A stretch of 37,202 nucleotides of DNA from a virus: positions 1 to 37,202 of IMG/VR virus record IMGVR_UViG_3300011258_001282, one strand, 5' to 3'. The number at the start of each line of letters is the position of its first letter. Position 1 is the first letter of the stretch. The notes beneath the pieces are model-generated. The model worked only from the letters and a program-made list of their open reading frames with translations. It was not told where the DNA came from and searched no databases. Below, piece after piece: positions 1 to 37,202 of the stretch. Made by a program: the position numbers and the translations under genes.

Positions 1-246
1 AGAAACAAGCGTTTTATGGAGAGATCCCGTCCATATCGGGTTGTTGGTGTGTTTTTGGGGCATAGGGAGGGCCACCCAATAGGTGAGGGCGGCGTCTGGA
101 ATACCTCAATGGAATCAAAGGGCCCGCTTGCCCTCACCAACCCACCTAAGCCATTGAAAAACATGGATTATCCTACTCCCCTAGGGCGTACCAGTATCCA
201 TTTTGCACCACATAACCCATTGAATTACTTGCCTCTTTTTTTAGGG
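1..246. repeat. attL: Left terminal direct repeat, probable attL
   Basis: Positions 1-162 are identical to 36957-37118, and 163-246 are a diverged match to 37119-37202 with roughly 17 mismatches and no net indel. The copy lies directly beside the integrase gene, whose last codons (225-246) are inside it. Long identity followed by homologous divergence is what integration gives when a phage carries its own version of the sequence next to the crossover. The diverged part here is then phage-borne and the diverged part of the right copy host-borne. I see no tRNA fold (no T-arm, no CCA end), so the target locus is not identified. The exact crossover point cannot be placed inside the 162 bp. Confidence 0.85.
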
Positions 247-1319
247 TGAGGGCGGGAAACTGAGGGTGAGGGCGAACTGCCATCAATCAGTCGTCCCGCG
301 TCCGCTGCTAGGCGTTTTCGATCTGCTGCCAATGTGTAGACCTTCGCCATGTCATCGTCCTCCCAGCCGAACCACGCCATAAGCTGATGCACGGTAGCGC
401 CGTTCTCAGCCAGCCGCACCGCTGCTGCCTTGCGCAGCCCATGGGCTCTGCCCGGCACCCCAGCGCTCTTGCAGGCCTGGGCAAACACCTCCCCAAAGCT
501 TTCCTTGGTGAATCTCTGACCCCGCTTTCCGACAATGAACGTCAGGTCGCCGGTTGGCCCTTGGTCGATCGCCTCGGCAAGATCAGGCAAGAGGGGGATT
601 GATACCTCTTCCTGGTAGCCACTCTTTTCCAATCGAATGGTGATAACCCCGTCTCGAATGTGTTGACGGCCAAGCACCACGGCGTCCCCACGACGCAGGC
701 CGGTTCCAAGAATAATCTCCATGGCAAGGCGTTCCATTGTCCCGTGTGGCCAGCACTGCCTAAACTGCGCTATCTCTGCATCGGACCATGTGTGAAACCC
801 TGTGGTCCTTGGTGTGGGCGCTGAGACCCCCTCAGTGGGGTTGTGGTCCACGTAGTCATTCGCAATGGCCCATTTGTAGAGAGCCCGAACGGCCTTCAGG
901 TATTCCTTGGCGGCGAAGGGTTTGGCGCTTCGGCGCTCCAGGCCGCGCACCACAGAGCCCTTGTCCACGTCATCATAGGCAACGTGACCCGCCTGCTTGA
1001 TGATGTTGAGGAATATGTTGTCCCGGTTTCGGCGCGTTGACTTGGCAAGCCGTGACCAGTCGCTAGAGTTTTTGTGCTGTTGAATGAGCCATGCCAGATT
1101 GCCCTTGGCAGGCATTCGCTTTGCTTCTTCGGGTGTTTGTGGTTGCGGTGCCCCGGTCATGATGGCGTGATATTCGGAATACCATTCATCGGTGAATGGC
1201 TCTTGCTTCAGGCGAACCCGCGCTCCGTGATGTGAAGGGCGCACATAATAGACCGTCTTGCCGTGGCGAGTTCTTTGACGCTGGACCTTTGGCGGAAGCT
1301 GTTTTGGCATGTCGGGCAT
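225..1319 (-). CDS. int: Tyrosine recombinase (phage integrase)
   Basis: A 364-residue tyrosine recombinase that would integrate and excise the phage at the flanking repeats. The N-terminal part (about 70-165) fits a SAM-like core-binding domain and 175-345 the catalytic domain. The active-site set is visible: Arg209 in TGLRRGD, Lys232 in LEKSG, His293 and Arg296 in HGLRK, Trp319 in FGWEDD (a Trp in the second-histidine position is common) and nucleophile Tyr328 in KVYT. The basic Ser/Pro tail is encoded by DNA that overlaps the att repeat. The start ATG shares one base with the TAA stop of the upstream gene. It is the last gene of the leftward operon, which suits synthesis on induction. The int-beside-att position supports the call. 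Confidence 0.96.
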   Translation of the reverse strand: MPDMPKQLPPKVQRQRTRHGKTVYYVRPSHHGARVRLKQEPFTDEWYSEYHAIMTGAPQPQTPEEAKRMPAKGNLAWLIQQHKNSSDWSRLAKSTRRNRDNIFLNIIKQAGHVAYDDVDKGSVVRGLERRSAKPFAAKEYLKAVRALYKWAIANDYVDHNPTEGVSAPTPRTTGFHTWSDAEIAQFRQCWPHGTMERLAMEIILGTGLRRGDAVVLGRQHIRDGVITIRLEKSGYQEEVSIPLLPDLAEAIDQGPTGDLTFIVGKRGQRFTKESFGEVFAQACKSAGVPGRAHGLRKAAAVRLAENGATVHQLMAWFGWEDDDMAKVYTLAADRKRLAADAGRLIDGSSPSPSVSRPHPKKRGK

Positions 1320-1492
1320 TAAAGGGTGATTTCCGGCTTGTCATCAACAGGTTTTTCCGGGGCGTCTTTCCCGAAGGTAATTGTCACACCGTCCTTTGTT
1401 TCAAATCTGACGGATTTCCAGCCTTCTTTCTTCGCTGCCTTGATGGCGCGTTGCGCGTCTGTTTGCGTGAAGAGGGCGGGGCGGCGGGTCAT
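1319..1492 (-). CDS. Small conserved protein upstream of int
   Basis: A 57-residue basic protein beginning MTRRPALFTQTDAQRAIKAA. Its TAA stop overlaps the int start as TAATG, implying translational coupling. The first half is an amphipathic helix (FTQTDAQRAIKAAKKEG), followed by a short beta-like segment (SVRFETKDG) and an acidic Pro-rich tail. From memory, short proteins of this pattern are common just upstream of integrases in alphaproteobacterial prophages. A role in recombination directionality (excisionase) is tempting from position alone, but there is no clear winged-helix or MerR-like motif. Function unknown. Confidence 0.75.
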   Translation of the reverse strand: MTRRPALFTQTDAQRAIKAAKKEGWKSVRFETKDGVTITFGKDAPEKPVDDKPEITL

Positions 1493-1495
1493 GAG

Positions 1496-1780
1496 TTAGT
1501 CTGTCTCTCCTTTAGGGGGTGTGGGGAGGGGCCTCCAGCCTATAGGCTGGTCGTAATGTAGCACCAGAAGGGAACCGCTGGTTGGCTCAACCCAGGCGTG
1601 CCTCTTGCTTTCCCAAGCGCCATTGCCGCCTTCGGCGTAATACCAATCCCAACAAGCTACCCTCATGACATCTTCGCGAAAGCAGAGGAGTATTTTTGGG
1701 GGCTCAACCCATTTCGGGTCGGTTACCATTTCAGCGCCGCCGCCTTTCGGCGCAGTCGATATAGACTGCCAGTCGCTCAT
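1496..1780 (-). CDS. DUF551-like protein
   Basis: A 94-residue protein starting MSDWQSISTAPKGGG and ending near WRPLPTPPKGE. This matches the frame of the phage DUF551 family: an N-terminal W-x-x-I-x-T-A-P-K motif, a central ILLC strand, and a C-terminal W-x-P-L-P-x-P-P. The molecular role of DUF551 proteins is unknown. A run of G and A (GGGGGGAAGG) before the ATG is a strong ribosome site. The start overlaps the stop of the preceding gene (ATGA). A second protein with a similar C-terminal pattern is encoded at 13077-13472 in the rightward operon. Confidence 0.8.
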   Translation of the reverse strand: MSDWQSISTAPKGGGAEMVTDPKWVEPPKILLCFREDVMRVACWDWYYAEGGNGAWESKRHAWVEPTSGSLLVLHYDQPIGWRPLPTPPKGETD

Positions 1781-2181
1781 CCTTCCCCCCTTTCTGATTG
1801 AAGGGCTTTGAGGAAACTAGCGCATAGAGCTAGAGCAGGGGTGTGCCCTCTGGCGTATCCAGCATGATCTTTTTTAGAAACCAAAACAGCTTTGTTGCGT
1901 GATGAAATTCTCCAAAAAGCACCCGGCAACTCACTCTCTATAAGCCCTACTATGGCGTCTATGGAGGTGGTGTAGAACGGAACCTCGGGCAATTCATTGA
2001 TGTCGTCGCCTTGTGCAAATTCAGCATCAAGCCATAAAACTTGATATCGAGTACCCACAGTGGTGCTTGTTCGGATTGCCCCGCCTAGATGCTTCGCGAT
2101 ATCTACATCAAGCTCACGGCTCCCTTCCTCCGCAGCTTCTATCTTCTCGATTAATGCAGAGAGGGGGGTGGGGTTAGTCAT
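1777..2181 (-). CDS. Conserved phage hypothetical protein
   Basis: 134 residues. An N-terminal helix rich in Glu (LIEKIEAAEEGSRELDVDIAKHLGG) precedes a TTSIDAIVGLIE segment and a C-terminal TPALALCASFLKAL helix. I recall this layout (ExxRELDxxIA, then TxSxDAA, then TPALALCAAAL) from many small proteins of alphaproteobacterial phages with no assigned function. I chose the ATG at 2181 because it overlaps the end of the upstream gene by 8 nt. A longer open frame upstream would run through two other genes and is unlikely. The stop overlaps the DUF551-like start. Confidence 0.78.
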   Translation of the reverse strand: MTNPTPLSALIEKIEAAEEGSRELDVDIAKHLGGAIRTSTTVGTRYQVLWLDAEFAQGDDINELPEVPFYTTSIDAIVGLIESELPGAFWRISSRNKAVLVSKKDHAGYARGHTPALALCASFLKALQSERGEG

Positions 2182-2395
2182 TGTCGGTTTTCCTCGCGAT
2201 TTTGTCCAGCGCTTGACGAATAAAATTGATCTGCCCCAGCGGGAACTTGACAACATCAAGGCACTCAAAGTGTAACTCGCCGATGGTATCCCCCATATCC
2301 AGGCGAACAGCGAACGCCACGCCGCTGTCGTCTGAATATTGTTTCTCGAAGGCCATTTTCGTGACTGGCAAATCGGTCTGCGGTTCATCGTTCAT
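2174..2395 (-). CDS. Hypothetical protein
   Basis: 73 residues starting MNDEPQTDLPV. An acidic N-terminus precedes a central stretch of alternating hydrophobic residues likely to be beta strands (VAFAVRLDM, IGELHFECLDVVKF) and a basic C-terminal helix (FIRQALDKIARK). The ATG at 2395 overlaps the upstream stop (AAATGA), favouring it over an in-frame start 12 nt further upstream. No family recognised. It belongs to the run of small coupled genes on the way to int. Confidence 0.65.
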   Translation of the reverse strand: MNDEPQTDLPVTKMAFEKQYSDDSGVAFAVRLDMGDTIGELHFECLDVVKFPLGQINFIRQALDKIARKTDND

Positions 2396-2619
2396 TTGCA
2401 ATACCACCCCTTCAACCGCGGCAATGCGTCAAGCACCGTGCTAATAGTGCCCTTGCCCAACCCCGTTTCAGCCTGCAACAAAATCACAATGGCTTTCTTG
2501 TTTAGGCCAGACGTGAGCAGAGATGTCATTCCATCACTAATTTTCGTGACAGCTTCCGCCAAGATAATAGTCGGCTCTGGGTTCTCCGCTGATTTCTGCA
2601 CTCGGACCTCTTTTCTCAT
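2392..2619 (-). CDS. Small HTH-like phage protein
   Basis: 75 residues from an ATG at 2619 that has GGAG six bases upstream. An alternative ATG at 2637 would add six residues but lacks a good ribosome site. The middle (EAVTKISDGMTSLLTSGLNKK) is helical and the end (LGKGTISTVLDALPRL) reads like a helix-turn-helix with a recognition helix. Small proteins with the ALPRL ending recur in alphaproteobacterial phages. DNA binding is inferred from residue pattern only. The end overlaps the following gene by 4 nt. Confidence 0.65.
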   Translation of the reverse strand: MRKEVRVQKSAENPEPTIILAEAVTKISDGMTSLLTSGLNKKAIVILLQAETGLGKGTISTVLDALPRLKGWYCK

Positions 2620-2642
2620 CTTCTTCTCCTCATTCATTCACG

Positions 2643-2915
2643 TTAGGGGTGGGGCAGACGTTGGCCAGCAAGGGCGCGATCCATTAGTCTGACAACATGA
2701 CGCTCTGTGCACTTCTCAACTTCTTCGCATGGATACGCGACGAGATCATCTGCGCCGAGATATTCAGAAAGCTCGGCGGACGAAAACACGTGAGCCTCGC
2801 TTAGGTCGCATGTGTACCCATGGTGGTCTTTACGCCACCAAACCATGGAGTTGCCGACATAGCCCCGCGTCTTGTCGTGGATGAAATATTTCGTATCTTC
2901 CTCACTCACTGACAT
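2643..2915 (-). CDS. Conserved hypothetical protein
   Basis: 90 residues. The start at 2915 was chosen because a GGAG lies six bases upstream; an in-frame ATG at 2921 abuts that GGAG, and longer forms would overlap the HNH gene heavily. The N-terminal half reads KYFIHDKTRGYVGNSMVWWR, then GYTCDLSEAHVF. The order HD-x-x-RGY, NSM-x-WWR, GYTCDL recurs in small phage and bacterial proteins of unknown role. A Cys/His cluster (YPCEEVEKCTERH) near the end might bind a metal. It overlaps the HNH stop by 14 nt, so translation is probably coupled. Confidence 0.72.
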   Translation of the reverse strand: MSVSEEDTKYFIHDKTRGYVGNSMVWWRKDHHGYTCDLSEAHVFSSAELSEYLGADDLVAYPCEEVEKCTERHVVRLMDRALAGQRLPHP

Positions 2916-3324
2916 TTTCATCTCCTGTATCTGGCTCATTAATGTCCTTGACGTTCGGTGTCCATTTGGACTTTCCCTCAATGCCAGTGTTAAATCCTCT
3001 CCCTTTAGGCCAAGGATCTACGTGAGCCTGGATATTGCCCTTGGGCTTTAAGTCCCCCGTGTGCTTACGGTAGACACGCCTGCATTTGGCAGCGTTCGTT
3101 TTGTCGCTTTTGCCGCCGTGTGAGACCTCGTTGGTTTTCGTTGCATGGCAGGATGGGCATAATGCTTGGCCGTTCTTCGCAGACCTGTCTTTGCTGATGG
3201 CCCACGGGATGGTATGATCCCACTCCACACCTTCACTCAAAGGGGTTGTGCATCCATCTGCTTGGCAGATAGCCGTGCGGAGAAGGATCTCCACTTGTGA
3301 GGCGAGGGTGAAGTTGCGGGTCAA
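2902..3324 (-). CDS. HNH endonuclease
   Basis: 140 residues. The HNH core is clear: a CxxxxC-type pair (Cys20, Cys25), the EWDHTIPW strand with the HNH His, NGQALCPSCH with the Asn and second zinc pair, then HATKT. The C-terminal 70 residues are basic and Lys/Gly-rich, probably for DNA contact. The start is TTG at 3324, overlapping the upstream stop and preceded by GGGAGG five bases away. It sits in the recombination cluster and far from the terminase, so a recombination or DNA-processing role, or a free-standing homing-type nuclease, is more likely than a packaging role. Confidence 0.88.
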   Translation of the reverse strand: MTRNFTLASQVEILLRTAICQADGCTTPLSEGVEWDHTIPWAISKDRSAKNGQALCPSCHATKTNEVSHGGKSDKTNAAKCRRVYRKHTGDLKPKGNIQAHVDPWPKGRGFNTGIEGKSKWTPNVKDINEPDTGDENVSE

Positions 3325-3575
3325 TCGTGCCTCCCGTGGTCGCCTGTTACGCTCTCCATGATTTCCATGAGCGGCGTCATTTCTGGCGTTCTGTATGGAT
3401 CAAGGTATTTCTTGCGGCAACGAAGCCACACCTTGTAAGGATGGTTCTTGCGCAGACCAAACGGGTAGGCCGCGTCGATTGCCTTGGTGCGCTTAGCAAG
3501 GCTAATGTCAGCGGGCAATATGTCGTGAACTGCATTGATCACGTCCCAGGATCTTTCTGCCCATGCTCCCATCAT
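3321..3575 (-). CDS. Conserved hypothetical protein of recombination cluster
   Basis: 84 residues, very basic and aromatic. The segment AIDAAYPFGLRKNHPYKVWLRCRKKYL is the distinctive part and resembles phage proteins with an AYPFG-x-R-x-x-x-PYK-x-W motif, often next to DUF1367 or NinB-type genes. Function unknown; charge suggests nucleic-acid binding. The ATG overlaps the previous stop (GGATGATG, two adjacent ATGs possible). The end overlaps the TTG start of the HNH gene. Confidence 0.7.
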   Translation of the reverse strand: MMGAWAERSWDVINAVHDILPADISLAKRTKAIDAAYPFGLRKNHPYKVWLRCRKKYLDPYRTPEMTPLMEIMESVTGDHGRHD

Positions 3576-4033
3576 CCTGTCCTCTCATGTTGGTCTTCTG
3601 GGTGGGGGAGGTCCAAAACCTCTTCAAGCTCTCGCAACAAATCTTCACGTGCGACACCTGGAAGAACTTTTGTAACGATCAATTCAATGGCGCGTTTATA
3701 GAAAGCGTCGAAATCTGTTTGGTCCATCTTTGCAAAGCTGATTGAACCCGGCTGCATCATAATCCGTCCATCTGGCAATTGAATCATGGTGCCGTAGCCA
3801 AGTGCAATTTTAAGCGCGTCGTTCAAGCTTTCCTTGGTCGGGTAGGTCGATTGGTTCGGAAATATCTTGTCGATAATCACCCAATACTTTTGATGGTGCT
3901 TCAAGTTCCGAGGGCACGTCGCCACTATTTTGTAGGTGGTGCCCTCGGGCAGTTCACGCAGCGCCTCCTCACTCATCCCATTAGCTGGGACAAGCGAAGA
4001 GAGCGACCGACGCATGAAAAGCTTCGTTGCCAT
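3572..4033 (-). CDS. DUF1367-like recombination-associated protein
   Basis: 153 residues. The pattern CPRNLKHHQKYWVIIDKIF, then a long helix with DALKIALGYG, then SISFAKMDQTDFDAFYKRAIELIV and VLPGV matches the DUF1367 family found in nin-region-like clusters of temperate phages. Members are often next to recombination genes and are thought to act in recombination, but the biochemistry is not established. The C-terminus is acidic and helical. The start shares one base with the upstream stop (TGATG) and the end overlaps the next gene by 4 nt. Confidence 0.82.
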   Translation of the reverse strand: MATKLFMRRSLSSLVPANGMSEEALRELPEGTTYKIVATCPRNLKHHQKYWVIIDKIFPNQSTYPTKESLNDALKIALGYGTMIQLPDGRIMMQPGSISFAKMDQTDFDAFYKRAIELIVTKVLPGVAREDLLRELEEVLDLPHPEDQHERTG

Positions 4034-4449
4034 CAGAAAGCAATTTCATCGTCGATAGGAGCGGGGTTTTCAGTTTGCCCTTGGAATCCGTTGTTTGCCT
4101 GACCCTGTTGAGGGTTGCTTTGCTGGCTCTGCTGCGGATTGGCATCATTGGGGTAACGAACGCGAATTGCGTCCACCATCTTGCCTGCATAATCAGTCCG
4201 CGTTGGGTAGATCGTGATTGGCTGGCTGATCCAACTCTCTGTTTCAGGGCCGTAGATTTCGGCAATGACATTGGCATTTGTTTTGTTCAGTACAAGCCCG
4301 CGATCTTTGCCTCTAAAATAAACAACAGGTTTGCTTTTGCCGTCACTAACTTGTTCAAACTCAACAGCGGCAATTGTAACAGATGCATCGCGCCCCTGTA
4401 GATCAGCGGCTTTGATGTATTTTCCTGGGAATGCTTCGTTGATATTCAT
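4033..4449 (-). CDS. Putative ssDNA-binding protein with SSB-like acidic tip
   Basis: 138 residues. The N-terminal 95 residues form a compact, strand-rich domain (SVTIAAVEFEQV, KPVVYFRGKDRGLVLNKTNAN, ISQPITIYPTR) that resembles a widespread phage protein of unassigned function with an OB-like strand pattern. It is followed by a Gln/Asn-rich linker (about 100-125) and ends in IDDEIAF. That architecture, folded domain then disordered Q/N linker then acidic tip ending in Phe, is that of bacterial SSB (tip usually DDDIPF). An SSB-like role is inferred, not proven. The ATG at 4449 has AGGA upstream. It lies between the coiled-coil gene and the DUF1367 gene. Confidence 0.7.
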   Translation of the reverse strand: MNINEAFPGKYIKAADLQGRDASVTIAAVEFEQVSDGKSKPVVYFRGKDRGLVLNKTNANVIAEIYGPETESWISQPITIYPTRTDYAGKMVDAIRVRYPNDANPQQSQQSNPQQGQANNGFQGQTENPAPIDDEIAF

Positions 4450-4508
4450 GATGTTTTCCTTGAATGAATAAATGTGTTTGTTTGGTTTTTAGGTCTTGAG
4501 TTGGTTTG

Positions 4509-5255
4509 TTATGCGACTGATTTATTCTCCCTTATGACAAAGCCGGGAATAGGCCCCTTGCCTGCCCGTACATCCTGTTGAGCGAAGGCCAGGATAACTT
4601 CCTCCAAATCTTCGCGGCGTGTTTTCCAGTAATGCGTCATAGCCTGAGAGGCATCTGTCATTTCTGGGTAGCAGCTTGTCTTGATCCCGATAGCTCGCGA
4701 ACCACCCTTGACATTGGGCCGGTCCTTCGTGGTGGCCTTGTGGCTTGCGGCTGCTGCGTCCGCGTGTTGAATTGCGGCTTCTGCTTCTTCTGCGTCCTCA
4801 AGGCTCTCGGTGCGCTTGGCGAGGGCTTCCTGCTTTTTACGCTCCGCCTGTTCCGCTTGCTCACGGGCAATACGTTCTCGCTCGGCCTGTTCCGCTTCCA
4901 ACTTGAGCATCCAAGGCTTGAGCGCCTCTTTGCACAACTCAATTGCTAGCGGGGCCTTGCCAGTAAGGGATTTGGTCTTGCCGATGAGAGGGTTATACTT
5001 ATCCTGCACAGCCTTCTTGCCAGCATCGAAGGGTTTGTTTTCCTCCTTGCGGGCATTGTCGGCTTCGGTTGTTGCTTTGCGCAGTCCGTCAATGAGGGCA
5101 GACACGGCTTTTGCCTGCCCCTCTGTTGCGATAGGCTCACCATCCGCAAAGTTCTTCGCCTCTTCGTAGAGGTCGTTGATTGTCTTCTCCACATCTTCAA
5201 ATGGAGTAGGTGGGTTGTTGTGCCCGGCTTCTGCTGGTGTTTCTGAAAGGCTCAT
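4509..5255 (-). CDS. Coiled-coil protein of recombination cluster
   Basis: 248 residues from an ATG at 5255 with GGAGG five bases upstream. A longer frame to 5579 exists but overlaps the gene before it and lacks a ribosome site. The region 95-190 is a long charged coiled coil dominated by Glu, Ala, Gln and Lys (AEQAERERIAREQAEQAERK). The C-terminal 60 residues form a separate domain with a Trp, a helix (DLEEVILAFAQQDVRAG) and IPGFVIRENK. That ending (VRAG..IPGV-x-I) occurs in proteins next to phage recombinases. It is not itself a recombinase by motif. A scaffold or accessory factor for the neighbouring ssDNA-binding protein is a guess. Confidence 0.75.
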   Translation of the reverse strand: MSLSETPAEAGHNNPPTPFEDVEKTINDLYEEAKNFADGEPIATEGQAKAVSALIDGLRKATTEADNARKEENKPFDAGKKAVQDKYNPLIGKTKSLTGKAPLAIELCKEALKPWMLKLEAEQAERERIAREQAEQAERKKQEALAKRTESLEDAEEAEAAIQHADAAAASHKATTKDRPNVKGGSRAIGIKTSCYPEMTDASQAMTHYWKTRREDLEEVILAFAQQDVRAGKGPIPGFVIRENKSVA

Positions 5256-5325
5256 ACCTTCCTCCATTTGTTCAAATGCCAGATAAAGAACCGGGCAAGG
5301 GGGCAGTTGATAATTAAGCGGCGGG

Positions 5326-5793
5326 TCATTCCGCACGCTCCCTTGGGTCAAGACGTGCTTCTGTTGGATAGACACGATTGCCGCGCACTGGGTGTGTCCA
5401 TCCGTTACAATGGGCAAGCTCGTGCTCAAGCAAGCGTTGATATGGACCCCAGCGAAAGTCAGTAGACATTTCACGAATGAATATGTGACAGCTTCCAAAA
5501 GCCATTTGCTGGCAGGCGTCGCGCGTCTCAACGCGGATGACGTGGGCGCAAACCGTCGCCACCTGACTGGCGGGCACAACTGTTACAACCACAGGCATAG
5601 TCGGTGGGCGTTTGTATTCTTCGGGCGGATAGTCATAGGCAAAGGCCAACGGAATGCTGGCAGCCAGGGCGATAACACATGCGGCAATCCAGAGCGCACA
5701 ACCATTGACGATCTTGCGCCAGTGGCGCTGCATCCAGCTAGCTCGCCCGCGAGCGCGGAGCATGGGGCCGTAGTCTCTGGGGAGGGGGGTCAT
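5326..5793 (-). CDS. Membrane-anchored zinc-metallopeptidase-like protein
   Basis: 155 residues from the ATG at 5793, which overlaps the upstream stop (ATGA). A basic N-terminus (RHWRK) precedes one transmembrane segment at about 31-52, so the C-terminal domain should lie outside the inner membrane. Residues 124-134 read HELAHCNGWTH, an exact HEXXHXXGXXH zinc signature with three histidine ligands and Glu125 as catalytic base, as in metzincins. Five cysteines in the exported domain (positions 82, 94, 102 and 129 among them) could form disulfides. The domain is shorter than typical metzincins, so it is either minimal or a related zincin fold. Its substrate is unknown. Position in the early operon argues against a lysis role. 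Confidence 0.72.
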   Translation of the reverse strand: MTPLPRDYGPMLRARGRASWMQRHWRKIVNGCALWIAACVIALAASIPLAFAYDYPPEEYKRPPTMPVVVTVVPASQVATVCAHVIRVETRDACQQMAFGSCHIFIREMSTDFRWGPYQRLLEHELAHCNGWTHPVRGNRVYPTEARLDPRERAE

Positions 5794-6104
5794 GATGGGC
5801 CCCCCGCTAGGCCGCAATAACCGACCTCAATCCATTGTCCCGTTCCGTCCACATCTCTGTCAGAGATTTGTCCTTGTCTGTTCTTGCATTTAGAACCCGT
5901 CTTCCGCCACGCCATACAGGCGGAAGCGATGCACCGGGCTATCTCTGGATTGGAAGCCGACGGATTATCAAAGTTGGCTTCCCCTTCACCCTCAACGTAA
6001 ACGCGGTTGTAACCGACATGAGCGGGCGCAGCAGTGTGGTCTGTTTCAGTTGCGCAAACTCTGGCGTAGGGACACCACATTAGTTTTGCTTCATCTTCGG
6101 TCAT
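5790..6104 (-). CDS. Cys-rich conserved phage protein (ACMAWR motif)
   Basis: 104 residues starting MTEDEAKLMWCPYARV. Conserved landmarks are WCPYARV near the N-terminus, CIASACMAWR at about 58-67 and GYCGLAG near the end. This set (WCPF-R, then C-x-x-x-x-CMAWR, then GYCGLAG) is typical of a small phage protein family of unknown function. The spaced cysteines make a zinc or iron-sulfur site plausible. Coupled to both neighbours by 4-nt overlaps. Confidence 0.8.
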   Translation of the reverse strand: MTEDEAKLMWCPYARVCATETDHTAAPAHVGYNRVYVEGEGEANFDNPSASNPEIARCIASACMAWRKTGSKCKNRQGQISDRDVDGTGQWIEVGYCGLAGGPS

Positions 6105-6532
6105 GACTGCTCTCCCTTTGCACGGGAGAGGGCAGCGTCTTCAACGGTCTTGAGGAAGCGCTCTGCGAGAGTGAGCAAAATTCCGGCGTTTGCGTCGTCG
6201 ATCGACACCACATCGACCTCACTAAGCTGTTCAATGAGCGCCACGTCGCAGATGTATTGTGCAAGTCGTTGCGCCTGCTCCACCAGTTCCCCTGTATCTT
6301 GGGGAGGGGTGGCAGGGCGGGCGGCAAATGAGTTGACCGCTTCAACGATCATTGGCCCATCAATTCGACCGACATTTTCCACAACTGTGTTGCCGTTTGT
6401 GTCTTCGATCCAGTCTTCCTTGGCATCAGGGACAATCGAACTTGGCTTGGAACGATACGTCCAAGGCGCTGGGCTTGCGTCATCAAAACCCCACTGTGGT
6501 TTTTTCACGCTCTCTTTCACTGTGTCAGTCAT
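6101..6532 (-). CDS. Hypothetical protein
   Basis: 143 residues from the ATG at 6532, which overlaps the upstream stop (TCATGA); an open frame extends further upstream but runs into the previous gene. The N-terminal half has ASPAPWTYR, IEDTNGNTVVENVGR and a MIVEAVNSFA segment. This is the common phage layout of a short protein with a P-W start, a D-x-x-G-x-x-V strand and a helix ending in AVN-x. The C-terminal half is helical. No function assigned. Confidence 0.7.
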   Translation of the reverse strand: MTDTVKESVKKPQWGFDDASPAPWTYRSKPSSIVPDAKEDWIEDTNGNTVVENVGRIDGPMIVEAVNSFAARPATPPQDTGELVEQAQRLAQYICDVALIEQLSEVDVVSIDDANAGILLTLAERFLKTVEDAALSRAKGEQS

Positions 6533-6747
6533 GAGGGGACTCCTGTCTGTCTGTCGTCGAGCTTTAAGCCTGCAAGGGCTCGGTACTCCCGGTTGCCTTG
6601 GTGGTTTTTGTAGTGAGCATCCACAACCGCCCACGCCCCCTCTTCGTCGCAACCATTTAGGGCCATGGCGCAGTTAAAAATTTCACCGAGCGTTTTTGGC
6701 TTGCAGTCGCGCATGATTTGCGCAGCGGTTTTGAGTTCTGGGCTCAC
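6529..6747 (-). CDS. Hypothetical protein
   Basis: 72 residues with a GTG start at 6747 that overlaps the previous TGA (GTGA) and has GGGGGTGAAGG upstream. It is mostly helical, with two Cys (RDCKPKTLGEIFNCAMAL) and a basic C-terminal third. No family recognised. Retained because start, stop and coupling fit the operon pattern exactly. Confidence 0.62.
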   Translation of the reverse strand: MSPELKTAAQIMRDCKPKTLGEIFNCAMALNGCDEEGAWAVVDAHYKNHQGNREYRALAGLKLDDRQTGVPS

Positions 6748-7010
6748 CCTTCACCCCCAGTAGCCTTAGAGATGGCTAGGCACTGGAGGCAAACGACATC
6801 TTGTTCGTCGCCTTCGTAAGCTTGGTTGAACGGCACATCGAGGGTGCCGCAGCGCGTCCACAGGCAAAAGTTCTCGTTGTGCTGGGGCGTTAGGTTTGCG
6901 CCCTCGCAAAGATGCCCGTTCCACACGATCTGCTTTCCATTAGACAGCGAACACACATCGCCACTTGCTCGATGGCCCACAACATCTAATAAGGCTTGTG
7001 TCTCGCTCAT
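6744..7010 (-). CDS. Cys-rich hypothetical protein
   Basis: 88 residues. Cys/His residues occur in a spaced series (DVCSLSN, HLCEG, NFCLWTRCG, VVCLQCLA), ending in a CxxC pair, which suggests a small zinc-binding fold. Function unknown. Start and stop both overlap neighbours by 4 nt (ATGA and GTGA). Confidence 0.68.
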   Translation of the reverse strand: MSETQALLDVVGHRASGDVCSLSNGKQIVWNGHLCEGANLTPQHNENFCLWTRCGTLDVPFNQAYEGDEQDVVCLQCLAISKATGGEG

Positions 7011-7534
7011 CGGGCGTCCCCCTCTGGGGTGGGGGAGAGGGCCTTGCGGCTTTCAAATACGGTTTCGATGTACTGGATTTTCGCGAGGCACTCTGCAACA
7101 TCGCCGTTGCTGTTGTAGGTTTCACCAAAGTGGGTTCGCGCTTCGTCAATTGTCGCCCACGTCCTGCAACCAGCGGTGATTTTGAGTTCAAAGTTCTTTG
7201 GATCGTAGGTGGCGCGAAAAATGTATCCACGAGCATCCACGCCAGCGTCGATGATGGGGGCTCCCCACAGGTTGGCTCCCCACAGGTTGGCTCCCCGCAG
7301 GTCGGCTCCCCGCAGGTTGGCTCCCCGCAGTTTGGCTTCCCGCAGGTCGGCTCCCCGCAGGTCGGCTCCCCGCAGGTCGGCTCCCCGCAGGTCGGCTTCC
7401 TCTTTGATTCCCCACTTGACAGCAGCACCAATTTGTAGCGAGCGATCCTTGGTCTCAAAGGATGCATCAATCTCGGCAGTGAATTTCACGGAGCCTGAGA
7501 AACGGTTTTTGATTTCAACTTTCATAGCGTTCAT
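7007..7534 (-). CDS. Pentapeptide-repeat protein
   Basis: 175 residues from the ATG at 7534, which overlaps the upstream TGA; ATG at 7525 is an alternative. Residues about 47-95 are consecutive pentapeptide units of the A-D/N-L-R/W-G type, which stack into a right-handed quadrilateral beta helix. The flanks are unrelated: an N-terminal strand domain (VEIKNRFSGSVKFTAEID) and a C-terminal domain with GYIFRATYDPKNFELKITAGCRTW. Some pentapeptide proteins mimic DNA and protect gyrase, but ten units are short for a Qnr-like protein. The repeat is short beside the flanks, so it may be only a structural linker. Confidence 0.82.
   Translation of the reverse strand: MNAMKVEIKNRFSGSVKFTAEIDASFETKDRSLQIGAAVKWGIKEEADLRGADLRGADLRGADLREAKLRGANLRGADLRGANLWGANLWGAPIIDAGVDARGYIFRATYDPKNFELKITAGCRTWATIDEARTHFGETYNSNGDVAECLAKIQYIETVFESRKALSPTPEGDAR
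7259..7393. repeat. Tandem 15-bp repeat inside pentapeptide gene
   Basis: Nine consecutive 15-bp units of the form GGCTCCCCGCAGGTC, with a few substitutions (A/G at base 9, C/T at base 15, one GTTT variant, one TTCC variant) and a partial tenth unit. In the minus strand each unit encodes one pentapeptide. Nucleotide identity between units is much higher than the protein repeat requires, which suggests recent expansion or homogenisation by slippage. Confidence 0.95.
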
Positions 7535-7854
7535 TCCGCTGCTTGCGTGGGGGTGGAAAGGCCGCGCAGGCGAACACTGGGGTGAGTGAACCCGTAGCCC
7601 ATCTCGCAAAACAACTTGTCGGCGGCGGCAATGTTCTCGCGGATTGTGTCAACAACCCCCTCGGCCAAATCTTCCGCGTTTTCACAAACGTCGTGTTGGC
7701 CCATGATTGCCTTAATGCGAGCAAGCACATCCTCGGCATCGCTTAGAACACTCTCCATAGCGGCCTTGGCTTGGCACATCGCCTGAACGTCCAGGGGCAG
7801 TATTTCTGCCTTGGTCTCTGCGCGGTCTGCGTATTCTTGGAAAAGGTTGGTCAT
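7531..7854 (-). CDS. First gene of leftward operon, hypothetical helical protein
   Basis: 107 residues beginning MTNLFQEYADRAETKAEIL. A long helix (PLDVQAMCQAKAAMESVLSD through ARIKAIM) is followed by a second helix around IRENIAAADKLFCEMG. GGAG lies six bases before the ATG. It is the promoter-proximal gene, so it should be the earliest leftward product. No family recognised. By position only, lambda N occupies the equivalent place, but N-like Arg-rich RNA-binding sequence is absent here. Confidence 0.72.
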   Translation of the reverse strand: MTNLFQEYADRAETKAEILPLDVQAMCQAKAAMESVLSDAEDVLARIKAIMGQHDVCENAEDLAEGVVDTIRENIAAADKLFCEMGYGFTHPSVRLRGLSTPTQAAE

Positions 7855-7880
7855 GTCTCTCTCCGTTTGGGTATGGAGAG

Positions 7881-7909
7881 AGAGTAGGAAATATCCTTCC
7901 TTTAGTCAA
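7881..7909 (-). promoter_or_regulatory. pL: Leftward early promoter (pL-like)
   Basis: On the minus strand TTGACT (7909-7904) and TACTCT (7886-7881) are separated by 17 bp. Transcription would start near 7874, about 20 nt before the first leftward gene. One operator lies inside the spacer and a second overlaps the upstream edge of the -35 box. Confidence 0.68.
7885..7898. promoter_or_regulatory. Operator OL1
   Basis: TAGGAAATATCCTT, core GGA-AATA-TCC, within the spacer of the leftward promoter. It matches the operator at 8594-8607 in 13 of 14 bases. Bound repressor would block RNA polymerase directly. Confidence 0.75.
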
Positions 7910-7922
7910 AGGAAAAATCCTT
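7909..7922. promoter_or_regulatory. Operator OL2
   Basis: AAGGAAAAATCCTT, with perfect AAGGA/TCCTT arms around AAAA. It is 24 bp from OL1 (start to start) and abuts the -35 box of the leftward promoter. The spacing would put two bound dimers close together. Confidence 0.75.
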
Positions 7923-8177
7923 CGAATCAAAAATAATTTGTGATCTCAGGAAGCGGCCCAACATAAAGCAGACAATCTTCTATATTACAATGCGGGGTTT
8001 ATAGAGGGCTGCACAATTAGCTTGGTTATCCAGCGACAATAGACTTAGTGTCTAAGTGGTGGTCAAGACGCGGACGGGGGAAGTGGAGAATGCGAATGCG
8101 CAGCTTACGAACCCTGGTCGCTGAAATTATTGGCGACATGGAATTGGACAAAACCGCGTTAGAAAAAGTGTTGGGAG
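7923..8177. other. Non-coding gap between leftward promoter and repressor stop, with inverted repeat
   Basis: About 255 bp of AT-richer DNA with no convincing gene. A plus-strand frame from GTG at 8048 runs into the repressor gene and looks like a shadow at its distal end. The striking element is a perfect inverted repeat at 8043-8057, ACTTAG-TGT-CTAAGT, which also contains a nested AGAC/GTCT dyad. There is no T-tract, so it looks like a protein site or RNA hairpin, not a terminator. TTATCCAG at 8026-8033 is a near match to a DnaA box. Confidence 0.55.
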
Positions 8178-8546
8178 CTATCGACCCCGAACATCAGCGA
8201 TTAGATCCCTCATTTTCTGGACCTTTTTTACCTTTTCCGAAGGGGAAAGGTCGCGCTCTGAGTGAGCAAGGGCGTACTCAATCACCATTAGGGCCGCTGA
8301 ATAGTCATCTTCGGGAAGAATAAGTTCTTCCTCAAGGGCGGCGGTATTATCGCCAAGCTCCGACTGAGGCACCTTCAATATCCCCGCTAGTTTCTTTTCA
8401 ACCGATGCTGGCAGCTCGCGTGGTGAACCGCGTTCCAGATATTGTTGGAGGTAGGAGCTGTTGCGCCCAAGTTGCCTTGATGCGCCGGACAGAGAAAGCC
8501 CCTTGTCCCTTAAAAGTTTACGCAATTTGTCTCGACTCTTTTCCAT
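8178..8546 (-). CDS. Phage repressor, HTH only (CI-like)
   Basis: 122 residues. An N-terminal XRE-type helix-turn-helix spans about 5-62: LRKLLRDKGLSLSGASRQLG is the scaffold and first helices, and NSSYLQQYLERGSPRELP is the recognition helix and turn. Residues 63-122 are an acidic linker and a long charged helix (SPSEKVKKVQKMRDLIADV), perhaps for dimerisation. There is no S24/LexA protease domain, so RecA-driven self-cleavage is not expected. It is transcribed leftward between two operator pairs and divergently from the Cro-like gene. No ribosome site precedes the ATG; a leaderless maintenance transcript is possible. Confidence 0.82.
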   Translation of the reverse strand: MEKSRDKLRKLLRDKGLSLSGASRQLGRNSSYLQQYLERGSPRELPASVEKKLAGILKVPQSELGDNTAALEEELILPEDDYSAALMVIEYALAHSERDLSPSEKVKKVQKMRDLIADVRGR

Positions 8547-8570
8547 GACGCAAGAATAAATTTGTTGATA

Positions 8571-8584
8571 GAGGAAATCTCCGC
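8571..8584. promoter_or_regulatory. Operator OR2 (weaker match)
   Basis: GAGGAAATCTCCGC, core GGA-AATC-TCC. It shares the GGA-N4-TCC core with the other operators but has weaker outer bases. It lies 23 bp from OR1 and just upstream of the proposed -35 of the rightward promoter, mirroring OL2. Confidence 0.6.
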
Positions 8585-8613
8585 TTGTGTGCGAAGGAAA
8601 TATCCTTTATGGA
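8585..8613 (+). promoter_or_regulatory. pR: Rightward early promoter (pR-like)
   Basis: TTGTGT (8585-8590), 17-bp spacer, TATGGA (8608-8613). Neither box is ideal, but the geometry is the same as at the leftward promoter: one operator in the spacer and one touching the -35. Predicted start is near 8620, at the ATG of the Cro-like gene, so the message would be nearly leaderless. Confidence 0.5.
8594..8607. promoter_or_regulatory. Operator OR1
   Basis: AAGGAAATATCCTT, with perfect five-base arms AAGGA/TCCTT around AATA. It lies between the proposed -35 and -10 of the rightward promoter and is nearly identical to OL1. Confidence 0.75.
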
Positions 8614-8619
8614 TGGGGA

Positions 8620-8814
8620 ATGACCGAACAAGAACTACTCAAACAGATCAAAAAACACCTCAAAGCGACCGGATTGTCGCGCTCTGCGTTTGGACGTGGG
8701 GCTGTTGGTGACTCCAGATTAATTACTGACATTGAGAACGGGCGTTCTCCTTCGATGCGGACGGTAAAGCGAATTGAAGGCTTTATCAGAAAATCAGCGG
8801 TGGTTGCCCAATGA
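8620..8814 (+). CDS. Cro-like HTH regulator
   Basis: 64 residues from ATG at 8620 (an in-frame upstream extension would run through the operator). A single compact HTH: LLKQIKKHLKATGLSRSAFGRGA is the first helices, DSRLITDIENGRSPSMRTVKRIEGFI the recognition helix and following helix. The S-x-F-G...D-x-R/N-L-x-x-D-I-x-x-GR pattern is a frequent small regulator next to phage repressors in alphaproteobacteria. First gene rightward, divergent from the repressor and beside its operators, so Cro is the natural analogue. Confidence 0.82.
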   Translation: MTEQELLKQIKKHLKATGLSRSAFGRGAVGDSRLITDIENGRSPSMRTVKRIEGFIRKSAVVAQ

Positions 8815-8840
8815 GAAAAGCCGGACACATAGCCCGGCTT
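8814..8840 (-). terminator. Terminator between convergent genes
   Basis: AAGCCGG (8818-8824) and CCGGCTT (8834-8840) form a 7-bp stem with a 9-nt loop. Read on the minus strand the stem is followed by TTTTCTC, a typical rho-independent end for the gene at 8865-9086. On the plus strand it follows the Cro-like stop but has no T-tract, so rightward transcription may read through. Confidence 0.68.
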
Positions 8841-8864
8841 GGAGGTCCCGTCTGCTCGCCCGGT

Positions 8865-9086
8865 TTACCACTGGCTGGGTTTGAGCATTCCCTCGGCGGG
8901 CGCGGGCAGGGCTTCGGCTCTGTCCGCCTTTATTTCGGTTTGGTGGAGGTTGCACCCATCCACGCAGACCAATTTCAGATAGCCGACTTGATGCGGCTGA
9001 CCCAGGCGGGCGGGGGGCGTATCTCTCTCAGTCGTACCCTCGTCCGTCAATCCCATTTCTTTCAATATTTCGCTGATGTGACGCAT
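8865..9086 (-). CDS. Divergent small hypothetical protein
   Basis: 73 residues starting MRHISEILKEMGLTDEG, with GAGG ten bases before the ATG. Gene orientation is opposite to all its neighbours, and it ends just before a minus-strand terminator, which supports it as a real unit. The first 17 residues form an amphipathic helix and the middle has VGYLKLVCVDGCNLHQTEIK; the rest is low complexity. A plus-strand frame over the same DNA (8811-9182) is less protein-like. It shares a 95-bp regulatory gap with the next plus-strand gene, as cII-type switch genes do. Function unknown. Confidence 0.6.
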   Translation of the reverse strand: MRHISEILKEMGLTDEGTTERDTPPARLGQPHQVGYLKLVCVDGCNLHQTEIKADRAEALPAPAEGMLKPSQW

Positions 9087-9100
9087 CGAGCGTTTTCCTC

Positions 9101-9132
9101 TGTCAGTCGTTTCCTTGATGGAAACATTGACA
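9101..9132. promoter_or_regulatory. Compound dyad operator
   Basis: A perfect GTTTCC-TTGAT-GGAAAC inverted repeat (9109-9125) is nested in an outer TGTCA/TGACA pair (9101-9105, 9128-9132). It lies between the divergent genes at 8865-9086 and 9184. The outer right arm is also a consensus -35 (TTGACA, 9127-9132). Looks like a site for a dimeric regulator different from the main repressor. Confidence 0.6.
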
Positions 9133-9183
9133 GGGAAGATTTACGCCATGCGCAAAAAGATTTCGCGTTCGGAGCAAAATGAA

Positions 9184-9564
9184 ATGAACGCCATAACCAT
9201 ACACGACTTGACCTCAGAGACGCTGGTGCGTGAGGCCCGGAAGGGGTTTCGCGCCAAGGTCAAGCAGGTCGTTGGGTTGGAAGGCAAGATGGAGGCGATC
9301 CGTGTTGCCAGTGCATTTTTCGGATTAACCGAAAGTCAGGGGCGGCGGATATTCGACGGCAACCTAAAGGGCATTGACGCCCTGCCATACGTCAAAATCA
9401 CCACTTGGTATTGCGGGGTTGTAGAGGCAGAGGCCCGCAAGAAAGAGTCACGGCAAGCAATTGCTTTGGCCAAACACGGAAGGTTTCAGGATGCGGTTGA
9501 TCAAAGATCAGACACGCGAGGCATTGGCGGGGTGGTTCTACGCAGCGGCGGGCTACACAAGTGA
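9184..9564 (+). CDS. Putative DNA-binding regulator, early right operon
   Basis: 126 residues from ATG at 9184; an ATG at 9148 (AGGGAAGA upstream) would add 12 basic residues. Residues 10-60 read TSETLVREARKGFRAKVKQVVG then KMEAIRVASAFFGLTESQGRRIFDG. This resembles a small phage protein with a helix, K-x-EAIR-x-A, then an HTH-like FGLTESQGRRI. A cII-like regulatory role is inferred from this and from position. The last 27 residues overlap the next gene by 74 nt in another frame and are low in structure, so the real end of the functional domain may be earlier. Confidence 0.68.
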   Translation: MNAITIHDLTSETLVREARKGFRAKVKQVVGLEGKMEAIRVASAFFGLTESQGRRIFDGNLKGIDALPYVKITTWYCGVVEAEARKKESRQAIALAKHGRFQDAVDQRSDTRGIGGVVLRSGGLHK

Positions 9565-9763
9565 TGGTGGGACTTATACCGCCCGTGCTGTGAGTTGGTT
9601 CGTAACGCTTCCTTTTCGTGGTGCGCGCTTTTGCCTGTACTGGCTTGGTGAAAAGATTGATCCGCCTGCGGAGCTTGAGCTTCGTGAGGCTGACTTTGGC
9701 GAGCAGGTGAACATCCCTCATGAGGGGATTGTTTGCTCCGGGCATATCAGCGCGAAGGAGTGA
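9491..9763 (+). CDS. Hypothetical protein
   Basis: 90 residues from ATG at 9491, preceded by GGAAGG seven bases away. The central part is aromatic and amphipathic (ALAGWFYAAAGYTSDGG, SWFVTLPFRGARFCLYWLG) and could touch a membrane, though no clear transmembrane helix is seen. The C-terminus is acidic. The 74-nt overlap with the preceding gene is unusual for this operon. Function unknown. Confidence 0.62.
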   Translation: MRLIKDQTREALAGWFYAAAGYTSDGGTYTARAVSWFVTLPFRGARFCLYWLGEKIDPPAELELREADFGEQVNIPHEGIVCSGHISAKE

Positions 9764-9767
9764 TCCA

Positions 9768-10091
9768 ATGGCTTTCTATGTAGGACAGAAGGTGGTTTGT
9801 ATCAAAGAGGGGGAGTGGTCAAACCGTTATCCAGGAGAAACAGATCCTGCACGTGGTGATGTCCTGACTATACGGGAAGTGGTTGACCTGCCAACAGAGG
9901 GAGGTGCGTTTTTTCGGTTTAAGGAAATCCGAAACCCCTCGTTGCCCCTAAGAACAGAGGCAGTCTATTGGTCGGTTCACTTCCGTCCTGTTGTAGAGAA
10001 GGGCACTGCCGCCGGTGTTGAACTTCTCAAGAAGATCGTAGAGGGCAACAAGGCACCTGCTTCCACCCGCCAGCCAGAGGGGGTGGTGTGA
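9768..10091 (+). CDS. Conserved phage protein, SH3-like
   Basis: 107 residues with AAGGAG seven bases before the ATG. The first half has FYVGQKVVCIKEG, GDVLTIREVVDL, FFRFKEI and a VHFRPVVEK ending. This is the layout of a common small phage protein with an SH3-like barrel (VGQ-V-C-I, G-x-V-Y-T-I-R-E, F-RPV). The C-terminus is short and basic. No function is assigned to the family. Confidence 0.78.
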   Translation: MAFYVGQKVVCIKEGEWSNRYPGETDPARGDVLTIREVVDLPTEGGAFFRFKEIRNPSLPLRTEAVYWSVHFRPVVEKGTAAGVELLKKIVEGNKAPASTRQPEGVV

Positions 10092-10483
10092 TGGGTATGC
10101 ACTCGGACGCTGATAGCGGCGAAGGTTATTTTTCCAGTCGTTTCCACAAACTTTGGTGTGAACACGCGGCAAAAGATCCATTTTTCGGAAAAGCGCTAAA
10201 ATTTCCTTGCGCGACATGGTCAACAGAGGAAACGATCCGGTACTCAAATGAACACGCCAAGTTCAAAAAACAGTTTTTGGCAAGCGATGCCGGTAGGGGT
10301 CTCCTTTGGGAGAGGCATATAAGAGACAACTATCGTTTGCATGAATATGTGTCCGGCGCCCGTAGCGAGAAAACCCTTTCAGACATCACGTACAATCAAA
10401 GGACGCGCGAGCTTTTGCTTGCCGAGCGTCTGAAGTTTGACAGGGCCTATGATAAGTATTTTGGAGGGCCGTGTGATGGGTAA
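10091..10483 (+). CDS. Hypothetical protein
   Basis: 130 residues from the ATG that overlaps the previous TGA (TGATG). Rich in aromatic and basic residues: SSRFHKLWCEHAAKDPFFGKALKF, then two long helices (IRYSNEHAKFKKQFL, ELLLAERLKFDRAYDKYF). No family recognised. It sits immediately before the RusA gene and overlaps it by 8 nt. Confidence 0.68.
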   Translation: MGMHSDADSGEGYFSSRFHKLWCEHAAKDPFFGKALKFPCATWSTEETIRYSNEHAKFKKQFLASDAGRGLLWERHIRDNYRLHEYVSGARSEKTLSDITYNQRTRELLLAERLKFDRAYDKYFGGPCDG

Positions 10484-10847
10484 CCCTGTCACCTTCTCCC
10501 TCCCTATGCCGCCAAGCGTGAATGCTATTTGGCGCGGCAAAAACAAAGGCGTTTATCTCTCTCCAGAATACAAAACCTGGAGGTTGGAGGCGGGCCTTAT
10601 TCTTAACAGCCAACACGTTCCAGAGATGGCGCCACCTTATCGGGTTGAATATGCCTTTGGCCGTCCTGACAAACGCAAGCGGGATGTCTTCAATTTGGAG
10701 AAGGCACTTTCCGATCTCTTGGAGAGCCAGGGCGTGTTTACCAATGACTGCGAGATCGAAGACGGGCGTGTGTATTGGGACAGAGAGAACAAACTTGCCC
10801 AGCCCGGAATGGTTCACTGCACAGTGGAGAGTTTGAATGACACCTGA
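10476..10847 (+). CDS. rusA: RusA-family Holliday junction resolvase
   Basis: 123 residues from ATG at 10476 with GGAGG upstream. The family frame is clear: PMPPSVNAIWRG at the N-terminus, RKRDVFNLEKALSDLL in the middle, then GVFTNDCEIEDGRVYW. RusA cuts four-way DNA junctions as a dimer using acidic residues; in E. coli RusA these are Asp70, Asp72 and Asp91. Here Asp70 and Asp91 are present at the same numbers, but the second acidic position of the usual D-x-D-N motif is Phe72. Activity may be altered or another acid may substitute. It lies between early genes and the DnaA-domain gene. Confidence 0.85.
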   Translation: MGNPVTFSLPMPPSVNAIWRGKNKGVYLSPEYKTWRLEAGLILNSQHVPEMAPPYRVEYAFGRPDKRKRDVFNLEKALSDLLESQGVFTNDCEIEDGRVYWDRENKLAQPGMVHCTVESLNDT

Positions 10848-11205
10848 GGCCAGACAGTCAGAGATTATTTCCAACCTAATGCGCCGGTCTATGGAGCGAG
10901 AGCTAACGCCGAAAGCAACTGTTGCGCAGGTGACATTCGAGAAGATCATCGAGGCGGTGTGTCGGGTAACTGGCTTCTCAGAATCAGAAATACGCGGTCC
11001 AGGCAGAAAGGGTGCTTTGACGGAAGCCCGCGCTCTGGTTTCGTATCTGTGCCGCAAGCTGACAGGTCTAACCTATGAAAGCATTGGCGCTTTTGTGGGC
11101 CGCGATCACACAACGGTCCTTTATCACGTCAACCTTGTGGAAAGCCGTGAGCATCTGAAGGTTGATCTCCGTGCGGTCAAACGTGAGTTGAGGTTGGCAG
11201 CATGA
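10837..11205 (+). CDS. Stand-alone DnaA domain IV protein
   Basis: 122 residues. Residues 30-120 match only the C-terminal DNA-binding domain of DnaA: an N-terminal helix (VTFEKIIEAVCRVTGFSESEI), GRKGALTEARALVSYLCRKLTG, and the box-reading signature GRDHTTVLYHV (88-98). There is no AAA+ ATPase. It should bind DnaA boxes, either to recruit host replication to the phage origin or to interfere with host initiation. Overlaps RusA by 11 nt and precedes the DUF1376 gene, so this is the replication module. Confidence 0.88.
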   Translation: MTPEARQSEIISNLMRRSMERELTPKATVAQVTFEKIIEAVCRVTGFSESEIRGPGRKGALTEARALVSYLCRKLTGLTYESIGAFVGRDHTTVLYHVNLVESREHLKVDLRAVKRELRLAA

Positions 11206-11537
11206 CCCAACTCAACATCTTCGATCACTATCCCCACAAGCCTGGATCAAAACGCTCTCAGGCGTCCAGACAAGCCGCTAGGAGAGTCACATCCAGTGCC
11301 AAAGCAATTCGGGTCAAGGTTCTTGAATGGCTCTCTACGCACCCCTCAGGGGGCACAGCGGAGTCAATCGCAATTGATCTGTTTGAGGGTGATGTCAATT
11401 CAATGGCGTTTGCCACCTTCCGCAACTCCGTTCGCTCTCGGCTGTCTGAGCTTTGTGCCTCTCATGAGGCGATGCGTTCCAAGGAACTAGCGGCGGGTGC
11501 CACGGCCCACACTTATCACAAGGTTGGTGTGCAATGA
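11202..11537 (+). CDS. Winged-helix-like replication-module protein
   Basis: 111 residues, overlapping neighbours at both ends by 4 nt (ATGA). A basic N-terminus (HKPGSKRSQASRQAARRV) precedes a helix-turn-helix-like domain: AIRVKVLEWLSTHPSGGTAESIAIDL, then TFRNSVRSRLSEL as the likely recognition helix and a beta-wing-like AHTYHKV. Similar small proteins occur between DnaA-like and DUF1376 genes in phage replication modules. DNA binding inferred. Confidence 0.72.
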   Translation: MTQLNIFDHYPHKPGSKRSQASRQAARRVTSSAKAIRVKVLEWLSTHPSGGTAESIAIDLFEGDVNSMAFATFRNSVRSRLSELCASHEAMRSKELAAGATAHTYHKVGVQ

Positions 11538-12379
11538 GCGGTTTCCCGTGGGTGAAATTCTATCCTTCGGACTGGCTCGCTGGCACGCGCGGCATGAGTG
11601 CTGCTGAGACGGGCATTTATATCACCTTGATAGCAACAATGTACGAGCGACAAGAGCCCATTAAAGAGGATGTGGGACGCCTTGCGCGAGCTTGTGGTTC
11701 CTCCAATTCGGCATTCAAAAAGGCGCTCGATGTTCTTGTTGAAGACGGAAAGATCGAACGTACTGACGGCCTACTATGGAATAATCGAGTGGGTAGAGAG
11801 TGCGAAAAGCGTTCAGAAAAGTCAGAGGTAGCGAGCCAAAGTGCAAAACGCAGATGGAGCACCTCAGACGAGAAAGACCAACAAAAACAACAGCCCGAAA
11901 ATGCAAACGCAGAGAAAACGCAATGCGAACGCAATGCTAACCAGAAGCCAGATACCAGAAGCCAGATAGATAAGAAAGTTCTTCGTAAGTCTAAGCCGAC
12001 TTACACCGAAGATTATGATCTGTTTTGGAGGGCTTGGCAGGGGTCGCCAGCGAAGTGGCCAACACACGTCAAAGGCGAAGCGTATTCCCATTGGAAAGCC
12101 CTTTCTTCTGAGGATCAGGAAATGGCGGTGGCGTCAATCAAGCCATACCAGGACGCCTGCAAGAAGGCGGACCACGACCCAAAACACGCGGTTCGATATC
12201 TGCGGGATCGGGCGTTTGAAGGTTTTGAAGCTGCTGCGCTTGTGACCATTCCAACGATTTCGCGTGGTGATGATGGCTACGATAATTTCGTGAGATGGAA
12301 GCAAGCGCGCGGGCACAAGATTTTCGAAACGATGCCCATCCACCCTGACTACACACCCCCAATGGAGAAAACACCATGA
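11534..12379 (+). CDS. DUF1376 replication protein
   Basis: 281 residues. Residues 1-90 are a DUF1376 domain: FPWVKFYPSDWLAGTRGMSAAETGIYITLIATMYE, then LARACGS and a DGLLWNNRV strand, a fold related to DnaD/primase-type winged helices. A charged, Gln-rich linker follows (about 95-150), then a helical C-terminal domain (YDLFWRAWQGSPAKWPTHVKGEAYSHWKAL). Phage proteins of this kind act in replication initiation, often with a helicase loader. No phage helicase is visible, so host DnaB is presumably recruited. Coupled to neighbours by 4-nt overlaps. Confidence 0.85.
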   Translation: MSGFPWVKFYPSDWLAGTRGMSAAETGIYITLIATMYERQEPIKEDVGRLARACGSSNSAFKKALDVLVEDGKIERTDGLLWNNRVGRECEKRSEKSEVASQSAKRRWSTSDEKDQQKQQPENANAEKTQCERNANQKPDTRSQIDKKVLRKSKPTYTEDYDLFWRAWQGSPAKWPTHVKGEAYSHWKALSSEDQEMAVASIKPYQDACKKADHDPKHAVRYLRDRAFEGFEAAALVTIPTISRGDDGYDNFVRWKQARGHKIFETMPIHPDYTPPMEKTP

Positions 12380-12639
12380 GTGACCTGATTGAAGGAATGG
12401 CGAGAGCGATAGCAGCGGTAAACAGCACCCCAGCTAAGCGGGGGGATTGGCAGGATTTTGTGTTGGACGCTCAGGCGGCGTTTGCCTTCCTAGCCGACCC
12501 CAAGAACATCACACCAAAGATGGTGGAGGCCGTGAACAACACGTTCACTGACGTTTTGCACGGAGTGGATCACGGCGATTTTCACGGCTGCATCAAAACC
12601 GCACTCACCGCCGCCCTTACAGCGGCTAAGGAGGGATAG
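12376..12639 (+). CDS. Hypothetical protein
   Basis: 87 residues, mainly helical (LIEGMARAIAAVN, DWQDFVLDAQAAFAFL, KMVEAVNNTFTDVLHG). This alpha-helical layout with a conserved MARAIA start and a middle W-x-x-F/Y-x-x-x-AQAA is frequent in small early phage proteins. Function unknown. ATGA overlap with the replication gene. Confidence 0.68.
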   Translation: MSDLIEGMARAIAAVNSTPAKRGDWQDFVLDAQAAFAFLADPKNITPKMVEAVNNTFTDVLHGVDHGDFHGCIKTALTAALTAAKEG

Positions 12640-12846
12640 ATGGGACATTGGTGGGAAGGAAAAGCACACGATCAGATCACTCACAAGCACATCAACGCTG
12701 ATCATTATCCAGGCACGAGACAGCTTTGCGATGCTTGTGACGAACCTACGGGACGTTGTGAGGAGGATGATCTATGGGTGGATGATGATGGGCCGTTTTG
12801 TGAAGAGTGCTATGCCGCCTGTACCTCAGACACAGAGGGGAAGTAG
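12640..12846 (+). CDS. Small zinc-ribbon protein
   Basis: 68 residues, starting directly after the previous stop. Two knuckle-like pairs are visible: CDACDEPTGRC and FCEECYAAC, separated by an acidic strand (DDLWVDDDGP). This is a minimal zinc-binding fold. No function recognised. Confidence 0.7.
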   Translation: MGHWWEGKAHDQITHKHINADHYPGTRQLCDACDEPTGRCEEDDLWVDDDGPFCEECYAACTSDTEGK

Positions 12847-13080
12847 ATGGCCTGGAAGTCTCGATGTTCAACTTGCAAAAAGACGTTTCCGTCGCAGCTG
12901 GCATGCGCAAACCACATCTTGGAAGTACACGCGCGAAGCGGTAAAGGCGGCGAGCCGATCCCACGGGACTTCGCAAAAGACCCCATTGTGCACCACCCCA
13001 CGTCTTGTAGGAGGGGCGGTGAGCCAGACTATAGCGAAGCGGCGTTTGAGATTGAGCGCATATATGGGGTGCAGATATGA
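12847..13080 (+). CDS. C2H2 zinc-finger protein
   Basis: 77 residues, starting right after the previous stop. The N-terminus contains CSTCKKTFPSQLACANHILE then VH, i.e. C-x2-C-x12-H-x4-H with Phe at the canonical position and Cys where the usual Leu sits. The rest is short and has another HH-x4-C group. A classical C2H2 finger is uncommon in bacteria (Ros/MucR is the known alphaproteobacterial case, with a different surround). Likely DNA, RNA or protein binding. Overlaps the next gene by 4 nt. Confidence 0.75.
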   Translation: MAWKSRCSTCKKTFPSQLACANHILEVHARSGKGGEPIPRDFAKDPIVHHPTSCRRGGEPDYSEAAFEIERIYGVQI

Positions 13081-13472
13081 CCCACCTAGACCCAAAGAGA
13101 CTAGAGGCGGCAACAGACGCATTGTTAAAGCTGCGCTGGCCTTCGATTGATGGGAAGCACGACCGCAAACTGGACTGCGATCTCGTTGCCGAAATTCTTG
13201 ATACAGCCATCACCGCCTACCTAGAAGCTGCTGAGCCTGCATCCCCCTGGCGCTTCGATATTGAGAACGCGCCAACATTCCACAAGCAGGATGCAATCAC
13301 CCGCGACCATGTGTTTCTGCTGGCTTATGTCGATGAGCAGGGGCGAGAGCGCACAAGTGAGGCTGGATGGTGCGCGGATTGGCCGTATCCCCGTTTGGTA
13401 AGCGACGGTCAACCTATTGAGACAGGGTATGCGTTCTACCGCTACCCCGAAGCCCCTAGGCAGGGAGCGTAG
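13077..13472 (+). CDS. Hypothetical protein with DUF551-like half
   Basis: 131 residues. The N-terminal half is helical (PKRLEAATDALLKL, DCDLVAEILDTAITAYLEA). The second half has PWRFDIENAPTFHK, VFLLAYVDEQGR, a Trp-rich stretch and ETGYAFYRYPEAP. This recalls the DUF551 plan (W-x-x-I-E-x-A-P, strand, aromatic ending), now as a domain behind a helical N-terminus. Function unknown. Confidence 0.68.
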   Translation: MTHLDPKRLEAATDALLKLRWPSIDGKHDRKLDCDLVAEILDTAITAYLEAAEPASPWRFDIENAPTFHKQDAITRDHVFLLAYVDEQGRERTSEAGWCADWPYPRLVSDGQPIETGYAFYRYPEAPRQGA

Positions 13473-13475
13473 AGG

Positions 13476-13775
13476 ATGGCATTTTTTCGAGCTTACTGCA
13501 ACGAATGCGGCCACACCGTGAAGGAGCGCGAGAGCGAAACCTTCCTAGATCCGTTCTTTCTGCCTGAGCGTTGCCCGACATGTCACGCCTACAAGCGCAA
13601 GCACATGCGGCGGTTTGAAGATACAGACAATAGCGGATGGCTGACCTCATACGGGCATTGGAAGCGTGATGTGCCGTTTGTTTTGACCAAGCCCGGCACT
13701 TGGTTTGCCAGTGAAAAACACTGGATTGATCTTGATGAAGCCCGCCGCGCCCAGGAGGGGAAGACAGATGGGTGA
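13476..13775 (+). CDS. Zinc-ribbon hypothetical protein
   Basis: 99 residues. CNECG near residue 8 and CPTC near residue 33 form a zinc ribbon, with HMRRFEDTDNSGW and a C-terminal aromatic region. No family recognised. It overlaps the start of the methyltransferase by 8 nt, so the two are probably co-translated. Confidence 0.7.
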   Translation: MAFFRAYCNECGHTVKERESETFLDPFFLPERCPTCHAYKRKHMRRFEDTDNSGWLTSYGHWKRDVPFVLTKPGTWFASEKHWIDLDEARRAQEGKTDG

Positions 13776-14487
13776 GGTGAGTAAGCAGAAGCTGAAAGTC
13801 CTTGATCTCTTTTCCGGCATAGGCGGGTTTGCGCTCGGTCTGGATCGTGCTGGTGGGTTTGAAACGGTTGCCTTTTGTGAGATTGAAGATTTTCCGCGCA
13901 AGGTGCTCACGAAGCATTGGCCGCATATTCCCATCCACAGAGACGTTAGAGAATTGAAGGGCGAAGATGTCGGACCAGTTGACGTTATTTGCGGAGGGTA
14001 CCCCTGCCAGCCCTTCTCCACTGCAAGCAGAGGTAGGCGTGTGGCTGTTGACTTGTGGCCAGAGATGTATCGCATCATTCAAAGGATAAAACCAAAATAT
14101 GTCATTGCCGAAAACGTCGCACGAAAGCCGCAAGAACAAGCCATGCGGAATCTTGAGTCCTTGGGATACCGAGCCGATCTTCGTTGTATTTCAGCGGCTG
14201 CGGCTGGGGCAGACCATACGCGAGATCGTTGGTGGGTGTTTGCATACCCCGACAACGAAGGCGAATTTTCTCGCGCCCTCGATGCAGAAATGGCCCTCTT
14301 GCCGGAGGTATGCAGCGGCCTTTGGGGGGCAACAAATTACGCCAGAGCAATTCGAGTTTCTGATGGGATACCCAATAGGTCACACAGACTTAGAGGATTA
14401 GGAAACGCAGTGATACCGCAAATCCCTGAGATGATTGGCCGCGCCATCATGGCAGCGGGTAACCCAAAGGACACCCCCAATGACTGA
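13768..14487 (+). CDS. DNA (cytosine-5) methyltransferase
   Basis: 239 residues from ATG at 13768 with AGGAGGGG upstream. C5 motifs in order: I DLFSGIGGFALGL (13-25), IV GGYPCQPFS with catalytic Cys80, VI AENVARK (114-120), VIII HTRDRWWVFAY (150-160), X GLGNAVIPQIPEMIG (210-224). At 239 residues it is short; the target-recognition region between VIII and X is only about 50 residues. No matching restriction enzyme is seen, so it is an orphan methylase that would mark phage DNA against host restriction. A Lar-like antirestriction gene follows directly. Confidence 0.93.
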   Translation: MGEVSKQKLKVLDLFSGIGGFALGLDRAGGFETVAFCEIEDFPRKVLTKHWPHIPIHRDVRELKGEDVGPVDVICGGYPCQPFSTASRGRRVAVDLWPEMYRIIQRIKPKYVIAENVARKPQEQAMRNLESLGYRADLRCISAAAAGADHTRDRWWVFAYPDNEGEFSRALDAEMALLPEVCSGLWGATNYARAIRVSDGIPNRSHRLRGLGNAVIPQIPEMIGRAIMAAGNPKDTPND

Positions 14488-14674
14488 GCTAAAGCCGCTC
14501 CCCTGTAAAATATGTGGCCGTGAGATGGATGGAAAAAATGACACGTGGCACCGGAGAAGTAACGGTGATTGCTTGGTGATTTGTCCCAGTCCTTGTGGTG
14601 AAGAAGGGCCAGATGCGCCCTCTTTCGAAGAAGCCGTCACCGCTTGGAACACCCGAGACACAAGGAAGGACTGA
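14480..14674 (+). CDS. Lar-like restriction alleviation protein
   Basis: 64 residues overlapping the methyltransferase end by 8 nt. The pattern LKPLPCKICGREM, then CLVICPSPCGEEGP, then EEAVTAWNTR matches the small Lar family (L-K-P-C-P-x-C, C-x-x-C, EA-x-x-AWN-R) with two zinc-binding Cys pairs. E. coli Rac Lar eases EcoK restriction by modulating host methylation. Here it would work alongside the orphan methylase. Family assignment is by motif only. Confidence 0.78.
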   Translation: MTELKPLPCKICGREMDGKNDTWHRRSNGDCLVICPSPCGEEGPDAPSFEEAVTAWNTRDTRKD

Positions 14675-14678
14675 GATT

Positions 14679-14873
14679 ATGGATTGGAGAGACACGATCT
14701 TACAAATGGTTGTTTTTGCTATCGTCGGCGGCGCGGCTGTATGGGGCGGGACTTCGTTCATTTGGTGGGAGCTTTGGCTTCCTGAGCCCGGATGGTTGTG
14801 GGCGCGAGCCGCTATTGTGTTCGGTGTGGTCAGTGTTGCGGTTCTGCATTTTTTGGAAGAGATGTCCCAATGA
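14679..14873 (+). CDS. Small two-helix membrane protein
   Basis: 64 residues with AAGGAAGG ten bases before the ATG. Two transmembrane helices are evident (about 8-28 and 40-58), joined by a Trp-rich loop (WWELWLPEPGW). Possible roles are superinfection exclusion or pore formation, but there is no direct evidence. It is in the early operon and not among the lysis genes. Confidence 0.68.
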   Translation: MDWRDTILQMVVFAIVGGAAVWGGTSFIWWELWLPEPGWLWARAAIVFGVVSVAVLHFLEEMSQ

Positions 14874-15457
14874 CTGACACCCCAGACCCCATAGGGGAGC
14901 TGATAGAGCGGTTGCGCAAAGATCATAAGGACTTGCTGAAGCTGGTGGGGTTTGGATCTAGAACCGTTAGTGGTGAAGCCGCGGACTCCCTTTCAGCCCT
15001 ACAGGGGCAGGTGAGGGAGTTGAAGGACCAACACTACCAGATAATGCTGCTGGTGTGCGGTGGCGAAGACGCGCCCGGTTTTGCGGCATCGCTTGGAGTT
15101 AAAGATGTTGAGCAGATCATGCAACAGAACCGCGAGTTCTCTGAATATGACACCGCCACCATCGCCAGTCTGCGGGATGCGTTGCACAAGTACCGCGTTG
15201 CTCAGTCGAAAATGTTGGCACGCTGGGCAGACGGTGACGAAAACGTCAAGAGACAGCTTTGGAAAGACCTTCATTCACTAGAAGAGGGCGCCCTTGACCT
15301 GTTGGACAAAACCGCAGCGCTCGCCCGCGAGCCCGACATCGGGACCACAGAAGAGGTATCGCCGGTTGTTCAGCGAGCCGTCGATAACTTCTGGACAGAG
15401 CGCAATGCGATTGAGCCAGCCCCCACCACCTCCAAAGAGGATCAAGCCGGTGCCTGA
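14870..15457 (+). CDS. Coiled-coil hypothetical protein
   Basis: 195 residues. Nearly all helical, with heptad-like segments (GELIERLRKDHKDLLKL, GQVRELKDQHYQIM, DVEQIMQQNREFSEYD) and a C-terminal helix with LEEGALDLLDKTAALA. Similar long helical early proteins are frequent in phages and usually lack known roles. Coupled to both neighbours (ATGA; 8-nt overlap at the end). Confidence 0.7.
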   Translation: MTDTPDPIGELIERLRKDHKDLLKLVGFGSRTVSGEAADSLSALQGQVRELKDQHYQIMLLVCGGEDAPGFAASLGVKDVEQIMQQNREFSEYDTATIASLRDALHKYRVAQSKMLARWADGDENVKRQLWKDLHSLEEGALDLLDKTAALAREPDIGTTEEVSPVVQRAVDNFWTERNAIEPAPTTSKEDQAGA

Positions 15458-15716
15458 TCTTGTCAAAGAGCTTGAGCAAACAGAGGCGAAGGCCGCGCAT
15501 ATTCGTAGGCAGATCAGAGATGGTGATTGCGCCCAATACGGTCACACCTGGACGGACGTAGGCGGCTGCAATGCTGGCTGTGGTTCGTTTTGCGCCTGTT
15601 CTGTGCCGGTCCACAAGTGCAGCAAGTGCGGCGATATGGATTACGGCAACAACCCGGAAGCAAAGGACATTGTGGCCGAATGTCTCGCCTCCACCCCCAC
15701 ACAGGAGAACGGATAG
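15450..15716 (+). CDS. Cys-rich zinc-binding protein
   Basis: 88 residues from a GTG at 15450 with AGAGG upstream. A helical N-terminus (DLVKELEQTEAKAAHIRRQI) is followed by a dense Cys cluster: GGCNAGCGSFCACSVP, HKCSKCGD. This would bind one or two metal ions. A longer frame upstream lies inside the previous gene. Function unknown. Confidence 0.65.
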   Translation: MPDLVKELEQTEAKAAHIRRQIRDGDCAQYGHTWTDVGGCNAGCGSFCACSVPVHKCSKCGDMDYGNNPEAKDIVAECLASTPTQENG

Positions 15717-16115
15717 ATGGATAACCAGACGAAAGCGTCATTGGATGTTTTGAGCGAACGGAAGCGGCAAATTGAGGCTGAAGGCTGGACGCTTGAGCAC
15801 GACGACTATCACGACGCTGGAGAACTAGCGTTGGCAGCGGCGGTTTATGCTTCACCCGCCAAGCTGTATAGGAAGAAAATGGGTGTGGATACCGTGGTCT
15901 TCACTCAGGCGTTTCCTTGGGAGCACGGGAAGCACTTTTTGTATGGTGAAAACCGCCCAACTGGACGTAATTACGGTTCCAACGCGGCCCCTGACCCAAG
16001 GACGTACAATTACGAGGAGCGCCGTGACCTGCTGGTGAAAGCGGGCGCTCTTATTCTTGCAGAGATTGAGAGGATTGACCGGCTTGCCGAGAAGGTTTCG
16101 GAGACCACCCCATGA
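15717..16115 (+). CDS. Conserved phage protein (RRQI-E-EGW family)
   Basis: 132 residues. The motif SERKRQIEAEGWTLEHDDYHDAGELALAAAVYA near the N-terminus and RRDLLVKAGALILAEIERIDR near the C-terminus identify a widespread phage family that carries those two helical motifs around a variable middle. The role is not known. The middle region (WEHGKHFLYGENRPTGRNYG) is family-variable. Confidence 0.85.
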   Translation: MDNQTKASLDVLSERKRQIEAEGWTLEHDDYHDAGELALAAAVYASPAKLYRKKMGVDTVVFTQAFPWEHGKHFLYGENRPTGRNYGSNAAPDPRTYNYEERRDLLVKAGALILAEIERIDRLAEKVSETTP

Positions 16116-16444
16116 CCCAACCCACACGGCTAGTACCTGCTGAGCCTACAGAAGAGATGATGGGCGCCGCAGCCCGCTCGCTAAACATGCATCCTGCAGA
16201 TTTTGATCAGATGATATGGCCATATGAAGCTTTCGTTAGAGGCTCTCCCCATGCAGGACAGGTAAGCCGGGAGCTAAGAGACAAGGCCGCCAAGGCGTCT
16301 TACGACGAAAACGGTGGCAATGATGAATACGAATGGGAAGACGCGCCAGAGCCACAGAAGACATGGTCCTACCAGCAGGTTGACGTTGTGTTTGCCGCCC
16401 TTGGCCTGTCTGTCGAGGAGAGAACTGATGCCGATAATAGCTGA
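16112..16444 (+). CDS. Hypothetical protein
   Basis: 110 residues. Recognisable start LVPAEPTEEMMGAA, then a helical part (VSRELRDKAAKASYDE), an acidic DEYEWEDAPEP stretch and a C-terminal helix. The P-x-x-PTEEM start is common in small early phage proteins. Function unknown. It overlaps the next gene by 17 nt. Confidence 0.68.
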   Translation: MTQPTRLVPAEPTEEMMGAAARSLNMHPADFDQMIWPYEAFVRGSPHAGQVSRELRDKAAKASYDENGGNDEYEWEDAPEPQKTWSYQQVDVVFAALGLSVEERTDADNS

Positions 16445-16796
16445 ACTTAAGCAAATTGATGGTGAGATCTGGGCCCGCGTTATGCAGCCTGTTGGCGAGG
16501 GGTCGGTTTGCTTGTGGACTGACGAGGAAGTCCGCGCACACGACATGCGTGTTTTGGCTTCGGTTGATATCGCCCCCCAAGGCACCTTCGAGTGGGCTCT
16601 CCTCCATATGAAGGCCGGTAAGAAGGTGACCCGGCCAGAGATGCTGGAAGACTGCGACGGCTGGTACATCTGGCTTGACGGTGAAAATTTTTGGCAAGGG
16701 TGGGATACCGGCGAAAGCGAGCCGCACGGTGGAAGATTTCACGCCTCAGACCTTCTCGCCACCGACTGGTCTCTATACGAGGGAGAGAAAGCATGA
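16428..16796 (+). CDS. DUF2829/Tad2-like anti-Thoeris candidate
   Basis: 122 residues from ATG at 16428 with GAGGAG upstream. Residues 52-118 follow the DUF2829 plan: FEWALLHMKAGKKVTRPEM at the start, an aromatic central strand (DGWYIWLDGENFW), then FHASDLLATDWSLYE. DUF2829 includes the anti-Thoeris protein Tad2, which sequesters the signalling molecule 1''-3' gcADPR and so blocks Thoeris defence. Here it is preceded by about 50 residues (GEIWARVMQPV, VCLWTDEEVR) that I do not recognise. Which ligand-binding residues are kept is not determinable by eye. Located in the antirestriction-rich early operon. Confidence 0.7.
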   Translation: MPIIAELKQIDGEIWARVMQPVGEGSVCLWTDEEVRAHDMRVLASVDIAPQGTFEWALLHMKAGKKVTRPEMLEDCDGWYIWLDGENFWQGWDTGESEPHGGRFHASDLLATDWSLYEGEKA

Positions 16797-17017
16797 AGAT
16801 CGCTTTGTATATCGAAGACGGCTTTGAGCAGATCGTTTTGACCCCACAGACCGACACGGAAAAGGGACTGCTTGAGAAACTACACTCATCGGACATTCAG
16901 ACGAACATTCGGAGAGGCAGCTTTTACGCCTGCCAAGGCGGGTTTGTTCGCCAGAGGGAAGACGGGCGGGAAAGCACAATGATCTGCCTCAACCGCCCAC
17001 CAGAGGAGCAAGAGTGA
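16793..17017 (+). CDS. Conserved small phage protein
   Basis: 74 residues. It starts with MKIALYIEDGFEQIVLTP, a helix EKGLLEKL, then RRGSFYACQGGFVRQ and a final strand with STMICL. Similar small proteins with the K-I-A-L-x-I-x-D-G-x-x-Q-I and RG-x-F-x-x-C-x-GG motifs occur in phages without function. It overlaps both neighbours (ATGA, TGATG). Confidence 0.72.
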   Translation: MKIALYIEDGFEQIVLTPQTDTEKGLLEKLHSSDIQTNIRRGSFYACQGGFVRQREDGRESTMICLNRPPEEQE

Positions 17018-17202
17018 TGGAGGGACACACCTTATTTCGAGATGAGACAGGTGAATTGTTCTGGTGGAAAGACTGTGTGGTGCCGGGTTGTGAGAACCAA
17101 GTGTGCCGCTGGCTGTCTGAGACCAAGTGTCACCCACACGCCCAAAACCCGCGGGTCAAAGAGATTATCGAACAAGCGGTATGTGAGCCCGCAACCTGTT
17201 AA
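17017..17202 (+). CDS. Cys/His-rich hypothetical protein
   Basis: 61 residues from the ATG overlapping the previous TGA. Cys and His are spaced as DCVVPGCENQVC, TKCHPH, AVCEPATC, which suggests metal binding. Trp-rich N-terminus (ELFWWKDC). No family recognised. Confidence 0.6.
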   Translation: MEGHTLFRDETGELFWWKDCVVPGCENQVCRWLSETKCHPHAQNPRVKEIIEQAVCEPATC

Positions 17203-17226
17203 CCCCCGTTAACTGAGGCCAATTGA

Positions 17227-17814
17227 ATGAAATCACGTAAAGACAGAAGCGCACAGCGCAGGCGGAAGCAGGATGAAGTGCGGGCGGAGGCCGACGAGGC
17301 TAGGACTGCAAAGGGTGAGTTTGGCCCCGCTGACCCTATGCCAGATGGCCGTAAGAGGGTGCCTTGCTATGATGCTATCTCACGTCTTAAGGCCACGGGC
17401 AAACTCCCCCCCGAACTTGAAAGGGCTTCCAATGAAATATTGGAGGTGTTCAAGGCACGAGTGAGTGGCCTCTTGGTGAAAAGCCAGCAGTTTGAACGAG
17501 TAGACCAATCAATAAACGAGCTAGAGGCGGAATGGCTGCTTGCGGCGTCTCAAAGATATGATCGCTGGGCGACTTGGGCACAAGAGCGTAAAGCGGTGAC
17601 GGGAATAAATGTTCATCGCCTGATTTTGGATGTTTTTATGGACGGCTGGACGTTGGTTCAATGTGACCGCAGGCTTCGCCGCAGGGATGGAACCGCAAAG
17701 CTTGAGATTCAAAAGGGATTGGTGGCGTATGCTCTTTTATCCAAATGGATCAGTAGACAGATTACCCCAGTTGACACGGGCCATGAAACCCCTAAGATTC
17801 AGGCATTGAACTGA
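17227..17814 (+). CDS. Candidate late regulator (DUF6456/Q-like)
   Basis: 195 residues. A basic N-terminus (SRKDRSAQRRRKQDEVRAEADEA) is followed by a helical middle and a C-terminal helix-turn-helix-like part (INVHRLILDVFMDGWTLVQCDRRL then AKLEIQKGLVAYALL). The C-terminus resembles the DUF6456 plan, where a LSLxEAExRLG helix precedes a G-K-L-x-L-x-LAL helix. It is the last rightward early gene, followed by a non-coding leader with a terminator and then the structural operon, the position of lambda Q. A late activator or antiterminator is inferred. Confidence 0.62.
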   Translation: MKSRKDRSAQRRRKQDEVRAEADEARTAKGEFGPADPMPDGRKRVPCYDAISRLKATGKLPPELERASNEILEVFKARVSGLLVKSQQFERVDQSINELEAEWLLAASQRYDRWATWAQERKAVTGINVHRLILDVFMDGWTLVQCDRRLRRRDGTAKLEIQKGLVAYALLSKWISRQITPVDTGHETPKIQALN

Positions 17815-18179
17815 TTTGCGCCTGTACCCGAGAGGGGCGGGCGTTTTGGATTCTGGTGCTGACCGTTTGTCACCTGAAGACAGAAGGCAGGTCGGTTAAA
17901 TGCGGGGCGTGCGCCAAGCCAGATACTCATAGGGACGGGCCCCTATCTAAGTCCCGATCTAAGACCCTACCAAGGGCGAGCCGGGTTGATCTCCGGCTGA
18001 GTTATTCCACCCGCTTGAGCTAAGGCTTGGGCGGGTTTTTCTTTGAATATTTGAAATCACGGCCCGGTCCTCTCCCCGGCCTTGATGAGTGTAGTGGCCC
18101 TCACTACCACTGCACAGCCCAACGCTCCCGGTTTTCCTGGGGGGATTCCGGTGAGCGGGGCAACCTGAAAGGACTTTGA
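17815..18179 (+). promoter_or_regulatory. Late leader region with hairpins and terminator
   Basis: 365 bp with no gene. From left to right: a possible start region around 17880-17905 (TTAAAT box, no good -35); a stem AGCCGG...CCGGCT at 17979-17998; a rho-independent terminator near 18010-18043; a 6-bp stem GTAGTG...CACTAC at 18091-18107 in the leader of the first late gene; and a GC-rich region before its ATG. A promoter, short RNA and terminator just before the structural genes is the lambda pR'-tR' arrangement. No tRNA seen. Confidence 0.55.
18010..18043 (+). terminator. Rho-independent terminator before late operon
   Basis: CCCGC (18010-18014) pairs with GCGGG (18031-18035), with an inner AGC/GCT pairing, followed by TTTTTCTTT. 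It would stop early rightward transcription or a short late leader RNA just before the structural genes. Confidence 0.75.
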
Positions 18180-19253
18180 ATGCGACTTGGTTTAGGCATG
18201 GGATACGGCGGTGGCGTAACGCCGCTCCAGCTCGCGTTGGCCAAGACGCCTGGTGCGCAGCTCTATGCGAGCTTTAGGTCAAACCTGTATTACGTCTCGC
18301 CTACCACCTATGCGTCCGCATCAGGTGTCGTCGATGCGCTGCCTGCCGGCGAGCCCACAAGCGCGGGTATGCTGGTCGATGGCGCCGACGCGCCAACTGT
18401 GGTTCAGGGCTTTGGGGCGGAACTTGTCGCCAATGGCGGAATGGATGCTGACACGGATTGGTCCAAAGGAGACGGCTGGTCTATAGCGGCGGGTAAGGCC
18501 TCTTGTGATGGTTCACAGGCTGGCCCCACGAACTTCTTTCAAGGGAGCGTCCTATCACCGGTTGGTTCTGTGGTCCTCGTAGATTTCACAGTATCCGATT
18601 ATGCGGCTGGCACAGTCAGACCATACGCGGGAATTTCAGGTTCGGGCGGTTCGGCTGTATTTGCCAATGGAACATATTCACAAACCATTCCGGTTGTTGG
18701 CAATACGACGATGTACATTCAAGGCAATGCCGACTTTGTCGGTTCGATTGATAACGTTTCCGTTAAACAAATTCTTCCCTTCCCAGGCGCAGCAGCGAGC
18801 GCCACAGCTTACACTTTCGCGATTGGCATTGATGGTGTCTCAACTTCGGTCGGTGCCAATAAGACGCTACTCCAGTTCCACGATGCAGCGGCGTATGGGG
18901 TCGATGGTGATAACCGTGCTCTGCTGTATTTTGAGAACACTGCGTCATTTTTGAACCTTGGGGTTGCTGATGCCGCTGGTGCTTGGCAAGGAGGTCCTGG
19001 CGCTGGTGGTTCGTTCAACGATGGTCTGCCACACACAGTTGTCGGTCTGATCGACCTTGCCGGAAAAGAACTTAAGATCAGCGTGGATGGAGGGGCTGCG
19101 ATCACGTCGGTAGAGCCGTCCTTTCCGACAGTCTTCGGAATAGTCACCCTAGGGCACTACAACAATGGGGCCCCTACAGCCAAGCTCTCTGGCTCGATTA
19201 CCACGCTGGCGCTGTCAAGCGGTGATAACTTCAACGCATGGGCGGGGCTGTAA
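18180..19253 (+). CDS. Virion surface protein with lectin/CBM-like domains
   Basis: 357 residues. Gly-rich start (MRLGLGMGYGGG), then about 30-80 with a YASFRSNLYYVSPTTYASASG element, then a beta-rich module (ELVANGGMDADTDWSKGDGW) of the carbohydrate-binding type, then a C-terminal beta sandwich resembling LamG/concanavalin A (LPHTVVGLIDLAGKELKISVDGG). First gene of the late operon and separate from the main tail-fibre gene. A receptor or glycan-binding virion protein is likely. Confidence 0.65.
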   Translation: MRLGLGMGYGGGVTPLQLALAKTPGAQLYASFRSNLYYVSPTTYASASGVVDALPAGEPTSAGMLVDGADAPTVVQGFGAELVANGGMDADTDWSKGDGWSIAAGKASCDGSQAGPTNFFQGSVLSPVGSVVLVDFTVSDYAAGTVRPYAGISGSGGSAVFANGTYSQTIPVVGNTTMYIQGNADFVGSIDNVSVKQILPFPGAAASATAYTFAIGIDGVSTSVGANKTLLQFHDAAAYGVDGDNRALLYFENTASFLNLGVADAAGAWQGGPGAGGSFNDGLPHTVVGLIDLAGKELKISVDGGAAITSVEPSFPTVFGIVTLGHYNNGAPTAKLSGSITTLALSSGDNFNAWAGL

Positions 19254-19256
19254 CGC

Positions 19257-19370
19257 ATGAAGTATGGCCCGATTGCGCCCAAAGGACTGCCTGAGCAGGA
19301 CCGGCAGCTGATCTTCCTGATGGCCGAATGGTTTAAGTTTGCCACTGCACAAACGACATATGAACACTAA
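19257..19370 (+). CDS. Very small protein after the lectin-like gene
   Basis: 37 residues starting MKYGPIAPKGLPEQDRQLIF and ending FATAQTTYEH. It begins 4 nt after the previous stop, and its TAA is followed at once by AGGAGG, the ribosome site of the next gene, which shows a tight operon with no wasted space. Helical (EQDRQLIFLMAEWFKFATAQ). No family recognised. Confidence 0.58.
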   Translation: MKYGPIAPKGLPEQDRQLIFLMAEWFKFATAQTTYEH

Positions 19371-19382
19371 AGGAGGCCGGCA

Positions 19383-19691
19383 ATGGCCAAGGGATACATT
19401 ATTGAAATGACCAACCTCCCAGATGACGAGAAGGGGCAGGTGGTGCCAGTGCTTCCGAACCTGGATCACTGTGTAGTTCAAGCACCGGTAACGTTTACGA
19501 CGACAGCCCAATCAGCAGCAACGGTGGCAACAACCAGGTTTGTAGACATTGTAGCCAACGCCGCCTGCCATATTGAGGTGGGGACCAACCCATCAGCGAC
19601 AGCAAACAGCGCGTATATCCCAGCGGGCAGTCGGCTCCAAATCGAGATCACACCCGGCCACAAAGTGGCTTTCTATGATGGTGCGTCGTAG
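19383..19691 (+). CDS. Small beta-rich structural protein
   Basis: 102 residues with AGGAGG upstream. Beta-strand-rich (VTFTTTAQSAATVATTRFVDIVA, GSRLQIEITPGHKVAFYDG). Such short proteins are common beside terminase and head genes and may be head decoration or fibre-like. Function not established. Confidence 0.62.
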   Translation: MAKGYIIEMTNLPDDEKGQVVPVLPNLDHCVVQAPVTFTTTAQSAATVATTRFVDIVANAACHIEVGTNPSATANSAYIPAGSRLQIEITPGHKVAFYDGAS

Positions 19692-19731
19692 CGAGTTTTG
19701 GTTGGGCCCGTAACGACTTAGGTTTTTTAGA

Positions 19732-20055
19732 ATGGCAGGCAACGCAAACAGTGGCCGCAAGGCGGAAAAACCCTTCAAAGACGCGCTTCGGATGGAGTTG
19801 AAGGACGCTGGCGATGATCACAAAAGGCTTCGTCGAATTGCAAGTGCGCTGATCAGCAAAGCTGAGGACGGTGACATGCAGGCTATCAAGGAATTGATTG
19901 ATCGGGTTGATGGAAAAGCGACAGCGGAAGTGAATGTCACAGGAAATCACACGGTTACTCACGACACGGCAAGCGTATCCCAAACTACTGAATGGCTTAG
20001 CGGCTTGCTCGGATCAACAGAAGATCAGCTACCTAAGAAGCCTTTGCCAAACTGA
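19732..20055 (+). CDS. terS: Terminase small subunit
   Basis: 107 residues. AGNANSGRKAEKPFKDALRMEL is the GN-x-x-SGRK-type start of small terminases, followed by helices with RRIASALISKAEDGDMQAIKELIDRVDGK. The rest is a linker. It would bind the packaging site and assist the large subunit. The 3' end overlaps the large subunit frame by 122 nt. Confidence 0.78.
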   Translation: MAGNANSGRKAEKPFKDALRMELKDAGDDHKRLRRIASALISKAEDGDMQAIKELIDRVDGKATAEVNVTGNHTVTHDTASVSQTTEWLSGLLGSTEDQLPKKPLPN

Positions 20056-21466
20056 TCTTTATTTCCTGCTTCGGTATGCGATGGGCCGGGCGGATATGGA
20101 TCATCCTTGGCTCTTTGAGAGGTGCCGGGAGGTACAGGCTGACCCAGATGGGTATTTGGATCTGTGGTCGCGGGAGCACTACAAGAGCACGATCATTACG
20201 TTTGGTCTGACAATTCAGGACATCTTGAATAATCCAAGTGTGACGATAGGGATATTTAGTCACACGAGACCGATAGCGAAAGGTTTTCTCAGGCAGATCC
20301 AGCGGGAGTTGGCCGGGAATGAGCAGCTTAAGGCGTGGTTCCCAGATATACTATGGGACAACCCGAAAGCACAGGCCCCTAAGTGGTCAGAAGATGATGG
20401 GTTGATTGTCAAGCGCAATAGCAACCCGAAAGAGGCGACAATAGAGGCACACGGTCTTGTCGATGGCCAGCCTACATCTAAGCACTTTGACAAGCTGGTT
20501 TATGATGATGTTGTGACTGACAAGTCGGTAACGACACCTGAAATGATAGCCAAGACAACGGACGCGCTGGCGCTTAGTTACAATCTCGGGGCGCGGGGTG
20601 GGTCTAGGCGATTCATCGGCACCAGATACCACGGGAACGATACCTACAAGAGCGTATTGCAGCGCAAGACTGCCAAGCAGCGCGTTTACCCGGCGACAGT
20701 AGACGGCTCTGTCGATGGAGAGCCGGTTTTGTTGGGCGCGGAAGAGTTGGCGCAGAAACGCCGTGATATGGGGCCTTACATTTTCTCATGCCAGATGTTG
20801 CAAAACCCTGTCGCCGATGAAGCCCAAGGCTTCCGTAAGGAGTGGCTTGAGTATCATGAGGGTGGGATAAGCCATGCCGCCATGAACAAGTACATTCTGG
20901 TGGATCCTGCGTCAGAGAAGAAGAAGACGAGTGATTACACGTCCATTTTTGTGGTCGGACTGGGCAGCGATAAGAATTATTACGTGCTTGATATGGTCAG
21001 GGACCGTTTGAATTTAGCAGAGCGCGCTGACGCAGTGTTCGAGTTGCACCGCAACTATCAACCCAAAAAGGTTGGGTACGAAAAGTACGGAATGCAGGCC
21101 GACATTGAGCACATCAAATACCGCCAAGCTGAAGACAATTACAGGTTCGAGATCACCCCGTTGGGGGGCCAGATGAAAAAGAATGACCGGATTAAGCGTC
21201 TGGTGCCGGTGTTTGAACAGCATCGCGTTTACCTGCCGCCCACCTGCAACAAAACGTCATATGAGGGCAAGGTGATTGATTTGGTCCACGCCTTCACTGA
21301 AGAGGAATACAAAGCGTTCCCTGTGCCGTTGCATGACGACATGCTGGATGCGCTTTCACGTATTGAGGACCCTGATATGGAACTGATCTGGCCTAAAGCG
21401 GTAAAGCGGGTTGATAGGCATCGCCGTGCGCGGAGGGCTGGTTCCACCAGTGCGTGGTCAGCCTGA
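19934..21466 (+). CDS. terL: Terminase large subunit
   Basis: 510 residues from ATG at 19934; no later ATG precedes the conserved CQTDLYFLLRY start. The ATPase site is LWSREHYKSTIITFG (about 77-91), a Walker A variant with Glu-His-Tyr where glycines are usual, and Walker B is KLVYDDV (187-193). The nuclease domain starts at KYILVDPASEKKKTSDYT (Asp324, Asp334) and ends with LHDDMLDALSRI. This REHYKST type is the one I recall from BPP-1-like podoviruses. It pumps DNA into the prohead and cuts it. Confidence 0.92.
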   Translation: MSQEITRLLTTRQAYPKLLNGLAACSDQQKISYLRSLCQTDLYFLLRYAMGRADMDHPWLFERCREVQADPDGYLDLWSREHYKSTIITFGLTIQDILNNPSVTIGIFSHTRPIAKGFLRQIQRELAGNEQLKAWFPDILWDNPKAQAPKWSEDDGLIVKRNSNPKEATIEAHGLVDGQPTSKHFDKLVYDDVVTDKSVTTPEMIAKTTDALALSYNLGARGGSRRFIGTRYHGNDTYKSVLQRKTAKQRVYPATVDGSVDGEPVLLGAEELAQKRRDMGPYIFSCQMLQNPVADEAQGFRKEWLEYHEGGISHAAMNKYILVDPASEKKKTSDYTSIFVVGLGSDKNYYVLDMVRDRLNLAERADAVFELHRNYQPKKVGYEKYGMQADIEHIKYRQAEDNYRFEITPLGGQMKKNDRIKRLVPVFEQHRVYLPPTCNKTSYEGKVIDLVHAFTEEEYKAFPVPLHDDMLDALSRIEDPDMELIWPKAVKRVDRHRRARRAGSTSAWSA

Positions 21467-23358
21467 TGGATGAGTTCAAGGCGGGCGATGTTGTCCCCAA
21501 GCAATTGCAGGACTGGTTTCGCAAGGACCGGTCCCATAGCGCCAAATGGCGCAGGGATGCGCGGGAGGACTACGACTTTGTTGCTGGCAGGCAGTGGAGC
21601 GTTGAAGACCAGGCCCGCCTAGAGGATCAGATACGACCCGTTATCACGTTCAATTATACCGGCGCGTATATGGACGCGATACATGGGCTTGAGATCGGCA
21701 ATCGACAAGAGATCCGGTATCTGCCCCGTGAGATGGGCGACGTAAAGGCCAATGAGCTTTTAACGGGGGCGGGCGACTGGTTCCGCGATCAGTCTGGTGC
21801 CGAAGAGGAAGAAAGCGAAGCCTTTTTGGATGTGTCTGTTTGTGGCATGGGGTGGACTGAGGATCGCATTGACTATGAAGATAACCCACAGGGCGCACCG
21901 TTCTGCGAGCGTCGTGACGGGCTGGAAATGGTCTGGGATTGTCAGAGCCGCAAGCGCAACCTTGCTGATGCCAAGCGCGTTTGGTGGGTGCGGGAAGTGC
22001 CGACCGATGAAGCAAAAGAAATGTTCCCTAACAATGATGTGTCGCAGCTTGATGCAAGTTGGGCGTCGTTTAGTGCTGAAGTAACGAGCCCTCATGAGAA
22101 TGATGGGTTTCATCATCTTGGGCAGGGGCAAGAGGAAACCGAGAAAGACACGGTTACAATCGTTCAGTGCCAGTACAAATCACGCGAGCCCTATTGGCGT
22201 GTCATTAACCCAATGACGGGCCAAGAGGAAGAATGGACAGAGGCCCAATGGAAGTTGGGTAAGAAGATGGGTGTTGAGGTCTACGGCAACAAGTACAGCA
22301 GAAAGGTTGTGCGGCAAGCTTTCCTTGGTGGCGTTGTGCTGAAGACTGGTGACGCTCCCTCGAAAAAGAACTTTTCCTTTAACTGCGTGACGGGCAAACG
22401 AGACAACGTCAAGGGCACTTGGTACGGGCTGGTTCGCGCCATGAAAGATCCGCAACGCTGGTCTAATAAGTGGCGCTCGCAGCTTCTGCATATCATCAAT
22501 TCGAATGCCAAGGGTGGCGTTCTTGCTGAAACTGATGCGTTTGAAGATCAACGGGACGCAGAAGATACGTGGGCAAGACCAGACGCGATTACATGGGTTC
22601 AAAACGGGGCACTATCTGGATCAAGCCCCAAGATCAGGGATAAGCCACAAACGCCTTTCCCTGCGGGTCACCAGTACCTAACAGAGTCCGCGCAAGACGC
22701 TATCCGGGGCGTGTCGAACATCAGCCTGGAGCTGCTTGGCATGTCTGAGAACAATCAGCCGGGTATTCTGGAGCACACGCGCAAGCAATCGGGGATGATT
22801 GCCTTGCAGCCTTTAATGGACAGCCTGCGCCGATTTAGAAAAGACAAGGGCGCGTTGATTTTGGATTATATCCAGACCTATCTATCAGATGAACGACTTA
22901 TCAGGATTGCCGGTGATGAGGGTGAGCAGTATGTGCCGCTCGTTCGTCAGGCGACATCTGAATATGATGTGATTATAGATGACGCGCCGTCATCGCCAAA
23001 CCAGAAGGAACAGGTTTGGGGCTTGCTTCAGTCCTTGTTGCCAACGGTTCGCGACATGGTAACGCCGGATGTCATGCTTGAGCTACTGGAATACTCCCCA
23101 CTGCCAAGCACTGTTGTGCAGAAACTGCGCGCCCTTGCCAAAAATGCGGAAGAAGGTGGACAGCAACAGCAACAGGAAATGATGGAGCTACAGAAGCGCT
23201 CCGTTGAGGCTGACATCTCCAAGAAGGAGTCGGAGGCTGTTGAGAACGTGGCAGAAGCTGAATGGGATGTGGCGCGAGCAAAGAAGGACGGTGTTGATAC
23301 CGCTCTTACTGCCCAGCAACTCATGATGCCTTTAAGTTTCCCGGCACACGCCGGTTAA
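21466..23358 (+). CDS. Portal protein (P22-like)
   Basis: 630 residues, ATG overlapping the terminase stop. Features of P22-type portals: N-terminal WRRDAREDYDFVAGRQW, RPVITFNYTGAYMDAIHG, then WDCQSRKRNLADAKRVWWVREV, a central LVRAMKDPQRWSNKWRSQLLHII, and a C-terminal long helix with a Gln-rich coil (QQQQQEMMELQKRSVEADISKK). It forms the dodecameric head vertex through which DNA enters and tail parts attach. Confidence 0.93.
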   Translation: MDEFKAGDVVPKQLQDWFRKDRSHSAKWRRDAREDYDFVAGRQWSVEDQARLEDQIRPVITFNYTGAYMDAIHGLEIGNRQEIRYLPREMGDVKANELLTGAGDWFRDQSGAEEEESEAFLDVSVCGMGWTEDRIDYEDNPQGAPFCERRDGLEMVWDCQSRKRNLADAKRVWWVREVPTDEAKEMFPNNDVSQLDASWASFSAEVTSPHENDGFHHLGQGQEETEKDTVTIVQCQYKSREPYWRVINPMTGQEEEWTEAQWKLGKKMGVEVYGNKYSRKVVRQAFLGGVVLKTGDAPSKKNFSFNCVTGKRDNVKGTWYGLVRAMKDPQRWSNKWRSQLLHIINSNAKGGVLAETDAFEDQRDAEDTWARPDAITWVQNGALSGSSPKIRDKPQTPFPAGHQYLTESAQDAIRGVSNISLELLGMSENNQPGILEHTRKQSGMIALQPLMDSLRRFRKDKGALILDYIQTYLSDERLIRIAGDEGEQYVPLVRQATSEYDVIIDDAPSSPNQKEQVWGLLQSLLPTVRDMVTPDVMLELLEYSPLPSTVVQKLRALAKNAEEGGQQQQQEMMELQKRSVEADISKKESEAVENVAEAEWDVARAKKDGVDTALTAQQLMMPLSFPAHAG

Positions 23359-23434
23359 CGCACGTCGCCAGCGTTATGGCGGCAACTCGGAACCCCGCCG
23401 TTATGGGGCCGGACCCCAACCGTAAGAGGGCTGA

Positions 23435-24337
23435 ATGCCAAACGAAATGCTTGATGAACTAACGCCGGAGGAGCTGGCCAAGATTGATGAGATGGAGGCG
23501 ACAGACGCCCCTATCGAAACGGTTGAGGTCACGGACCCCGAACCGGAACCCGCCCCAGCCGAGGCTGCTGCAACTGACGAGCCAACAAAGGACAACCCGG
23601 CCAGTTCAGAAGACCGCCCCGATGGTTTTGTGCCCAAGCAGGCGCTCTCGGAAGCTCGGTCGGAAGCGAAACAGACCCGAGAAGAGTTGAAGGAATTAAA
23701 GGGCCGCTTTGAGGGCATCATGGAGGCTATCGCACAGAGAAAGCCTCAGGAACCAGAAGCGCCACAGATACCGAGCCTTGACCAAGATCCGCTTGGTCAC
23801 TTTGATCAGCGTATTGGGCAGATGGAACAAACGGCGGCTCAGCAAGCCCAGTTCACCCAGGCCCAGATTCAAGAGCAGCAGTTTCGAGATCAATACAATA
23901 CCACTGCGCGCGCCTTCGCTTCGGAAAAGCCAGAGTTCAACGACGCTTACAAATTCTTTGTGCAGGATCGGCAGCGATATTACACAGCGTTGGGCATGGA
24001 CCAGCAAACCGCGATCCAGCAATTGCAGAACGATGAGCGGGCGCTGGTAATGGATAGTTTTCAGAAGGGCATCAACCCGGCTGCTCGTATCTTTGAGGCG
24101 TCTAAGACACTTGGCTGGACACCGCCAGAACAGGCACCGGATCCAAAAACTGTGACTAACGAGCGCGCCAAGGCGCAAGACGCAAACGTATCTCTTTCGC
24201 AGGTTACGGGCACCGGGGGCGTCAAAGACACCCTTGATGCTGAGGCATTTGCAAAAATGTCTGAGGCTGAGATCTTTGCCATGATTAGCAAACTTGGTCC
24301 GGAAGAAGCCGACAGGGTAATGGCTCAATTCGGCTAA
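23435..24337 (+). CDS. Scaffold-like protein
   Basis: 300 residues. Acidic N-terminal half rich in Glu, Pro and Ala (EELAKIDEMEATDAP), a coiled coil (ALSEARSEAKQTREELKELK), Gln-rich helices (QTAAQQAQFTQAQIQEQQF), and a helical C-terminus (ISKLGPEEADRVMAQFG). Composition and position between portal and capsid are typical of a scaffold that guides prohead assembly. The C-terminal helix is the likely coat-binding part. Confidence 0.8.
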   Translation: MPNEMLDELTPEELAKIDEMEATDAPIETVEVTDPEPEPAPAEAAATDEPTKDNPASSEDRPDGFVPKQALSEARSEAKQTREELKELKGRFEGIMEAIAQRKPQEPEAPQIPSLDQDPLGHFDQRIGQMEQTAAQQAQFTQAQIQEQQFRDQYNTTARAFASEKPEFNDAYKFFVQDRQRYYTALGMDQQTAIQQLQNDERALVMDSFQKGINPAARIFEASKTLGWTPPEQAPDPKTVTNERAKAQDANVSLSQVTGTGGVKDTLDAEAFAKMSEAEIFAMISKLGPEEADRVMAQFG

Positions 24338-24489
24338 GGCTGCGCAGCCTCTAAACGTGCCTCGGTCGCCTATCCGTCATTAGGCCAACTCGCTGCTCGT
24401 CCCGGCGTTACCAGGACGCAAGACCGCCCCGCCCACGGCGTCACGTGAGCAATCGAACCCAATCCGAAAAATAGACAAAGGACGGTCTT
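24338..24489 (+). other. Conserved-looking leader before the capsid gene
   Basis: 152 nt between scaffold and capsid genes. It starts with a perfect 12-bp palindrome GGCTGCGCAGCC (24338-24349), continues with GC-rich inverted patches and ends in AAAGGACGG before the capsid ATG. No gene. It may set capsid expression, or hold a processing or pause site. No T-tract terminator is seen. Confidence 0.5.
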
Positions 24490-25605
24490 ATGACCCAAAC
24501 ATCCTTTGCCGTTAATGACGCTCTCACGCAGAAGAAGTGGGCGTCTACACTCGGGTACGATGTGGTCTATCGCACCGAGTTGTCTCCCATGATCGGGACG
24601 GACGGCAACAGCATTATTCACCTCAAGACACAGACATCAAAGGAAGCTGGTGACAGCATCACGTTCCCTCTGATGAAGAAGCTGACTGGTGACGGCTTTA
24701 CCGAGAACGAAGTTGCAGAAGGTAATGGTGAAAACCTGTCCCTTTACAGCGACAGTGTTGTCATCAATGAGTTGGGGCACGTGGTCAACATCCCTAATTC
24801 GGGGCGCTCTATTGATAGCCAGCGTGTGGCTATTCCACTTCGGACGGCGGCAAAAGCCGGTCTTTCGACCTGGAAGAAAGAGCGTATGTCCACGGTGTTC
24901 TTCAATCATGTCTGTGGCAACACGGTTGTGACTGATTCAAAGTACACCGCAAACAATGCGATCTTGACGCCAACACGTCATATTTTTGTTGACACCACGG
25001 GGCCAACCGTAAACTCCGCCGATGAAAGTATCGCAGCGGCTGACACGTTTGACCTGAACTATGTGGACTACGCCCGCGAGAAGGCTATTTCGGGGGATTC
25101 CCCGCTCCGGCCTATCAACGTCAAGGGCGACATTGCGCGCGGCGGTCAGGATATTTCTGGCGCTAAGTTCGTGATGTATCTTCATCCATACCAAGTGACA
25201 GATCTTCGGACTAACACTGGAACAGGCCAGTGGCTGGATATTCAGAAGGCGGCTCTCCAGGGTGGAGAGATCTCAAAGAACGCAATCTATTCAGACGCGC
25301 TCGGCGAGTACAACAACGTCATTCTGAAGGTCTCCAACCACGTCACCACGGGCGTTAACTCGTCCACTGGTGCAGCCATTTCGACAGTTCGTCGGGCGGT
25401 GTTGTTGGGGGCACAGTCTGTTGCTCTTGCTTATGGCAAGGGGTCCTCAGGTACTACCTACAACTGGAACGAGGAATTGTTCGACCATAAGCGCCGCATG
25501 GAAGTGTCGGCGTTCTGCATCTACGGCATGACCAAATGTCAATTCGATAGCCAAGACTTTGGCACGATTGTTGTTTCGTCTTACGCCAATGCGCATACGA
25601 GCTAG
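24490..25605 (+). CDS. Major capsid protein (N4gp56 family)
   Basis: 371 residues. Opens TSFAVNDALTQKKWASTLGYD; continues with SIIHLKTQTSKEAGDSITFPLMKKLTGDG and NSGRSIDSQRVAIPLRTAAKAGL; ends DHKRRMEVSAFCIYGMTKCQFD. These segments follow the N4gp56 family, an HK97-fold capsid. It forms the shell over the scaffold. Two close AAAGGA-type ribosome sequences precede it. Confidence 0.9.
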   Translation: MTQTSFAVNDALTQKKWASTLGYDVVYRTELSPMIGTDGNSIIHLKTQTSKEAGDSITFPLMKKLTGDGFTENEVAEGNGENLSLYSDSVVINELGHVVNIPNSGRSIDSQRVAIPLRTAAKAGLSTWKKERMSTVFFNHVCGNTVVTDSKYTANNAILTPTRHIFVDTTGPTVNSADESIAAADTFDLNYVDYAREKAISGDSPLRPINVKGDIARGGQDISGAKFVMYLHPYQVTDLRTNTGTGQWLDIQKAALQGGEISKNAIYSDALGEYNNVILKVSNHVTTGVNSSTGAAISTVRRAVLLGAQSVALAYGKGSSGTTYNWNEELFDHKRRMEVSAFCIYGMTKCQFDSQDFGTIVVSSYANAHTS

Positions 25606-25616
25606 GGGGTGAACTG

Positions 25617-26021
25617 ATGGCTACCAATACAGCAGGCACAGACGCTCGCCAGTTTTACACGCAGCAGGTTCACTACCTGCGCAAGTCTATCGTGTTCGGC
25701 GATGATGGCACTGAGTTGACGGTGGGGAAAATTCCCGCTGGTTCGCTTATTCTGAAGCCATTGTCGGGCGTTCATGTGACAACAGCGTTTAATGCTGGAA
25801 CCACGAACACATTGAACGTGGGAACGAGCGCAGATGACAACCTCTATGGTACACTCCTGGCGCTTGGCACGACAACTTTCGTGCCTTGTGACGAGGCGGT
25901 GGGAACGTATCTGGTTGCGTCTGATACGACAATGACGGCGACAGTTGTGCTGACCGGCACCGCCGCGACAACCGGGGCGGGCGAAGTTGTTATCGCTTAC
26001 ATCCCCGACAATGACGGTTAA
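25617..26021 (+). CDS. Head decoration-type protein
   Basis: 134 residues, beginning 12 nt after the capsid stop. N-terminal TDARQFYTQQVHYLRKSIVFGDDG, then repeated beta segments rich in Thr, Val and Gly (LTVGKIPAGSLILKPLSGVHVTTAF, TTMTATVVLTG). Next to the capsid gene and ahead of a terminator, so probably made in high copy as a decoration or cement protein. Function inferred from place and composition. Confidence 0.72.
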   Translation: MATNTAGTDARQFYTQQVHYLRKSIVFGDDGTELTVGKIPAGSLILKPLSGVHVTTAFNAGTTNTLNVGTSADDNLYGTLLALGTTTFVPCDEAVGTYLVASDTTMTATVVLTGTAATTGAGEVVIAYIPDNDG

Positions 26022-26029
26022 ACATGGGG

Positions 26030-26057
26030 TGGGGGCTTCGGCCCCCATTTCCTTTTT
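26030..26057 (+). terminator. Rho-independent terminator inside structural operon
   Basis: TGGGGGC-TTCG-GCCCCCA, a 7-bp GC stem on a stable UUCG-type loop (26030-26047), followed by TTTCCTTTTT. It lies directly after the capsid and decoration genes and would limit expression of the tail genes below it. Confidence 0.9.
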
Positions 26058-26213
26058 ATGAACCTGACATTTTTCCACTGGCTTGATGAGGTGCGCCTTC
26101 GCACCGCCAAGCCAGAACCCACAAACAACACTTTACCAAAAGGCTTTTGCAAGGTGTGCCGAAAGCGCATTGGTAAGGGCATTTTTTTCCATGAAAGGGC
26201 GTGTAAGGGATGA
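26058..26213 (+). CDS. Small C2HC zinc-finger protein
   Basis: 51 residues starting MNLTFFHWLDEVRLRTAKPE. The end has CKVCRKRIGKGIFFHERACKG, i.e. C-x2-C-x10-H-x3-C, a zinc-knuckle pattern. The ATG follows the terminator T-tract at once, and the stop overlaps the next start (GGATGA). Basic and small. It may regulate or bind nucleic acid during assembly; function unknown. Confidence 0.65.
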   Translation: MNLTFFHWLDEVRLRTAKPEPTNNTLPKGFCKVCRKRIGKGIFFHERACKG

Positions 26214-26842
26214 CGACACTAGCCCTTCTGAAAACTCGAATTGCCACGGATCTGGACCGCGATGACCTAACAACGGAAATCGGTGAGGCTATCACAGATG
26301 CAATTCGCTACTACCGGGCCAAGCGGTTCTATTTCAATGAAACCCGCTCGCAGACGTTCAACACCATAGCCGGTCAAATTTGGTATGGCGTAAGTGATGC
26401 CGCGTTTATCCCGCTCATCAAGAAGATTGATGGGGTTTACATTACCGTTTCAGGCCAAAGGCGGCTGCTTGAGAGGGTTGATCCTGAAACATTTGAATTG
26501 ATTTCAGATGATAGCGGCGCAAACGGAGACCCCTACAGCTACACATATTACAATCAACAGCTTGGGCTCTATCCTGTTGCTGGGTCTGCCTACGAAATCC
26601 GCGTGACGGGCGTTATCAGCCTTGCTGCTCCCTCAACAGACGCTGAGGCAGACAACGCCTGGATGACGGAAGCGTTTGAGCTTATTCGGTGTCGTGCCAA
26701 GGCCTATTTGCAAGTTCATAGATTGGGTGACCCCCAAGCAGCTGCGGTCACTGCGGCGGCAGAAGGGCAGGCATTTAGCCAGCTTGTGTCCGAAACCGTA
26801 AGGCAGACAGGAACCGGCATAATTCGATCGGTGAACCTTTAA
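26210..26842 (+). CDS. Head-tail adaptor protein
   Basis: 210 residues. Starts MTTLALLKTRIATDLDRDDL, continues EIGEAITDAIRYYRAKRFYFNETRSQTF, then strand regions (QIWYGVSDAAFIPLIKKIDGVYI) and helices near the end. This order (small helix bundle then beta part) fits head-completion adaptors located after capsid genes in P22-like and N4gp56-type phages. Exact orthology to gp4 not shown. Confidence 0.7.
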   Translation: MTTLALLKTRIATDLDRDDLTTEIGEAITDAIRYYRAKRFYFNETRSQTFNTIAGQIWYGVSDAAFIPLIKKIDGVYITVSGQRRLLERVDPETFELISDDSGANGDPYSYTYYNQQLGLYPVAGSAYEIRVTGVISLAAPSTDAEADNAWMTEAFELIRCRAKAYLQVHRLGDPQAAAVTAAAEGQAFSQLVSETVRQTGTGIIRSVNL

Positions 26843-28302
26843 TGCAGAGCGCGACTCTACCATTCGGATCGTGGCAACCCGACATCATGAGCCTGAGCCG
26901 TCAGGGGACGGGAAACATATTGAATGTCTACCCGGTCCAGGGGGCGTACAAGCCATTCCGTAGCCCGTCAGATTATTCGGACGCTTTAGCTGCGCGCTGC
27001 CAAGGTGGCTTGGCGATCAAGGACAATGCGGGCAACTCTGTCAACTTTGCAGGAGATAAGACCAAGCTTTACAAGCTTGTGGACGCATCGTGGGAGGATG
27101 TAAGCCGCACATCGGGGGGCGCTTATGCAACCGACGCAACCGGGCGCTGGTCCTTTGTCCAGTACGGCGGGAACATCGTTGCGGCAAACGGGGTTGACGC
27201 GCTCCAAAAGTTCACACTGGCCAGTGCGTCTGACTTTGTGGCCCTAGGGGGTTCGCCTCCTACGGCAACGCATTTGGCGGTTGTGCGAGATTTCGTTGTC
27301 GCAGGAAACCTTTCGACAGATCGCAGTGCGATCCACTGGTCGGCTTTCAACGATGTTGAGGGTTGGACAATTGGAACCGACCAATCAGATGTGCAGTCCT
27401 TCCCAGAGGGTGGTTGGGTGCAAGGGGTCGTTGGCGGCGAAACCATGTATGTGTTTCAGGAGACCAGCATTCGCCGGGGGACATATGTTGGTGGCCAAAT
27501 AATCTTTCAGTTTGACGAGATCGCAAGCGGGCGTGGCTTGGTGACCCCAGGGGCGCTCTCTCGTATTGGGGATCAGATTTTCTTCCTCGATCAGGACGGC
27601 TTTTATCAGATTACCAGTGACCAGATTATTCCCATTGGGGCAGAGCAGGTTAACCGGACATTTTGGGCTGATGTAGACACGGGTAACCTAGACCGTATTT
27701 CGAGTGCTATTGATCCGGTGAACAATCTGGTTCTTTGGTCTTACCCCTCAACATCAAGCGCGGACGGTCAACCAGACTCAATCATCCTCTATAATTGGGT
27801 CAAGCAAGAGTGGGGCAAGGTAAGTCTTTCGCACCAAATAATGGTGTCCGCTCTCCAGCCTGGGTTCACCCTTGAGGGGTTGGACGATATCAACACCAGC
27901 ATTGATGCGCTTCCCTTCTCGCTCGATAGCAGAATTTGGACGGGCGGGACGGTGTATCTGTCCATTTTTTCGACGGCCTCAAAACTGGCGTACCTTACGG
28001 GAGACACGCTGGAGGGCACGTTAGACACCCCCGAGAAGCAGCTTATTCCAGGTCGGAGGGCTCGCATCATTGGGACGCGCCCCTTGACGGATAGCAACCT
28101 CGCAACGGTGGCCCTCGGTGGCAGAGAAAGACTAAGCGACCAAGTTTCGTTCAAGGCCGCAGCTTCCATGCGGGCAAGTGGTTCTTGTAATTCGACAAAG
28201 ACCGGACGCTATCTCACTGAGCGGCTGGTTATACCTGCTGGGGCTGACTGGTCGGAAGCATCCGGCGTAGAAATTGAATTTGTTGATGCGGGTCAAATCT
28301 GA
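26842..28302 (+). CDS. Large beta-rich connector/tail hub (gp10-like)
   Basis: 486 residues. N-terminus ATLPFGSWQPDIMSLSRQGTGNILNVYPVQG, then repeated beta segments with GRWSFVQYGGNIVAANG and AVVRDFVVAGN, HWSAFNDVEGW, GGETMYVFQETSIRRG. Regular strand-turn units suggest a propeller-type fold, as in P22 gp10-like tail-hub proteins that plug the head. It begins at the adaptor stop. Confidence 0.68.
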   Translation: MQSATLPFGSWQPDIMSLSRQGTGNILNVYPVQGAYKPFRSPSDYSDALAARCQGGLAIKDNAGNSVNFAGDKTKLYKLVDASWEDVSRTSGGAYATDATGRWSFVQYGGNIVAANGVDALQKFTLASASDFVALGGSPPTATHLAVVRDFVVAGNLSTDRSAIHWSAFNDVEGWTIGTDQSDVQSFPEGGWVQGVVGGETMYVFQETSIRRGTYVGGQIIFQFDEIASGRGLVTPGALSRIGDQIFFLDQDGFYQITSDQIIPIGAEQVNRTFWADVDTGNLDRISSAIDPVNNLVLWSYPSTSSADGQPDSIILYNWVKQEWGKVSLSHQIMVSALQPGFTLEGLDDINTSIDALPFSLDSRIWTGGTVYLSIFSTASKLAYLTGDTLEGTLDTPEKQLIPGRRARIIGTRPLTDSNLATVALGGRERLSDQVSFKAAASMRASGSCNSTKTGRYLTERLVIPAGADWSEASGVEIEFVDAGQI

Positions 28303-28634
28303 TGGCCCTTGATCGCCGTCCGGCGGCGCGGCCCCGGTTTGATGGAACGGCCACAGCGCGGGCGATTGGTGACGCATTGCGAAACATATTCAGTGGGCGT
28401 GTTGATTGGGTTGGTGAGGTTACGTTGACTCAGAGTATGGCGACAACAGTTGTCTCTGATGATCGGGTGGGGGCAAATAGCGTGATCGTTTATGAGCCTA
28501 CGACAGCCAACGCCTCCGCAGAGCGTGGAAATGGAACGATCTATATCAGCGCATATTCAGACGGGAGCTTCACGTTGACCCACGCCAACAATGCTCAGAC
28601 CGATCGCACCTTTCGATACCTGGTTGTTAGCTGA
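28302..28634 (+). CDS. Small structural protein
   Basis: 110 residues. Arg-rich start (LDRRPAARPRFDG), helix, then strands (TLTQSMATTVVSDDRV, NGTIYISAYSDGSFTLTHAN). The strand part, with a G-x-x-Y-x-x-x-DGSFTL-H pattern, occurs in short phage proteins after tail-hub genes. Function not known. It begins at the previous stop. Confidence 0.65.
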   Translation: MALDRRPAARPRFDGTATARAIGDALRNIFSGRVDWVGEVTLTQSMATTVVSDDRVGANSVIVYEPTTANASAERGNGTIYISAYSDGSFTLTHANNAQTDRTFRYLVVS

Positions 28635-29047
28635 TGGAACTTGTTGAGATTCGTGAACAGAATATTGAAATCTATTGGCCCGACATCTTGCCCTTACTTG
28701 AGGGGGCTGCTGAGAGGTCAAATGGGCGCTTCGACGTGCCAAGTACCTTGCGGAAGGTTGCGGCAGGCGAGTGGCAGTTGTGGGCGGGTGTCGAGAACGA
28801 GCAGTTGTATGCAATTGCCGTTACCTCGATAGAAAAATTCCCTACAGGAATGCTCGCTTGCAACATTGTCATCGTGACGGGCGTAGACCGCAAAAAATGG
28901 CTCCACCTAATCGACGACATTTACGCCTGGGGCGTGTCGCGTGGATGTTCGCTTGGGATGATGTGGGCGCGCAAGGGTTACGTAAAAGCGAAAGAGCTTT
29001 CGGACCACAAAATGACACACGTAATGCTTGAACGGAGACTTGAATAA
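28634..29047 (+). CDS. GNAT-like structural-operon protein
   Basis: 137 residues. EIREQNIEIYWPDILPLLEGAAE, then a strand-helix pattern (WQLWAGVENEQLYAIAVTSIEKF) and RKGYVKAKELSDHKMTHVMLERRL. This resembles a degenerate GNAT acetyltransferase fold often found in this place in podovirus genomes. No clear acetyl-CoA loop (R/Q-x-x-G-x-G/A) is seen, so it may be structural or non-catalytic. Confidence 0.62.
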   Translation: MELVEIREQNIEIYWPDILPLLEGAAERSNGRFDVPSTLRKVAAGEWQLWAGVENEQLYAIAVTSIEKFPTGMLACNIVIVTGVDRKKWLHLIDDIYAWGVSRGCSLGMMWARKGYVKAKELSDHKMTHVMLERRLE

Positions 29048-29853
29048 TGGGTGCAAGCGGCGGCGGAGGTGGTGGCTCAACCACACAAACAACAATTCCT
29101 TGGGCCGGTATTCAGCCGCACATTCTTGATGTGGCAAATCAGGCCAAAGCTGAGTACCTGAATACGCCGAACCAGGGGTACTATCCTGGGTCTACGGTTG
29201 TGCCGTTTTCGCAGCAAACGCAGGGCGCGTTGGATATGACCCAAGAGAGGGCGATGAATGGTTCGCCTTTAATTGGTGCAAGCCAAGATCAGCTCACAGC
29301 AACGATGCGCGGTGATTACCTTGACCCAACAACGAACCCGGTTTGGGGGTCTGTCTCTCATGACATTCGCAATCAGGTGAACGGACAATTTGGCGCTTCG
29401 GGTCGAACGGGCTCTGGGGCGCATCAAAGCGCAATTGCCAAGGGTTTGGGTGACGCAGCGGTTGGGCTTTATGAGCCAGAGCGCAACAGACAGATGCAAG
29501 GTATGTTTTTTGCTCCCCAACTTGCGCAACAGGATTACATCGACGCTCAGCAACTTGGCAGTGTTGGAGGGGCTTATGAAGACCTTTCTGGCCGCTATCT
29601 CCAGGACAATATCAACCGCTTTGAGTTTGGGCGGGATGCAAATCAAAGAGCCCTGAACGACTATTCATCGGTGATTAACGGCTATGCGGGAATTGGCGGT
29701 ACGACCACCGGCACACAGTCGCAGAAAAGGGGCAGTAAGCTGGGTGGCGCTTTGGGCGGTGCTGCTACGGGTGCATCAGTCGGCAGTATGTTTGGCCCCT
29801 GGGGAACGGCTGTTGGTGCCGGTGCCGGTGGCCTTCTTGGACTGTTTGGATAG
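29047..29853 (+). CDS. Ejection protein A (glycine-zipper C-terminus)
   Basis: 268 residues. Gly/Ser-rich start (GASGGGGGGSTTQT), helical centre with ALDMTQERAMNGSPLIG and NRQMQGMFFAPQLAQQDYIDAQQLG, and a C-terminal glycine zipper (LGGALGGAATGASVGSMFG, then GAGAGGLLGLFG) that could insert in a membrane. First of three consecutive virion proteins likely released into the host with DNA, as in P22 and T7. Confidence 0.72.
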   Translation: MGASGGGGGGSTTQTTIPWAGIQPHILDVANQAKAEYLNTPNQGYYPGSTVVPFSQQTQGALDMTQERAMNGSPLIGASQDQLTATMRGDYLDPTTNPVWGSVSHDIRNQVNGQFGASGRTGSGAHQSAIAKGLGDAAVGLYEPERNRQMQGMFFAPQLAQQDYIDAQQLGSVGGAYEDLSGRYLQDNINRFEFGRDANQRALNDYSSVINGYAGIGGTTTGTQSQKRGSKLGGALGGAATGASVGSMFGPWGTAVGAGAGGLLGLFG

Positions 29854-29862
29854 GGAACGAAC

Positions 29863-31191
29863 ATGAGCCAGCAATCACGCGGCCTATTGGATTTCTTTGG
29901 GACCGGCCAGCCCAGCTCGGGAGGTCGGGCCGGTGAAGGTTTTGATGTACGCGGACTCCTGAGTGACCCGCTTTTGCAATTTGGGGTAGAAACTCTCTCC
30001 AATAGGGGGGATGTCAGCGCAGGCTTGAGAGCAGCAAATAGCTCAATACAGAACAATCAGCGCAGCCAGCACCTCAACCAGCAGCAAGAGCGAGAGCAGC
30101 AGCGTTTTGATTGGGAGAGGCAGCAGCAGGAACAAGCGCAGGCACAGAGGGCGCAGTGGCAAGGATTATTGAGCGGCACGGGTGTCCCACAGAACCCAGA
30201 ACAAGGCCTGTTAGGCGCTCCACAGTCGCCACAAGATCCGGTGGGTGCCCCAGCCGCACCACAGGTGAGTGGTAACCCTCTGCTTGACAACCTGTCGCCA
30301 CAAGAAAAACAACTTCTCTCCACTATGTCTCCACAGCAGGGACAAGCCTATCTGTTGAACAAGCTCAACCAGCCACGATTTGAAACGGTGCAGAACCCAT
30401 ATGGGCGAGGCGGAGTTGGTCAGCGCAATTCTCAGACAGGGCAGATCGGTGGGTATCAAGGACCGGTCACGCCTTCTGCTCCACCAGCGGCTGTTCAAGA
30501 GTTTAATTTTGCCAAGCAGAACGGCTATGAGGGAAGTTTCGCGGACTTCATGCAGACTGTGAAACGGAACCCTGGAACGACTGTCAATGTGAACAATGGT
30601 GGTCTGGATACACCTGATGGCGTTCCGCAGTTTCCGGGTAAGTCGGTCGGTGCGGGCGCGCGAAATATCATATTGAATGTGGACGAAAAACGCCGCCAAG
30701 GGCAGGAAATTACGCCTGCTCAAGAAGACGCCTATAATCTCGCCCTGAAAGAGGTTCAGTCCTCCACAACAGACGCCACATTCGCGGCAAACATCAACCA
30801 AGCGCAGACGGATATTGCAAAGGGTGTAGAAATTCTTTTTCCAGAAGGACTGGAAGGAGAGTTCTCTCGCAGCTCATCAGCGCTAGGCAACATGCCGCTG
30901 ACTGATGCGCGAACGGCAAGACAGTCGTTTCGTCGGGCAGTAGAGGTGTTGCTCCGGTCTCGGACTGGCGCTGCGGCCCCGGACTCTGAGGTGAACAATT
31001 ACATGGACGCCTTCTATCCCTCCCCTCTTGATACTGAAGAGGGCGCACGGATCAAGGTTCAGCGTCTTCAGCAATATTTTAGCGACACAGCAGCTCTTCG
31101 ACCGAGGGCTTTTGGGGAGTCGATTAGCCAAACTAATGATTCATCCAATAGTAATGTCCTGCGATATGATGCACAGGGGAACCGGCTATGA
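29863..31191 (+). CDS. Ejection protein B (Gln-rich)
   Basis: 442 residues. A Gly/Ser/Gln-rich N-terminus, a charged coiled coil (LNQQQEREQQRFDWERQQQEQ), proline-rich linkers, a helical middle (LSPQEKQLLSTMSPQQGQAYLLNKL) and a long helical C-terminus (AEDAYNLALKEV-type). Low complexity and helical content fit an ejected internal protein. No enzyme domain seen. ATGA overlap with the next gene. Confidence 0.68.
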   Translation: MSQQSRGLLDFFGTGQPSSGGRAGEGFDVRGLLSDPLLQFGVETLSNRGDVSAGLRAANSSIQNNQRSQHLNQQQEREQQRFDWERQQQEQAQAQRAQWQGLLSGTGVPQNPEQGLLGAPQSPQDPVGAPAAPQVSGNPLLDNLSPQEKQLLSTMSPQQGQAYLLNKLNQPRFETVQNPYGRGGVGQRNSQTGQIGGYQGPVTPSAPPAAVQEFNFAKQNGYEGSFADFMQTVKRNPGTTVNVNNGGLDTPDGVPQFPGKSVGAGARNIILNVDEKRRQGQEITPAQEDAYNLALKEVQSSTTDATFAANINQAQTDIAKGVEILFPEGLEGEFSRSSSALGNMPLTDARTARQSFRRAVEVLLRSRTGAAAPDSEVNNYMDAFYPSPLDTEEGARIKVQRLQQYFSDTAALRPRAFGESISQTNDSSNSNVLRYDAQGNRL

Positions 31192-32873
31192 TGAGGGCTG
31201 AATTGTCTGACGGTCGCGTCCTTGAGTTCCCAGATGGGACAGACCCAGCCGTTATCGACCGAACCGTTCAGGGCCTGATGACAACAACGGCCCCGCAAAA
31301 AGAAGAACCCGGCTCTCTTGAGAATTTCGGTGTTGGTGCCGTTCAAGGGGTTGGCGATGTTCTTGGAACATTGGCGCGTAGCGGAGACTACTTGGCAACG
31401 CAGGTATTTGGCGAAAGCCCAACAGAACGTATTCTTGGCCAGACACCACAGCAAATCATGGCGGACCAAAGCGAACGCTTTGAGGAGAAGCATGGTGGAT
31501 TTGCGGGAAGTGCTGGCCGGATCGGCGGGCAGCTTGCTGCGTCACTTCCTTTAATGGCGGGTGCCGGGGCGCTGGCTCAAGGTGCGGCACGGGCTGCGCC
31601 TGCCATAGCGCCTGCTGTGAGCACCCTTTCTGGTGCCGGGGGCCTTGGGTCTAAAGTGGCTGCCGGGGCCCTTCAGGGTGGAACGGTGGCAGGGCTTACG
31701 TCTGGTGCCTCAGAAAACCCGGAACAAGACATCGCTTTGGGTGCGGCATTTGGGGGGGCTATTCCAGGTGTGGCTGCGGCAGGTCGGGCGGCAGGAAGAA
31801 GTGTTAGGGAAGCTGTGCGCCCAGCGATTAGCGAGGGTGCGCGGAGACTGGCGGCAAAGGCTGATGATTTCGGCATTCCAATTAACGCGGCTCAATTGGC
31901 GGATACGCCTTTTTTGCGAACGATAGATTCAGTCACGCGCAAACTACCATTTTCGGGCGCTCGCCCTCGGCTGGAATCTCAGCAGGCTGCGTTTAACCGC
32001 GCTGTCAGCAGAACTATTGGCGAAGATACGGACAAGATCACCGCTGATGTCTACTCTACTGCTAAGTCTCGCATAGGTCAGATGTTTGAGCGCCTGTCCT
32101 CTCGAAACCAATTGCCGCTCACAAATGAAACCAGGTCTGCGCTTGAGCAAGTGCGAGAGCAGGCAACCCGTTATGGGGCTGATGATACTGCGCGAGCAGT
32201 TTCGTCAATCATTGATGATGTTGCCGCAAAGGCGGATGACGGTGTTTTGCCGGGGCGGGCCTATCAAGGCATTGATTCCTTGATTGGCAAAATATCAAAG
32301 TCGGGCGGAGAAAAGGCGCATTTTCTTGGACAGGTCCGCGACGTGTTGCGGGGGGCTATGGATGATGCGATCTCTGAAAGTGACCGTGGAGCGTGGCAAA
32401 CGGCTCGGCAGCAATGGCGGAACCTCAAGACCATTCGGGATCTTGTCGCGAAGGGTGACGCAGATGGCAATATTCGGCCTGCGTTGCTTCAGGGGCGCGT
32501 GACCGCTGGCGGCGCTGCTAAGGAGTCCGTTGCATCGGGTCGCGGCGGAGAACTGGCTGAACTGGCACAAGTCGGGCAGCGCTTCCTAAAAGACACTATT
32601 CCAAGTTCCGGCACGGCTGAAAGAGCGGCTGTTATGGGGGCGTTTGGTGGCGCACCTGTTGCAGCGGTTGTGGAGCCTATGGCGTTTGCGGCGGGAGCGG
32701 GCCTTCTTGGTGGGGGCAGAGCAGCGCAGAGTTTTATCAACTCACCCGCTTACAGAAATTTCCTACTTCAAAGGGCTTCTGGGTCTGTTCCCGGCGTCGG
32801 GGGCGGGCAAGGTCTTTTGTCCTCTTACGCGTCCCCGGTCCTTTCTCTCCCCGCTGTCAACGTGCTCCGTTAA
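31188..32873 (+). CDS. Ejection protein C (membrane-active)
   Basis: 561 residues. N-terminal SDGRVLEFPDGTDPAVIDRTVQ, a long Ala/Gly-rich segment (about 110-200) of amphipathic and hydrophobic helices, a helical middle (ALEQVREQATRYGADDTARAV) and a second Ala/Gly-rich segment near the end. Similar proteins form the channel for DNA across the host envelope. No lytic transglycosylase motif found. Confidence 0.7.
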   Translation: MMRAELSDGRVLEFPDGTDPAVIDRTVQGLMTTTAPQKEEPGSLENFGVGAVQGVGDVLGTLARSGDYLATQVFGESPTERILGQTPQQIMADQSERFEEKHGGFAGSAGRIGGQLAASLPLMAGAGALAQGAARAAPAIAPAVSTLSGAGGLGSKVAAGALQGGTVAGLTSGASENPEQDIALGAAFGGAIPGVAAAGRAAGRSVREAVRPAISEGARRLAAKADDFGIPINAAQLADTPFLRTIDSVTRKLPFSGARPRLESQQAAFNRAVSRTIGEDTDKITADVYSTAKSRIGQMFERLSSRNQLPLTNETRSALEQVREQATRYGADDTARAVSSIIDDVAAKADDGVLPGRAYQGIDSLIGKISKSGGEKAHFLGQVRDVLRGAMDDAISESDRGAWQTARQQWRNLKTIRDLVAKGDADGNIRPALLQGRVTAGGAAKESVASGRGGELAELAQVGQRFLKDTIPSSGTAERAAVMGAFGGAPVAAVVEPMAFAAGAGLLGGGRAAQSFINSPAYRNFLLQRASGSVPGVGGGQGLLSSYASPVLSLPAVNVLR

Positions 32874-32979
32874 GCCGCGCAAAAAGCTGAAGAAAAAGAC
32901 AACGATCAAAATGAGAATAGCGGACGGTAGATCTAGGGTCATTCGGCCAGTCTAGCGCAACTGTAAACTTGGTATCAAG

Positions 32980-33002
32980 CCCGCCATTTTAGGCGGGTTT
33001 TT
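32980..33002 (+). terminator. Terminator before tail-fibre gene
   Basis: CCCGCC-ATTTTA-GGCGGG, a perfect 6-bp stem (32980-32997), followed by TTTTTC. It separates the ejection genes from the tail-fibre and lysis genes. No separate promoter is evident in the 145-bp gap (32874-33018), so partial read-through is likely. Confidence 0.9.
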
Positions 33003-33018
33003 CTATGGAGAAAGCCCA

Positions 33019-34074
33019 ATGGGTGTTTATGACTGGTCCGCGACCGCCGCAGACAATGATGATGCTGACAGCGCTATCAACTGGCTAGAGGGCCAAGCCC
33101 CCTCGACGGTCAATAACTCCGCTCGCAGTATGATGGCGGAATTGGCAAAGTGGATCAAAGACAATAATGGCACCGTAACCACTGGCGGCTCATCAAACGA
33201 CTACACGGTCGGTTCCAACAACAGCTATTTGTCACTGGTCGATGGGACCACGATCTTGGTGGAGGCCAACCACACTAACACCGGTGCGGCTACACTGAAT
33301 GTGGATGCAATAGGCGCGGTGGCGGTGGTCCGCGATGCAGATGTTGCGCTAGTGGGCGGCGAAATCAAAATCGGTGGTCGCTACTTGTTGTCCTACGATA
33401 GCGGCTTGAGCAAGTGGTTGTTGTTGAACCCCACCGGGGCGTTCACTTCTGTGAACAACAACTTCACCGAGGGCCAGACGGTCACAAAGGCCGCTGCTGA
33501 TGCCAATATAATTGCGTCCAGAACGGGGGCTGGTGCCTCTGGTGCCTTTATGGGTGCCCACAATGCGAAGGCTGTCTTTGGCAGCAATACGAATGTCCAA
33601 GTTGATTATGTAATCAATGGTGTCGCTAAGGGGTCTCTGGGAGTAAGCGGTGGCTATTTCACACCAGGGCTGACCGATGCCGGAGCGGGCACGTTCAACA
33701 CGGCGGGATATTTCCGCAATAGCGTTGCGCTTCCCATTCAAAGGTCCAATCAAACCTCAGAAACGGCCTCGACGGCGGGGAGCCTGATCACGCTTACACA
33801 TGGGTTTTCTGCGGTGCCGTCCCTGGTGCAAGCGTGGGCTGTTTGTAAGGCAGCAGAGGGCAATTATTCCATTGGCGATATCGTCGTCCTAAACAATGCG
33901 TCCAACAACCCGAGTGGTGCGGCGAGCATTGGTATCCAGATATTCTATGACACAACCAACTGCTTTGCGCGTGTAGCGTCTGGCGGTTTTGGGTTGCTGT
34001 TTGACCGCACAACCGGCACGGCCTTTACCCCGACTGTTTCCAGTTGGAACATTGTTCTCAAGGCGTGGGTGTGA
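33019..34074 (+). CDS. Tail fibre / receptor-binding protein
   Basis: 351 residues. N-terminus VYDWSATAADNDDADSAINWLEG and APSTVNNSARSMMAELAKW is the common anchoring module of many podovirus tail fibres (D-W-x-x-T-A-x-x-N). The middle is beta-rich (TVGSNNSYLSLVDGTTI); the C-terminal 100 residues form a separate compact domain (ITLTHGFSAVPSLVQAWAVC), likely for the receptor. Stop overlaps the endolysin start by one base. Confidence 0.82.
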   Translation: MGVYDWSATAADNDDADSAINWLEGQAPSTVNNSARSMMAELAKWIKDNNGTVTTGGSSNDYTVGSNNSYLSLVDGTTILVEANHTNTGAATLNVDAIGAVAVVRDADVALVGGEIKIGGRYLLSYDSGLSKWLLLNPTGAFTSVNNNFTEGQTVTKAAADANIIASRTGAGASGAFMGAHNAKAVFGSNTNVQVDYVINGVAKGSLGVSGGYFTPGLTDAGAGTFNTAGYFRNSVALPIQRSNQTSETASTAGSLITLTHGFSAVPSLVQAWAVCKAAEGNYSIGDIVVLNNASNNPSGAASIGIQIFYDTTNCFARVASGGFGLLFDRTTGTAFTPTVSSWNIVLKAWV

Positions 34075-34445
34075 TGGCAAATTGGCAACCTGAGCTAACG
34101 CCAAGCTTCACACCCGAAGAGATGGCCTGCAAATGTGGGTGTGGGCGTTCGGATATGGACGCGGATTTCATGCTTTCCTTGCAAGGTCTGCGGGATCGCA
34201 TCGGGCCCATGAAAATCACATCGGGGTTTCGGTGCCCTAATCATCCCGAAGAGAAGAAGAAAAGCAAGCCAGGGGCGCATTCCGCTGGTCTGGCTGCTGA
34301 CTTCAAGCCTCTGAATGCGTCAATGTGGGAGGCTCTCAAGCACGTCTTTGCGATGGAGTTCCCTGGCGTTGGCATTGCAAAATCATTCATTCATGTAGAC
34401 GGTGGGCATCCATCGGCGCACCGTCCAGCGCTGTGGACATATTGA
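34074..34445 (+). CDS. M15 peptidase endolysin
   Basis: 123 residues from ATG at 34074. A Cys-rich start (FTPEEMACKCGCGRSDMD) precedes the M15 peptidase core: ITSGFRCPNHPE, GAHSAGLAADF with His69 and Asp76, and FIHVDGG with His107, the usual zinc ligands. It would cleave peptidoglycan peptide bonds at the end of infection. No signal peptide, so export depends on the holin. Located in the lysis block. Confidence 0.93.
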   Translation: MANWQPELTPSFTPEEMACKCGCGRSDMDADFMLSLQGLRDRIGPMKITSGFRCPNHPEEKKKSKPGAHSAGLAADFKPLNASMWEALKHVFAMEFPGVGIAKSFIHVDGGHPSAHRPALWTY

Positions 34446-34453
34446 GGTAATTT

Positions 34454-34867
34454 ATGAAAATTGATCCGACAAAAGTTATTGAGAAATCGGTCTGCCAGGC
34501 AAAGATTGATGAGATATTCGTTCGGCTCCCTGAGTTCATCGAAGACGTTGCGCCGTCTCTTGAGCAAGATGAGGTTGGCGACCTAACCTATATTGCCAAA
34601 CTCTGGGCGGACTTCTGCGCGGCAAGTGACTTTGAAATTCGTGGCGGCAGACAAAGCCAGAAGGTGAGCGACCTTCCCGACGACCAGAAGCAGCAAGAGG
34701 TGCAGGATATTGTGCTGGCGCTTGAATCGCGTGTGCAGATGATCGAGAAAGAAATCAGTGATCGGCTGAGCGAGGAACAACGGGCCGAAATGGCCGCAAT
34801 TCATTTGCTTGGGTTTGAGGTTGCGACAGGTTGTGGCTACCAGACGATGAGCGGTGGGGGTAAGTAA
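34454..34867 (+). CDS. Hypothetical protein of lysis block
   Basis: 137 residues, with GAGG ten bases before the ATG. Helical, acidic at the middle (DLPDDQKQQEVQDIVLALESRVQMIEKEISDRL), with a C-terminal GYQTMSGGGK. No transmembrane segment. No family recognised. Located between endolysin and a membrane protein. Confidence 0.65.
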   Translation: MKIDPTKVIEKSVCQAKIDEIFVRLPEFIEDVAPSLEQDEVGDLTYIAKLWADFCAASDFEIRGGRQSQKVSDLPDDQKQQEVQDIVLALESRVQMIEKEISDRLSEEQRAEMAAIHLLGFEVATGCGYQTMSGGGK

Positions 34868-34868
34868 T

Positions 34869-35405
34869 ATGGAGCGTCTACTGGCCCCTTACGCCCTTGC
34901 AGCGGCCATCCTCGCGGCGACCGTGTATGTGGTGCATTCTCTGTTTAGCAGGGGTCGGGAGAGTTGGCGTGATTATTGGCCCCAGTTAGAAACCTGCGTA
35001 ATTTTGCTCATCGTATACGGATCATGTAGAGCGCTGTTTGAGCTTTATGGTCGGTGGGATTTGTTCTGGCAGTTTGGGGTTGTTGATACTGTTGCCGGTG
35101 TCGCCCTGTGGGCGATTTATGAAAAACGTTGGCAGCGAGCGGGCATTGGGCTCTTTGCGGCATTGCTTCTTGTTCATATCGGGTACGGGTTAGCCCTTTG
35201 GGCGGGGGTGGAGGCCAGCCAAATGGCTTACAATCGTATGATAAATGGCCTATTCTACTTACAGATTTTGCTGCCTGTTATTGCAACGTGGTTGCAGAAC
35301 CGGAAGGGGAAACAGGGCTATGGCTGGCTGGGCGTGGTTGATACTGCTAGTGCCGTGTTTTTTGCTCCTTGTGGCCCTAACGCACACGCCAAGGCGAGGG
35401 GCTGA
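34869..35405 (+). CDS. Multi-pass membrane protein, possible holin-like
   Basis: 178 residues from ATG at 34869 (one base after the preceding TAA). Four to five hydrophobic segments (about 5-24, 40-58, 70-86, 92-112, 125-140). No signature. Membrane topology and place beside endolysin allow a holin or regulator role. The last 35 residues look unlike the rest and overlap a second reading frame, so the true C-terminus is less certain. Confidence 0.65.
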   Translation: MERLLAPYALAAAILAATVYVVHSLFSRGRESWRDYWPQLETCVILLIVYGSCRALFELYGRWDLFWQFGVVDTVAGVALWAIYEKRWQRAGIGLFAALLLVHIGYGLALWAGVEASQMAYNRMINGLFYLQILLPVIATWLQNRKGKQGYGWLGVVDTASAVFFAPCGPNAHAKARG

Positions 35406-35445
35406 AGATGACGGACGCCGCCGCAAGCGAAACTTTCGAGAATAG
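35320..35445 (+). CDS. Possible embedded small membrane protein
   Basis: 41 residues, in another frame over the end of the membrane-protein gene and the start of the next gene. MAGWAWLILLVPCFLLLVAL is a good transmembrane helix, followed by a charged tail (PRRGAEDDGRRRKR). Embedded small reading frames occur in lysis cassettes (Rz1-type). A weak ribosome site precedes the ATG. No lipobox is present. Could be an artefact of overlap. Confidence 0.35.
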   Translation: MAGWAWLILLVPCFLLLVALTHTPRRGAEDDGRRRKRNFRE

Positions 35446-35707
35446 GATTGTAGCATTTCTGGTGAAGGCTATCGCACCCTTATTGCAAGGGCTGGTCTTG
35501 ATTGTTGTGACTTATGCCATAACAACGATGCGCGCTGAGAGCGAGGCGCGGGAAGACGATAGCATCAAAATCCGAGAAATCCATATCATGGTTGGGAACT
35601 TGGTAGAGGTAGACCGCCGCCATGATGCTACATTGATGAAACTTGATGACAGAATTAGAACGTTAGAAATTGGTCCACGCAGGGGTGGGGTGGCACCTAA
35701 CGAGTAA
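35408..35707 (+). CDS. Membrane-anchored coiled-coil protein, spanin-like
   Basis: 99 residues. One N-terminal transmembrane helix (LVKAIAPLLQGLVLIVVTYAI) then a charged helical part (AESEAREDDSIKIREIHIM, DRRHDATLMKLDDRIRTLE). One helix with a soluble coiled coil on the far side is the plan of an inner-membrane spanin, but sequence identity to any Rz family is not evident. It ends 22 nt before a convergent gene. Confidence 0.58.
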   Translation: MTDAAASETFENRIVAFLVKAIAPLLQGLVLIVVTYAITTMRAESEAREDDSIKIREIHIMVGNLVEVDRRHDATLMKLDDRIRTLEIGPRRGGVAPNE

Positions 35708-35729
35708 CTTGCTTAGCAGCCGCATCCCT

Positions 35730-35954
35730 CTACCTCTGGTTCAGTCGCCTAGCTTCGCGCCACGCGGTAAACTCACACCTTCCAGCCATAATTATACCGT
35801 TGGCAAAGATTCCGTGGGTCGCCTTTCTTTTGCAACCGCAACTGCATTTTCTTAAATAGCGTTTGTCTTTGTACGTTTCAGGAAAAGAGGCGACCAAATC
35901 CTTTACTGTAAGTCTGTGTTCTAGACATGACCCGTATTGAGGATTTTCGTTCAC
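35730..35954 (-). CDS. Small Cys-rich protein, minus-strand cassette
   Basis: 74 residues with GTG start at 35954 and AGAGGG upstream. Contains CLEHRLTVKDLVASFPETY, then RKCSCGCKRKATHGIFANG and GRC, a compact Cys/His group likely to bind zinc. Opposite to its neighbours. Lies downstream of another small frame (35961-36089) by 6 nt, so the two form a short cassette. Function unknown; a moron is likely. Confidence 0.65.
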   Translation of the reverse strand: MNENPQYGSCLEHRLTVKDLVASFPETYKDKRYLRKCSCGCKRKATHGIFANGIIMAGRCEFTAWREARRLNQR

Positions 35955-35960
35955 GGTCTC

Positions 35961-36089
35961 TCACCCTCTGTAAGTAGCTGCGGGCCGGACGTTACATCCA
36001 ACGGCATGTTTAGGCCCATTCTCGATATTCGGGCAGACAACCCCGGCGGCACTACCGCCTCGAAATCCAGTGTCATGTCTCCGCAGCAT
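35961..36089 (-). CDS. Small protein, first gene of the minus-strand cassette
   Basis: 42 residues (MLRRHDTGFRGGSAAGVVCP at the start, NVRPAATYRG at the end). The ATG is 5 nt after a TATACT box, so the message may be leaderless. Two Cys. Six nt before the GTG of the next gene. Small and weakly supported, but the promoter, size and coupling agree. Confidence 0.45.
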   Translation of the reverse strand: MLRRHDTGFRGGSAAGVVCPNIENGPKHAVGCNVRPAATYRG

Positions 36090-36094
36090 CACTC

Positions 36095-36122
36095 AGTATA
36101 CAGAATCTAGGTGGGTGGGCAA
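36095..36122 (-). promoter_or_regulatory. Promoter for minus-strand cassette
   Basis: On the minus strand TTGCCC (36122-36117) and TATACT (36100-36095) are separated by 16 bp. The predicted start is about at the ATG at 36089. It would express the two small genes leftward, independently of the late operon. Confidence 0.5.
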
Positions 36123-36156
36123 AAGAAAAACCCGACTACGGTAGGACGCAGCCGGG
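36121..36156 (-). terminator. Minus-strand terminator upstream of cassette
   Basis: Read leftward, CCCGGCTGCG and CGTAGTCGGG make a 10-bp stem with two G-U pairs and a 6-nt loop, then TTTTTCTTTT. On the plus strand two pairs become A-C mismatches, so it favours minus-strand transcripts. It would stop RNA coming leftward from the right end before the cassette promoter. Confidence 0.75.
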
Positions 36157-36235
36157 CTTGGTTCTGAACCGCCGAAAGGGGCGGGGTGTGATCACATTCC
36201 AATTCTACCGCTCTCATACAGAAAGGCAATGACAA

Positions 36236-36766
36236 ATGGACTGGAAGTCGATTGTAAAGACGGTCGCCCCAGGGATCGCAACCGCCCTTGGCGGCCCTTT
36301 GGCTGGTATGGGCGTAAAGGCCATTGCGGGGGCACTGCTTGGCCCTGATAGCGTCGAGGGCGCAACAGAGGATATGGTTGCCCAAGCCGTCCTTGCCGCA
36401 TCGCCTGCCGATCTGGTGAAGCTGAAAGAGGTGGAGGCTGATTTCCAACAGGACATGAAGGCCCTGGATGTGGATCTTGTAAGGATCTCCTCAGAAGACC
36501 GTCAGAGCGCCCGTGACAGGCAGGTAAAGACCGGGGACCAAATGCCCGCCTATATCGCGTTTGCCTCTCTGTCGGGCTTCTTTGGAATCCTGGTGGCTAT
36601 GATCTTTGTCGAACTGCCGCCCGCATCCGAAGCGCCCTTGAATGTGATGCTTGGGGCCTTGGGGGCTCTCGTGGTGGCTATCGGCAATTACTATTTCGGA
36701 TCGTCTGCCGGATCGTCCGCCAAGAATGCAATGATTGCCAACCTGCTTGGGGACCGCTCGCCCTAA
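36236..36766 (+). CDS. Holin, 3TM type
   Basis: 176 residues. Gly-rich N-terminal helix (TVAPGIATALGGPLAGMGVKAIAGALLG, about 10-36), a charged helical middle (LVKLKEVEADFQQDMKALDVDLVRI), then two transmembrane helices at about 104-127 and 135-155. This plan matches the 3TM_holin family, which includes the gene-transfer-agent release holin of alphaproteobacteria. It would open the inner membrane for the endolysin. Located right of the minus-strand cassette. Confidence 0.85.
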   Translation: MDWKSIVKTVAPGIATALGGPLAGMGVKAIAGALLGPDSVEGATEDMVAQAVLAASPADLVKLKEVEADFQQDMKALDVDLVRISSEDRQSARDRQVKTGDQMPAYIAFASLSGFFGILVAMIFVELPPASEAPLNVMLGALGALVVAIGNYYFGSSAGSSAKNAMIANLLGDRSP

Positions 36767-36930
36767 TCCTTCGGGGGCCATATGAAGGAACAGATGAGAA
36801 CGAGGCCTGCCACAATAGCAAAGATCAGCGATATCTCCGCAACACCCGCTCGACCTATTGATGCCCCAGCCGCTCCCAAAAGGACGAAAACCAGAATACC
36901 CAAAAAAACATACGCGCGTTTTCTATCCAT
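36763..36930 (-). CDS. Small two-helix membrane protein beside attR
   Basis: 55 residues starting MDRKRAYVFLGILVFVLLGA, with a second hydrophobic helix (ISLIFAIVAGLVLICSFIW) and a charged end. Positive-inside rule puts the N-terminus in the cytoplasm. GGGAG lies 12 bases before the ATG. Its stop overlaps the holin stop by 4 nt on the other strand. A lone minus-strand membrane gene at the prophage edge suggests lysogenic expression, for example superinfection exclusion; unproven. Confidence 0.65.
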   Translation of the reverse strand: MDRKRAYVFLGILVFVLLGAAGASIGRAGVAEISLIFAIVAGLVLICSFIWPPKD

Positions 36931-36956
36931 CACTGACTAAGCTCCCTATTTTTTGA

Positions 36957-37202
36957 AGAAACAAGCGTTTTATGGAGAGATCCCGTCCATATCGGGTTGT
37001 TGGTGTGTTTTTGGGGCATAGGGAGGGCCACCCAATAGGTGAGGGCGGCGTCTGGAATACCTCAATGGAATCAAAGGGCCCGCTTGCCCTCACCAACCCA
37101 CCTAAGCCATTGAAAAACCTCGATTATCCTACTCCCCAAGGGATTACCAGTATCCCTTTTGCATCACATAACCCCTGCACGTACTTCCCCTCTTTTTTAG
37201 GG
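36957..37202. repeat. attR: Right terminal direct repeat, probable attR
   Basis: Matches 1-246 with an offset of 36956. The first 162 bp are identical, the remaining 84 bp diverged. In this copy AAGGGAT/ATCCCTT form a perfect 7-bp stem ending in TTTT, while the left copy has lost the pairing. On the minus strand a frame is open from the right edge to a stop at 37124 and begins PKKEGK, like the integrase tail PKKRGK. This suggests host-side DNA carrying a related integrase end. Confidence 0.85.

Follow-up and report, generated by a model that had tools for sequence, protein, structure and literature searches.

Paired AGGA-N4-TCCT palindromes flank a predicted repressor gene in a probable lambda-like immunity region of a virus record

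Introduction

Could one small repressor hold both early promoters of a temperate phage silent through two pairs of palindromes placed at the two ends of its own gene? The question is raised by a 37.2-kb virus record (IMG/VR IMGVR_UViG_3300011258_001282, positions 1 to 37,202; 37,202 nucleotides), referred to here as the window, for which an original prediction proposed four sites with a GGA-N4-TCC core, two at each of two divergent promoters, as the operators of a single repressor. We conclude, with a probability of about 0.86, that this is a temperate-phage immunity region built like OL/OR of lambda, in which the predicted repressor controls a leftward promoter, PL, and a rightward promoter, PR.

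Gene organization

As read from the sequence, the gene order of the window is that of the lambda plan. The minus strand carries, leftward, a tyrosine integrase (225–1319; PF00589, phrog_1), an HNH protein (2902–3324), a NinB/Orf-like recombination mediator (3572–4033) and an exonuclease (4509–5579). The first gene of the leftward operon (7531–7854, minus strand) is an open reading frame for 107 residues of unassigned function, for which family searches gave no match. The gene for the 122-residue repressor (8178–8546, minus strand) lies between the two pairs of sites. Divergent from it, the first gene of the rightward operon encodes a Cro-like helix–turn–helix (HTH) protein of 64 residues (8620–8814, plus strand), assigned by homology and position, with a weak match to HTH_3 (E = 0.0014). 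It is followed by a primosomal/replication protein (11534–12379, plus strand; phrog_9327, E = 5e-44; DUF1376) and, also rightward, by the terminase (19934–21466) and then the head genes.

Three further features of the window were noted. The ends of the record (1–246 and 36957–37202) form a 246-bp direct repeat of 94% identity, with the first 162 bp exact, which adjoins the integrase gene and could represent attL/attR or an artefact of assembly at the record ends. No Rfam or tRNA match was obtained anywhere in the window, the repeat included. A 15-bp tandem repeat (7229–7430) codes for a pentapeptide-repeat protein of the leftward operon (7007–7525, minus strand). Opposite the 3′ end of the repressor gene lies an antisense open frame (8048–8323, plus strand; 91 residues from a GTG codon), which may be a chance occurrence; a family search with its 77-residue portion from 8090 gave no match.

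Predicted promoters and operator sites

PL (7881–7909, minus strand) was read by eye as a −35 element TTGACT (7909–7904), a 17-bp spacer and a −10 element TACTCT (7886–7881), and PR (8585–8613, plus strand) was likewise read as TTGTGT (8585–8590), a 17-bp spacer and TATGGA (8608–8613). A generic sigma-70 scan of the window detected neither promoter, as the hexamers are poor by the E. coli consensus; support for them comes from alignment with related loci (numbered with the prefix L), PL aligning with the left promoters of L131, L132, L114, L116 and L117 and PR with the PR of L118, L114, L116, L117 and L131. A promoter for the repressor gene, PRM, would lie at 8553–8581 on the minus strand, a placement made from sequence only, with a −10 element TATTCT (8558–8553) and no recognisable −35 element in the corresponding region (8581–8576); its start would be at or near the repressor ATG at 8546. 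In our reading of the alignment, the ATG of the Cro-like gene at 8620 follows the −10 element of PR by 6 nt (6–9 nt in the compared phages), a distance so short that transcription from PR is predicted to start at or beside this ATG and the Cro-like mRNA looks leaderless.

All four predicted sites are present. In the left operator, the spacer site TAGGAAATATCCTT (7885–7898) lies between the elements of PL and overlaps the −10 element by 2 bp, and the distal site AAGGAAAAATCCTT (7909–7922) touches the upstream edge of the −35 element with an overlap of 1 bp. In the right operator, the spacer site AAGGAAATATCCTT (8594–8607) fills the spacer of PR up to the −10 element, and the weak distal site GAGGAAATCTCCGC (8571–8584) abuts the −35 element of PR and covers the −35 region of the putative PRM. 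The spacings of 24 bp (left pair) and 23 bp (right pair) were given correctly in the original prediction, which also held the geometry to be equal at both ends; the mirror is close but inexact owing to the small overlaps of the left sites with their promoter elements.

GGA-N4-TCC occurs 14 times in the 37.2 kb against 10.2 expected, which is near chance frequency; thus, the core alone is not special and the evidence lies in the pairing. The window contains two pairs of GGA-N4-TCC sites 20–26 bp apart, compared with a mean of 0.02 in 500 dinucleotide shuffles of the window, none of which contained two pairs (0/500). If up to one mismatch in the arms is allowed, the longer pattern AAGGA-N4-TCCTT is found in the window only at 7885, 7909, 8594 and 22366. 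With a weight matrix derived from the relatives only (window left out) and all window positions scored, three of the four sites rank first (7885, 19.2 bits), second (8594, 17.3 bits) and third (7909, 16.8 bits), and the next match in the window scores 11.5 bits. They therefore have no equals elsewhere in the window, whereas the site at 8571, with 7.1 bits, is only rank 16. No third right site scoring above 3 bits is present in the window.

The site at 8571 thus rests on position rather than sequence, and two-site control could be real with only the three strong sites acting, 8571 being a chance or decayed palindrome and the right side having one operator. Degenerate distal sites are also present in some relatives, as this explanation would allow. 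However, the spacing between 8571 and 8594 is exactly 23 bp, and the former adjoins the −35 element, as do the distal sites of L118, L114, L116 and L131, and we consider it unlikely that only three sites act. Two operators on each side remain the preferred reading.

Conservation of the predicted operators in related loci

A search of IMG/VR with DNA alone (AGGA-N4-TCC-N11–16-AAGGA-N4-TCCTT, no protein input) matched 24 contigs. In one of these, L102, the repressor (39% identity, E = 2e-9) and the Cro-like protein (34% identity) both have homologues, which are divergently oriented with the two sites between them. In the other 23 contigs, the stretch examined encodes no homologue of either protein; these are probably chance matches.

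HTH searches yielded 40 repressor loci including the window; L118 and L102 are one contig, which was thus also fetched by its operators, and the remaining loci were fetched by protein only. AGGA-N4-TCCT, with at least seven of eight positions matching, is present upstream of the repressor in 26 of the 40 loci (17 perfect; 2.25 in shuffles), counts that are not fully independent owing to the shared ancestry of the relatives (L114, L116 and L117, for example, are mutually close, with 63–78% identity). When gap lengths of 0 to 10 were compared, only a gap of 4 stood out strongly, the next being a gap of 9 with nine loci. Enrichment is also observed in the 320 bp past the repressor stop codon, with 22 sites in 12.0 kb versus 34 in 154 kb of other sequence (p ∼ 6e-12, window excluded).

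Phages with repressors ∼38–50% identical to the window HTH carry AGGA-N4-TCCT at either end of the repressor gene, several of them with one site against the −35 element and one in the spacer, which supports the proposal that one repressor would serve both promoters. At the PR of L118, L114, L116, L117 and L131, the second site is directly followed by TTGACT, TTGACA, TTGACC or TTGCAA, then by a 17-bp spacer in which the first site lies, and then by the −10 element; L112 has a similar layout with 20-bp spacing. At PL, one site abuts the −35 element and one lies in the spacer in L131 and L132, as in the window, and the distal site is degenerate in L114, L116 and L117. L118, L113, L114, L116 and L131 have a third site on the right, closer to the repressor (weak in L114 and L116), so the contrast originally drawn between two sites per side and the three of lambda holds for the window but not for these five relatives. 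The repressor and Cro-like starts are separated by 73 bp in the window versus 96–117 bp in the compared phage relatives.

The paired operator pattern is absent from 50 terminase-related virus records, and the switch is thus not common to relatives by packaging genes. Cro-like homologues are divergent to the repressor in L002–L005, L102 and most of the profile-found loci. A further Cro-like relative (37%) is gp45 of Octadecabacter Antarctic DB virus 2 (L006), in which the 12 kb examined revealed no homologue of the repressor.

L002, L003, L004 and L005 are genome contigs of Altererythrobacter, Altericroceibacterium and Croceibacterium that encode an S24 repressor/Cro-like pair with one palindrome and a conserved TAGACAAGTAGGA in a syntenic chromosomal setting. 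Judged by eye from their sequences, the neighboring genes resemble cysS, a metallo-hydrolase, plsX and fabH, and this setting suggests a domesticated phage switch.

The repressor and its recognition helix

Residues 1–65 of the repressor constitute an HTH domain homologous to those of S24 (LexA-like) repressors, with 45–48% identity over 60–78 residues. No Pfam match to Peptidase_S24 was found in the 122-residue protein, and no convincing S24 remnant is present in the window, where only short chance-level matches were obtained. As it lacks the defining domain, the protein is not one of the self-cleaving S24 repressors, and RecA-stimulated self-cleavage is unlikely as the route of induction; induction more likely involves an antirepressor or a different protease. 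Scanning a subset of the window ORFs revealed neither an antirepressor nor an ImmA/IrrE-type peptidase. At 122 residues the repressor is unusually short for a lambda-type switch, and whole-protein searches gave no match in viral contigs, phage records or the 50 terminase-related virus records. The AlphaFold2 model (mean pLDDT of 69, pTM of 0.44) displays the HTH, a disordered linker (residues 67–80) and two low-confidence C-terminal helices. Its fold matches are weak and include the small HTH proteins SinR, DdrO and the phi106 repressor, none with an E value below 0.001.

The presence of the operator follows the recognition helix. A site of at least 12 bits is found in 24 of the 27 loci in which the recognition helix contains Q-Q and in three of the 13 with other helices (Fisher p = 7e-5, from hand counts and without correction for phylogeny). 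Some homologous loci are without an AGGA-N4-TCCT site, including L138, L142 and L145, in which the Cro-like gene is kept. These observations bear on whether the Cro-like protein (8620–8814) could be the main reader of the sites, with the 122-residue protein acting elsewhere or only as a partner. Its gene is likewise conserved beside the sites, but site presence tracks the helix of the repressor and Cro-like genes persist in the three site-less loci, making this explanation improbable. The Cro-like protein probably tips the switch to lysis by binding to some or all of the operator sites, and we retain the repressor as their principal reader. A mere coincidence of a common sequence core is scarcely credible, since, although that core is near chance frequency across the window, the shuffles never yielded two pairs and 26 of the 40 homologous loci share the motif, a gap of 4 alone being far above shuffles.

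L145 has a changed recognition helix (RSPAYLSQ) and no AGGA-N4-TCCT upstream of the repressor, where it carries GTGAGAAAACTCCC and GTGGGAAAACTCTC, which may represent an operator that has shifted. The same type of HTH is also joined to other C-termini, namely a second HTH_3 in L128 and L132 and a short unmatched tail in L140, and AGGA-N4-TCCT-like sites are still found near the gene in all three.

A tentative joint reading is that the Q-Q/AGGA-N4-TCCT code and the site geometry might have persisted in diverged phages and in host chromosomes, with the C-terminus freely exchanged among an S24 protease, a second HTH and a short helical tail; the window might then have lost both its third operator on the right and the sensing of SOS, and be induced by another signal. 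No description of this operator family was found among the titles and abstracts of the open-access literature searched, which is weak evidence of absence. An operator code defined by sequence for these phage repressors would allow operator sites and immunity groups to be predicted from sequence, and the window, without an S24 domain and a third right site, offers a natural comparison with its relatives for the contributions of the self-cleavage domain and OR3 to a lambda-type switch.

Proposed mechanism

From the positions, conservation and geometry of the sites, their co-occurrence with the HTH family and the flanking gene contents, we infer the following lambda-type scheme. A dimer of the 122-residue repressor would bind each AGGA-N4-TCCT palindrome. 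The strong spacer site at each promoter would exclude RNA polymerase directly, and the second site, ∼two helical turns upstream and touching the −35 element, would add occupancy, a separation that suits cooperative dimers. The single repressor would thereby silence both PL, from which the recombination genes and integrase would be transcribed leftward, and PR, which would drive the Cro-like gene and replication rightward. The −35 region of the putative PRM lies under the weak 8571 site, which is centred near −32; this suggests negative autoregulation, in which occupation of 8571 at high repressor levels would probably limit repressor synthesis as OR3 does in lambda.

Comparison with known systems

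Lambda has three operators per side, and OR3 limits repressor synthesis. The window resembles OL/OR of lambda (CI/Cro) in that the repressor gene is flanked by two early promoters pointing outward, both of which have tandem palindromic operators ∼23–24 bp apart; further shared features are a divergent Cro-like gene, recombination and integrase genes leftward and replication rightward. All lambda-type layout features that were looked for were found in the window, except three operators per side. It further differs from lambda in its unrelated operator sequence, in a repressor without an S24 domain and in the predicted leaderless Cro-like mRNA.

The S24 repressors of alphaproteobacterial phages and Sphingomonadales (L102, L112–L117 and L131; L002–L005) share with the window a homologous HTH, the type of recognition helix, the AGGA-N4-TCCT operator and a divergent Cro-like gene, but they contain a Peptidase_S24 domain (matches confirmed), and a third site is present on the right in five of the phage loci.

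Phage 933W has three OR sites. Its OL3 site is missing, which is a precedent for two left operators (PMC5977221). The window is similar to 933W in this respect, but 933W is a lambdoid phage with an operator sequence unrelated to that of the window. DdrO, SinR and the phi106 repressor are alike in having an HTH followed by a short helical C-terminus and no S24 domain, a likeness of build only, given that no match is below E = 0.001 and the C-terminus of the window repressor is a low-confidence model. Small non-S24 repressors nevertheless exist, and each single departure of the window from the lambda plan thus has a precedent, in 933W without OL3 or in these small repressors.
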